Of a stretch of DNA of 45,286 bases, positions 1 to 45,286 are shown piece by piece; within the stretch, counting starts at the first letter, position 1, and every line of letters begins with the position of its first letter. The stretch is from Chitinophagales bacterium (GTDB taxonomy: Bacteria; Bacteroidota; Bacteroidia; Chitinophagales; Chitinophagaceae): assembly GCA_021323755.1 (NCBI GenBank), contig JAJPKJ010000061.1, forward strand, positions 1 through 45,286, given 5' to 3'. The notes under the pieces were generated by a model, which searched no databases, was not told the origin of the DNA, and worked only from the letters and a program-made list of their open reading frames with translations. The translations under genes were made by a program, and so were the position numbers.

Positions 1-1068
1 CTCTTTGGTGAGTATTTGTTTTGACTTTTGTTCAGAAGGTGGATTCAGTCTTTCAGCCTTTTCATATTCTATTACCTGGTTCAATATTTCTGCCGGCAGA
101 TCATTTTTGCATCTTACCAGAATCTCTAAGAATTCAGCAGCAAAAAACTGATCGATCTGTATCTTTCTTTTTGTGGTGTGCGCAAACTTGCCGATCACCC
201 TGCATATATTATCCCTTTCTTCCGGGCTTAATTGTTTGACAAATTCATATTGTTCAATTTTTTTCAGTGACAGGATGATTGGTTCAAGAGCATCAATGGT
301 GATCACATAAACGTCATAATCGCCCATTCGATAGGTCAGCTGCCCGATTGCCTCAATTGTATTTGTTGGAACGACCAGAAAAATATCTTTCTTGACCTTT
401 TCCTGATTCGCATACTTTTTTACATTTTCAGTTTGCGCTTTTATATATTTTGGAAAATTGGTCAGGTCATCATTTGACGGACTCTTCGCATCGAATATGA
501 TATACTCATCGCAGATTTCTATGGTGTTGTCGGGACTACCTTTGAACGGCACTTCATCCAGATATTGTACCAAATGGGTTTGACAAATTATTTTAAGTTT
601 TTGTTCGACAGCGGATTCATGTGCTGACCATTGCAATTTCATTTTTTCAAAATTCCTTTGTTGTTCTTCTACTCTCTGGTCATTGAGTCTTTTGATCTCT
701 GAATCCAAAGTTTCTTTCAGCTGATTTAATTCTGCAACCTTTTTATTATAGGCTTGTTCCTGCTGTTCTTTTATAGCCTTGTGATCTGAAACAAATTTAT
801 TAAGTTCAGCGATCTTTTCATCCTTCCTGCTAATAGAGGAATCCATTTGGGCTAATGTTCTCTTTACAGTTTCATTTTGGGCGGTTACTTGAGTCAACTC
901 TTTATCCGCGCGGACAAGATCATCTTTGCCTTTTTGCATTTCTTTTTGAAGTGCTCTGAATTCTTCAAACGCATCGTAACTCAAGTTCCGCAAGAACCGC
1001 CAGGAGAATAATCTCTGCCAAAAGCTTAGCTCCCGGATCTTGGCAAAAAAAAGACTCAATTTTTCCAT
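1..1068 (-). CDS. RmuC-like coiled-coil protein with PD-(D/E)XK-type nuclease fold (3' end outside window)
   Basis: An open frame of 356 codons runs from an ATG at 1068 off the left edge without a stop, so the C-terminus is missing. After a short basic/aromatic N-terminus (FWQRLFSWRF), residues about 45-170 are rich in Lys, Glu and Gln with heptad-like spacing and should form a long coiled coil. Next comes a compact domain with PDNTIEICDEYIIFDAKSP: an acidic residue followed by DAK, as expected of a PD-(D/E)XK nuclease core. This order, coiled coil then nuclease fold, is that of RmuC, a protein limiting recombination at inverted repeats in enterobacteria. Typical RmuC has an N-terminal membrane anchor, and none is obvious here. 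Family membership is inferred from architecture; catalytic activity is not established. Confidence 0.6.
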   Translation of the reverse strand, partial: MEKLSLFFAKIRELSFWQRLFSWRFLRNLSYDAFEEFRALQKEMQKGKDDLVRADKELTQVTAQNETVKRTLAQMDSSISRKDEKIAELNKFVSDHKAIKEQQEQAYNKKVAELNQLKETLDSEIKRLNDQRVEEQQRNFEKMKLQWSAHESAVEQKLKIICQTHLVQYLDEVPFKGSPDNTIEICDEYIIFDAKSPSNDDLTNFPKYIKAQTENVKKYANQEKVKKDIFLVVPTNTIEAIGQLTYRMGDYDVYVITIDALEPIILSLKKIEQYEFVKQLSPEERDNICRVIGKFAHTTKRKIQIDQFFAAEFLEILVRCKNDLPAEILNQVIEYEKAERLNPPSEQKSKQILTKE

Positions 1069-1514
1069 AAGTAGATTTTTCTTGTATGGGTATAAATTTA
1101 ACGGAATAGTTTTTCATTTGATGCTTTCGTTTAATGGGAAATGCAATTTGAATCAGGCTATTTTGTTTATTTGATATCCTTATAATAAGTCCGATCTTTA
1201 AAACGATTAACCTAAGAAAACTTTCGAGGAAGGCACCAAATCGGGTTTCACCTCTGAAAAATTTGCGGTCAGAAGATTTTTGCCTGAAATTTTGTACTAG
1301 TAGAATGGCAAAACGGAGCAGGAGTTGATTTGATATGTAAGCATGCTCTTTTCGAGTGGAGATTGCAATTCCAATTCGGAATTTTTACAAAGCATGTACC
1401 TCCGCATGATGGTTTCTTTTATTATCCTTTGATTATAACCTTTAATTCTCAAAATTGCGAACCGTGAATTGAATAGCTATTATCCACATTAAAGTTCTCG
1501 ACAAAATTGGAGAA
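1069..1514. other. Non-coding stretch between RmuC-like gene and XRE regulator
   Basis: About 446 AT-rich bases hold no convincing gene. The longest item seen is a 36-codon minus-strand frame (1407 down to 1297) starting MRRYMLCKNS with no recognisable family. It is too short to call. The 5' regulatory region of the minus-strand gene ending at 1068 must lie in the lower part of this stretch, but no clear TAnnTTTG box was found. Confidence 0.4.
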
Positions 1515-1748
1515 TTAATCAATATCTAAAAGATCACTGATGGTAACATTAAAGGCTTTTGCAATCTTATGCAAGGTGAGAATCGTCGCGTTTGTTCTGC
1601 CCGCCTCTAATCTTTGAATTGTTTGTTTGTCTGCGTCAAATAGGTGCCCGAGTTCAACCTGCGTAAGATTTTGTTCTTTGCGAATTTCTACAATTCGAGC
1701 ACCTATCTTTTTTAATAGGTCTTGCTGTTCTTTGTTCACTTTTCGCAT
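1515..1748 (-). CDS. XRE/Cro-type HTH transcriptional regulator, 77 aa
   Basis: The protein is almost entirely one HTH_3 domain. The core runs from about residue 15 (IGARIVEIRKEQNLTQVELG) through the recognition helix (DADKQTIQRLEAGRTN) to the closing helices (LHKIAKAFNVTISDLLDID). It should bind DNA as a dimer and act as a small repressor. It is divergent from the sigma-region-4-like gene at 1820, with a 71-bp gap that contains an 18-bp palindrome (1783-1800). That arrangement fits autoregulation and control of the neighbour. The start is the ATG at 1748; no Shine-Dalgarno is present, as usual in Bacteroidota. A lone antitoxin-like role is possible, but no toxin-like partner is seen. The family assignment is secure; the regulon is inferred. 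Confidence 0.88.
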   Translation of the reverse strand: MRKVNKEQQDLLKKIGARIVEIRKEQNLTQVELGHLFDADKQTIQRLEAGRTNATILTLHKIAKAFNVTISDLLDID

Positions 1749-1782
1749 AGTTGGAAAAGTGCATAAATTGAATTGATTTTAG

Positions 1783-1800
1783 GTAAACATATATGTTGAC
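1783..1800. promoter_or_regulatory. Candidate XRE operator palindrome
   Basis: GTAAACATATATGTTGAC contains the perfect 12-bp palindrome AACATATATGTT (1786-1797), extended by further matching bases after one mismatch on each side. It sits between the divergent XRE and sigma-like genes, immediately upstream of the plus-strand -7 box. A dimeric HTH repressor could therefore block one or both promoters. That use is inferred. Confidence 0.5.
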
Positions 1801-1807
1801 TTTTGAA

Positions 1808-1815
1808 TAATTTTG
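1808..1815 (+). promoter_or_regulatory. Bacteroidota-type -7 box (TAATTTTG)
   Basis: TAATTTTG matches the TAnnTTTG -7 consensus of Bacteroidota housekeeping promoters and ends only 4 nt before the ATG at 1820. The message would be nearly leaderless. No clear -33 TTTG lies at the right distance, and the palindrome at 1783-1800 overlaps the spacer. Confidence 0.4.
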
Positions 1816-1819
1816 TTTT

Positions 1820-2053
1820 ATGATTAATAAAAAACAAAATGAAAAAGAGATGTTCATATTATTAACATCTATAGAAATACTTCCATCTGAAACTGCTAAA
1901 GTCCTCCGGCTTCACTATGACAGTAAACTTTCGCTGAAAGAAATATGCATGGTCATGAACAAGTCAATATCAACTGTTCGCAACCACCATAACCGCGGAA
2001 TATTCTTACTTAAAAAATATCATAGGGAAAATAAAGCAAAACTGATTTCATGA
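1820..2053 (+). CDS. Small HTH protein resembling an isolated sigma-70 region 4 / LuxR-type domain, 77 aa
   Basis: The protein carries a single HTH. Residues about 20-65 read LPSETAKVLRLHYDSKLSLK...EICMVMNKSISTVRNHHNRG, the pattern of a sigma region 4 or LuxR HTH (acidic 'L-x-x-x-x-x-V-L-x-L' helix, then turn and recognition helix with STVRNH). There is no region 2, so it cannot be a complete sigma factor. It may be a small transcription regulator or an anti-/co-sigma-like factor. It is divergent from the XRE gene and its last 6 nt overlap the end of the convergent AraC gene. The start is set by the nearby -7 box. The fold is likely; the target is unknown. Confidence 0.65.
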   Translation: MINKKQNEKEMFILLTSIEILPSETAKVLRLHYDSKLSLKEICMVMNKSISTVRNHHNRGIFLLKKYHRENKAKLIS

Positions 2054-3061
2054 TCTATTTTTTGCCTTGTATTCAAGCGGTGTGCATTTTGCATGTTTTT
2101 TGAATTCAATAGTGAAGTTGCCAGGTGAATGGTATCCAAGAGTATATGCGATCTCTGCAATGGAAAGTTTGTTCTCAAGAAGTAACTGTTCGGCGTGGAG
2201 CATTTTAAGCTTGGTAAAATATTTTATCGGCGCGTACCCAAAAAGTATTTTAAATCCTTTCTTTAGGACAAATTCATTGAGCTCACATTTGCGGCAAAGA
2301 AAGCTAAGCGAGATCCTTTCATCGAATCTCTCTTCCTTGACCGTTTCTTCAATTATTGATCTCGCTTTTTTCAGTTTGTCAATATGCAAGTCGGTCAGAA
2401 TAAATTTCCTGTTCAGTTCTTCGGGTTCAAGTATTATTTCTAGAGCTGCTAGCAAGACCTCTTTTGAGCAATCTTCGGCAATATGTGATTGTGATTGCAC
2501 TCCGTATGGATTTTTACCAATATATTCGATCGTTTCTTTCATCACTGGGGAACAGATATATTTTTTAGATGCGATGTGCATGGATTCCTCTTTTGCGACA
2601 TGCTCAAGGAATTCGTCAATGACCGGGAAATCTTTGGCAAGTCTTTCCAGGAATGGAAGGTTGTAATGAAAATCGCAGGTGGTATAAACAGGGGCCTTGT
2701 AAAAATCTGCAGCGGTTTTCACAAATGAAGTATAAGAGATGGAAAAATAATTCTCTTCCAAGCTTGGAGACGCGATGGATTCCCAAACACCATCTATTTG
2801 ATTTTTTAATGCAATGCGAAGTTCAAGTACTGGTTCGTCCGCACGAACTTTTAATACGACAGGTTTGAATATCTCATAAATGCTGTACTGGATCACAACA
2901 CCTTCAGTAATGATTTCATAGAATAGGGTTTGACCAAATTCCCCGCGAGCGATCATGCATTTTGGTTTCAATTTTTTGAAAAGCCTGAGGTCCTCCGGAG
3001 ATATTTTAATAATCTCTATTTCACCAAACCCTTCTGCTGATAATTCAAAATCCATTTCCAT
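2048..3061 (-). CDS. AraC-family transcriptional regulator, 337 aa
   Basis: The C-terminal ~100 residues hold the double HTH of AraC proteins. The second, better conserved unit is LSIAEIAYTLGYHSPGNFTIEFKKHAKCTPLEY at about residues 296-328; it carries the hallmark 'IA..LGY.SPGNF...FKK..G.TP..Y'. The first HTH (ISLSFLCRKCELNEFVLKKG) lies about 45 residues earlier. The N-terminal ~230 residues form an effector domain with no family I can name. Length and position resemble PchR/YbtA-type regulators that sense siderophores. It is divergent from the hydroxamate gene cluster at 3153, with an inverted repeat in the 91-bp gap, so it probably controls that cluster. Ligand and sign of regulation are inferred. 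Confidence 0.85.
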   Translation of the reverse strand: MEMDFELSAEGFGEIEIIKISPEDLRLFKKLKPKCMIARGEFGQTLFYEIITEGVVIQYSIYEIFKPVVLKVRADEPVLELRIALKNQIDGVWESIASPSLEENYFSISYTSFVKTAADFYKAPVYTTCDFHYNLPFLERLAKDFPVIDEFLEHVAKEESMHIASKKYICSPVMKETIEYIGKNPYGVQSQSHIAEDCSKEVLLAALEIILEPEELNRKFILTDLHIDKLKKARSIIEETVKEERFDERISLSFLCRKCELNEFVLKKGFKILFGYAPIKYFTKLKMLHAEQLLLENKLSIAEIAYTLGYHSPGNFTIEFKKHAKCTPLEYKAKNRS

Positions 3062-3115
3062 ATTATTCCTTTTACCATTATTTTTTATCCAACCGCCATA
3101 ATTGTAACCTATTCA

Positions 3116-3135
3116 TTACTGTTAGTTTGCAGTAA
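3116..3135. promoter_or_regulatory. Inverted repeat TTACTG-N8-CAGTAA between araC-like and siderophore genes
   Basis: Two perfect 6-bp half sites separated by 8 nt lie in the 91-bp divergent gap, 17 nt before the ATG at 3153. The position suits an operator for the AraC protein or an iron regulator. It does not resemble the classical 19-bp Fur box closely, so which protein binds is open. Confidence 0.35.
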
Positions 3136-3152
3136 CAATTATCGTTTCTGCT

Positions 3153-3770
3153 ATGCAAAGTGGTAATCATCTCTTTTGTAAACCTGTGCCGGTTTTTCAC
3201 CGGCATGAAGTATTGTATGAGTATTCGATCGAAGAACTTGGCCAAACCATCGGCTTTCGTTCATTTGATCTTCAGACTGACCTTTCGCTCATCCATAACT
3301 GGGTGAACCAACCTTATTCAAAACGCTTTTGGCAAATGCAAGGAGATATTGATCTCCTATATAATACTTACACAAATATTTTGTCCTCTTCGTATACACA
3401 TTCTTTTATCGGTACTCTTGATAATGTTCCTATTTGTCTAATCGATGTTTACCTGGTGATCATAGATGAATTGAAGGTCCATATATATGTTAACGCCGAC
3501 GATTGTGGGTTACACCTGCTTATGGCTCCCCCTAGATTACTCCTTAAGAATTTAAGTTATTATGCTCTCAGGGAATTTGTTGCTTATATTTTTTCTTTTC
3601 CTGTCGCAACGACCCTATACGTTGAGCCGGACTGCAAAAATATTTTGGCAAATAAGCTAGCGCTAAAAACGGGATTTCAATTTCAAAACACTATTCAGCT
3701 ATCCTACAAAACTGCAAACCTCTATTCCCTTACTAAAGAAAATTTTTATGCAAAAAATAAGATCTCTTGA
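3153..3770 (+). CDS. AlcB/IucB-type GNAT acyltransferase for N-hydroxylated amines (siderophore biosynthesis)
   Basis: The 205-residue protein fits the siderophore acyltransferase domain (AlcB/RhbD/IucB). These GNAT enzymes acylate the N-hydroxyl amine of hydroxylysine or hydroxycadaverine to make hydroxamates. Seen are the N-terminal H-N-W-V-N-Q-P-Y...FW motif (about residues 48-60), the DVY strand (98-100), the CGLHLLMAPP segment (118-127) and a C-terminal VEPDCKN...LALKTGF block typical of GNAT folds. It is the first gene of an operon with the membrane protein at 3748 (23-nt overlap) and the hydroxylase at 4779. Transcription probably responds to the divergent AraC regulator. Which acyl-CoA is used cannot be read from the sequence. 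Confidence 0.75.
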   Translation: MQSGNHLFCKPVPVFHRHEVLYEYSIEELGQTIGFRSFDLQTDLSLIHNWVNQPYSKRFWQMQGDIDLLYNTYTNILSSSYTHSFIGTLDNVPICLIDVYLVIIDELKVHIYVNADDCGLHLLMAPPRLLLKNLSYYALREFVAYIFSFPVATTLYVEPDCKNILANKLALKTGFQFQNTIQLSYKTANLYSLTKENFYAKNKIS

Positions 3771-4782
3771 TTTCGCAAGAGGCTTCACTGTACTCATGAT
3801 CGCACCTATTCATACTGTTTTATTGTACTCTAAACTTTCTGTAAGAGAAACGCTTATTGGAAAACTCCTTGCTTTCATCGCCGAAGGTCCAGGCGCGCAA
3901 CTTTTTATGATGATAATGGGAATTTTCTTCGCACTTTCTGCACAGAAAAGTTTTTTCCTTATTTGTAAAAGAGCTTTTTATTTGTTAGTTGCTGGTTATT
4001 TTTTAAATATTGTAAAATTTGTCATCCCGAATTATTTTGGCTGGTTGCCAGCTTCACTATTACATGATCTAAATATTGATGCTGGATCAAAAGATTATTT
4101 AACGTTATTCTCCATTGGTGACATCCTTCATTTCGCGGCACTTGCAACACTTTCGTTATATGCTGTTTCAAAAATGAAATATCCGGGGTTTACCGCGATT
4201 GGTCTTGCCTCTATCTACACTGTTCTTTCTCCCTATTTTTGGGATATCCATAGCCGGTATGCAGTTGCCGATTATTTGTTCCTTCTTTTTGGTGGCTCGC
4301 CTCCGGAGGTGTTTTTCCCTTTCTTTCCTTGGATCGTTTATCCGCTTGTAGGATTATCCATTGGAGTTTTTATTAAGAGATCAAAGGAACTGAAATATCC
4401 ATTCTGGCTCTGTCGAGATATGGGATGGGTACTTATAATCCTTGGCAATCTGCTATCCCGGATCTTAAATCAGGACACTGGTACCAGTTTTTACCGATCT
4501 GATTTTAATGGAACAATTATACATGTTGGGATTGTTCTTGTCTGGTTAAGCGTATGGCAGTGGATAGAAGAAAATGTTGCCCACAATTATTTTTTTGATG
4601 TGCTGGTCTATATGAGCCGGAACATCACTTCAATATATATTATCCAATGGATTATTATTTTTTGGTTGCTCCCTGTTTTTGGCTACCAGCGTCTAGGGAC
4701 CGACGCTTCCGTTTGTGCGATCGCGCTAACCGGTTTTCTCACGTTTACCATTTCATTTTTATTTAAAAAGAAATTAAAATGA
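3748..4782 (+). CDS. HGSNAT/DUF1624-like multi-pass membrane protein (putative acyltransferase)
   Basis: This 344-residue integral membrane protein has about nine or ten hydrophobic segments. It opens with RSLDFARGFTVLMIAPIHTV, the signature of DUF1624 / heparan-alpha-glucosaminide N-acetyltransferase-like proteins (R-x-x-x-D-x-x-R-G near the start, followed by a membrane His at residue 22). HGSNAT moves an acetyl group across the membrane through that His. The start lies inside the preceding acyltransferase gene (23-nt overlap), and the stop overlaps the next ATG by 4 nt (ATGA). Translation is thus coupled on both sides. This argues for a role in maturation or export of the hydroxamate product, which is inference. 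A transporter-like role is an alternative. Confidence 0.7.
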   Translation: MQKIRSLDFARGFTVLMIAPIHTVLLYSKLSVRETLIGKLLAFIAEGPGAQLFMMIMGIFFALSAQKSFFLICKRAFYLLVAGYFLNIVKFVIPNYFGWLPASLLHDLNIDAGSKDYLTLFSIGDILHFAALATLSLYAVSKMKYPGFTAIGLASIYTVLSPYFWDIHSRYAVADYLFLLFGGSPPEVFFPFFPWIVYPLVGLSIGVFIKRSKELKYPFWLCRDMGWVLIILGNLLSRILNQDTGTSFYRSDFNGTIIHVGIVLVWLSVWQWIEENVAHNYFFDVLVYMSRNITSIYIIQWIIIFWLLPVFGYQRLGTDASVCAIALTGFLTFTISFLFKKKLK

Positions 4783-6071
4783 GATCTCAAAAGGTATACG
4801 ACGTCATTGGTATCGGGATCGGCCCTTTTAATTTAGGTCTTGCAGCGCTTTCCCATGATATTTCAGAGCTCTCTTGCATTTTCTTTGATAAGCAAAATGA
4901 ATTTAACTGGCACGGAGGAATGTTATTGGATAATGCAAGACTCCAGGTCCCTTTTCTTGCCGATCTTGTCACTCTTGCAAATCCATGTTCCAGATTTTCT
5001 TATTTGAATTATGTCCATTCAAAGGGCAGAATCATCCCATTTGGGATTCACGAGCAGTACTATATCCTAAGAAAAGAATATAACGATTATTGTAAATGGG
5101 TCGTTTCACAAGTTCCCAAATTACGTTTTGGTTGCGCCTGCGAATCAGTTCGATTCCTGAAAAGCAAAAAGATATATGAAGTACTGATTAAAGAAAATTC
5201 TTCCGAATCAACTTTAAAATTCTATGCAAAACATGTTGTTGTAGGAGTGGGGACGGTTCCGGCGATTCCTGCATTTGCGATGAACCTAGGATCAGAGAAT
5301 GTCATTCATTCTTCCAATTATCTAATCAGCAGAGAGAAATTACTGGCAAAAAGATCAATAGCGATAATCGGTTCTGGTCAAAGCGCTGCTGAGATATTCA
5401 ATGACCTGCTGGAGAATGAACAAAAATTCTCGTCACTCTGTTGGTTTACTCGGTCAGAGCGTTTTTACCCGATGGATTTTTCCAAGCTCACCGTAGAAAT
5501 GACCTCCCCTGACTATATTGACTATTTCTATAAATTGCCAAAACACAAGAAATCTAAAATTCTTGCTAGCCAAGAAGTACTCTATAAGGGCATTAATTAT
5601 TCCCTGATAGCAGAGATATATGATCGTCTCTACACGCTCAATTTATCAGGTCGAAAAAACCATATCAACATTTATCCCGCTTGTGCATTAAAAAATATCA
5701 GGAAAATAAATAATGATGCTTTTCTTTTAAAATTTGAACATGTGGAGATGGAAAGAGAATTTCAACATGAGACGGAAGCGATCGTGCTTGCGACAGGATA
5801 TAAATACGTCTTCCCGGAATTTTTGCGCTATGTCAAAGAGCGTATATGTTTTAACCGGGACGGATCCTATGATGTCAACGAAAATTATTCAATAGATCTG
5901 GACAATTCAATTTTTGTTCAGAATGCTGAATTAGACACCCATGGTTTTAATGCTGCCGATCTTGGTATGGGTCCGCATCGCAACGCTGTCATATTGAATT
6001 CTATCCTGGAAAAAGAGTTCTACCAAATCCAAAAAAATACCAGTTTCCAGACCTTCGGTCTTCCTTCCTGA
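4779..6071 (+). CDS. Lysine/ornithine (or diamine) N-monooxygenase, IucD/AlcA family
   Basis: This FAD- and NADPH-dependent flavoprotein hydroxylates the side-chain or terminal amine that becomes a hydroxamate. The 430 residues match the family length. Seen are the FAD Rossmann motif GIGIGPFNLG at 11-20, the substrate-loop LQVPFLADLVTLANP (about 57-71), the NADPH motif IIGSGQSAAE near 195-204, the ATGY motif near 337 and the C-terminal AELDTHGFNAADLGMGPHR block characteristic of IucD/PvdA/RhbE enzymes. It overlaps the membrane gene by 4 nt and ends the operon, followed by a strong hairpin. Lysine, ornithine and cadaverine/putrescine are all possible substrates. A partner decarboxylase and a NIS synthetase are not present in this window. 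Confidence 0.88.
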   Translation: MRSQKVYDVIGIGIGPFNLGLAALSHDISELSCIFFDKQNEFNWHGGMLLDNARLQVPFLADLVTLANPCSRFSYLNYVHSKGRIIPFGIHEQYYILRKEYNDYCKWVVSQVPKLRFGCACESVRFLKSKKIYEVLIKENSSESTLKFYAKHVVVGVGTVPAIPAFAMNLGSENVIHSSNYLISREKLLAKRSIAIIGSGQSAAEIFNDLLENEQKFSSLCWFTRSERFYPMDFSKLTVEMTSPDYIDYFYKLPKHKKSKILASQEVLYKGINYSLIAEIYDRLYTLNLSGRKNHINIYPACALKNIRKINNDAFLLKFEHVEMEREFQHETEAIVLATGYKYVFPEFLRYVKERICFNRDGSYDVNENYSIDLDNSIFVQNAELDTHGFNAADLGMGPHRNAVILNSILEKEFYQIQKNTSFQTFGLPS

Positions 6072-6093
6072 GTTCCTTTTTCTTAATAAGAAA

Positions 6094-6117
6094 GGGGAGA
6101 TGTAAAAACATCTCTCC
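6094..6117. terminator. Hairpin after the hydroxylase gene (bidirectional terminator candidate)
   Basis: A 10-bp stem (GGGGAGATGT with ACATCTCTCC, one G-U pair) closes an AAAA loop. It lies 22 nt past the hydroxylase stop and before the convergent RteC-like gene, where a shared terminator is expected. No long T run follows on the plus strand; on the minus strand a T-rich CTTTCTTATT follows. Confidence 0.55.
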
Positions 6118-6180
6118 TGGCGGCACTCTAAAACTGCTTGCTATAAAAAGAGTCCGTCACTTGTGAAAAACTCCCGAACG

Positions 6181-6732
6181 TCAAAAGATCCTTTGCAGTT
6201 CTTTATCAATATGGCATTTGTATTTCTCATAGGCGATCATGCAACTGAGAAGCCAGTCATGCGAACTTGCTGCTCTTTGATCCAAATCATATACCGCCGC
6301 ATGATTGATATTGCTGCCATCGTTATTGCGACGCAGAAAATACAATTCGTCCCGGTCGGTCTTCCCGCTCTTATGGTATGTAAAGAACTCCTGCCATGCT
6401 GCAAAGAATTTATCAAGTCTGGATAACTCCCCATGCCAGAAATTTATCTGCAACTGTTTTTCTTTTTCCGGCAGGAACTGTAGCGCATGATAGCGCTGTA
6501 TATAATATTCGATCTCACCTGTGAATCTTGGCTTGGTGGATTTAAAAAAAAGAATCTCATTTGCATCACTTTCAAAACCTCTGCTGATTATTTTTTCTTT
6601 CAGGATGTTCCAGTTATCGATGCAGCACCTGAAACAGAGTTCCATTTTTTCTTTATCATTAATTTCTTTTTTTAAGATCTCATTCAGCCCAGTGACCATT
6701 CTTTCATATTGTCCGAGATAGTTGGTGTTCAT
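6181..6732 (-). CDS. RteC-like protein, short form (183 aa)
   Basis: The sequence matches the body of RteC, the regulator known from Bacteroides tetracycline-inducible conjugative transposons. Seen are EILFFKSTKPRFTGEIEYYI (about residues 60-79) and FFTYHKSGKTDRDELYFLRR (about 116-135), followed by the SSHDWLL...AYEKY segment. RteC proteins usually run 80-100 residues further, with a W-T-x-S-K-x-x-L-x-E-L-x-Y-A helix pair; here the frame stops right after KELQRIF. It may be C-terminally truncated or a natural short form. The ATG overlaps the stop of the ACT gene (ATGA), so the pair is co-translated. No conjugation genes are near, so a role in element excision is not supported. Confidence 0.7.
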   Translation of the reverse strand: MNTNYLGQYERMVTGLNEILKKEINDKEKMELCFRCCIDNWNILKEKIISRGFESDANEILFFKSTKPRFTGEIEYYIQRYHALQFLPEKEKQLQINFWHGELSRLDKFFAAWQEFFTYHKSGKTDRDELYFLRRNNDGSNINHAAVYDLDQRAASSHDWLLSCMIAYEKYKCHIDKELQRIF

Positions 6733-7016
6733 GGATGGACAGTATGGTGTTCTTTGTGTTCCAGGACCTGCAATTCCAAAATGCCCTTTAACCGCTCAAG
6801 GGCATTGCGGGTATGGGCAGCACGGTCTTTTTCTATAAGACAGTAGATCAGGATCTTTGCCTGACCATCTTCCACAGATTGCAGGTGGATAGAATCGACA
6901 TATATCCTCCTCGATGTAAAAAATTCCATTAACCTTTCCACCGTCTTCAGCGGGTCTTCGACCAGCATCGCAAGGGCAAAATTTTTTTTTACGAATTCAA
7001 CCGAGAGGTATCCCAT
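6729..7016 (-). CDS. Small ACT-domain-like protein (95 aa)
   Basis: The pattern is that of an ACT fold: ALAMLVEDPLKTVERLMEFF, then RRIYVDSIHLQSVED, then AKILIYCLIEKDRAAHTRNALERLKGILEL. This is the beta-alpha-beta-beta-alpha-beta order of the regulatory subunit of acetolactate synthase (IlvN/IlvH), in which the protein binds amino acids. At 95 residues it is shorter than IlvH and has no catalytic-subunit gene beside it, so it is probably a stand-alone amino-acid sensing or regulatory domain. It is co-translated with the RteC-like gene (ATGA overlap). Upstream lies the hairpin-rich leader 7038-7231. Specific ligand unknown. Confidence 0.55.
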   Translation of the reverse strand: MGYLSVEFVKKNFALAMLVEDPLKTVERLMEFFTSRRIYVDSIHLQSVEDGQAKILIYCLIEKDRAAHTRNALERLKGILELQVLEHKEHHTVHP

Positions 7017-7037
7017 TAAAAGAAATTTATTTTATAA

Positions 7038-7231
7038 GGCCGGGGTAAAAACCCCGGCCGGTAAGCGGGTGGTCATCACCCACGAGTTCAAACTTTAGTT
7101 ATTTAAAAACAGGTTGTATAGAAATACATCCTGGTTCGTAACTACCAAAACCAATAGCTACATCACATGAGAAAAATTTTCTAAAAAGAGGGAAGTATGG
7201 ATATACTCCCCGTGAGCAGTGAACCTCACGG
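7038..7231 (-). promoter_or_regulatory. Run of five RNA hairpins upstream of the ACT/RteC pair (leader RNA candidate)
   Basis: The stretch 7017-7466 has no recognised gene. Within it are five perfect or near-perfect inverted repeats: 7038-7059 (9-bp GC-rich stem, 4-nt loop), 7067-7081 (GGGTG/CACCC), 7110-7133 (CAGG-T-TGTAT with ATACA-T-CCTG), 7190-7210 (AGTAT/ATACT extended by G-C pairs) and 7210-7231 (CCGTGAG/CTCACGG). The last base of the fourth is shared with the fifth. Read on the minus strand they would form a structured leader ending 22 nt before the ACT gene start. The same region is open for 45 codons on the minus strand (7236 to 7099, GTG start, Cys/Phe/Tyr-rich), perhaps a leader peptide. 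None of the known riboswitch folds is recognised. From 7240 to 7466 only AT-rich DNA is seen. Confidence 0.4.
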
Positions 7232-7466
7232 AACACGACTCTGCTTAGATATTAGGAATCGTTAATAAAAAAAATAAAAGTTGTTTGATTCATATTTAAT
7301 ACAAATTGAATTGCGTTTCATCCAAACAAAAACGAGAATATTTTTTTCGAAATTCCCTTATGAATTTGTGTATTTATTTTTTTTGTTTTCGATGAAAATT
7401 ATTGATGAAAAAATTTTGTGGGATTAATTTTTACTAAGTTTGTAAGCAGAAACATCTATTTATTTT

Positions 7467-8072
7467 TTGAGCATCTATATTGACGATAACGACCTGTTTA
7501 ACGCATTCAAAAAAGGGGAGCCGAAGGCTTCGGAAAAAATATTTTCTGACCACTTCCGCGAACTCTGTTTTTTTGCCGAACGCCTGAGCGGGAGCAAAGA
7601 AACAGCGGAGGACCTCGTCGCCGACAGCTTTGTCAAGATGCTGCAACGAAAAGAAAGCTTTGAGAATCTCCAGAACATCAAGGCCTTTTTATTTGTCACC
7701 ACCCGCAACGCCTGCATTAACAGTTTCAAAGCTGGGCAAAGACATGCCAATGCACACCGCCAGATGCATTACCTGCTAAAAAGCGATGCCGGTAAAGCAG
7801 GTCTTTTTGAAGACGAGATCATCCGCGCTGAAGTAATCAATGCCATCTACACCGAAGTAGAGAATTTACCCGACCGGGCAAAAACCGTATTTAAACTGAT
7901 CTTCACCGAAGGACTTTCCAACGAAGAGATCGCCCGTCAATTGGGTATCGAGATACAAACAGTAAGAAGCCAAAAAGCAAGGGCACTGCAACTATTAAGA
8001 ACAACACTCTTAAAAAAAGGGAATATCATCGCGCTTATTTACCTGGTCTCCTGTTTTTCTGCACCTAACTGA
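7467..8072 (+). CDS. ECF-type RNA polymerase sigma factor (sigma-70 family), 201 aa
   Basis: Region 2 is at about residues 8-75 (FNAFKKGEPKASEKIFSDHF ... ETAEDLVADSFVKML ... NIKAFLFVTTRNACIN). Region 4 is at about 128-178 (VENLPDRAKTVFKLIFTEG, then NEEIARQLGIEIQTVRSQKARALQLLR). This is the ECF layout used in Bacteroidota to switch on SusC/SusD systems. The FecR anti-sigma gene follows 76 bp downstream, the usual partnership: substrate binding by SusC releases this factor to transcribe the downstream locus. No in-frame ATG exists after the upstream stop at 7443, so a TTG start at 7467 is used. Product class is certain; the exact start is not. Confidence 0.92.
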   Translation: MSIYIDDNDLFNAFKKGEPKASEKIFSDHFRELCFFAERLSGSKETAEDLVADSFVKMLQRKESFENLQNIKAFLFVTTRNACINSFKAGQRHANAHRQMHYLLKSDAGKAGLFEDEIIRAEVINAIYTEVENLPDRAKTVFKLIFTEGLSNEEIARQLGIEIQTVRSQKARALQLLRTTLLKKGNIIALIYLVSCFSAPN

Positions 8073-8148
8073 AGGGGTTCAACATTTATTTTTATTTTTT
8101 TTGACATTTCTTTGGATGAAATGAATACCAGTTTGTATTTGTTAGCAT

Positions 8149-9333
8149 ATGGTGAGCCGAATCAGCTTTTTAATCGTAAAACACAATCAGTCAGCATTGG
8201 CTGATGATGAGCAATTTGAACTGGATAACTGGATCAGCCAGTCTGAAGAAAACCAGCGACTTTTTTTTGAATTAACGGATCCGGATCATATCAAAGCGCA
8301 CCTTAAACAACTACAGGCATACGACGAACAATCCGTGCGCACAACAATAGAAGCGCAATTTGCGAATGCTTTTAAAGGAGAAACAAAAATTAAAAGAATT
8401 TGGTTTAGGGTGGCTGCCGCCGCAGCAGTGATCGCGTTTTTTGGTTCAGGCGTTTATTTTTATTGGAGTTTTGAGCATCATAAATCATTAACCGAACAGA
8501 AAAACCAACTGGCGCGTCAGGACGTTGCGGCGCCAATAAAAAATCGTGCTACCATAACATTAGCCAACGGGCAAAAAATATTCCTGGACAGCGTCCGAAC
8601 CGGAACCATCGCGACGCAAAAAAATGTCCGGATCAATAAAAATTCAAGTGGCGCTATCGTATATAGCGGTAACACACAACCGAAAACAGAATTAACCTAT
8701 AATGTGCTAACTAACCCAAGAGGAAGTAGAGTAATTGACATCACGTTGAACGACGGTACGAGAGTTTGGCTGAACGCAGCATCTTCTTTGAGATACCCGG
8801 TGTCTTTTTTAAAAGAAAAAAGAAATGTTGAGATCACCGGTGAAGCATACTTCGAGGTTGCTCATGATGCATCAAGACCGTTTAGTGTTTCCAAGGGGTA
8901 TACTAATGTTGAAGTATTGGGAACGCACTTTAATGTGAATGCTTACGAAGACGAACCGAACATAAAAGTGACCTTACTGGAAGGATCGATAAAACTCAGG
9001 AACGAAAACTTATCCTCTGAAGAAATCCTAAAACCCGGAGAACAAGGAATAGTAAAAGAGCATCAAATAGAGATAGCAAAAAGCGTAAACATCGAAGAGG
9101 TCATGGCTTGGAAGAACGGGCTTTTCAAATTTGATCATACCGACCTGAAAGTGATCATGCGCGAAATGGCAAGATGGTATGATGTGGAAGTAAGCTATGA
9201 AGGAAATATCCCCGAAGAACTCTATAATGGCGATGTACCAAGGACAGCCAATGCATCCGCCGTTTTAAAAGTTTTACAATATACCGGAGCGAATTTTACA
9301 ATAGAAAGGAACAAAATAATCGTCAGGCCTTAG
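8149..9333 (+). CDS. FecR-type anti-sigma regulator, 394 aa
   Basis: The short cytoplasmic N-terminus (about 1-80) holds the sigma-binding segment. One transmembrane helix follows at about 86-107 (WFRVAAAAAVIAFFGSGVYF). Next is the periplasmic FecR domain (about 190-285: PRGSRVIDITLNDGTRVWLNAASSLRYP, GEAYFEVAHDASRPFSV, VEVLGTHFNVNAYED). The C-terminal DUF4974 part (about 320-394: FKFDHTDLKVIMREMARWYDVEV) is thought to contact the STN domain of the partner TonB receptor. The protein relays substrate signals from SusC to the ECF sigma factor encoded just upstream. Length and domain order are normal for the family. The ATG at 8149 is the only sensible start. Confidence 0.95.
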   Translation: MVSRISFLIVKHNQSALADDEQFELDNWISQSEENQRLFFELTDPDHIKAHLKQLQAYDEQSVRTTIEAQFANAFKGETKIKRIWFRVAAAAAVIAFFGSGVYFYWSFEHHKSLTEQKNQLARQDVAAPIKNRATITLANGQKIFLDSVRTGTIATQKNVRINKNSSGAIVYSGNTQPKTELTYNVLTNPRGSRVIDITLNDGTRVWLNAASSLRYPVSFLKEKRNVEITGEAYFEVAHDASRPFSVSKGYTNVEVLGTHFNVNAYEDEPNIKVTLLEGSIKLRNENLSSEEILKPGEQGIVKEHQIEIAKSVNIEEVMAWKNGLFKFDHTDLKVIMREMARWYDVEVSYEGNIPEELYNGDVPRTANASAVLKVLQYTGANFTIERNKIIVRP

Positions 9334-9365
9334 AATGATTTTCACTGGTTAAGGAAAAACAAAAA

Positions 9366-9392
9366 CAGGAAAGTGTTGAAGCCACTTCCCTG
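9366..9392 (+). promoter_or_regulatory. Hairpin between FecR and SusC genes
   Basis: A 10-bp stem with one mismatch (CAGGAAAGTG with CACTTCCCTG) closes a 7-nt loop, 32 nt after the FecR stop. No T run follows, so it looks like an mRNA processing or stability element, or a weak attenuator separating the low-level regulators from the highly expressed receptor genes, rather than a classic terminator. Confidence 0.45.
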
Positions 9393-9467
9393 TGAATCGT
9401 TCGGGCTTAACCCATAATAACAATTGCGAAACTGCTTTTCAAGTCAAAACCCAAACAAAACAAAGTT

Positions 9468-12400
9468 ATGGATTTACGGCCTCTTTGTATCCCGCAACCG
9501 CCGGGAATCACCAAAACCTTGCGGATAATGAAACTTACAGCGATCATATTACTCGCAGCTTTTCTTCAGGTAAGTGCACGTGGATATACTCAAACAGTGA
9601 CCCTATCAGAAAAAAATGCACCGCTGGAACGAATATTCAACGAGATCAAAAATCAGACAGGATACACTTTTGTTTACAAGAGTGACCTGCTTCAAAAAGC
9701 AAAAAGAATTGATATAGATGTAAGAGACGCAGCACTTGAAACCGTCCTTCAAATCTGTTTCGAGAATCAACCACTAACTTACAAAATATTCGAAAGGATC
9801 ATCGCGGTAAAAGCCAAGGACGAAATTTCAGAAAACAACAATCTACCTCCCGGAGAAATCAGCGGTCGCGTCAGCACCGAACAGGGCGAACCCCTAGAAA
9901 ACGCGAACATCCTTATCAAGCGAACAAAGAAAGGTACCATCACGAATGCCAACGGCGAATTCACTCTGAAAGATGTACGACCCGACGACGAAATCACGAT
10001 TAGTTTTGTGGGCTACGAAAATGAAACTATAAAAAAGATCGGCAACCGTAAACAACTTGTCATTTACCTAAAAGTTGCTACCAATGAACTTGACAAGGCT
10101 GTAGTGCAAGCATATGGCAAGACCACTCAACGTTTTGCTACAGGCGACATCGGAACAGTGACAGCTGCAGATATTGAAAAGCAGCCGGTAATGAATGTAT
10201 TGGAAGCGATGCAGGGGAAAGTTGCTGGTCTCGATATATCGCAGACTAGCGGCTATGCCAGTGCGCCTTTCAAAGTAGAGTTAAGAGGTAGAGCGAGTAT
10301 AAATCCATTATTTACTTCAGACCCGTTGTATATAATCGATGGGGTACCGCTCACCGTTAACGAAGTTAGTAGGGATTATCAAGCAACAGTTCTTGGCAAT
10401 CCTGTTAACCAATATGCTACGGGTTCACCTGGTTTCGATCAAACCGGATTGTCGCCTGCCGGTGGACAAAGTCCCTTCTTTAGTATTAACCCAGCGGATA
10501 TCGAGTCGATCGAAGTATTGAAAGACGCAGATGCTACTGCGATATATGGATCACGTGGGGCCAATGGAGTGATCCTTATCACGACAAAAAAAGGCAAAGC
10601 TGGAAAAACGAAATTTGATATGCATGTGCAAGAAGGTACGGAGCGTGTCGACAGGTTCTGGAATATTATGAATACAACCCAATACCTCACTATGCGGAGG
10701 CAGGCCTTATTCAATGATGGACTGGCACCTAACCCCCTTAATGACTTTGATGTTAACGGAACATGGGATACTACGCGCTATACTAACTGGCAAAAAATGT
10801 TGTATGGTGGAATAGGCCGGACTTACGATTTTCAGAGCAGTTTTTCCGGCGGCGATGCTCATACGACGTTCCGGATTAGTGGTGGATACAATCGGACTAC
10901 GGGAATTACTACAGTCAGCGGAGCTGATCAGCGCGGAAGCGTTTCATTCAACCTGACACATCACTCTCCTGATCAACGACTGAGTATTGGATTCAGCAAC
11001 GCATTCTCCTATGCTCAATCTAATTTGATAAATCTTCCGGGTTCCATTACTCTTGCTCCGGATGCACCGGCCATTTATGATTCTCTTGGCAATCTCAATT
11101 GGGCAGGCTGGGCGGGCAAAAATCAAAATACTATGGCAGAAAACGTATTTCCATTCGCCTCGCTGAAACAGCCTTATACAGCCAAAACGAATTTCTTGAA
11201 TAGTAACCTTGTGATTAGCTACGAGATCATCCGCGGTCTTCAGATTTCTATCAGCTTTGGATACAATATCGGGCAGCAGAATCAAACAAGGATCTATCCA
11301 ATTGCAGCCCAAAACCCATTGCAGAATCCTCTCGGTAGCCTCAGCTTCGGCAACAATCATAATACCAATTTTATTATCGAGCCCCAAGTGAAATATGATC
11401 TACAGCTTGGCAGAGGGCGATTAAGCGCTCTTGTAGGACTATCATCTAGCCAGAATAATACAGCATCTCTGAGTACAAACGGAACCGGGTTTATCAGCGA
11501 CCTATTAATTAATAGCGTTACCAATGCTGCATCCTGGTCAGCATTTGATCTTTATGGTGAATATCGGTACTTCGGGGGATTTGCGCGGGTTTCTTACAAT
11601 TGGGAAAATAAATATGTTTTGAATATTAACGGGCGACGCGACGGAAGCAGCCGGTTCGGGCTGGGGAATCAATATGGGAATTTTGGATCAGTAGGCGCGG
11701 CCTGGATCGTGTCGGAAGAGGGATGGGTAAAGAGAATCTTACCTTCTTATGTGAGTTTTGTAAAGTTGCGGGGCAGCTATGGAACGACAGGTAGCGACGG
11801 AGTGCCAAATTACAGTTATTTAAGCCAGTATTCCTCTTTGCATATTCCACCCTATGATAATAGCACGTCATTGGTATCGCAAATAGATCCCAACCCCAAT
11901 TTCCGGTGGCAATCCAATAGAAAGCTGGAGGGCGCAATTAACCTGGGATTTTTAAAGGATCGGATCAGCTCGCAAGTTGCTTGGTACCGCGATCGCTGCG
12001 GTAATCAACTTGTGGCGTTTCCCACGCCTTATTTTACTGGTTTTCCGACTGTGATCGAAAACAGCCCGGCTTTAGTGCAAAATGTTGGATGGGAATTCAC
12101 CTTTAGCGCCACCTTGATCCAAACTAGGAAATTTAGCTGGTCGATTAATTTTAATACAGCGATCAATCAGAATAAATTGGTTTCGTATCCGAATTTTGCC
12201 CAATCTCCCTACACAACTATTTTAAAAGTAGGTCAACCCCTCAATATATCGAATGTCTTGCATTATACGGGTGTTGACCCTCAAACGGGTCAATCCAGCT
12301 ACTTGGATAAAAATCATGATGGTCAAGTCGAATATAACCCGGGTCAGTTACCCGATGACAGTTATCCGTTAGTACTTGCTCCAAAGTTCTTTGGCGGACT

Positions 12401-12860
12401 AGGGATGAACTTTAACTTTTCGGGACTATATGTCAGCCTTTTTTTCAATATCAAAGATCAGATTGGGCGAAATGCCGTTGAAAATCTTACAGGTCAACCC
12501 GGAGAAGTCAATTATAATGAGCCGTCTTATATTCTGGGTAAGCAATGGCAGCATACAGGTGACCATGCCGCTACTTATTCCAAGTTTTCCACGATAAATA
12601 CTAATAGCTTCAATTATTTTACAATTTCAGACGGTTCATTTACTGATGCCAGTTTTGTCCGGCTTTCGAGTTTGGCGATTTCTTATAGTCTGCCAGCAAA
12701 ATATTTTAAAAAGATGGGTATTGGATCTTGCAGTCTGTTCTTTCACACCAACAATTTATTTATTATAACCAAGTATAAAGGTCTTGACCCGGAGACACAG
12801 AATTTTGGTGGGTTGCCCCCGGTAAAAGTAATTGTAGGGGGAATAAGCTTTAATCTATAA
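9468..12860 (+). CDS. SusC/RagA-type TonB-dependent outer-membrane receptor with STN domain, 1130 aa
   Basis: The leader has a hydrophobic core at about 21-40 (MKLTAIILLAAFLQVSARGY) behind a longer basic start (MDLRPLCIPQPPGITKTLRI) that is common in Chitinophagaceae SusC proteins; the second Met at residue 21 is an alternative start. Domains in order: STN/secretin-TonB signalling domain (about 45-115), CarboxypepD_reg-like domain (about 128-210, with GEPLENANILIKRTKKGTIT and FVGYE), plug (about 225-360, with LYIIDGVPL and IESIEVLKDADATAIYGSRG), then a large beta-barrel. It forms the lidded uptake channel with the SusD protein 10 nt downstream. The STN domain marks it as a transducer to the FecR/ECF pair upstream. 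The class is certain; substrate is inferred from neighbouring enzymes. Confidence 0.96.
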   Translation: MDLRPLCIPQPPGITKTLRIMKLTAIILLAAFLQVSARGYTQTVTLSEKNAPLERIFNEIKNQTGYTFVYKSDLLQKAKRIDIDVRDAALETVLQICFENQPLTYKIFERIIAVKAKDEISENNNLPPGEISGRVSTEQGEPLENANILIKRTKKGTITNANGEFTLKDVRPDDEITISFVGYENETIKKIGNRKQLVIYLKVATNELDKAVVQAYGKTTQRFATGDIGTVTAADIEKQPVMNVLEAMQGKVAGLDISQTSGYASAPFKVELRGRASINPLFTSDPLYIIDGVPLTVNEVSRDYQATVLGNPVNQYATGSPGFDQTGLSPAGGQSPFFSINPADIESIEVLKDADATAIYGSRGANGVILITTKKGKAGKTKFDMHVQEGTERVDRFWNIMNTTQYLTMRRQALFNDGLAPNPLNDFDVNGTWDTTRYTNWQKMLYGGIGRTYDFQSSFSGGDAHTTFRISGGYNRTTGITTVSGADQRGSVSFNLTHHSPDQRLSIGFSNAFSYAQSNLINLPGSITLAPDAPAIYDSLGNLNWAGWAGKNQNTMAENVFPFASLKQPYTAKTNFLNSNLVISYEIIRGLQISISFGYNIGQQNQTRIYPIAAQNPLQNPLGSLSFGNNHNTNFIIEPQVKYDLQLGRGRLSALVGLSSSQNNTASLSTNGTGFISDLLINSVTNAASWSAFDLYGEYRYFGGFARVSYNWENKYVLNINGRRDGSSRFGLGNQYGNFGSVGAAWIVSEEGWVKRILPSYVSFVKLRGSYGTTGSDGVPNYSYLSQYSSLHIPPYDNSTSLVSQIDPNPNFRWQSNRKLEGAINLGFLKDRISSQVAWYRDRCGNQLVAFPTPYFTGFPTVIENSPALVQNVGWEFTFSATLIQTRKFSWSINFNTAINQNKLVSYPNFAQSPYTTILKVGQPLNISNVLHYTGVDPQTGQSSYLDKNHDGQVEYNPGQLPDDSYPLVLAPKFFGGLGMNFNFSGLYVSLFFNIKDQIGRNAVENLTGQPGEVNYNEPSYILGKQWQHTGDHAATYSKFSTINTNSFNYFTISDGSFTDASFVRLSSLAISYSLPAKYFKKMGIGSCSLFFHTNNLFIITKYKGLDPETQNFGGLPPVKVIVGGISFNL

Positions 12861-12870
12861 ACTTTTTTAT

Positions 12871-14325
12871 ATGGTAGCCAATCGCAGAAAAAATAATGAT
12901 TTTTATTTTGCTTTATGTTGTCTTTTTCTTTTGCTGCCTAGTTTGAGTTGTAACAAGCTTGTCTCAGTTCCGCTTCCTATCAGCAGCGTTACAACGGGTC
13001 AAGTTTACAGCTCAGATCCGACGGCAACCGCAGCAATGCTGGGGATTTATAGCTATATGAACACTAGTCGATCATGGTCGAATTCTTATACGAGCATCTA
13101 TTTGGCGTTGTCTGCCGATGAATTGACGGACCAACCAAGCGGAGGAGAAAAGTATGATCAGTTTCTGTCCAATGACCTATCTACTATACAAAATAGTACC
13201 AGGGTTTTACAAGCTTTTTGGCAACCAGCCTATTTTGAAATATATAGCGCAAATGCGGTGATCTCGGGTGTGCAATCGTCTACTGCTAACGTGAGCTCCG
13301 GCACTAAAAATCAACTTACCGGAGAAGCTAAATTTATTCGGGCTTTCTGCTATTTCTATCTTACAAATATATTCGGTGACGTTCCGCTTAACCTATCAAC
13401 TGATTTTAATCAAACTGTATTGCTTCATAAGTCACCCCAAGCGGAAGTATATAATCAAATTGTGAACGATTTGCAGGATGCTCAGAATTTGATGATAAGT
13501 GATTTTTCATTATCTGGCGGAATGCCTATCCGGGCGAATAAATGGGCGGCAACTGCATTGCTCGCAAGAGTCTATGAATACTTGGGGAAGTGGCAGAGTG
13601 CAGACTCAGCAGCTAATGCGGTTATAAGTTCAGGGCTTTTTAATCTGGTGCCTTTGCCTGTTGTTCCGGAGGTTCCACCCAACGTGAATTCTGATAGTGA
13701 TGCGTTCAGCGCAAATAGTAGGGAGGCAATATTGCAATTGCAAACAGTTAATTCTTCCCCGTGGTGTACATGGGAAGGTAATTGGTTTATCCCAGTGTTC
13801 AACCCAAATGAGTGGTTAAGCTCGCAACTGGTAAATGCATTTGAACCCGGGGACTTTCGTTGGTCGCAGTGGGTAGCTAGCGAAGTTAGGCGCGGCAATT
13901 TGTATTATTATCCTTACAAGTATAAAATTCGGCAAGGTAGCCCAGGCACACCGAGTCCTGAAAACTACACGCTGCTGCGATTCGCAGAGCAATACCTGAT
14001 ACGGGCTGAAGCAGAAACGAATCTTGGAAATCGATCTGATGCAATTAATGACCTTAATGTAATTCGAAACAGGGCGGGGCTTCCAAATTATTCTGATTCA
14101 GCCAATGGCCCTTTGATGCAAGCTATACAGCACGAAAAAAGAATTGAGTTCTTTGCGGAATGGGGACACCGATGGCTGGATATAAAGCGTTGGGGTATTG
14201 CCATTCAGACTTTGGATACGATTCCTTATAAGAGACCCAATATTGACTCCACCCAATTGTTGTACCCTATTCCGATATTGGAGATTCAAACGGACCCTAA
14301 TCTGACTCAAAATAAGGGTTATTGA
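12871..14325 (+). CDS. SusD/RagB-type outer-membrane glycan/nutrient-binding lipoprotein, 484 aa
   Basis: The signal peptide ends in a lipobox (LLPSLSC, lipidated Cys at residue 27), so the protein is anchored in the outer membrane and probably surface-exposed. The N-terminal part has the TPR-like SusD pattern (TGQVYSSDPTATAAMLGIYSYM, then GTKNQLTGEAKFIRAFCYFYLTNIFGDVPL). The C-terminal RagB/SusD region has LLRFAEQYLIRAEAETNLG, AINDLNVIRNRAGLP and EKRIEFFAEWGHRWLDIKRWG. Length is slightly below the family mean, with a complete C-terminus (LLYPIPILEIQTDPNLTQN). It starts 10 nt after SusC, forming the usual SusCD pair in which SusD closes over the channel. Confidence 0.96.
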   Translation: MVANRRKNNDFYFALCCLFLLLPSLSCNKLVSVPLPISSVTTGQVYSSDPTATAAMLGIYSYMNTSRSWSNSYTSIYLALSADELTDQPSGGEKYDQFLSNDLSTIQNSTRVLQAFWQPAYFEIYSANAVISGVQSSTANVSSGTKNQLTGEAKFIRAFCYFYLTNIFGDVPLNLSTDFNQTVLLHKSPQAEVYNQIVNDLQDAQNLMISDFSLSGGMPIRANKWAATALLARVYEYLGKWQSADSAANAVISSGLFNLVPLPVVPEVPPNVNSDSDAFSANSREAILQLQTVNSSPWCTWEGNWFIPVFNPNEWLSSQLVNAFEPGDFRWSQWVASEVRRGNLYYYPYKYKIRQGSPGTPSPENYTLLRFAEQYLIRAEAETNLGNRSDAINDLNVIRNRAGLPNYSDSANGPLMQAIQHEKRIEFFAEWGHRWLDIKRWGIAIQTLDTIPYKRPNIDSTQLLYPIPILEIQTDPNLTQNKGY

Positions 14326-14365
14326 AAGTTTTTATATTAAGCAGGCAAATCCAAAACTGGAAATT

Positions 14366-15202
14366 ATGAAATGTTATATAAATACTTATAAATTTAGGAA
14401 ATTCTTCTCAGTAATGCTTATCGTGGTAATTGTGATTACAGAATGTAGTTGCCAGAAAACAAGCATGGTGCCCAATGTTTCAGGAGCTACAGCTTTTACT
14501 GTCGTAAACGCAGTACCTAATACAGTAAACGGAATCGCACCTATTATCAATACCTCGCAAGCGATTATGTGGTTTGGTTACATTTATCCAATTATTGGTT
14601 ATGGCAACTTTCAGGAATATTCCCCAGTAGGGGGAATGGATACTGTTTATACGGTGCAATATAACAGTCAGGATACGCTGGACGTCGGCCCCAAAGCGAC
14701 TGGCAAGATTTTCTATAGTATTCTTAATTTAGAGAAAGGGGGTATCTATACTTTGTTCCTTTCTGGATCTGATACTACCTCTCCTGATTATTTATTCATA
14801 AAGGATTCAGTGCCTTATTATCCAACTTCAGACAGTGTGATGGGTATCAGGTTCGTGAACCTTTCGACAGGCTCGGGTCCGATAAGTATTAACTTGGAAG
14901 GCAGTCCTAACGGTTCTGAAGTGAGCAGTCTTACATACAAGGGTATTACCGGATTTAAGCAATATCCCAACAATTCTACAACGCTCGACTATTTTTTTGT
15001 GATAAGGGATGCTGCTACTGGTGATTCGCTAACTCAGTTTGACTTTAATTTAGTGGGCGATACTAATAATGGCTATGGCCTTGCTGATTTTCAGTACACA
15101 GGAGATCTACTCACATTCAAAAACATAACGATTGCTTTAATCGGTCAACCTGGGTTAAATGCGGTGGTGCCACAAAGCACCATGATTATCAATAACTTCT
15201 AA
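14366..15202 (+). CDS. DUF4397-like surface lipoprotein, 278 aa
   Basis: A hydrophobic leader ends in a possible lipobox at about residue 29 (VIVITECSC), so this is likely an envelope lipoprotein. The mature part is beta-rich, with repeats of the DUF4397 style: FTVVNAVPNTVNG, then a YTLFLSGSDTT strand, then GIRFVNLSTGSGPISINLEG. The position behind SusD is where Sus-type loci commonly place a surface glycan-binding protein, so an accessory substrate-binding role is a reasonable guess. No catalytic motif is seen. Codon use matches the neighbours, and it is in the same operon (40-nt gap). Confidence 0.6.
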   Translation: MKCYINTYKFRKFFSVMLIVVIVITECSCQKTSMVPNVSGATAFTVVNAVPNTVNGIAPIINTSQAIMWFGYIYPIIGYGNFQEYSPVGGMDTVYTVQYNSQDTLDVGPKATGKIFYSILNLEKGGIYTLFLSGSDTTSPDYLFIKDSVPYYPTSDSVMGIRFVNLSTGSGPISINLEGSPNGSEVSSLTYKGITGFKQYPNNSTTLDYFFVIRDAATGDSLTQFDFNLVGDTNNGYGLADFQYTGDLLTFKNITIALIGQPGLNAVVPQSTMIINNF

Positions 15203-15240
15203 CAACATTTAGAACAACACCCAAAACAAAGAAGGATTCA

Positions 15241-15828
15241 ATGAATAAATTGATTTTGCCATGTCTGGTTTTGGCCCTCATTCTTTCTCTTGCCACTTCT
15301 TGTGGAAGGCCGGACAGGAAAAAAATGCCGGAGTTCTCTAATTTGACTGGACAGTTTGATGAGGGGTCCGCAGCCTCAGAAAAGGAAACGTTTATTGTGA
15401 CAGATACAACAATCAATGCTGAACATTTTTTTTGCATCTCAGTCCCTGACGCTTCTTCAGATTCTTTGAGCTGGGCAATGTTGCAAATTTATAAGCCTCT
15501 TGCCAGGATTTTATATGATGCCATGAAAAAGGTAGGGGATAAAGGTGTGGTTATAAATCTTTGCACCAGTCAAGATCAGCAGCAGAGAACGGATTTGGAT
15601 GTTAAATGCAAAGACGAATTTTCCTTGCCTGTAGTTTTAATATGGGACAATGCATCGCGAATCCGCACTGCTGAATTCATAAATAGGATCAACGAATTGC
15701 ATGGCTTTAAATGCACTATCGTAGCAGGAAATGAAGGAGGAAGTGCGAAATCATATTCGACTGAAAATTGTTTTCAGTTTCCTGACACTAAATCAACCCA
15801 ATCGAAAACTTTTAAATCACAACTATGA
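15241..15828 (+). CDS. Envelope lipoprotein of unknown function, 195 aa
   Basis: A clean lipoprotein signal (hydrophobic core then LATSC, Cys at 21) starts the protein. The mature part is a soluble alpha/beta domain with VVINLCTSQDQQQRTDLDVKC and SLPVVLIWDNASRIRTAEFI, loosely suggestive of a thioredoxin-like or nucleotide-free Rossmann-like core. No CxxC motif is present, so I do not assign a family. It lies between the DUF4397-like lipoprotein and the metalloprotease. Its TGA overlaps the protease start (ATGA), so the two are co-translated, which suggests a shared envelope task such as holding or guiding the protease. Confidence 0.5.
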   Translation: MNKLILPCLVLALILSLATSCGRPDRKKMPEFSNLTGQFDEGSAASEKETFIVTDTTINAEHFFCISVPDASSDSLSWAMLQIYKPLARILYDAMKKVGDKGVVINLCTSQDQQQRTDLDVKCKDEFSLPVVLIWDNASRIRTAEFINRINELHGFKCTIVAGNEGGSAKSYSTENCFQFPDTKSTQSKTFKSQL

Positions 15829-18326
15829 TTTATTCTGGGTTAAGAAACAATAAGTGTAATTGGTATTTATTCATTTTTTGTCTAATTCTATTGGGCAGCA
15901 GTCGTGTAGTAGCTCAGGTCACTGCTACGGACTCGGCCATTGCCAAACTAGATTCGATCCGTAAAGCAAATCGACCTCGAGACGGCATCAAAGAATTTGG
16001 AGAGCTTATTACACCCAGATACACAATCAAAAAAGGATTATTTAATGTATATCAATGCCGGGACACAGTCTATTTTGAGATACCATTTGCAATTCTGCAC
16101 AGGGATATTGAAGTGATCAACCGGTTGGTAAAAGGTCCTGGCGGAACTCAGGTATATTCAGGTGAGGAGCTTGATGAAAAAACAATTCACTTTGATCGAA
16201 ACCTAGCTGATTCAACAATCAGAATACGGTATGATTTAGTAATTAGCCAGGCTGACAGCACAAGTGATATCTTTAAAGCTGTAACAAAGTCAAATGATAA
16301 TCCAGTCTTAATTTCATTTCCAATTAAAGCTTACGGTGTTGATTCAATGAGTTGGATAATTGACGTAAGTAAATACCTGAAAGACGGAAATAGCTTACTG
16401 AGTGGTATGGATGCGAGTAGTCTGAACAACAAGGTGGATGCCAAAAAAGACATTGCCATTGATTTTATTCATGCTTATCCAATCAATGTAGAAATAGAAA
16501 TTTCTCGTAATGGCGTTATCAAGAATGCAAGGGGAATACCTCCAAATACTCCTGCAACTGTAGTGAGCCATACCAGTTTTATTGAGCTGCCTGCGCAGGC
16601 ATTGCAACAAAGAATCGCTGATCCACGAGTAGGTTATTTTGCAGACCAGGTTAACGTATTCGGTGATCTTCAGCAGAAAATGGAAGACCGGAGATTTATC
16701 CTTCGTTGGAGACTTGAGCCGAAAGATGAGGACAAACAAAAATGGAAAAATGGAGTACTCGTTGAGCCCAAAAAGCCAATCATCATTTATATTGATCCGG
16801 CAACTCCCAAACAGTGGAGAAAATACTTAATTGCCGGCATAAATGACTGGCAAAAAGCTTTTGAACAAGCTGGTTTTAAAAACGCAATCTTCGGTAAAGA
16901 GTGGCCGGAGCAAGATTCGTCCATGCAAATGGACGATGCTCGATATTCTTTTATTAACTATATGCCATCAGAAATATGGAATGCAATGGGTCCGAACGCG
17001 CATGACCCCAGGAGCGGGGAGATCATACAGACCCACATATACTGGTATCATAATGTGATGCAATTATTGCATGAGTGGTATATTATCCAGGCAGGTGCAA
17101 CAGATCCAAAAGCAAGACATGCTATATTTGATGAAGAGCTAATGGGACAACTCATCAGGTTTGTCAGCAGCCATGAAGTTGGTCACACGTTGGGGCTAAC
17201 ACATAACTGGGGTGCGAGCAGTCAAACACCAGTAGATTCATTAAGAAGTAGACATTACTTAAACATCCATGGCCATACTTCCAGTATCATGGACTATGCA
17301 AGGTTTAATTATGTGGCTCAACCCGAAGACAATATTCCTGAATATGATCTATTCCCAAGGATTGGGGAATACGATAAATGGGCAATAGAATGGGGATATA
17401 AATGCAGCGATGCAAAAACTTCAGAAGAGGACAAGAAAATAATGAGCAAATTGATCTCTGATTCACTCAGCAAAAATCCGAGATTATGGTATGGTGCACA
17501 AGGAAGCCTTGACCCGAGAGTGCAAAATGAGGACTTGGGAGATGATGCTGCAAAGGCCGGTATATACGGCATCAAAAATCTAAAAAGAATATTGCCAAAT
17601 CTTCCTGCATGGGAACACCAGGAAGATGGCGAATATCAAAACCTCGACCTGACTTACCGGATGCTAAAAGATCAGTTCTTCACCTACATGAATCAGGTAT
17701 TGCGAAATATTGGTGGAGAGTACACAACTCTAAGAGGGGAAGACCAGGACAGCACTGTCTTAATTGCCGGTCAGAAGCAGGTTTATGCGCCTGTCCCTTC
17801 CGCAAAACAAAAAGAAGATCTTGCTTTTTTTGATAAAGAGCTTTTTACAACTCCACTTTGGATACTGGATAAAAACATAACTCAAAAAGTTGCGGTAGCA
17901 ACCCAGCCGGATTTTGTAGAAGATTTGCAAGTCAGGGTTCTCAATTCATTACTTGGCATCAAAAAAATAAATGCGCTACTCGCTAATATGCGTAAATATG
18001 GAGACCTAGGATATAGAGTAGATGAATATATCAGCGAAATCCATAAAATCATCTGGAAAGAACTGTGGACTGGTAAAGCCATTGAACCGTATAGAAGAAA
18101 CTTACAGAAATCTTATGTCGGAGCACTAGGCGATATCACCACTTCAAACAAACAAGATGTAACAGAAACTGACGCACATTCGATCGTAAGAGCAGATCTG
18201 ATAAAGTTACAGGCTGAAATCCATTCTGCCATACCTAGTGAATCTGATAGTTTAAGCAAGTATCATTTACAAGATTTGGAATCACAAATAAAAAATATTC
18301 TGGAAGCGAGGCGTACCATGCAATAA
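15825..18326 (+). CDS. Secreted zinc metalloprotease, metzincin-like (DUF5117/DUF4953-type), 833 aa
   Basis: A signal peptide (about residues 12-31, ending VVAQ) exports the protein. The catalytic site is SSHEVGHTLGLTHNW near residues 448-462, the extended HExxHxxGxxH zinc motif of metzincins, with the Met-turn SIMDYARFN about 30 residues later. The upstream region (IPFAILHRDIEVINRL, FIHAYPINVEIEI) and length agree with the large Bacteroidota zinc-dependent metalloproteases annotated as DUF5117/DUF5118/DUF4953. These are often encoded with SusC/SusD pairs and are assumed to act on proteins in the periplasm or at the surface. Here it may trim the protein part of a glycoprotein substrate, an inference from the GH78 and deacetylase partners. 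All catalytic His are present. Confidence 0.85.
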   Translation: MIYSGLRNNKCNWYLFIFCLILLGSSRVVAQVTATDSAIAKLDSIRKANRPRDGIKEFGELITPRYTIKKGLFNVYQCRDTVYFEIPFAILHRDIEVINRLVKGPGGTQVYSGEELDEKTIHFDRNLADSTIRIRYDLVISQADSTSDIFKAVTKSNDNPVLISFPIKAYGVDSMSWIIDVSKYLKDGNSLLSGMDASSLNNKVDAKKDIAIDFIHAYPINVEIEISRNGVIKNARGIPPNTPATVVSHTSFIELPAQALQQRIADPRVGYFADQVNVFGDLQQKMEDRRFILRWRLEPKDEDKQKWKNGVLVEPKKPIIIYIDPATPKQWRKYLIAGINDWQKAFEQAGFKNAIFGKEWPEQDSSMQMDDARYSFINYMPSEIWNAMGPNAHDPRSGEIIQTHIYWYHNVMQLLHEWYIIQAGATDPKARHAIFDEELMGQLIRFVSSHEVGHTLGLTHNWGASSQTPVDSLRSRHYLNIHGHTSSIMDYARFNYVAQPEDNIPEYDLFPRIGEYDKWAIEWGYKCSDAKTSEEDKKIMSKLISDSLSKNPRLWYGAQGSLDPRVQNEDLGDDAAKAGIYGIKNLKRILPNLPAWEHQEDGEYQNLDLTYRMLKDQFFTYMNQVLRNIGGEYTTLRGEDQDSTVLIAGQKQVYAPVPSAKQKEDLAFFDKELFTTPLWILDKNITQKVAVATQPDFVEDLQVRVLNSLLGIKKINALLANMRKYGDLGYRVDEYISEIHKIIWKELWTGKAIEPYRRNLQKSYVGALGDITTSNKQDVTETDAHSIVRADLIKLQAEIHSAIPSESDSLSKYHLQDLESQIKNILEARRTMQ

Positions 18327-18327
18327 A

Positions 18328-20646
18328 ATGATGAAAAGATTGACCTTTATACTTGCAATTACTAATCTATTTGGGTATGGTTTTTTATTTTCACAACTTC
18401 AGATGAAGCATGCGTATTTCCGAGTAGGAAAAAAAGATTCGCGAAACTGGGAAGGTTCATGGATTAGCGATACGAAAGATATTAATTTAAGACCTGCTCC
18501 ATATTTTCGAAAAGATTTTTTAGTTAATAAGAAGATTCGCTCTGCAAGAGTTTATATGGTTGGTGCTGGATTATACGAGTTCTACTTGAATGGAAAAAAA
18601 GTGGGCGATCACCTTCTCGATCCTATGTACACAAGATTTGATAGACGAAATTTATATGTGACTTATGATGTTACCCCTTCATTACAAATAGGAGAAAATA
18701 TCATCGGTGTGCTTTTAGGAAATGGTTGGTTTAATTTGCAATCTACGGCAGTCTGGTATTTTGATAAGGCTCCCTGGCGCGCAAGACCGTGTTTTTGCTT
18801 AGACCTGGAAATAAATTTCGCTGATGGAACAAGTGAAGTAATCTCAACTGACAAATCCTGGAAAACAACTTTAAGCCCAATCATATTTAATAGCATTTAT
18901 ACAGGAGAACATTATGACGCAAGAAAAGAAATTGAAGGTTGGGATCAGCCAGGATTTATTGATACCGCATGGAAAAATGTGATCATCCGTGGAACTCCTT
19001 CCAGGAATATCATTGAACAAAAAATTCCTCCAATTCGCGATTGCGAGGAACTACCTGCTATGGATATGCGTAAAATTAATGATACTGATTATCTGTTCGA
19101 TATCGGAAGAAATATTGCGGGGATAAGTCGGATAATACTTGATGGGACGGAAGGAACAGTCGTCAAATTGAAACACGGAGAAAAATTAGATTCTTTTGGT
19201 CATGTTGACCAGTCTAATATCAATGTCCATTATCACCCTCCTGATGGGAACGATCCATTCCAGGCAGACATCTATTTTCTGAACGGCAAAGGCAGAGAAA
19301 CATTTCAGCCTCATTTTAATTACAAGGGATTTCAGTACGTGGAAGTGACAAGTGATAAACCCATATTACTTACCAAAGAAAGTTTAACCGGAATTTTTTT
19401 GCATAGCGATGTGAAAGCAATTGGAAAGACTTCGTGCTCAAATTCTATCATTAATAATATTTGGAAGGCAACAAATAATTCATACTTGTCAAATCTTTTT
19501 GGTTATCCTACTGATTGTCCGCAACGCGAAAAAAACGGATGGACAGGGGATGCTCACTTAGTGATTGAAACTGCCTTATACAATTTTGATTCAAAAGCGA
19601 TTTACGAAAAATGGCTCGCAGATATGCGTGATGAACAAAATGCCAACGGAATGCTTCCTGCAATCATTCCCTCATCAGGATGGGGATATGAACATTTTAA
19701 TCCAGTGGATTGGTTAAGCGCACTAATTATTATTCCTTGGGAACTCTATTTATTTTATGGGGATCTAGAACCATTGAGAAAAAATTATGACGCTATGAAA
19801 TTATATTTTGATCATCTTGATAAAATTTATCCTGATGGTCTAATACCTGAAGGTCTTGGGGACCGCGAAGCGATTAATTCACATACTTCAATCGAACTGA
19901 CTTCCACCTGTTACTACTACGCTGATGCAACGATACTTACTAAGATGACGAGATTGCTGAACAAGAAAAACGACGAAATAAAATACAGAAACCTTGCGAA
20001 AAAGATAAGAACAGCATTCAATAAAAGATTTTATCATGATAGTGGGATTTACGGAAAGGGTTATCAAACCGAACTAAGTTCTGCTCTATATTGGGGATTG
20101 GTGCCAGTAGAAATAAAAAGAATAGTTGCGAAAAATCTTGCAGATGCGTGCAGTAAAGACAGCATTCATTTTGATATTGGCGTGCTGGGCTCTAAAACTT
20201 TACTCAATGCACTTAGCGATAACGGGTATGCGGAAATAGCTTACAAGTTGGCTTCAAAAACAACTTACCCATCATTTGGATATTGGATGAAATCAGGCAT
20301 GACAACCCTGCCTGAGACATGGAATATGTCATCATCGCTCAACCATATTTTTTTTGGAGAGATTGGCGCGTGGTTTTATAAAGTACTCGGTGGAATAAAA
20401 ATTGATGAACATACTCCTGGGTTTAAAAATGTTTTGCTTGAACCGCATTTTGTAAAGGGGCTGGATAGTTTTTATTGTGAACATAAAACGAAATATGGAA
20501 AAATAATTTCTTCATGGAAAAGAAAAAATAATGAGATCATTTATTCTGTTGTAATCCCAAAAAAATCAAAGGCAAGTTTGATAATCACCAAACACAAACT
20601 GCAGAAGTTATCATCCGGATCATATAAATTCAAAATTTCAGAATGA
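18328..20646 (+). CDS. GH78 alpha-L-rhamnosidase, 772 aa
   Basis: A signal peptide (LTFILAITNLFGYGFLF) is followed by N-terminal beta-sandwich modules typical of GH78: WISDTKDINLRPAPYFRKDF, then ARVYMVGAGLYEFYLNGKKVGD and GNGWFN near residue 130. The (alpha/alpha)6 catalytic domain contains PTDCPQREKNGWTGDAHL near residues 394-411, with the Asp/Glu/Asp acidic cluster that includes the general acid, and LPETWN near 661, whose Glu is the usual general base. The enzyme releases terminal alpha-L-rhamnose from polysaccharides, pectin side chains or glycoconjugates by inversion. It follows the protease by one nucleotide and overlaps the deacetylase by 4 nt. Assignment is firm; the linkage is not predictable. 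Confidence 0.92.
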   Translation: MMKRLTFILAITNLFGYGFLFSQLQMKHAYFRVGKKDSRNWEGSWISDTKDINLRPAPYFRKDFLVNKKIRSARVYMVGAGLYEFYLNGKKVGDHLLDPMYTRFDRRNLYVTYDVTPSLQIGENIIGVLLGNGWFNLQSTAVWYFDKAPWRARPCFCLDLEINFADGTSEVISTDKSWKTTLSPIIFNSIYTGEHYDARKEIEGWDQPGFIDTAWKNVIIRGTPSRNIIEQKIPPIRDCEELPAMDMRKINDTDYLFDIGRNIAGISRIILDGTEGTVVKLKHGEKLDSFGHVDQSNINVHYHPPDGNDPFQADIYFLNGKGRETFQPHFNYKGFQYVEVTSDKPILLTKESLTGIFLHSDVKAIGKTSCSNSIINNIWKATNNSYLSNLFGYPTDCPQREKNGWTGDAHLVIETALYNFDSKAIYEKWLADMRDEQNANGMLPAIIPSSGWGYEHFNPVDWLSALIIIPWELYLFYGDLEPLRKNYDAMKLYFDHLDKIYPDGLIPEGLGDREAINSHTSIELTSTCYYYADATILTKMTRLLNKKNDEIKYRNLAKKIRTAFNKRFYHDSGIYGKGYQTELSSALYWGLVPVEIKRIVAKNLADACSKDSIHFDIGVLGSKTLLNALSDNGYAEIAYKLASKTTYPSFGYWMKSGMTTLPETWNMSSSLNHIFFGEIGAWFYKVLGGIKIDEHTPGFKNVLLEPHFVKGLDSFYCEHKTKYGKIISSWKRKNNEIIYSVVIPKKSKASLIITKHKLQKLSSGSYKFKISE

Positions 20647-21506
20647 AAAAATTTATCATAATATTTTTTCTCATCTATTCTTGCGTTGCAATTGCACAAA
20701 AAGATAATTCTCGCAGGAATGGAACTGTAATATTAACTTTTGATGACGCCTGTGAAAGTCATTATAATATTGTTGCTCCAATTTTAAAACAATACGGTTT
20801 CGGAGCAACATTTTTTGTTTGTGAATTCCCTGACGGAAATTTTGGAGATACTACAAAATATTTAAGCTGGCATCAGATAAAACAATTATCGGAGATGGGT
20901 TTTGAGATAGGAAATCACACCTGGCATCATACCAACATCAATTCGATCAGCGTAGATAGTTTGAGCCACGAACTTTCGTACATTGAAAATAAATGCAAAT
21001 CACTAGGTATCCCCAAACCGGTGAATTTTGCGTATCCTGCTTACGTAATAGATTCGGCAAAACTACCTGTTTTATACTCCCACGGATATCTTACTGCACG
21101 AATAGGTGGAGATCGAGCTTACAATCCGTCAAACGATAACCCTATGTTTGTTCCGAGCTTCACTATAAAAGACAATAACAGCAATTATTTTTATCATGCA
21201 ATAGCGGAAGCTGCCGCAAATAAAATAACCATACTTACGATTCATGGAGTTCCTGATGAACTTCATCCCTGGGTGAATACGCCGGTTGATGTTTTTAAAC
21301 GATATATGAAATATCTCTATGATCATCATTATAGAGTTGTTGCGATGCGGGACGTTCAAAAAGCCTATGCCTTTATGCCTAACGAATCTCGCGATTTTTT
21401 TTCTGCAGAAATAAAACTCGATACAGTTTCGAAAACTATTATCAACAAACTATCTATGGTCATTTTGCTGAGCATTTGGGTCATCAACCCCGAATCTGCA
21501 ATTTAA
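20643..21506 (+). CDS. Polysaccharide deacetylase (NodB / CE4-like), secreted, 287 aa
   Basis: A signal peptide (KKFIIIFFLIYSCVAIAQ) precedes a NodB homology domain. Motif 1 is ILTFDDACESH (about residues 30-40), with the catalytic-base/metal Asp pair. Motif 2 is EIGNHTWHHTNI (about 94-105), carrying the metal His residues in an N-H-T-x-x-H form. The downstream FAYPAY block replaces the family R-x-P-Y/F motif. The protein removes acetyl groups from a glycan or GlcNAc residue, presumably clearing the way for the rhamnosidase. Start overlaps the rhamnosidase stop (ATGA). The C-terminal ~45 residues after YAFMPNESRD are unusual and end in a hydrophobic helix. It closes the operon; no terminator hairpin was found. 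Confidence 0.85.
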   Translation: MKKFIIIFFLIYSCVAIAQKDNSRRNGTVILTFDDACESHYNIVAPILKQYGFGATFFVCEFPDGNFGDTTKYLSWHQIKQLSEMGFEIGNHTWHHTNINSISVDSLSHELSYIENKCKSLGIPKPVNFAYPAYVIDSAKLPVLYSHGYLTARIGGDRAYNPSNDNPMFVPSFTIKDNNSNYFYHAIAEAAANKITILTIHGVPDELHPWVNTPVDVFKRYMKYLYDHHYRVVAMRDVQKAYAFMPNESRDFFSAEIKLDTVSKTIINKLSMVILLSIWVINPESAI

Positions 21507-21664
21507 ACTGCTTCGAATATGGGGACCTCAAATTTGGATATTGCAGAAAAATGATTATATGTGATAGCGGGAATTAGTAAATACTATCGTGACTATAGTT
21601 AAACCTGTTGGTTGTTCAAATAACTAAATTTGTGTTCATTAACGTCCTTTAAAATTACATTTCA

Positions 21665-22463
21665 ATGGTGGCTATTTTTGAACAAGCACATGGTCAAGGC
21701 ATAGGATACAACTTCAATATTTCCTTACTCGTTTTATTGAAATTTGCGGGGAGCATTTACTGCAAGATAAGGCGAAAGCGCTTGCTCTGATCCTTTATAA
21801 TTTTCATAACGATAGTTCAAAAAATGTTTGAAAAATCAGCGCGGGTTTTCAAGACTTGATCGCTTAGCAGGTAATGATCTTTCTATTTTTTATTTACATT
21901 CTGAAAATATAGGTCTAATTAAAGCTTCCAATGATATTTTTCTTCGGCTATTCAACATCCCTGCTCATAGACAGTTTCCCTTTGTGCTTTTTTTCAAGCT
22001 CGAAAATCAGGACGCAACGGGTGTAGAAATTGTTGAACTTGAGCAATCAAATATTATGTTTGCGTTTGATGAATTATATCCGGTGATTGAGACTCATGTC
22101 GACAAACTAAATAATGACAGCAGTAATTACGTTAAGCCAAAAAAGTTTGTACAATTGTTTGAATTTGTAAAGAAAATTGCTGGGAACGTGTTAGTTGAAT
22201 ATCTGGCAATTAAAGCTGCGGAGTGTGCTGCGCAATATCCGCTATAATCTCGCGTTCGCAATGCACTTGTTAAACCTTGTCTTTGCGGGAAGTTTTGTTT
22301 CGACGAAACTGTTGATGAAATAACAAAATTGAAATTTGCTAATAGATTTTACCCGCTCCAAGCAAAATATTCTCTATTAAATTTTTTAATCCGGAATATG
22401 GTAAAAGAAAAAGATGGTTTGCCACGTGCAGGAATTTATCGAAATTATTATTCAAATTGTTAG
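21665..22463 (+). pseudogene. Decayed gene next to the helicase (frameshifts and an in-frame stop)
   Basis: Coding-like sequence continues across three frames. An ATG at 21665 opens a frame that runs to a TGA near 21790. From about 21695 another frame reads ...FLTRFIEICGEHLLQDKAKA... and stops at about 21832. From 21828 the third frame runs 139 codons (GNDLSIFYLHSENIGLIKAS ... VLVEYLAIKAAECAAQYPL) to a TAA at 22245-22247. The same frame then continues 71 codons (ALVKPCLCGKFCFDETVDEI ... AGIYRNYYSNC) to a TAG at 22461-22463. The Cys motif loosely recalls the PCPCGSGKK of SEC-C tails. The simplest reading is one gene broken by frameshifts plus a nonsense codon. The original family is not recognised. 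It overlaps the end of the convergent helicase gene by 12 nt. Confidence 0.5.
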
Positions 22464-25400
22464 TTGATTCAAAACCCAGAAAGGACGCTTTATCAGGTCA
22501 AAACTTGTAAAGATCTTCATTGTAAATCCAGACTGGTTGTGTATCCTTTTTATTTCGGCATCGGACAATCTTGCGCGTAATGGATGAACTATAACCAACG
22601 CAAAATTGTTACCATCAGTATCTCTTAACGTGATATTTGCATGGATACCTCCAATGTTTTGTGGGCCTAACTGTTCAAAATCTGCTTTTGTATAATCTGA
22701 AAGACCGTTAATAGACATTTTTATTTCCTCTTCAGTGATTTGAGGAATAGTCCCCTCTAATACATAATTAAGCAAACCTAGTGCTAAGTCACGGCTCAGA
22801 ATATGATGAAATGACTGATTTTTATAATCAAGGAGACATTGATAACATGCACCCGTACAATCAGGATTTAAACATTCACTGGCAATTCTGTGCGCTAATT
22901 GCAAAATCTCATTGAGATTTGCTAGTATAGATCTTGCATAACCTGCGCCTCCGGGGACATCATCGTACAAAAATATTTCGCCATGGATTTTGTGATTTCC
23001 TCGGTTCAATGGGCGCACGCCAACTTTAATTTCTGAAGGATCGATCTGTAATACTCTTGCTGCAGCAATGGCTACGAGCGTTCCAAATGAATACCAAATT
23101 GCAAAACCAGACGTCTCGCGGAAAGGAGCATCGAGTTCTGGTGGAAGTTTGACACCGAGCAGAAGTATCTCGGAATGAAACTTATGCGACAATACCAATT
23201 TGTCGTTGCTGTATGGAGGTTGATTGGGACAGTAGGATCCTTTACGTGGACCATGACGGAAGCCAACAGTCGGAGGTACGTCTGCCGGTCTAGTATGTCT
23301 ATTTGGATTACTTGGATCAAGTTCTCTTCCGCAATCACGGCAAATGTAGAAACCAGGGTTACCGCGATCTCGCCCTTTGTTAACTATCACTAAATCTCCA
23401 ATATTGATAAGTGCATCTAGTCGGTCATCGAAGAAAGTTCGTTTGCCAGCAGCTACCAAAGTATTTTCGCCCATCATCAGTTTGACTGCAGAAGCTTCTG
23501 GCCCTCTTTCCAATCCGTCTAACGAATTATAAGCAACCCTGCCTGCATTGGGTAATGCCCCGTCCACCGTAAATCCACGGGGTCTTATGAATTGCATGAC
23601 AGACAACTCCGCTGATTGACAAATTGGGCACATGGTTGGAACAGCAGGATTAACGCCGTCCATAACAATAATATTCTGACATTGTCTGCACTCGACGATA
23701 GCACCTTGCGAGACATAATTAGGGTCAGCGTCAAACGGGTCATGAATGCCAACGCTTGTATATTTATAAGTACGCTGGGCTGTCTGCTTTGTTATTTCTG
23801 CCCCGGGTGCATACTCTGAGATTGCAATCTTCAAATCTCGCTGCATTGTTTCAGTAAAATCATCTGCTGGATGATCTATGTTTTCATTTGGAATAGACAA
23901 TGATACTACATCAACCGGAAATGCATATTTAGGTAGCATCCCGCTATTGAGAAGAGAGACAAATAATTCATCGTTGTTGTCTTTGGATTGGCAATAATTA
24001 TGAATTTCCCTTGGCAACTCTTGGATCCAGCCTGCAACTTGATTATACAGCGTAGTACTAACAATAAACTGTATTCTTCCATTTAATTCTTTTCTGTTGG
24101 AATGTATAAAACTCTCGAGCCTCCGGTTAAGATTATTGTCCAGATAATATTTTATTGTTCCCCAAATCTTAAATAGTTGCTGTTCTCCTAAATCAACTTC
24201 TTCAAAAAATGATTGTAGAATCAATGCCCTAAAATGACGCCGTGCAATTACTTCATTTGCGAAATGCAGGGACGGAACGCGCGGCGGATCGCTAACTATA
24301 GCTTTAGGTTTTTTAAAATAGTACTGGTCGTGACCGCGTGGCTGGCAGAATGTGTAGACAGATGCAAGTGCACTTCCACGTCGACCGGCGCGACCTGCTC
24401 TTTGTTGATAATTAGCAACAGCGGGCGGAACATTTCTTAGGCCTACAAAAAGCAGACTTCCTATGTCTATTCCCATCTCCATGGTAGTCGTAACTGACAG
24501 CGCATCGACACGATGGTCGTATGGATTCTGATTACCGTGAAAAATATCCTGGAACCATCGCTCTTCATTTCTTGCTTCTTTGCTTTCAACTTGCGCAGTA
24601 TGCTCACTTGCTTTGAATGGATATGGATCGGGCTGATCGTTTGTGGGATTGGCATACAATGCACCTGTCTTAAAATAAGTCCTTATTTGTTCGAACGCAA
24701 TCGGCGAAGTCCGCTGGCCGCAGCGCATACAAACATTAAATAATGGAACTGACATGATGTACTTGCACGCGTTACATTGATGAATCTGATCCTGCGGTAA
24801 TGGTGACAGGGCAAATCTGCTTAATCGAATTCCAAATGGTACGAGTGGACGAGTACCCATGCTTACTTTGGCACCAGCAGGTGTAAGAATGTTGAGATTA
24901 TTTGTCAACGTACTCCAAAGCGTATTATCCATCTCCTGCACCCATTGTGCCCTTCCATTTTCATCTGGCAGAGTGCCAGACTCCAATAGCCGAAATGAAA
25001 TAGCATTGATATATCTTCCAAGCCTTCTGTTTTGAGAAACGTTGAAAGGAATGATTCTACCATGATCTGATTGAAAAACTTTGTAAATACGTTGAGTAGT
25101 ATTTCGTCTTTCACTCGGTAAAATTAATTCTCCTTCGCTATCTTTTCCCCATTCCCATGGACTGGCGGGCTCTGCTGCTGTAACTATCCGCTCAAATGCC
25201 AGTAATCGTATCGACGCTTGAAGAAGCTGATACGATTGCTCAGTATTTAGTCCAGGGAAATTTCCAATGTCAGCTACAACCTGCCCTTGATATAAAATTG
25301 GAACTTCCCATTTTGCCAACCCAAGTGGTTCCAAAGAAAAAACTTCGTCAGTGACCTCTCTAAACAAGTCTGCATTAAAAAATAATTCTGCTCTCGTATA

Positions 25401-27911
25401 AGTATTATCCCAATTCTCCTCAAGTTGCGTGAAAATATTTGTGATTCTTTGTCTTGAAGGATCGATTCCTCTTTTTATCTGTAAATCAAGTACCGCAGTC
25501 TTAACTTGTTGATAATTTAAAGATGATGGCGCTGGGTCCATTTTAGAACCATTGCAAGTGCGACAAGTTATTTCCCGCTTTTCTGATTTCCTTCCAATTT
25601 TTGGTGGAGAGTCTTGCTCAATTTTTTCTACTCCCGACCCATGACATACTTTACACGCATACAAAACGAAATATAGACATTGTCGAAATAGTTCATTATG
25701 ATGGTTCTGTTTCAAATCACTGGCAAGTTTAGAGGCTTCCCTTCTCGAATCGCTAAAAACCATCGACTTTCTGCCGTAATTGGGTTCAATTGTGGTTTGA
25801 GGAGGTTGGAATCTGTAGTTTTCTTCAACAATTGTAGCGAAAGACTGAATACCCTTCGTTCGTAATGGTTCGATAACCTCCCTACCTTCGACGCCGGGTT
25901 GACGCCATCTCTGACATCGCGGACATTGCCCTGGAAATGGACTTATCATGATCCCATTGTCCACCGTGGGATTTACCTCAAAAACATCTCTTGCATTGTC
26001 AGCATTATCAACACAAGGCAAGGTCGTTCTCGTTGACCTGTGAGTTACTAAAAAGTTATCATCTGGTTTTTCTACGCCAAACACACGGAACTGCCGAATA
26101 TCTTCGCGTTCACCAGTGAGTGAATCGCTCCAGGGCCACAAACTGTTGACATGCGAGTCTGGAATTCCACCCAGGAACATTAACCCGCAATGCCGGCACG
26201 TAAAAATTTCAAGTACTCTTGAGCCGCAGTCACACCAAGGCCTGGGTTCAGAATAAATTTTACCAATTTGTCTGGGAACATTTTGATTTGCGCATTCACA
26301 TTTTGGATCCATGCAAGCCCAAAGACCCGGCAATCCCCGGAAAAAAGCATGAAGTCTTAACGATAGCAGGGGCGGGGTGCTTTTATTTTGATCGGCTCTT
26401 GCAAAACTTCCTGCTGCTAAAAGACCTGCCGTGGATAGTTGGCGCGAACCGGTTGTCGTTTCCTGAAACCAGCAACGCTTTTCTATTTCATCTAGCGGAG
26501 TTGCGTTCCTCGCAATATTATTTCGAAGCCATTCAACAAACGGGTTTTCCCTAATTAAATCATAAAGAGCGACTTCCTCGCCATTGGTAAAATCCGGATC
26601 GTGCGCATTAAGATCTCGGGCAAGATTCTCTATCGCCGGCCGGGGATTATTTAATTCAAAATTTTTTTGAAAATTTTCGAACGCAGTTTGAGATAGTTTA
26701 TCAGATTCTCGTCTATCAATTCCATCGGTAACAGTTGATGCTCGTATAAGCGAAAAAGAATTCTCTGTTACCCCAAAAAGAGTGCTTGTGAAAGATATTA
26801 ATTTCTCATCACTTCCTTGTGGAACTGAAGCCGTTGTCGCGATCGCTTGAAACTTTTTGCTTTTGACGATTCCTAGTCGTTCTTTAAGTCTGCGAATCAG
26901 GTGAGCAACTTCTGTGCCCTTCGCACCCGAATAGGTATGTGCTTCATCTAATACCAAAGTAAAATGAGCATGGGGATCAGATTGTAGCCATTCTCTTGTT
27001 TGGTCAAAAATGATGCCCTCGATTGGGCGCATCAGCATATATTCCAACATTGAGTAGTTGGTCACTAGAATGTCGGGCGGAGCGCTTTGCATATCCCAGC
27101 GAGTTAGCATTTCTGAGGCCAATGGTCTTGGCCAACCGCCTAATTCTCGGTGCCTTTCCGGTAAATCGTTCCAATCGCGCTGTATCTCTGAAAGATAATC
27201 GGCAATGGTTCTCCTTTTATGATCGTTTTCCCAACTTCCTGCTACGGGCGTGAGACTGGTATACATCCCAAAATGAATTAGGTTGCCATTAAGATTCGCT
27301 CTTTGCCAAGAAGGAGAATTTCCCAGAGAAAGAATTCGTCGGAGTCTGGTCAATTGATCGTTCACCAATGCATTCATTGGATATAAAATAATACTCCGAA
27401 GGGCAGCGGGTCGATTTTCATTTCTTCTGGAGTGTAGCCATTGTTCGGTCTTTGGATTATAACTGCTTTGAAGATTGTCATTGTCGGGTGCCTGCCATTG
27501 CTTGGACTCGGTTATAATTTTTGCAAGGATCGGTAGTAAGAAAGCCTCGGTTTTTCCCGATCCCGTTCCTGTGGCTACCAAGAGGTTCGGCTTTTTGCCG
27601 AACGTCGACAACAAAGCTTCTTCCTGGTGTTTATATAATTTATGACGGTCCACCGGAACACCATATCTGACTAAATCTGAAATACCGGATGGGATAAACT
27701 GATGCTCTTTTTCTAATTCCAATAGAAAATTGCTGACTGTAAAATTAGGAGTTGCCTCGATAAAGGGAATCTGAACAATTTTGTCGGCCAACCGTAACAT
27801 CTCGGCCCTTTCATTATAAATAGTAGTATCTGCAATCTTGTATTGGGTTTCGAGGTACTGAATCAGCGATTCTTTGATATGGTAGAACGATTCATGCGGC
27901 GTTTGCTTCAT
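22452..27911 (-). CDS. Giant SF2 DEAD/DEAH-box helicase with DUF1998/MZB-type C-terminus (DruE-like), ~1819 aa
   Basis: From the ATG at 27911 the protein begins MKQTPHESFYHI; an upstream ATG at 27965 would add 18 residues but overlaps a promoter-like TATATTTAG, so the shorter form is preferred. Helicase motifs (numbered from the upstream ATG, subtract 18): Q-motif YKHQEEAL at 111, Walker A ATGTGSGKT at 131-139, DEAH at 340-343, motif III ATTAS, and motif VI QQRAGRAGRRG in the second RecA domain. Several CxxC zinc knuckles follow (for example CRQCQN...CPIC). The C-terminus has GEIFLYDDVPGGAGYA and CLNPDCTGACYQCLLDYKNQ, the DUF1998/MZB signature. Druantia DruE and DISARM DrmA share this organisation; size favours DruE. 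It is divergent from the GHKL/DUF4338 genes. Confidence 0.85.
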   Translation of the reverse strand: MKQTPHESFYHIKESLIQYLETQYKIADTTIYNERAEMLRLADKIVQIPFIEATPNFTVSNFLLELEKEHQFIPSGISDLVRYGVPVDRHKLYKHQEEALLSTFGKKPNLLVATGTGSGKTEAFLLPILAKIITESKQWQAPDNDNLQSSYNPKTEQWLHSRRNENRPAALRSIILYPMNALVNDQLTRLRRILSLGNSPSWQRANLNGNLIHFGMYTSLTPVAGSWENDHKRRTIADYLSEIQRDWNDLPERHRELGGWPRPLASEMLTRWDMQSAPPDILVTNYSMLEYMLMRPIEGIIFDQTREWLQSDPHAHFTLVLDEAHTYSGAKGTEVAHLIRRLKERLGIVKSKKFQAIATTASVPQGSDEKLISFTSTLFGVTENSFSLIRASTVTDGIDRRESDKLSQTAFENFQKNFELNNPRPAIENLARDLNAHDPDFTNGEEVALYDLIRENPFVEWLRNNIARNATPLDEIEKRCWFQETTTGSRQLSTAGLLAAGSFARADQNKSTPPLLSLRLHAFFRGLPGLWACMDPKCECANQNVPRQIGKIYSEPRPWCDCGSRVLEIFTCRHCGLMFLGGIPDSHVNSLWPWSDSLTGEREDIRQFRVFGVEKPDDNFLVTHRSTRTTLPCVDNADNARDVFEVNPTVDNGIMISPFPGQCPRCQRWRQPGVEGREVIEPLRTKGIQSFATIVEENYRFQPPQTTIEPNYGRKSMVFSDSRREASKLASDLKQNHHNELFRQCLYFVLYACKVCHGSGVEKIEQDSPPKIGRKSEKREITCRTCNGSKMDPAPSSLNYQQVKTAVLDLQIKRGIDPSRQRITNIFTQLEENWDNTYTRAELFFNADLFREVTDEVFSLEPLGLAKWEVPILYQGQVVADIGNFPGLNTEQSYQLLQASIRLLAFERIVTAAEPASPWEWGKDSEGELILPSERRNTTQRIYKVFQSDHGRIIPFNVSQNRRLGRYINAISFRLLESGTLPDENGRAQWVQEMDNTLWSTLTNNLNILTPAGAKVSMGTRPLVPFGIRLSRFALSPLPQDQIHQCNACKYIMSVPLFNVCMRCGQRTSPIAFEQIRTYFKTGALYANPTNDQPDPYPFKASEHTAQVESKEARNEERWFQDIFHGNQNPYDHRVDALSVTTTMEMGIDIGSLLFVGLRNVPPAVANYQQRAGRAGRRGSALASVYTFCQPRGHDQYYFKKPKAIVSDPPRVPSLHFANEVIARRHFRALILQSFFEEVDLGEQQLFKIWGTIKYYLDNNLNRRLESFIHSNRKELNGRIQFIVSTTLYNQVAGWIQELPREIHNYCQSKDNNDELFVSLLNSGMLPKYAFPVDVVSLSIPNENIDHPADDFTETMQRDLKIAISEYAPGAEITKQTAQRTYKYTSVGIHDPFDADPNYVSQGAIVECRQCQNIIVMDGVNPAVPTMCPICQSAELSVMQFIRPRGFTVDGALPNAGRVAYNSLDGLERGPEASAVKLMMGENTLVAAGKRTFFDDRLDALINIGDLVIVNKGRDRGNPGFYICRDCGRELDPSNPNRHTRPADVPPTVGFRHGPRKGSYCPNQPPYSNDKLVLSHKFHSEILLLGVKLPPELDAPFRETSGFAIWYSFGTLVAIAAARVLQIDPSEIKVGVRPLNRGNHKIHGEIFLYDDVPGGAGYARSILANLNEILQLAHRIASECLNPDCTGACYQCLLDYKNQSFHHILSRDLALGLLNYVLEGTIPQITEEEIKMSINGLSDYTKADFEQLGPQNIGGIHANITLRDTDGNNFALVIVHPLRARLSDAEIKRIHNQSGFTMKIFTSFDLIKRPFWVLNQLTI

Positions 27912-28124
27912 CGCAAAGTAGTGTTGGTTGATGACTAAATCTAAATATATATAAAACGCAAACAAAATGCATAAATATTCCTCATTTAGTAAGATTTTTA
28001 CCTTATGTCAAAATAGTTTTATCGGTAGACTGCTTTTGTAAACCGGTTTATAAAAAAATGTTGGCTCGTGAATATTATTTCTGTCATTTTTCCGTAACTA
28101 AAAAAATGCTCACTATTTTAAAAC

Positions 28125-28132
28125 TAACTTTG
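28125..28132 (+). promoter_or_regulatory. Bacteroidota-type -7 box (TAACTTTG) for the 93-aa/GHKL operon
   Basis: TAACTTTG matches TAnnTTTG exactly, 25 nt before the ATG at 28158 and within the 246-bp gap separating it from the divergent helicase. No good -33 TTTG is seen at 19-21 nt upstream, so the promoter may need an activator. Confidence 0.45.
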
Positions 28133-28157
28133 CGAGCTTAGAATAATTGTTTCTAAT

Positions 28158-28439
28158 ATGGATAAACAATTCAAAATACAAATGATTAAAAATGCAAATC
28201 CCGAAATATACTCTTTGTATGAAACAGGAAAGTTGAGTTTGCAGGATGCATACAATGAAACCAAGAGAATTCAATTGGGGCTTTCCGAATTTCGGGGATC
28301 TAACTCAAAAAAGAAACATTTTGCCGTGGATTTTAAACGCATTATGGCTCTTCACAACCCATCATCGGAAGAATTGATTGAAGAAATCAAAAAAGCATTT
28401 CCATTGACATGGAAGGAATTTATTAAGGTGAAAGAATAA
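28158..28439 (+). CDS. Small protein of unknown function at the head of the defence-like operon, 93 aa
   Basis: The protein is basic and helical: MDKQFKIQMIKNANPEIYSL, then YETGKLSLQDAYNETKRIQL, a KKKHFAVDF basic patch and an amphipathic C-terminal helix (SEELIEEIKKAFPLTWKEFI). The G-K-L-S-L-x-x-A-Y pattern resembles the helical linker after the HTH of ParB-like proteins, which hints at nucleic-acid or partner binding, but the similarity is weak. It is preceded by a good -7 box and followed by a 149-nt gap before the GHKL gene. It may be a regulator or a small subunit of the system. I do not assign a family. Confidence 0.55.
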   Translation: MDKQFKIQMIKNANPEIYSLYETGKLSLQDAYNETKRIQLGLSEFRGSNSKKKHFAVDFKRIMALHNPSSEELIEEIKKAFPLTWKEFIKVKE

Positions 28440-28588
28440 TTCGGAATTGACATTCAGTTGCCATCATAGATCTTAAATTCCGTCCGACGGAAATTCAGCA
28501 TAGTAATATAGGTATCTAAGTAGATTTTTTCGCTACAAATTGATAAACTGCTTAATTATAAGATTTAATATTTGACAATTTTTGATTT

Positions 28589-30088
28589 ATGTTAATGAGC
28601 GAAAATAGTTTAATTGATTTTAAGAATTTTGTGGTTGTAACGAGAGATTCGGGATATAAAACAACTGCTTCTGCGTTAGCGGAATTAATTGATAACGCGA
28701 TCGAAGCGAATGCATCAATCGTCGATATCGAAATAAAAAAAAATGTTGAGAATTCCGTCAGAGACTATGAGGTAATTATTGTTGATAACGGCCTTGGGAT
28801 GACGAAAGACGAACTTGATTTATCACTACAATTTGGAGGAACCACTAGGTTTAATTCGCGAAACAATTTTGGACGTTACGGAATGGGCCTTCCAAACAGT
28901 TCTTTGAGTCAATGCAGAAGGGTGGAAGTTATCTCATGGAAAAATAAGTCCGAAATTTTTAAAAACTATCTTGATATCGACGAAATCATTGAAAATAATC
29001 AAAGCTATGCAAATACATCGCAGGGAATCAGTTCCATTGATTATTCTGTGACTACTAAATCCGGAACAATTGTGACTTGGAAAAAATGTGATCGATTGTC
29101 ATTTAAATATTCTAAAAACCTTTTAAAGCACATTAAATTCGAACTGGCGAGGATTTTCAGATATGCATTGTGGCGCGGCGTGCAAATTAGAATCGAAAAT
29201 CAATCAATAATTGCATTTGATCCAATGTTTTTGCGAAAAGGGCTGAATTTAGTGGGTGCGAAGCCTTTCGGACAGGAAATTAATTACGAAGTGAGGATAC
29301 CCGGCAATGAACAAAAAACTTCAACTGTAAAAGTTCGATTTGTTGAATTGCCAATAAAAAATTGGGCAATGCTGTCTAATGATGAAAAAAGAAGAAACCA
29401 AATTACAAAAAGTGCAGGCGTCAGTGTGCTGCGCTCTGAAAGGGAAATAGACTATGGTTGGTTTTTTTTCGGAGATAAGCGAAAAGAAAACTATGACGAT
29501 TGGTGGCGCTGTGAAATACTTTTTACGCCGGAGTTGGATGAATTATTTGGAGTAACTCATACCAAGCAAGAAATAAAGCAAACAGAATTTTTGAATAAGA
29601 TAATTGTGTCGGACTTAGAACAAATTGCGAGGGAATTAAACAAAAGAGTTAGACTTAAATTTATTGAGCTGAAAAAAAATCATCCATCGAGCTATGCAAA
29701 AACCCAACTGGAGCGAACAGATATTTATCAACCTGAATTAAAATACCTGCGAAAAAGCCCTAAGAATAATATCGTGATTAGCGATATAAAAGGATTCAAG
29801 TACGAGATTTTGTCCCAAGCATTAACGGATAATATTTTTTTTGATATTGAAAGAATAGACGATAACATGGTTCTTATCATAAACACGAACCATTTATTCC
29901 ATGAAAGAATTTTCCGTGCCTTGCACGACAAGAAAATTAAAAGTGTTGCAGAGTTTATCAAAGTGATGGAATTAGTGATGTTTGCCGCGGCCCGATCTGA
30001 ACTTTCGTTTAATTCCAGCAAGGAAGTCGAGGTAATTTCGAATTTTAAAAGGGAATGGAGTGCACAATTGAAAACTTTTATCAGTTAA
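28589..30088 (+). CDS. MORC/MutL-like GHKL ATPase, 499 aa
   Basis: The Bergerat ATP-binding fold is clear: N-box ALAELIDNAIEA (residues 29-40; Glu32 catalytic, Asn36 metal), G1 IVDNGLGM (64-71) and G2 FGRYGMGLPNSS (94-105). A transducer-like second domain follows at about 215-345, with SAGVSVLRSEREIDYGWFFFGD and DWWRCEILFTPELDELFGVTH. That 'G-V-S-V-x-R-x-x-R-E-x-D' pattern is typical of prokaryotic MORC-type GHKL proteins, which have been described beside helicases and restriction genes. The C-terminal ~150 residues are unassigned and may mediate dimerisation or DNA contact. Such proteins work as ATP-gated clamps on DNA. It is co-translated with the DUF4338 gene (TAATG). Histidine-kinase identity is excluded: no H-box or sensory domain. 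Confidence 0.82.
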   Translation: MLMSENSLIDFKNFVVVTRDSGYKTTASALAELIDNAIEANASIVDIEIKKNVENSVRDYEVIIVDNGLGMTKDELDLSLQFGGTTRFNSRNNFGRYGMGLPNSSLSQCRRVEVISWKNKSEIFKNYLDIDEIIENNQSYANTSQGISSIDYSVTTKSGTIVTWKKCDRLSFKYSKNLLKHIKFELARIFRYALWRGVQIRIENQSIIAFDPMFLRKGLNLVGAKPFGQEINYEVRIPGNEQKTSTVKVRFVELPIKNWAMLSNDEKRRNQITKSAGVSVLRSEREIDYGWFFFGDKRKENYDDWWRCEILFTPELDELFGVTHTKQEIKQTEFLNKIIVSDLEQIARELNKRVRLKFIELKKNHPSSYAKTQLERTDIYQPELKYLRKSPKNNIVISDIKGFKYEILSQALTDNIFFDIERIDDNMVLIINTNHLFHERIFRALHDKKIKSVAEFIKVMELVMFAAARSELSFNSSKEVEVISNFKREWSAQLKTFIS

Positions 30089-32106
30089 TGAAAAGCGAAA
30101 TAATAGGATTCGATCCAAGGCTCAATAAAAAACATAAACTGGAATTTCTTAAATTCTGCAAAAAGCTGAGCGTTCGACTTAAAAAGAAAGGGTCTCAAGA
30201 AAGATTCAATATTCTTTCCGAAGAGAAAGAACTAGTAAATAAGAAATACAGTGGGAAACATTTTCATGCCAATACGGATTTGGCATTTGTTGAAAACCTT
30301 TTAATTGATTTAATGCTTCAGGATTGGGACGTCAAAATAAATAAAAATAAAGTACAAATCGAACTTCAAGCGATTGGCGAAAAAAGCACCGACATTAACG
30401 AAGTAAAATCTAAAACGAGACGTAGGCATTTGTTTGCCCGAGATGTTCAACTTAACAGCGCTTCCGTCAGGGATTTCATACGAAGCATGGAGAAAAAAAG
30501 ACTAACAAAGGATGGCTGGCATTCTATTTTTTCGGTAATGCGAGATGGTGGCAATCTTTCAAAACATTTGCAAGATATCATTTCAATCACGGATGATGAT
30601 AGAAAAATCGAGTTACTGAAACTCGCCGTCAAACCATACATTCAGGTTGTTGAACCCGGAAAAATCTGTTCAGAAACCGGGTTAATGCTTTCCGATATTT
30701 GGAGATATTTTCGACACACTTGGGTAAATGAATACAAATCTCTTCCCGGGCGCTCAATTTCAATTTTAGTTAGAGATGCGGCGGTGGCAGGGCATCCGGT
30801 CATCGGGATCGCTGCGCTTGGAAGTTCTGTTGCACAACAAACCTGTAGAGATAGGTGGATTGGATGGGAGGGAAATACTTTCTTGGAAAAAATTAAACAT
30901 GAATCTAATCTTAAGTATGCAAAATGGATTGACTCTTCCTTGCATCAAATGCTAGACGAGATTTATTTAAAAGATTTTTTAAAAGAAAAAATAATTAATC
31001 GTTCCGATATTAAAAATCCGACGAAAGAAAGAATCGTTGATCTAAAAAAGCTGTCCGGTTACTATAAGGTAAAGCATATCAACAACCCCCACTCGGCAAA
31101 ATTTTCTGCGGAAAATAGCAACTTGAGTTGGTCACAACGTGCCGAAACATTTTTGTTTAAAAGCAAAAGAACGGCATTACTTGCAGAATTATTGGAGATC
31201 AAAATGATTCTTAAGAATTATGAATTTGTAAAATCAAAAAAGAAGTTTGAATCTGCGCTGGCTCAAAAAATATTTTGTGATGCGATTCAAAAACTTGTTC
31301 GAAAAGTAAAGGCAATTCATGTTGGCATAAATATGATGGATATAATCGTTTGCGGTTCGATAGCTCCCTACAATCATTTGCTTGGTGGCAAACTGGTATG
31401 CTTGTTACTTACCAGTCCAGAAATCACAAAATATTATGGTGAAAAATACAAAGATGCAATTAGTTTAATTGCATCATCTATGAGCGGTAAACCTATAAAA
31501 CGAAAACCTCAACTAGTCCTCTTAGGAACAACGAGTTTGTACGGAATTGGAAGCAGTCAATATAATCGTATTAAACTTCCTGTTGATGAAATTGAAGGCG
31601 ATAATAAATTCAATATTGAATATAAAGAATTGGGTTTTAGCGAGGGGTTTGGGTCGTTCCATTTCAGCAACGATACAACTTCCTTAGCCGATGCAGTAAT
31701 TGGACGTGAAAATGGCCGTGTAAGGGTAAACAGCATATTTGGCGAGGGTTCAAACCCATTAATCAGAAAATTGCGGGATGCTTTTGATTTTTTTGGATTG
31801 GACAGCGATCCAATTTTAAAGCATCGAAATAGAAGAATTGTTTACGGTGTTGCTCTTGCAGAAAATTTTGGAGAATTGTTATTGGGATTGAGCAATACAC
31901 CTAAATATTTTATCCATCAGGCAAGACCACAAATTAAGACCCAAATGATCGCTAACTACTGGATAAAACGTTGGCTGTTGAAGCGAATCAATAATTCAGA
32001 GGTGTTGATAAAAGTAGCCTCTCATTCACTTTCCTATCCCATATCGCATGGAGCAAGAGTTCCTCTTAATCAAGTAATTAGTAGTCAACCATCGTTTGAT
32101 TTCTAA
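30088..32106 (+). CDS. DUF4338 (DruA-like) protein, 672 aa
   Basis: I prefer the ATG at 30088, which forms a TAATG junction with the GHKL stop; an ATG at 30055 would add 11 residues and overlap by 34 nt. The N-terminal ~220 residues are helical and basic. Then comes PGRSISILVRDAAVAGHPVI, followed by GIAALGSSVAQQTCRDRWIGW (about residues 240-260). The 'R-D-x-W-I-G-W' element after a 'hydrophobic-G-x-x-x-L-G-S' strand is the hallmark of DUF4338, the domain of Druantia protein DruA. Later blocks typical of long DUF4338 proteins are ICGSIAPYNHLLGGKLVCLL-like (near 445), LVLLGTTSLYGIGSSQYNRI (near 495-515) and SFHFSNDT. Molecular activity is unknown. Together with the divergent DruE-like helicase, this strongly suggests a Druantia-related system. 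Confidence 0.75.
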   Translation: MKSEIIGFDPRLNKKHKLEFLKFCKKLSVRLKKKGSQERFNILSEEKELVNKKYSGKHFHANTDLAFVENLLIDLMLQDWDVKINKNKVQIELQAIGEKSTDINEVKSKTRRRHLFARDVQLNSASVRDFIRSMEKKRLTKDGWHSIFSVMRDGGNLSKHLQDIISITDDDRKIELLKLAVKPYIQVVEPGKICSETGLMLSDIWRYFRHTWVNEYKSLPGRSISILVRDAAVAGHPVIGIAALGSSVAQQTCRDRWIGWEGNTFLEKIKHESNLKYAKWIDSSLHQMLDEIYLKDFLKEKIINRSDIKNPTKERIVDLKKLSGYYKVKHINNPHSAKFSAENSNLSWSQRAETFLFKSKRTALLAELLEIKMILKNYEFVKSKKKFESALAQKIFCDAIQKLVRKVKAIHVGINMMDIIVCGSIAPYNHLLGGKLVCLLLTSPEITKYYGEKYKDAISLIASSMSGKPIKRKPQLVLLGTTSLYGIGSSQYNRIKLPVDEIEGDNKFNIEYKELGFSEGFGSFHFSNDTTSLADAVIGRENGRVRVNSIFGEGSNPLIRKLRDAFDFFGLDSDPILKHRNRRIVYGVALAENFGELLLGLSNTPKYFIHQARPQIKTQMIANYWIKRWLLKRINNSEVLIKVASHSLSYPISHGARVPLNQVISSQPSFDF

Positions 32107-32135
32107 ATCATTTTGCCATAAAAACTTATAAACAA

Positions 32136-32168
32136 TTTGTTTTATCGCTAACTTTATTAGTAAATTTG
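32136..32168 (+). promoter_or_regulatory. Consensus Bacteroidota promoter for the YunG-like gene
   Basis: A -33 TTTG (32136-32139) and a -7 TAAATTTG (32161-32168) are separated by 21 nt and lie just before the ATG at 32176. It is the best match to the TTTG / TAnnTTTG consensus in the island, so the downstream gene probably has its own constitutive transcript even though it follows the DUF4338 gene closely. Confidence 0.6.
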
Positions 32169-32175
32169 TGGCAGT

Positions 32176-32577
32176 ATGAATTCTAATTTATCCTTTTCGA
32201 CAATTCAAAATCTGATAAAAAAAGCATGGGATGCTAAAACCTGCTTTCCTGTTCAAACAAAGGAATGGAACGAATCTTTGCCAGAATTAGGCCAATGTGC
32301 AGTTACGGCACTTTTAGTCCAGGATTATTTGGGGGGCGATATCGCATTTAATAAAACTTACAATCATTTTTGGAATATCTTATCTGACGGAGAAGAAATT
32401 GATCTCACAAAAAATCAATTTAAAAGTATCCCAAGACTTAATATCGATTCTACAGTCACAAGACAAGCGCTTCTTAATTCTGAATCAGCTGACAGACAAC
32501 GTACTAAAGCTAGGTACGAACTTTTAAAGAAAAGAGTTAAACGACTGGAGTCGACGTTACCTGTTTCGCTGCATTAA
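32176..32577 (+). CDS. YunG-like small protein with conserved Cys/His, 133 aa
   Basis: The core is LGQCAVTALLVQDYLGGDIA (about residues 37-56), then YNHFWNIL (62-69), then EIDLTKNQF (about 74-82). The Cys in GQCAVTA, the His in NHFWN and the Asp in DLT line up as a Cys-His-Asp set like that of transglutaminase/papain-fold proteins. The pattern is that of the YunG family, whose biochemical role is unknown. It has its own consensus promoter and lies 69 nt after the DUF4338 gene. Its stop overlaps that of the convergent gene at 32574. It could be a peptidase-like effector or accessory of the island, or an unrelated passenger. Confidence 0.6.
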   Translation: MNSNLSFSTIQNLIKKAWDAKTCFPVQTKEWNESLPELGQCAVTALLVQDYLGGDIAFNKTYNHFWNILSDGEEIDLTKNQFKSIPRLNIDSTVTRQALLNSESADRQRTKARYELLKKRVKRLESTLPVSLH

Positions 32578-33629
32578 TTTTTATTACCTGTATAATAGAA
32601 TTGCCCTTTCATGCTGAAGAGGTAAAAGATCAGGGCAATAAATAAGCATGGTATAAATGCACCAGACGAAATATGATCCTTTCCAAACTCGCTTGAAAGT
32701 ACTGCGATTCCACCTGTCGACATTAAACCTAAAATTGCGAATCCGACTCTTTTATTTAAAATTGAAATGTTTCTACGGATATTCAATTGAAGAATTTCAG
32801 AAAATAATTCAATCTCCTTATCTGAATCCATCGTTAATGATCTGAACTTAATAAACTCCAATGCTTTTGAAGATTTTATCTCTTTCGTAATTATTTTATA
32901 TGATCTATTGTCTGCTTCGGCTCCGATCATTATTCTTTCTGGATTCGAAATAAAAATATCTTCTGATTTATTATTTATATCTAAAAAATAATTTTCGTGA
33001 GTTTGCCCATCCTCAGCCGAATTAAATATTGAAAGCTCTAAAACATAGATTTTACCCTCATACATTCTAAATGAACTTGATTTGTCAGCAAAATCAAAGT
33101 CGATCAGTGTTTGCAAATTATCCCATTTTTCTCTGTTACGGATATTAATATTAAAGAGCAATGAATTTTTGAATTTAGAATCAAATTCAATAAGTTTTTT
33201 AATCTTCAAATGCCACGGAATCACTACTGATCCACAGGTCTGCACGGACGAGACAAAGTTATTTGGGGGCAAATCTATATCATGACTTGAATTATTTAAT
33301 GGAATGCCATCTGCATCGACAATCTTGCCCAGTCTCAAAAAGTAGTGAATAAGATTAGTGCTTTCTTCAAAATAACAATCTTCTACTAAAACATTGCGAA
33401 TAGGAAGAAATTTTAAATTTCGATCCTCTGCGGGCTCTCCTCTATTCCCTTGCACATACACAATGATTCCGTCCTTGCCCCTGGCTTTGCGATAATTCAG
33501 AAATACATCAGAGCTAACAAATGCTTTATCGTATCTAAAATGGATGCAATAATTTTCAGGTAATGCAAGGGTTGAAATAATGTCCTTTCTATATAATTCG
33601 TTGCTATCAGAAGAAAAAAATAAGTACAT
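32574..33629 (-). CDS. Uncharacterised protein with two C-terminal transmembrane helices, 351 aa
   Basis: The N-terminal ~280 residues are soluble and mixed alpha/beta, with many charged residues (for example LNYRKARGKDGIIVYVQGNR and FRMYEGKIYVLELSIF). They contain no family motif I recognise. Near the C-terminus two hydrophobic segments, about 300-318 (VGFAILGLMSTGGIAVLSS) and 326-342 (GAFIPCLFIALIFYLF), form a membrane hairpin, leaving a short polar tail. A cytoplasmic domain tethered by two C-terminal helices would suit an envelope-acting effector, but that is only suggested by its place at the edge of the defence-like island. It is convergent with the YunG-like gene, sharing the bases of the stop codons. 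Confidence 0.6.
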   Translation of the reverse strand: MYLFFSSDSNELYRKDIISTLALPENYCIHFRYDKAFVSSDVFLNYRKARGKDGIIVYVQGNRGEPAEDRNLKFLPIRNVLVEDCYFEESTNLIHYFLRLGKIVDADGIPLNNSSHDIDLPPNNFVSSVQTCGSVVIPWHLKIKKLIEFDSKFKNSLLFNINIRNREKWDNLQTLIDFDFADKSSSFRMYEGKIYVLELSIFNSAEDGQTHENYFLDINNKSEDIFISNPERIMIGAEADNRSYKIITKEIKSSKALEFIKFRSLTMDSDKEIELFSEILQLNIRRNISILNKRVGFAILGLMSTGGIAVLSSEFGKDHISSGAFIPCLFIALIFYLFSMKGQFYYTGNKN

Positions 33630-33918
33630 AGTTTATGGGTTTATTTACAAGATGCAAACTCTAAGGCAAAAATGATTATTATAAAAACAAACTGAAAAAA
33701 TTTTAAAAATTCTCAACCCTTCAAAATACAACTTAGACTCACCTAACAAAATTGTGAACTCTTAAATGGGCGACTCTTGGCGGAATTTTCATTGCTTCAT
33801 TGTACAATCTAATTAGCTTCAGCATTAAACCATCCATACTATTTTTTATTCGCTAAGTTATAGCAAATGTAATCCCATAGCACCCAATAGATGTTAACCC
33901 CTATTGGTTTGTAGAACT

Positions 33919-34206
33919 CTATTTAGGTCCATTTTCATCTATGGTCTCGTTTGACGGTGGCGAATAATTTTCGATGGTCAAATAAAGATTATTAAGCTGG
34001 CTTAAGGAAAAGATATTGGCCACTACATATGGAGTGAGGAGTAAAGAATATGTAGCCGAAATCATTAAAATACAAACCCCTAGAATGTTTAAAAAATTCC
34101 AATAATTATGAATCCCTAAATCAAAAATATTTACAAGGTAAATTTTGATTTCAAAAGAAAATAAAGTCGCTATTATTGTTGCGACAACTTGAAATAAAAT
34201 ACTCAA
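33919..34206 (-). CDS. Small membrane protein, possibly 5'-truncated (95 aa from a TTG start)
   Basis: Three hydrophobic stretches are visible: ILFQVVATIIATLFSF, then YWNFLNILGVCILMISATYS, then LLTPYVVANIFSL. A short acidic tail follows (SPPSNETIDENGPK). The only start codon is a TTG at 34206, yet the frame stays open and hydrophobic for 26 further codons upstream (reading RILAWTTFSFIYGIRDQS...) until a TAA at 34285-34287, with no ATG. The N-terminus therefore may be lost or begin at an unusual codon. No family is recognised and no partner gene is close. Confidence 0.4.
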   Translation of the reverse strand: MSILFQVVATIIATLFSFEIKIYLVNIFDLGIHNYWNFLNILGVCILMISATYSLLLTPYVVANIFSLSQLNNLYLTIENYSPPSNETIDENGPK

Positions 34207-34302
34207 ACAAAATATGGCGCTAAGCGATTGGTCGCGGATACCATAGATAAAAGAAAAAGTTGTCCATGCGAGTATCCTGTACGTTTATGTTTTAGTAAAC
34301 CA

Positions 34303-34450
34303 AAATACTTATGCATAACCGTTAATTGTCCTCCTTAAACAAGACAGTCCTACTTTCACCAAACCGTCATTCTCGTTTCATACCACTCCATTTTTCCAAG
34401 CCGCGTCCCCTGTCCCCCATAATAATAACTTTCCCGCAAAAAATATTTTC
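34303..34450. repeat. Diverged intergenic repeat, copy A
   Basis: This block resembles 39840-39963. Shared landmarks in the same order: AATACTT-A/G-TGCAT, CGTTA, CCAAACC-G/A-TCA followed by CTC, CATTT, CCAAGCC/CCTAGCC, CGTcCCC and AAAATATTT. Spacing differs by small indels. It lies in the 518-bp gene-poor stretch 34207-34724, which otherwise holds only a broken small frame (34535-34676). Confidence 0.4.
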
Positions 34451-34534
34451 CTAAAATAATTCAACAGAAAACCCCGATTTAACGCATGATCCTGCAAATC
34501 ATCTTACTTTAGCCATATTAAAAAACAAACCATC

Positions 34535-34676
34535 ATGGCCAAATCAAAAACCAAAACCCTTATTCCTCTGCACTGAGTTTGCAGGAAGCCCTGTCATTGC
34601 AGCGGACGATATCTGAGCTGCTCCAAGTATTATTGATAATGATGGGTATAAAGTGGTGAATGTGGAGGCGAAGTGA
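34535..34676 (+). pseudogene. Broken small reading frame
   Basis: An ATG at 34535 starts MAKSKTKTLIPLH and meets a TGA after 13 codons. In another frame the DNA continues EFAGSPVIAADDI, a TGA, then AAPSIIDNDGYKVVNVEAK to a TGA at 34674-34676. The peptide-like continuity across a frame change and an internal stop suggests a decayed gene of about 46 codons. No family is recognised. Low certainty, since the stretch is short. Confidence 0.25.
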
Positions 34677-34724
34677 TCAAAAAAATAGAATGCAATTCCC
34701 TTTTTTCGGTTCCTATTATTTGGG

Positions 34725-35465
34725 TTAATTCGAAACCTCTGCCAGGTCGCTCAGCAGCTGTTCGAAATCAAAGCCTATAGGAAATGTCCATGACCTCGCA
34801 CTTGCGGGTACAACAGCATACACCTCATCGACGCATTCATCCCACCAATCCCAAGTTCCATTTTGTGTTTGTCCCCAGGTCAGAACAGTAACCTGGTTCA
34901 GATCATACCCTGTCGCAAATACTGCATGTCCTTCGTTGATCAAGGGGCCGGGTGTCCAGTTTCTTCCATTTTTGAAATCATTCTCACAAGCCTGCTGTAC
35001 ATGGAACCCAAGATAAACTCCGCCAAAGAGCTTTATTGATTGCTCTACATGAATATGATTTTTCGGGTCAATGGAAACAAATGCGAGTATTTGTTCGCCG
35101 GATACGGAGTTGTCTTTCCAATAGTTCAGCACATCTAATTCATTGAGCCCGACATTGAGGCCTTTGGTAAACTGATAGTAAAGTTTGATCACGTTCTGAA
35201 CGCTCATAATATTATTAACGCCGGATAAGCCTTGAAAGATCGTGGTAGCATGGGCTACCGCAGCGATCGTACAATCTTGCAAAGAATCATTTCCGTCCAT
35301 AGGGAACAAAATTTTTGGATCCGTTACACCAAGTTCTTGGTATACTGCAGGCAAAACGTCGTAACTGGTGGGAGGCGGAGCAATTGCCCCAGATAAATAA
35401 TTTTTTATTCTTAATGTCCGGTAATCATGCTTGGCAGGATTTTTTCCGAATTGAATGGAAGGCAT
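34725..35465 (-). CDS. Papain-fold (C1-like) protein, cytoplasmic, 246 aa
   Basis: The order of active-site elements is that of C1 cysteine peptidases: LQDCTIAAVAHA with Cys65 as nucleophile, then INEGHAVFATGYD with His180, then VLTWGQTQNGTWDWWDECVDEVYAVV, the position of the NSWG motif. The Asn that normally orients the His is replaced (LTWG instead of NSWG), so activity may be altered or lost. There is no signal peptide or propeptide. It is the third gene of a minus-strand cluster, 24 nt after a beta-barrel-like protein gene. A role as a peptidase acting inside the cell, or as a non-catalytic binder, cannot be separated from sequence alone. Confidence 0.65.
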   Translation of the reverse strand: MPSIQFGKNPAKHDYRTLRIKNYLSGAIAPPPTSYDVLPAVYQELGVTDPKILFPMDGNDSLQDCTIAAVAHATTIFQGLSGVNNIMSVQNVIKLYYQFTKGLNVGLNELDVLNYWKDNSVSGEQILAFVSIDPKNHIHVEQSIKLFGGVYLGFHVQQACENDFKNGRNWTPGPLINEGHAVFATGYDLNQVTVLTWGQTQNGTWDWWDECVDEVYAVVPASARSWTFPIGFDFEQLLSDLAEVSN

Positions 35466-35489
35466 AGTTTTACTTTTTAATGTTTTAAT

Positions 35490-36341
35490 TTATTTCTCAA
35501 GAAGATCGCTGTTAAAGATTATACCAATGTTGGGATGAAATCCGCATAAAATAGAAGGTATGCCGTTGGAAGCGATAACCGTTTTCAAATCTGCAAAAAT
35601 CTGGAAAGAATTATATTGAAAAATGATCTTCCCGCCAAAGGAACTGATCGTGGATTTGAATACACCGCCCGCTGAGGCGTTAAATAAATAATCATAATCA
35701 ATTTGGTTTTGCTTGGGAACATATACGATTGAATAATATGGGGCAATACTGAAGGAGACCTGATCCTTATCATTCAGGAACATGTATTGTAACCTGGTGC
35801 CCACAATATAATTAAGGGTATTAAAGGTCCTCGCTGAATCCTGATTTGACCCCTTTATTGTCTTTAGCGAGAATTCAAAAAATGGCGAGAAAAAATAAAT
35901 GTTATTACCCGAGGACCAGCAGGTGCCTAATTTCCGGTTCCAACTGAAGCCGGTGTAAAATGATCTTGTGCCTACATCAGGGAATAAGAACGTCTGTGTA
36001 AGCGCACTGTCTGTGTTGGAGGCATTGACATCAAATGAAAAATCGACCTGCCAGTAATCATCGCTATTTTTTCTCGGCCGGATATAGCCTGCCAACTTTC
36101 CGGATGCATTGATATTTGAAAATGTTTCTGTATTCGTGTTGCCGATGCCGTAAATTCCGAATGTAGGGAGATCCTGTATATTAAAATTGTCTGAACCTAA
36201 ACTTGCTCCCAAAAGTGTTTTCCCGGTGGATAGCGCTTTTTCTATGGTCACCTTGTTGCCAAAGTTTATGTTCCTGGAACTTTGCGAATATGCAATGCTG
36301 CAAAAGAAAATAAATGTGCAGAAAAAAATGATTGGTTTCAT
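35490..36341 (-). CDS. Secreted beta-rich, probably outer-membrane protein, 283 aa
   Basis: A signal peptide (PIIFFCTFIFFCSIAYSQ) starts the protein. The rest is a run of amphipathic beta strands with alternating aromatic residues, such as YWQVDFSFDVNAS, FYTGFSWNRKLG, YFFSPFFEFSLK, YIVGTRLQYMFL and VSFSIAPYYSIVY. This fits a small outer-membrane beta-barrel of 10-12 strands. No defined family is recognised. An element repeated at 36811-36850 lies exactly 15 nt upstream of its start (36357-36398). It sits between the small membrane protein and the papain-fold protein in one transcription unit. Confidence 0.6.
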   Translation of the reverse strand: MKPIIFFCTFIFFCSIAYSQSSRNINFGNKVTIEKALSTGKTLLGASLGSDNFNIQDLPTFGIYGIGNTNTETFSNINASGKLAGYIRPRKNSDDYWQVDFSFDVNASNTDSALTQTFLFPDVGTRSFYTGFSWNRKLGTCWSSGNNIYFFSPFFEFSLKTIKGSNQDSARTFNTLNYIVGTRLQYMFLNDKDQVSFSIAPYYSIVYVPKQNQIDYDYLFNASAGGVFKSTISSFGGKIIFQYNSFQIFADLKTVIASNGIPSILCGFHPNIGIIFNSDLLEK

Positions 36342-36356
36342 AAAAAATTAATTTGT

Positions 36357-36398
36357 GCCTACTCTGTTGTTCCGTTTTCGGCGAACCGGTGTTTTATC
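36357..36398. repeat. Upstream element, copy 1 (before the beta-barrel-like gene)
   Basis: The plus-strand sequence starts GCCTACTCT, contains TTTTCGGCGA and ends TTTTAT. It matches 36811-36850 over about 40 nt with a few indels and lies 15 nt from the start codon of the gene at 36341, the same distance as copy 2. It also overlaps the last codons of the gene ending at 36394. Confidence 0.5.
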
Positions 36399-36795
36399 CT
36401 TTGTATATAAATGGGATGAAGAGGGTGTATAATATCAAAAGAATGGATCCAACGAAAGTGGCAGGAAAATCCAAAATGGGCGGAGAAGGACTTCCGATCG
36501 CCAGAACCCAAATAGCAAATGCGACAGTCGTAAAAATTATCTGCCCCGATTTTTTGACGTTTGAAATAAAGTATAAATAGATGGGATTTAATAAAAAAAG
36601 TATTCCAACGACAATCCATAAAAGGATATCTTTTTTTCCGCTCACTTTTGAATCACCAATAAGCCCATATAAAGTGACATAAGCTGTCACAATTTCCGAA
36701 GGGATCAATTTTACGAGCCTATCTTTAAAATCACTTACGGGGATCGGAGAATTTGCTGCGAGGAGTTGAACCTGCGATCTGATTTCTCTTGCCAT
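36394..36795 (-). CDS. Small membrane protein of unknown function, 133 aa
   Basis: A soluble N-terminus (VSDFKDRLVKLIPSEIVTAY) leads into about three to four membrane helices: DILLWIVVGILFLLNPIYLYF, then IIFTTVAFAIWVLAI, then FVGSILLILYTLFIPFIY. No catalytic motif or named family is seen. It heads the minus-strand cluster with the beta-barrel-like and papain-fold genes. Copy 2 of the upstream element lies 15 nt before its ATG. Confidence 0.6.
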   Translation of the reverse strand: MAREIRSQVQLLAANSPIPVSDFKDRLVKLIPSEIVTAYVTLYGLIGDSKVSGKKDILLWIVVGILFLLNPIYLYFISNVKKSGQIIFTTVAFAIWVLAIGSPSPPILDFPATFVGSILLILYTLFIPFIYKG

Positions 36796-36810
36796 ATCTT
36801 TAAATTTTTT

Positions 36811-36850
36811 GCCTACTCTTTGATCCGGTTTTCGGCGACCCCGATTTTAT
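36811..36850. repeat. Upstream element, copy 2 (before the small membrane protein gene)
   Basis: It matches 36357-36398: GCCTACTCT, then TTTTCGGCGA, then TTTTAT, in the same order and orientation. The remainder of the 303-bp divergent gap (36796-37098) shows an AT-rich tract before the lipoprotein gene and a weak inverted repeat ACGGG-N12-CCCGT near 36964, and nothing else recognisable. Confidence 0.5.
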
Positions 36851-37098
36851 ATAAGATTGAAAAGCGTTACTTGAAATTTCAGCGCGATGTAAAGATGGTA
36901 GCATTAGCAAACTGAAGTCAACGGGAAAAGAAACGTTTTCTATGAGGTGCCTTTAACGGTAACGGGCACGTGATTTTTCCCGTATTTTAAAATTTTCGTA
37001 AGGGGAAACATAGATGTTGAAGTTTTTTTTGTCCGATCACTTAAGATTTCAGATTAGATTTAGTCAAACTTTTTTTTAATCTTTAAACTTAACACAAG

Positions 37099-37656
37099 AT
37101 GAAACGAAATTTATTTTCATTGATGGCTGTACTGGTAGCAGTCATTATTTTTATTTCTTGTAATCAATCCGGGAAGAATGCCGGCTCATCCGATACATCG
37201 AAGGTGTCCACTGATACAAGCACCGCACGTATGAAACCACAACGTTTGGGGCTGGTATTTTCAACGAACTCCGCTGATCAGATCATAACGCCCGAAACAG
37301 AGGAAAAATATAGAAGTATCTATGTACAACATCCCGTGTTCAAGGATAATTTGGGTGGAGATATTTGGGGATTTATGCTTGATACAGCAAAAGATGCGCA
37401 AGGTAATGCCATTGATTTTTTGACCATCAAAAAGCTGAAAAATATTGATAATGTCTATGTCAAATTCGGCATCAAAGATTCCACGATCGATGAACACGGG
37501 CAAGTTCAATACACATATACAATTATGATTGTACCTCTTGATAAATCATGGCATCCGATCACAAATAGCCAAACAGTGGGAGGAACTAATATTTCTGGTT
37601 CAGCATATGATGTAGCTTGCCCCTGTGTTAATGGCAAAGGTTGTTGTCCGATGTAA
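37099..37656 (+). CDS. Lipoprotein of unknown function with Cys-rich tail, 185 aa
   Basis: The signal peptide ends in a lipobox (VIIFISC, Cys21). A Ser/Thr-rich linker follows (AGSSDTSKVSTDTSTARM), then a compact domain with YVQHPVFKDNLGGDIWGFML and YTYTIMIVPLDKSWHPI. The last residues, VACPCVNGKGCCPM, form a Cys cluster that could bind metal or form disulfides. It lies 34 nt before the 7-TM sensor gene in the same direction, so it may be part of the same envelope signalling unit, or the signal-receiving lipoprotein. No family recognised. Confidence 0.6.
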   Translation: MKRNLFSLMAVLVAVIIFISCNQSGKNAGSSDTSKVSTDTSTARMKPQRLGLVFSTNSADQIITPETEEKYRSIYVQHPVFKDNLGGDIWGFMLDTAKDAQGNAIDFLTIKKLKNIDNVYVKFGIKDSTIDEHGQVQYTYTIMIVPLDKSWHPITNSQTVGGTNISGSAYDVACPCVNGKGCCPM

Positions 37657-37690
37657 ATTAATTTAAAATTGATGCTCCGAATCTTCGCGC

Positions 37691-38341
37691 ATGAAATTTT
37701 GTCTTTATATATATCTGCTGACCGTATTGATAAGTGGCTTGATCGGTGCAGTTAGATTTAAAAATCTAACTGTTCCGATTAAAATCCTTTCCATTTTGGT
37801 TTGGATCATATTTCTGTGCGAGTCAGTCGCAGAATACCTAAGTCACAAGATAAATAATAATACCCAGGTCTATCATTTTTATGTAATCCTGGCATTTTGG
37901 CTTTACGTGATGATCTACTTCCAGATCCTACGATCTGTGAGACTTAAGTTTGCAGTTATTATTGCAGCAATTCTTTTTACTTTTTTTAGTGTTATCAATT
38001 CGCTATTCTATCAGAAGCTTGACAGTTTCCCTTCAATTAATCTTACGATAAGCGATGTCATCCTTGTTTTTCTTAGTCTTTTTTATTTAAAGATTTCAAT
38101 CGATCATAATCCGTTTGAACCACTTAGGAAAAACAGTTTATTTTGGTTCAATATATCTGTTCTTGTTTATTTTTCTTTACAATTATTTATTTGGGGGATT
38201 ATGAATTATCTGATCACCAATGACAAGGACGTCACGCCGCTGATCATGTTTGGCCTGATCATTTCGATCTTGTTCTATACGGCGCTGGGAATTTCCATAA
38301 TTTTAGACAATCCAAAAACAAGTGTAGGTGATCATGGCTAA
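37691..38341 (+). CDS. Seven-transmembrane protein, likely sensory partner of the adjacent kinase, 216 aa
   Basis: Seven hydrophobic helices cover nearly the whole length, for example CLYIYLLTVLISGLIGAV, ILSILVWIIFLCESVAEYL, FYVILAFWLYVMIYFQIL, FAVIIAAILFTFFSV and IMFGLIISILFYTALGISII. The fold resembles the 7-TM sensory modules often fused to LytS- or NarX-type kinases. Here the module is a separate protein whose stop lies inside the kinase start region (8-nt overlap). That coupling argues that it acts as the input module of the split kinase. The ligand is unknown. Confidence 0.6.
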   Translation: MKFCLYIYLLTVLISGLIGAVRFKNLTVPIKILSILVWIIFLCESVAEYLSHKINNNTQVYHFYVILAFWLYVMIYFQILRSVRLKFAVIIAAILFTFFSVINSLFYQKLDSFPSINLTISDVILVFLSLFYLKISIDHNPFEPLRKNSLFWFNISVLVYFSLQLFIWGIMNYLITNDKDVTPLIMFGLIISILFYTALGISIILDNPKTSVGDHG

Positions 38342-39122
38342 GACTCCAACAGCAGATATCTATTTCCTGATCTTTGCAAGTATAATTTTATTTGCGGCTT
38401 TTATCTTTTGCATCATATATTTTTTCAATCATTATCGTAAAAAAGAAAGAAAAAATTTCCTGGACCAGCAAGCTTTAAAAACAGTTTTTGAACGCGAATT
38501 GCTGCAATCAAAAATTGAGATGCAGGAACAGACATTTAACTATATCAGCCAGGAAATTCACGACAACGTGGGACAAATTCTTAGTCTCGCAAAAGTGCAG
38601 ATCAATATTATGAACGAAAGTGTGAACGTAAATAACCCAATGTTAGATCAGGTCAAGGAAAATATTGGGAAAGCGCTTAGCGATCTCCGCGGGATCGCAA
38701 AAAGACTCAGCAATGAAAGGATCCGTGACCTGAGCATACTTGATGCTGTTCGTATTGAAACCGAACCGATAAATAAGACAGGGATCATAAATGCCAACGT
38801 TTCGGTCAAGGGGGATGAAAGAAAAATGGATGAACAAAAAAAGCAAATGCTTTTTCGTATCATTCAGGAATGTCTGCAAAATGTTATTAAGCATGCAGAG
38901 TGTTCAAGACTCGAGATCGATTTTTGCTATTTGCCGGAAAAAATGGAGGTGTTCGTACGTGATAATGGCAAAGGATTTGACGTGGACAAAGCGCTATCTG
39001 ATAGTGACGGGCTCGGGCTTCAAAATATCAGGACAAGAGTTTCATTGATCGGCGGCGAACTTTTAATTGAAAGCACAATAAGTAAAGGCAGCACATTCAT
39101 CATAAAGATCCCACATGAGTGA
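38334..39122 (+). CDS. Sensor histidine kinase, HisKA_3 / NarX-like, one TM helix, 262 aa
   Basis: The N-terminal helix (YFLIFASIILFAAFIFCIIYFF) anchors the protein. A coiled stretch leads to the H-box YISQEIHDNVGQILSL, with His about residue 76 as phosphorylation site (HisKA_3 family, H-D-N/E-x-x-Q). The HATPase_c domain follows: N-box IIQECLQNVIKHAE, G1 DNGKGFD and G2 GLGLQNIRTR. Kinase and response regulator overlap by 8 nt, the usual coupling. I place the start at the ATG 38334; a GTG at 38328 is possible. It has no periplasmic sensor loop, so input likely comes from the 7-TM neighbour. Confidence 0.92.
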   Translation: MAKTPTADIYFLIFASIILFAAFIFCIIYFFNHYRKKERKNFLDQQALKTVFERELLQSKIEMQEQTFNYISQEIHDNVGQILSLAKVQINIMNESVNVNNPMLDQVKENIGKALSDLRGIAKRLSNERIRDLSILDAVRIETEPINKTGIINANVSVKGDERKMDEQKKQMLFRIIQECLQNVIKHAECSRLEIDFCYLPEKMEVFVRDNGKGFDVDKALSDSDGLGLQNIRTRVSLIGGELLIESTISKGSTFIIKIPHE

Positions 39123-39774
39123 TACAAAATATATATCCATTGTTGATGATCACACGATGTTCCGGAAAGGACTTACCGCATTGATCAACTTATTTCCTGA
39201 TTACAGGGTTCTATTCGATGCTGCAAATGGACAGGATTTCATCAGACAACTGCAGTCAAAACACCCGCCTGATATCTTGCTGCTGGACGTAGCGATGCCA
39301 GAGATGGACGGATATACTACTGCCCATTGGGTGAGGGTCAATCATCCGGAAATAAAAGTACTGGCTCTAAGTACCATGGAGTCGGATAGTGCGATAATTA
39401 AAATGATAAGGAATGGCGCAAAAGGCTACCTGCTGAAAGATGCCGAACCTGCCGAGCTCAAACTGGCATTTGATGCGGTGATAAGTCGTGGATACTATTA
39501 CAATGACCTGATCTCCCGAAAAATTATTCAGTCCGTGAATTTGCTCACAGATGACAAGAATGATCTCGGAATCTTTACGAGGCTCAGTGAGCGGGAAATG
39601 GCTTTTCTGAAACTGGCATGTAGTGAAAAAACGTACATGCAGATTGCCAAAGAAATGTTTGTTAGCGAAAGGACTGTGGACGGATACCGGGAGTCGCTGT
39701 TCAATAAGCTGAATATTACTTCCCGGGTTGGTCTTGCTATTTATGCCATCAAGAACGGTCTGGTGAAAATTTAG
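39115..39774 (+). CDS. NarL/FixJ-type response regulator, 219 aa
   Basis: The receiver domain has the acidic pair Asp11/Asp12 in SIVDDHTMFRKG, the phospho-acceptor Asp58 in LLLDVAMPEMDGY, the conserved Thr/Ser region LALSTME and Lys in GYLLKDAEP. The output domain is a LuxR-type HTH at about 155-215 (LSEREMAFLKLACSEKTYMQ, then AKEMFVSERTVDGYRESL). It should be phosphorylated by the overlapping kinase and activate transcription. It is the last gene of the unit; its targets are unknown. No terminator hairpin was seen downstream. Confidence 0.94.
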   Translation: MSDTKYISIVDDHTMFRKGLTALINLFPDYRVLFDAANGQDFIRQLQSKHPPDILLLDVAMPEMDGYTTAHWVRVNHPEIKVLALSTMESDSAIIKMIRNGAKGYLLKDAEPAELKLAFDAVISRGYYYNDLISRKIIQSVNLLTDDKNDLGIFTRLSEREMAFLKLACSEKTYMQIAKEMFVSERTVDGYRESLFNKLNITSRVGLAIYAIKNGLVKI

Positions 39775-39839
39775 AATAAATGAAGACAATCGGTTCCAGT
39801 GTTCTCAATAAGATCTTGCGATGAAGTTTTTGCATGAAT

Positions 39840-39963
39840 AAATACTTGTGCATCGACGTTAGCTCCACATCATTTTTGCCAAACCATCACCCTCTCTTTC
39901 CGCCGCGTCACATTTGCCTAGCCCCGTATCCCTTCACAAAAACCCTCACAAAAAAAATATTTA
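39840..39963. repeat. Diverged intergenic repeat, copy B
   Basis: This block is the counterpart of 34303-34450. The shared landmarks run in the same order and orientation: AATACTT-TGCAT, CGTTAGCTCC, CCAAACCATCACCCTC, CATTTGCCTAGCCCCG and AAAATATTT. It fills much of the 330-nt gap between the response regulator and the next small gene. The rest is AT-rich. Confidence 0.4.
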
Positions 39964-40106
39964 TTTAAAAATTTCCAGTCACAATATTTTCAAATAATCT
40001 ATATTTAATTTTTATTTCATCCCCACGAGTTCCAGCATTCATTTTTTTTATTTTGTAAATCGGAATCGTCCACGAAAGATGGATAAAATTCCTGGGTATC
40101 CTTGGG

Positions 40107-40361
40107 TTGCTGGTCAGCTTTGAATATATCTACATCCTGATCGACCCCCTGGTAATCCGGATCACCAATGAATCCCCGCTTTGGATGCTCCTGCTGCTGA
40201 TCCTAATCGCCCTGATCCTTGAGCCTATCCATAACCGGATCGAGCATTGGATAAGCCATCAGGTAATTGCGAAGAACAGGGAACTGCGGCTTGCTGCAGC
40301 GAAAAGAATCGTGGAAAGACTGGAGAACCCGGCAAACTCAGAAGCGCAAAGAGAAAATTAA
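40107..40361 (+). CDS. Small membrane protein, possible gene remnant, 84 aa
   Basis: Hydrophobic segments (FEYIYILIDPLVI and WMLLLLILIALILEPI) are followed by a basic/acidic tail HNRIEHWISHQVIAKNRELR that continues as a helix. The frame is coding-like upstream too, reading HERWIKFLGILGLLVS after a TAA at 40056-40058, with no ATG. The real start may therefore be a rare codon there, or the protein may be the C-terminal remnant of a longer membrane protein. No family is recognised. Confidence 0.45.
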   Translation: MLVSFEYIYILIDPLVIRITNESPLWMLLLLILIALILEPIHNRIEHWISHQVIAKNRELRLAAAKRIVERLENPANSEAQREN

Positions 40362-40461
40362 GAAGAAAAACAAGTATAGTCCAGCTGGCAGCTCATTGTT
40401 CGCGCCCTCAGATCCTGCGTCATAAGTCTACCCCGTAATAATAAACTATGGGAAAAATATT

Positions 40462-41217
40462 TTACCCCAGATGATGGTTGTTCCGGTAAAAGATAATGAG
40501 GCTAGCAGCTTTTGCATCTAAAGCGTTCAACAATGTTCTTTGTGCTTTGGTGATCCTGAGGTAAAGTTGCAACTGGTTGAACCATTTGTTGAGTAAAGCC
40601 TTGTCCCCCGAAAATAGTAAGGGTCCGTTCAGTTCGCTGATGCCGGTATCACCGCCCGACAGCGAGGAAACGTTCATCAGCGGCGAGACCACTTTAAAGC
40701 TTGCCAGTTCATTGAGAGTGTTGCGGACATTATTTTGCGCGTCCTGGTAGATCGTCGTTTCAAAATTATAGGTGCTCCGGTACATCTCTTCATAGGAAAG
40801 AATACTGTCGGCATCCTCTTTTTCCAATAACCGGTAGCCCCCGGCGTTGGCGAGCTGCGTAAGGGTGCGGTCATTTATGATAAAAGGTCTATTCACTTTG
40901 GAATATTTGATGAGTATACCCATGCAGGATGTTGCTTTGAGATCGCCCGACACAGTATCATAACAGGAATACATGCTCCCAAGCGCCGTTATTTTGGCTT
41001 CATCAAAGCGGATGATATTGTTCATCCTCGCGGTGTCTGCTTCTAGGTCTTCGACCAGCGAGCGGATATACTGCTCTCCCTGTTCACCCTCTTTGATGCG
41101 CTCTCTTACATTTTCTGCAATAAATCCAAGGGTGACCGCAAGGAATATCATTAAGAATTCCAGAAAATATTCTTTGAATGATTTTTTTTCAACCTGGGGG
41201 TGGTGGTGGACTTCCAT
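40462..41217 (-). CDS. Membrane-anchored protein of a two-member local family (DUF6090-like), 251 aa
   Basis: The start MEVHHHP is shared with its paralogue at 42887, which fixes the ATG at 41217 rather than 41226. The N-terminus KEYFLEFLMIFLAVTLGFIAENVRE holds one transmembrane helix followed by a long helical, charged soluble domain (YIRSLVEDLEADTARM and further helices). The YFLEFLMIFLAVTLGF pattern is typical of a Bacteroidota family of unknown function (DUF6090-like). It has an upstream repeat at 41242-41274 in common with the paralogue. Function unknown. Confidence 0.65.
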   Translation of the reverse strand: MEVHHHPQVEKKSFKEYFLEFLMIFLAVTLGFIAENVRERIKEGEQGEQYIRSLVEDLEADTARMNNIIRFDEAKITALGSMYSCYDTVSGDLKATSCMGILIKYSKVNRPFIINDRTLTQLANAGGYRLLEKEDADSILSYEEMYRSTYNFETTIYQDAQNNVRNTLNELASFKVVSPLMNVSSLSGGDTGISELNGPLLFSGDKALLNKWFNQLQLYLRITKAQRTLLNALDAKAASLIIFYRNNHHLG

Positions 41218-41241
41218 GTTAAGCAATTAGGTAACTAAAAT

Positions 41242-41274
41242 AAGCAAAACATTTTACTTACCCGTCACCGTTAG
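41242..41274. repeat. 33-nt upstream repeat, copy 1
   Basis: It matches 42899-42931 at 28 of 33 positions by eye, ending TCACCGTTAG. It is located 24 nt upstream of the start of the first paralogue. The core TTAtCCATCACCGTTA also occurs at 41971-41986. It could be a shared promoter/operator, or a remnant of the duplication. Confidence 0.5.
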
Positions 41275-41324
41275 CCTCGTCCTTTCTTGTGGAACTACTT
41301 TTTTTAGTTTATTTTTAATGAAGT

Positions 41325-41963
41325 ATGGATGCCGATTTTCAACTGATAAAAGAACAATACCGCCGGATGAATGACCAGGAACTGGTCTGGTTTGCAAACA
41401 ATGAATCGCAGACTATCACGCCGGGCGCTTTTGGCCTGCTTATGGCTGAATTTGAGCGGAGAGGATTGGATGCATCTGTTATCCAGAGCGCTGCGGTTGA
41501 CCGTGACCTGCTGGAGGCAACAAAGCTCTCTGAATTCGAGCGCACCACAGCTGATGCTTTTACCCAAAGCATCTGGAAATTTGCCCTGGATCAAAAACTG
41601 CATGGTGCAACCGAGCCTGAACTCATGGTAGCGTTGGTTCAAAAACATATCAGCCCGGAGTATGCGCATATGCTGATTGAAAGCATTGGCCCCAAAATGC
41701 AGGAGGAGCTTGAATCGATAAAGACCCAAAGGATCGCAGGCTGGGTACTGCTGGTCACCGGTCTTTTGCTTTTTATCATAACGCTCAATATCTCTATTCA
41801 CACGCGCATATTTTTTTTGTTCGGCATCTCGATGTTCATCACCGGTCTGGTGGCCCTTGTCAACTGTGCATCCCGTGAAAAAAAATGCCGGAAGATCCTG
41901 GAAAATATCCAAAAGGAAAAGGAGGTTCGCGAGGCAGAAAATCCTGCAGAACCAATCCAATAA
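41325..41963 (+). CDS. Membrane protein with two C-terminal TM helices, 212 aa
   Basis: The N-terminal ~145 residues are soluble and helical (YRRMNDQELVWFANNESQTI, then FGLLMAEFERRGLDASVI). Two adjacent hydrophobic helices follow, IAGWVLLVTGLLLFIITLNI and IFFLFGISMFITGLVALVN, then a charged tail (CRKILENIQKEKEVREAE). No catalytic motif or named family is seen. It lies on the opposite strand between the two MEVHHH paralogues. A third copy of the CATCACCGTTA motif occurs just after its stop. Confidence 0.6.
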   Translation: MDADFQLIKEQYRRMNDQELVWFANNESQTITPGAFGLLMAEFERRGLDASVIQSAAVDRDLLEATKLSEFERTTADAFTQSIWKFALDQKLHGATEPELMVALVQKHISPEYAHMLIESIGPKMQEELESIKTQRIAGWVLLVTGLLLFIITLNISIHTRIFFLFGISMFITGLVALVNCASREKKCRKILENIQKEKEVREAENPAEPIQ

Positions 41964-42116
41964 AAAACAGTTATCCATCACCGTTATCCTGCAAGCGCAG
42001 GGCTCATTATTTCGCAAAAGAATTAGTGACAGTTTAGTATCAGGATTCGGTAGAGATGCATTTTGAAATTATCCAGTGGCAAACTTAATTTTGTTTCTTT
42101 GTGCTTTAGATCAGAC

Positions 42117-42887
42117 CTACTTTAAATCGTATTCGGTATTAAGCAAGCTGATCAGGTTTTTTGCATAATCCAATTGATCCTGCATGTACTGTACATACCC
42201 TTTTAAAGAGGTTGACATCTGTGAAGCATTATTGAAAACGGCAGTTAGTTTTTCTTTGTCATTGCTTAGGGGAAGTATGTCCGCATTCTTATAATTGAAT
42301 AAAACAAGATGCGGGGTTATCTCCATGTCCACGATGCTGGTATCCTGAAAATAGGTAAAATCGGATGTCTTTTTAAAGTCAAGCAGGGATTCTTTGTAGA
42401 AAAAATAGCAGTCAGCTTCTTGTGCAGCCGTTATTTTATTTTTTAGCTCGTAGCCTAATATAGAGTCGACCGTTGTTTGATTGTCTATTAAACGCAGCAT
42501 ACCCGATGATTTGAGTTGTTGCATGGCGGCATCATTGGTCTTAAAATACCAGTCTTGGATAAACCCGTTTGTGCCGTATTGATAAAACCTTCTTTTGTTC
42601 ACTGCTGTTGTCAGATCGGAATTTTTGAGCCCGATAAAACTGTCCAGGTTCTGCGCGATAAAGTTGTTGGAATAAATGATGCTGCGCAATTGGGCTGTAT
42701 CTGATGACAAACATTTTACAAGGCTTTTGATGGACTGTTTTTCCTTTTCCTTATCGCCAAAATGTTCTCTTAAGCTTTCTGCAAAAAAACCCATCGTCAC
42801 CGCCAGGAATATCATCAGAAATTCGAGAAAGTATTCTTTCCATTTTTTCGGTTTATGGAGCAGGTCGGGATGATGATGAACTTCCAT
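42117..42887 (-). CDS. Paralogue of the 41217 gene: membrane-anchored DUF6090-like protein, 256 aa
   Basis: It opens MEVHHHPDLLHK and then KEYFLEFLMIFLAVTMGFFA, nearly identical to the paralogue's transmembrane segment, before diverging in the soluble domain (SIKSLVKCLSSDTAQLRSII, IQDWYFKTNDAAMQQLKSSG). The pair probably arose by duplication and then diverged in the extracytoplasmic or cytoplasmic domain. The His-rich N-terminus (HHHP) is conserved in both. Function unknown. Confidence 0.65.
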   Translation of the reverse strand: MEVHHHPDLLHKPKKWKEYFLEFLMIFLAVTMGFFAESLREHFGDKEKEKQSIKSLVKCLSSDTAQLRSIIYSNNFIAQNLDSFIGLKNSDLTTAVNKRRFYQYGTNGFIQDWYFKTNDAAMQQLKSSGMLRLIDNQTTVDSILGYELKNKITAAQEADCYFFYKESLLDFKKTSDFTYFQDTSIVDMEITPHLVLFNYKNADILPLSNDKEKLTAVFNNASQMSTSLKGYVQYMQDQLDYAKNLISLLNTEYDLK

Positions 42888-42898
42888 ACTTTAAAATT

Positions 42899-42931
42899 AA
42901 GTAAAACATTTAATTTACTCATCACCGTTAG
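42899..42931. repeat. 33-nt upstream repeat, copy 2
   Basis: AAGTAAAACATTT, then TCATCACCGTTAG, the same element as 41242-41274, here 11 nt from the start codon of the second paralogue. The 240-nt gap up to the next gene at 43128 shows nothing else recognisable. Confidence 0.5.
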
Positions 42932-43127
42932 TACGAGGAATTTTACCAGAACACAAACCCAAAAAAGATCTTTTGACGGAACAGCGACGGGCATAATAAA
43001 ATAGCCGGAGAAATGCTCCAGCCAGAAATAAAACGGGAAGAAAAGGGTATGACTCCCAAAATGCGTTATTTTTAATAGACCAAGATCTGGTTCATCGCAT
43101 TAAACCCTGCTCAACATTCAACCGAAA

Positions 43128-45286
43128 ATGAGAAAATCATTTACGCAGATTATCTGCGGCTGTTTTTTTGCTACTGCCGCTTTTGCCCAAAACAAAATGG
43201 AAAGCGGCTACCAGCTTATCAATAATTATACGGCAAAGGAGTATGGCGCGGGGCAAGAAGATTTCGCGATCATGCAAAACGAAAAAGGCATTATGTATTT
43301 TGGGAATGGCGCAGGCATGCTGGAGTTTGACGGCGCAAAGTGGCAGCTTTACCCGTTGCCAAATGCAGCAACAGCGCCCCGCTCCTTAGCAAACGGCGAG
43401 GGAGGAAAAATATATGTAGGCGGACAAGGCGATATCGGTTATTTTTTGCAGGATTCTGCGGGCAAACTAGCCTTTCACAGCCTGGCAAATCTTTTACCAA
43501 AAGACAAAAGAGATTTTGCAGACGTGTTCCACACCATCGTCTCTAACGGCAAAGTGTATTTCAATGCCGTCAAATATATTTTTATCTGGGACATACAAAA
43601 AAAAGAATTCAGGATCATCGAAAGCAAAGAGAAGTTTCACATTATGTTTAAGGCGAACGGGAACATCTATGTGCGCGAATGGAAAAAAGGTTTGGAATTG
43701 TTGAATGGCGATTCTTTGATGTTTATAAAAGGAAGCGAAAAATTTGCAGATGAAAGAATATACGTTATGCTCCCGTTTCCGGGCGAAAAGGGAACCTACC
43801 TGATCGTTACAAGAACGATGGGTATGTTCAAATACGATGGCGCCAATTTTATTCCATTCAAAACGGAGGCGGATCAATTTATAAAAGATAACGTGATCTA
43901 TAATGGCTTAATACTTTCCGACGATAATATTTTGTTGGGCACGCTGCATGGCGGCGCAATATTGATCGATCGTAACGGTAAAGAAATCCGCAGGTATAAC
44001 CGGCAAACCGGCATCATAAACAACGCAATCGATTTTGCATTCCAGGATCGCTCGGGTGCTATCTGGCTGGCTACAGCTAATGGCATTTCAAGAGTGGATT
44101 ATACATCGCCCGTAGCTTATTTTGGCTCAGCGAATAATTTCTCAACTGCTGTAAATGATATCATCCGGCACAACGGCATCATATATATTGCTGCCCAGGA
44201 AGGCACGTATTACCTCGATCCCCGCACTTCAGATTTTCATCAGGTGCAGGATGCTAATACCCAATCCTGGTGCTTTCTTGAAATAGGGAACGATCTGTTG
44301 GTAGGAAAATTTGATGGGTTATTCAAGATAGAAAATGATAAATTATCTACGATAAAAAAATCAACGGGCAATGAATATACAGTTCGTGGGATGAAACAAT
44401 CGTCGCTAAACCCAAACAGGATATATCTGGGCGTTACAAGCGGAATATGGTCCGTGTTAAAAACTGCTGATGGATGGGTAGATGAGGGGAAAATTTTGGA
44501 TTTCGGTGATATTGTTACCAACATCCTGGAAGATGCAAACGGCAACCTGCTTGTAGGCACTTATATAAATGGTTTATTCGCGATCAGCTTTCGAAAAGAT
44601 GATAAAGGGAATATCATATTGGCAGAGCCTCTTATTAAGCATTTTGATAAAACAAGCGGTCTAGAAAGCGGACAGATAATTCCATATACATTCAACGGCA
44701 CAAACTACTTTTTTGCTACCGATAGCGTATACAAATTTGATGAGAATAAAAAAATATTTAACAGCGATAAATCAGACAAATTTATTGCCTCTGTAAAGAA
44801 TTTTAACCTGAGCCTGGCATCGGAATATCCGCAAGATAGCCTCGGGCGGATATGGATGTCAGACATTAGCAAGTTGTACATGGCCAAAGTAGAGGCTGAT
44901 GGATCTTATACATGGATATCTGAGCCTTTCAACAGTTTTGCTGACCAGGTAGTGACTAAAGTCTATTCTGAAAAAAACGGCACTACATGGGTCGGCACCG
45001 GCAGCGGATTGGTGCGGTATGATTTTACAAAAGAAAATGAGGGCAAAATAAATTTCCCTGCGCTGGTGCGCAACGTGCAGATCGGTGGCGACTCAACAAT
45101 TTATTTTGGCGATGGATTGGATAGCGCTTCCATTCCGAAAATTGATTATAAAAACAATTCGGTAAAATTCAGTTATTCTGCAACAAGCTATGAAAGCAAG
45201 AACAGCAACCAGTTCAAAATATTTTTAGAAGGCTTTGATAAAGGCTGGTCTGCATGGTCAACAGAAACAGTAAAAAATTATACCAA
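43128..45286 (+). CDS. Periplasmic two-component-regulator-type beta-propeller protein with Y_Y_Y domain (3' end outside window)
   Basis: A signal peptide (FTQIICGCFFATAAFA, cleavage near AQN) starts the protein; an open frame of 719 codons then runs off the right edge. The body consists of propeller repeats of the Reg_prop kind, for example YFGNGAGMLEFDGAKWQLYP, IWLATANGISRVDYTSPV, LLVGTYINGLFAI and TWVGTGSGLVRYDF. The end of the visible part is NNSVKFSYSATSYESKNSNQ and FKIFLEGFDKGWSAW, the Y_Y_Y domain that precedes the membrane helix. What follows outside the window could be a histidine kinase domain, a LuxR-type HTH, or an adenylate-cyclase-type output; in Bacteroidota these propeller sensors usually respond to glycans. 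Confidence 0.82.
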   Translation, partial: MRKSFTQIICGCFFATAAFAQNKMESGYQLINNYTAKEYGAGQEDFAIMQNEKGIMYFGNGAGMLEFDGAKWQLYPLPNAATAPRSLANGEGGKIYVGGQGDIGYFLQDSAGKLAFHSLANLLPKDKRDFADVFHTIVSNGKVYFNAVKYIFIWDIQKKEFRIIESKEKFHIMFKANGNIYVREWKKGLELLNGDSLMFIKGSEKFADERIYVMLPFPGEKGTYLIVTRTMGMFKYDGANFIPFKTEADQFIKDNVIYNGLILSDDNILLGTLHGGAILIDRNGKEIRRYNRQTGIINNAIDFAFQDRSGAIWLATANGISRVDYTSPVAYFGSANNFSTAVNDIIRHNGIIYIAAQEGTYYLDPRTSDFHQVQDANTQSWCFLEIGNDLLVGKFDGLFKIENDKLSTIKKSTGNEYTVRGMKQSSLNPNRIYLGVTSGIWSVLKTADGWVDEGKILDFGDIVTNILEDANGNLLVGTYINGLFAISFRKDDKGNIILAEPLIKHFDKTSGLESGQIIPYTFNGTNYFFATDSVYKFDENKKIFNSDKSDKFIASVKNFNLSLASEYPQDSLGRIWMSDISKLYMAKVEADGSYTWISEPFNSFADQVVTKVYSEKNGTTWVGTGSGLVRYDFTKENEGKINFPALVRNVQIGGDSTIYFGDGLDSASIPKIDYKNNSVKFSYSATSYESKNSNQFKIFLEGFDKGWSAWSTETVKNYT

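Follow-up and report, generated by a model that had tools for sequence, protein, structure and literature searches.

Does a locus in which a DruE-type helicase faces an operon for a GHKL ATPase and a DruA protein form a single anti-phage system, and which of its parts belong together? The question is raised by positions 1 to 45,286 of contig JAJPKJ010000061.1 from a Chitinophagales bacterium; this whole 45,286-nucleotide stretch is referred to here as the window. An initial annotation had proposed a Druantia-related defence island in which the GHKL ATPase takes the place of DruB, DruC and DruD. With a confidence slightly better than even, we infer that the locus encodes a two-module anti-phage system related to Druantia type I.

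Components of the locus

All five ORFs of the initial annotation were confirmed at the positions claimed, and the locus comprises the following features:

22452..27911, minus strand: DruE, a YprA-family SF2 helicase with an MrfA-type Zn-binding C-terminus (profiles and motifs)
27912..28157, no strand: divergent intergenic region, a putative promoter region, between DruE and the 93-aa ORF (sequence read)
28158..28439, plus strand: 93-aa ORF, possible small regulator (codon score and slot position)
28589..30088, plus strand: GHKL (paraMORC-like) ATPase (HATPase_c_3, invariant catalytic residues)
30055..32106, plus strand: long DruA, DUF4338 (Pfam and PADLOC profiles)
32176..32577, plus strand: YunG-like gene, a neighbour (PF24585, 104.9 bits)

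The helicase is, as had been proposed, a DruE-like protein with the DUF1998/MZB C-terminus of the Druantia type I helicase. It scores 1007.6 bits against PADLOC DruE1, lies above the Pfam cut-offs for DEAD, Helicase_C and MZB (the last at 53.2 bits), and has five detectable SF2 motif strings, including Walker A at 131, DEAH at 340 and QQRAGRAGRR at 1187 in ORF numbering; the Walker A Lys is residue 138 in this numbering and 120 when counted from the ATG at 27911. The ORF is readable from a TTG at 27965 (22452-27965(-), 1837 aa); translation probably begins at the ATG at 27911, given that the clustered copy of this DruE is 1819 aa long. The DUF4338 identity of the DruA component also held, at 102.1 bits against Pfam DruA (PF14236, cut-off 27) and 574.5 bits against PADLOC DruA1 across residues 52-672, and comparison of its profile with six short DruA gave a probability of 100%. 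It represents a long subfamily of the Druantia type I DruA, set apart from short DruA by an additional N-terminal stretch and an insertion of ~150 aa, and its gene overlaps that of the GHKL ATPase by 34 nt. DUF4338 is termed a GNAT-like domain in the available text of PMC10853773, and no activity of DruA is reported in the literature covered.

The GHKL protein scores 83.8 bits against HATPase_c_3 (cut-off 25), and its Glu32, Asn36 and Asp66 are identical in 40/40 aligned homologues, as are G68, G95, G98 and G100, with G70 present in 39/40; the GHKL ATP-binding motifs that characterize the MORC family are all found. Its closest solved structures are MORC2 and MORC3, with the similarity confined to the first ~120 positions. 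The published MORC S5 motif GhXhhpXXRhl is matched strictly by 0/40 homologues and by 40/40 once the penultimate position is freed. The earlier description of the protein as MORC-like is therefore retained in part, as a real GHKL ATPase with intact motifs, and its assignment to MORC sensu stricto was rejected because of the strict S5 result.

The 93-aa ORF has a positive codon score solely in its own frame and matches no Pfam, PADLOC or NCBIfam family. In some other loci its slot encodes an HTH_17 or sigma-70-like protein, from a Pfam comparison of small upstream proteins selected by eye, and judging by gene position the 93-aa protein may be a cassette regulator. It has no match among plasmids at E 0.1, and among 195 family genomes it is found in its own, with two weak matches elsewhere (E 0.003-0.007). 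An RNA element in the locus was rejected, as an Rfam scan of 22000-34000 at E 0.1 returned no match.

The YunG-like gene, previously listed at the end of the operon, has relatives in five other loci; its place and strand vary across the six, and it was rejected as a system gene and probably lies outside the system. The term "island" also proved too broad, as PADLOC matches among the ten window proteins scanned are confined to the helicase, GHKL and DruA. Between 20500 and 37100, the repeats inspected (20/56 direct families and 25/69 inverted pairs) are mostly imperfect and AT-rich and were taken for chance, and none of those inspected frames the locus.

Pairing of the GHKL ATPase with long DruA

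The tight unit of the locus is GHKL-DruA, and DruE is a separable partner. In a genome scan, which detects only DruA bearing one of two conserved peptides, GHKL lies directly upstream of DruA in 45/45 loci from about nine phyla with DruA of at least 600 bits, and in 0/13 loci with lower-scoring full-length DruA, the threshold having been chosen post hoc, as no score fell between 548 and 611 bits. This division is blurred by three plasmid DruA (L078, L124 and L126; 403-457 bits), which also have a GHKL directly upstream, a distant one of 172-185 bits. The GHKL and DruA genes overlap in 26/45 loci when the first possible start codon is taken, a count that may be too high on this basis.

Evolutionary distances of GHKL and DruA are correlated at r = 0.905 (n=48), whereas those with DruE (n=20) give 0.24 for GHKL and 0.31 for DruA; in a permutation test that ignores shared ancestry, the first value was reached in 0/2000 permutations and the latter two in 24 and 3 of 2000. 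The 48 loci have DruA of >600 aa and GHKL of >400 aa, 20 have a DruE ORF of >1300 aa, truncated genes were dropped, and L001 and L002, which are copies of the window, were excluded. Among the window and six close relatives, the correlation is 0.97 for GHKL-DruA against 0.59 and 0.51 for the pairs with DruE. The earlier expectation that helicase, GHKL and DruA co-occur elsewhere did hold, with co-occurrence in metagenome relatives taken as equal contig size among best-120 lists rather than as gene order. Eight of the best 10 DruE homologues besides the window's own lie on contigs of equal exact size in the best-120 DruA matches, and six of these eight are also size-matched in the best-120 GHKL matches; the DruE and DruA lists have nine size-matched contigs (own included), compared with a mean of 0.28 and a maximum of 3 in a shifted control.

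In a set of 39 genomes drawn from the 65 loci of the DruA scan, 35 have GHKL-DruA and 26 of those 35 have a DruE-like match, while 7/8 genomes with a second GHKL show no DruE match. A two-GHKL locus lacking DruE is also present on a Roseivivax plasmid. Neither DruE nor DruB/C/D-like genes are present in the flanks of 13/45 loci, which counts against the two-module reading. The genome counts, together with the weak DruE correlation and a difference in G+C (DruE 42.4%, GHKL 35.5%, DruA 36.4%), are consistent with two independent modules lying side by side, one built on DruE and the other a GHKL-DruA system sufficient by itself. However, the divergent region is common to both, DruA co-occurs with most of the best DruE relatives on size-matched contigs, and the window's DruE, unlike its relatives in L076, L130 and L131, would be left with no DruA partner here if the cassette were taken away. 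Independence is therefore considered unlikely, and a single system of two modules is preferred.

The DruE clade and its partner genes

On a phylogenetic tree of DruE, the side holding the window and the side holding the other GHKL-DruA loci are separated by 1.8 changes per site across the midpoint (0.62 + 1.21), in a quick-mode tree with long branches and uneven letter make-up whose window-side rows are the window's own best matches. DruE from Meiothermus sits on the window's side and is 53% identical to the window's DruE, and those of L130 and L131 were assigned to the clade by identity rather than placed in the tree. These relatives, from Meiothermus and two genomes of a Caldilineaceae-centred (Chloroflexota) draw, exhibit DruE identities of 48-53% with the window, whereas other DruE are about 30% identical. 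Their loci (L076, L130 and L131) encode a short DruA of 402-416 aa, DruE and a PD-(D/E)XK nuclease (DruK-like), lack GHKL, and match none of the DruB/C/D families within the stretches read.

The window shares the DruE clade of this arrangement but possesses a long DruA and GHKL and has no adjoining nuclease. No window ORF matches the PD-(D/E)XK nuclease, its own genome likewise gives no match (a weak negative), and Pfam detects no known nuclease in the DruE/GHKL/DruA trio. Within the window's clade, as judged from the three relatives read, the cassette occupies the place of the short DruA and nuclease. Given that this DruE clade is distant and in three other loci lacks GHKL, the GHKL-DruA cassette appears to have paired with a helicase a second, separate time in the window. 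The cassette is not a general replacement for the nuclease, as the PD-(D/E)XK gene F5 adjoins GHKL-DruA in 9/45 loci, in the other DruE clade.

The DruB, DruC and DruD of Druantia type I were not found: their PADLOC profiles match none of the ten window proteins, no window ORF of at least 60 aa is similar to F3, F4, F11, F15 or F16, and the window's own genome has no match to F3 or DruD queries (a weak negative). The absence of DruB/C/D from the window agrees with the earlier suggestion that GHKL replaces them, but substitution itself was rejected, since DruB/C/D-like genes are present within the 10-kb flanks of 30/45 GHKL-DruA loci. Of the 30, 19 contain a family with a tested member that PADLOC assigns to DruB or DruD; the other 11 have F3 alone, a family unrecognised by PADLOC.

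The same counts bear on whether the window is a degraded copy of an ordinary Druantia type I, stripped of its former DruB/C/D and with GHKL as an accessory. Loss would fit the DruA1 and DruE1 profile matches, the retention of DruB/C/D-like genes by most relatives and the lack of DruD and F3 matches in the genome. The ORFs of DruE, GHKL and DruA are intact, however, the close DruE relatives retain DruA (8/10) and also GHKL (6/10) on size-matched contigs, and the three loci of the same clade likewise lack the DruB/C/D families in the stretches read. GHKL, moreover, is invariant in all 45 loci. We regard degradation as rather improbable and retain the two-module system.

Known systems and a proposed mechanism

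The window shares with Druantia type I a DruE1-type helicase and a DUF4338 DruA, by PADLOC profiles, and differs in having no DruB, DruC or DruD match, an added GHKL, and a DruE from a distant clade. A canonical-looking Nitrosococcus locus (L077) has a 410-aa DruA and no GHKL match in its stretch, whereas DruA in the window is long. In the available portion of Iyer et al. 2008 (PMC2292703), SF2 helicases and nucleases are described as neighbours of MORC and paraMORC genes; these restriction-type loci resemble the window in their intact GHKL motifs, near S5 match and adjoining SF2 helicase, but the window's GHKL family lacks the strict motif (0/40) and is paired with DruA, and neither DUF4338 nor Druantia is mentioned in that portion. 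MzaB of the MZA system is similar to the window's GHKL in the GHKL domain only (66-84 bits, residues ~18-214), its NCBIfam equivalog score of 83.9 bits is far under the cut-off of 850, and no other Mza profile matches the ten proteins scanned. ARMADA, BRIGADE and TALON (PMC12458937) share the YprA-family helicase core, but the window helicase scores best as DruE1, and no methyltransferase partner is seen in the window because PADLOC scores only the helicase, GHKL and DruA among its ten proteins. The terms MORC, GHKL, HATPase and MutL have 0 occurrences in the main text of that paper, and no paper linking GHKL to Druantia was found in the open-licence literature.

GHKL, SF2 helicase and DUF4338 are DNA-handling or unknown families, which would also suit a MORC-like module that serves genome maintenance or a restriction-type function and has no link to phage defence. 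This is very improbable given the PADLOC defence matches and the patchy spread: among 394 genomes of the family, long DruA (>1000 bits) is present in the window's own only, with short-DruA-type matches of 162-171 bits in four others, and the window's DruE is found in its own genome only among 396 of the order. Plasmids also carry relatives, as do three contigs in a viral collection; a DruE search of viral contigs gave no match.

In the two-module system, the first module would be a DruE whose clade is otherwise associated with a short DruA and a Cas4-like PD-(D/E)XK nuclease, and the second would be the GHKL ATPase and long DruA, a cassette inherited as one and able to pair with different motors. 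By analogy with MutL and MORC, the GHKL dimer may close on DNA in an ATP-dependent manner with DruA as its bound partner; MORC2 is described as an ATP-dependent DNA clamp/compactor in the available text of PMC12216690. DruE could load where phage replication intermediates expose single-stranded 3' ends and then travel along DNA; type III DruE prefers 3'-tailed DNA, according to the accessible part of PMC13192584. Where motor meets clamp, phage DNA would be blocked, compacted or led to cutting.

The invariant GHKL partner of one DruA subfamily provides a concrete handle on DruA in the form of a candidate binary complex, and the placement of a MORC/MutL-like clamp next to a motor of phage defence bears on the role of prokaryotic MORC relatives. 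The comparisons suggest that interchangeable modules make up Druantia-type defences, and that one DruE clade uses either short DruA with a nuclease or GHKL with long DruA. A bolder reading, rather less likely than not, is that a widespread, so far undescribed defence class has GHKL-long DruA as its mobile core, sufficient by itself and plugging into different partners, and that in the window this core has taken the place of short DruA and nuclease. If so, its partners would be either DruE of distant clades, whether or not DruB/C/D is present, or, where DruE is absent, a second GHKL with its own sigma-like regulator; in the window the immune output would then come from the GHKL clamp and the extra DruA domains, with no known nuclease involved.

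A search from the GHKL side of 277 genomes from the phylum of an Acidobacteriia genome recovered only the known centre genome and three distant GHKLs of 169-222 bits, which leaves the GHKL-DruA pairing neither strengthened nor weakened. Two of the distant GHKLs (L138 and L139) are surrounded by genes of a set that is also present in plasmid L080, where its annotations include DUF4007 and PAPS-reductase.

Genes of the DruE-GHKL-DruA locus

The locus comprises a minus-strand giant helicase and a plus-strand run of genes that includes a GHKL ATPase and a long form of DruA.

Genes of the locus, from reading of the open frames and from profiles (the HATPase_c_3, DruA, MZB and YunG scores all exceed the Pfam cut-offs)
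22452-27911, minus strand (frame readable from 27965): giant helicase DruE (PADLOC DruE1, 1007.6 bits; Pfam MZB, 53.2 bits)
~246 bp: divergent region separating the minus-strand helicase from the plus-strand run
Plus strand, one run: 93-aa ORF, then GHKL ATPase, then long DruA
Plus-strand run: GHKL ATPase (Pfam HATPase_c_3, 83.8 bits)
Plus-strand run: long DruA (PADLOC DruA1, 574.5 bits; Pfam DruA, 102.1 bits)
3' of DruA: YunG-like gene (Pfam YunG, 104.9 bits)

These matches bear out the initial annotation of the helicase as DruE-like and of the DUF4338 protein as DruA, and that of the GHKL ATPase is upheld by its profile and by catalytic residues that are the same in 40 of 40 aligned homologues. 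Its description as MORC-like stands in part: MORC relatives are the best solved matches to the GHKL profile, over the first ~120 positions, but the strict MORC motif fails. Five helicase motif strings were found in DruE, and Pfam detected no nuclease domain in the helicase, GHKL or DruA at an E-value of 0.001. The 93-aa ORF matches no family and has gene-like codon use in its own frame. G+C content is 42.4% in DruE, 35.5% in GHKL, 36.4% in DruA and 39-40% in the flanks.

In the best model, GHKL would form a DNA clamp with DruA and cooperate with the translocating helicase, each functional step being one that we infer. In the portions of the sources available, MORC2 is described as an ATP-dependent clamp (PMC12216690), DUF4338 is termed GNAT-like (PMC10853773), and type III DruE is a dimer with a preference for 3'-tailed DNA (PMC13192584). 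The nuclease of type III Druantia is a PLD domain according to the same portion of PMC13192584, whereas the DruE described here has no PLD domain by Pfam. In the open-licence literature, no paper was found that treats Druantia together with GHKL, MORC or HATPase, and the sole paper found with both DUF4338 and DUF1998, on Ralstonia, gives type I as DruABCDE in the part available. The main text of PMC12458937 contains no occurrence of MORC, GHKL, HATPase or MutL, and the Druantia passages of the PADLOC paper do not mention GHKL. Within these searches, a link between GHKL and Druantia is absent from print.

GHKL upstream of one DruA subfamily

A DruA alignment was scanned against one genome per species, yielding 65 loci. 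DruA scores at least 600 bits in 45 of these, from about nine phyla as judged from record titles, and all 45 carry GHKL directly upstream of DruA at a spacing of -103 to +36 nt. The two genes overlap in 26 of the 45, by 4 nt in 13 of the 26, when the first possible start is used. The remaining 20 loci comprise 13 with DruA of at least 600 aa, none of which has an adjoining GHKL, and seven fragments, in two of which (L064 and L069) GHKL adjoins; in a third, L061, GHKL precedes a broken DruA. GHKL distances correlate with those of DruA over 48 loci (r 0.905), a value reached by 0 of 2000 permutations.

Outside the scan the border is blurred: plasmid DruA of 403-457 bits (Leisingera, Roseivivax and Paracoccus) has a distant GHKL of 172-185 bits directly upstream, and no GHKL match lies, in the stretches read, near plasmid DruA of Haloplanus (544 bits), Hymenobacter (465 bits) or Halobaculum (two pieces, 154 and 295 bits). 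Profile comparison places long and short DruA in a single family (probability 100%); an additional N-terminal stretch and a ~150-aa insertion set the long form apart. DruA-family proteins of ~1180-1280 aa without GHKL occur in six loci (L051, L053, L056, L060, L063 and L068), five of them near the ~1550-aa family F6 or its F7 neighbour; the F6 member from L028 carries a HerA/FtsK-type ATPase domain. A distant GHKL paralogue lies near one gene set in L073-L075, L138, L139 and plasmid L080. The L080 annotations for this set are DUF4007, ATP-binding protein and PAPS reductase, and blastp was used to check homology among the sets in L080, L138 and L139.

DruE lies within the 10-kb flanks of 26 of the 45 GHKL-DruA loci, and the co-occurrence of helicase, GHKL and DruA in other genomes is supported. 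The proposal that GHKL stands in place of DruB, DruC and DruD is contradicted by DruB/C/D-like genes in the same flanks of 30 of the 45. Among these 30, 19 include families with a tested member called DruB or DruD by PADLOC, and 11 hold F3, a ~960-aa family, as the sole DruB/C/D-like gene. F3 is possibly an unrecognised DruB/C equivalent. Members at L024 12001-14889 (no PADLOC or Pfam match) and at L077 5037-7904 on a Nitrosococcus plasmid (no PADLOC match) have DruA on one side and DruD on the other; both loci are type-I-like, L077 being a canonical-looking type I locus with short DruA and no GHKL match.

DruE clades and the GHKL-DruA cassette

In the 20 loci with a long DruE, the correlation is 0.93 for GHKL-DruA, 0.24 for GHKL-DruE (reached by 24 of 2000 permutations) and 0.31 for DruA-DruE (3 of 2000). 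The window's DruE is just 28-31% identical to DruE from 19 other GHKL-DruA loci, and the two sides of the DruE tree, a quick run with some long branches and uneven letter make-up, are separated across the midpoint by 1.8 changes per site. DruE from a Meiothermus plasmid (L076; 53% identity) groups on the window's side. Of 281 genomes sampled from the phylum to which a Caldilineaceae genome belongs, two (L130 and L131) have DruE members ~48% identical to the window's, placed by identity alone, outside the tree. All three loci hold short DruA, DruE and a Cas4-like PD-(D/E)XK nuclease, with no GHKL or DruB/C/D-family match in the stretches read; they make up a compact, three-gene Druantia-like variant. 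In the other DruE clade, nuclease family F5 lies beside GHKL-DruA in 9 of 45 loci, and nuclease replacement is therefore a reading for the window's clade alone.

The window's close relatives have DruE identities of 61-80%. Of the best 10 DruE matches besides its own, eight are on contigs of exactly a size also seen for DruA, six of these also for GHKL (shifted-size control for DruE/DruA: mean 0.28, maximum 3). Among the window and six relatives, correlations are 0.97 for GHKL-DruA, 0.59 for DruE-GHKL and 0.51 for DruE-DruA. Three relatives have DruE 79-80% identical to the window's and DruA just 60-62%, and compared with a fourth relative the same trio has DruA 75-78% and DruE just 65-66% identical. 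These identities point to exchange of the GHKL-DruA cassette; unequal rates are a possible alternative. Neither the pairing nor the two-module reading depends on the three plasmid DruA below 600 bits that have a GHKL, the 19/11 split or the nine nuclease loci, which narrow the replacement claim to the window's clade.

Second GHKL genes and candidate regulators

A second GHKL is present in 9 of the 45 loci, from eight genomes (L005 and L006 are a single MAG). Among 39 genomes checked whole, which are possibly incomplete, DruE-like matches at E 1e-30 occur in 28, including 26 of the 35 with GHKL-DruA and one of the eight with two GHKLs. A rule that two GHKLs exclude DruE is countered by L014, the Leisingera plasmid L078 and contig L071, where both are present. 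A sigma-70-like gene lies just upstream in four second-GHKL loci (L005, L007, L008 and L019), where one or more regions score at or above a Pfam cut-off; the signal is weak in L012 and L013 and was not found in L014.

Sigma-70-like proteins next to two-GHKL-DruA loci
L005: 6001-6612
L007: 5931-6578
L008: 4283-4918
L019: 5749-6453
L124: 7154-7720

In a Roseivivax plasmid record, the annotation lists DruA, a sigma-70 factor and two ATP-binding proteins. The sigma-70-like neighbours hint at a dedicated transcription switch for a defence system. Of five small upstream proteins from single-GHKL loci, chosen by eye, four match HTH_17 (L024, L026, L027 and L038) and that of L064 has nothing above the Pfam cut-off. 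Since HTH_17 and sigma-70-like proteins lie upstream elsewhere, a regulatory role is suggested for the window's 93-aa protein.

At 32176-33629 lie the YunG-like gene and, convergent with it, the gene of a 351-aa protein that matches no Pfam family; relatives of this convergent pair lie near GHKL-DruA in L005 and L006; the pair is possibly a separate two-gene module. Further along, a DUF805b RNA is matched in Rfam at 36810-36845 (minus strand), and a 43-nt repeat of this stretch, 77% identical, lies 454 nt away at 36352-36394.
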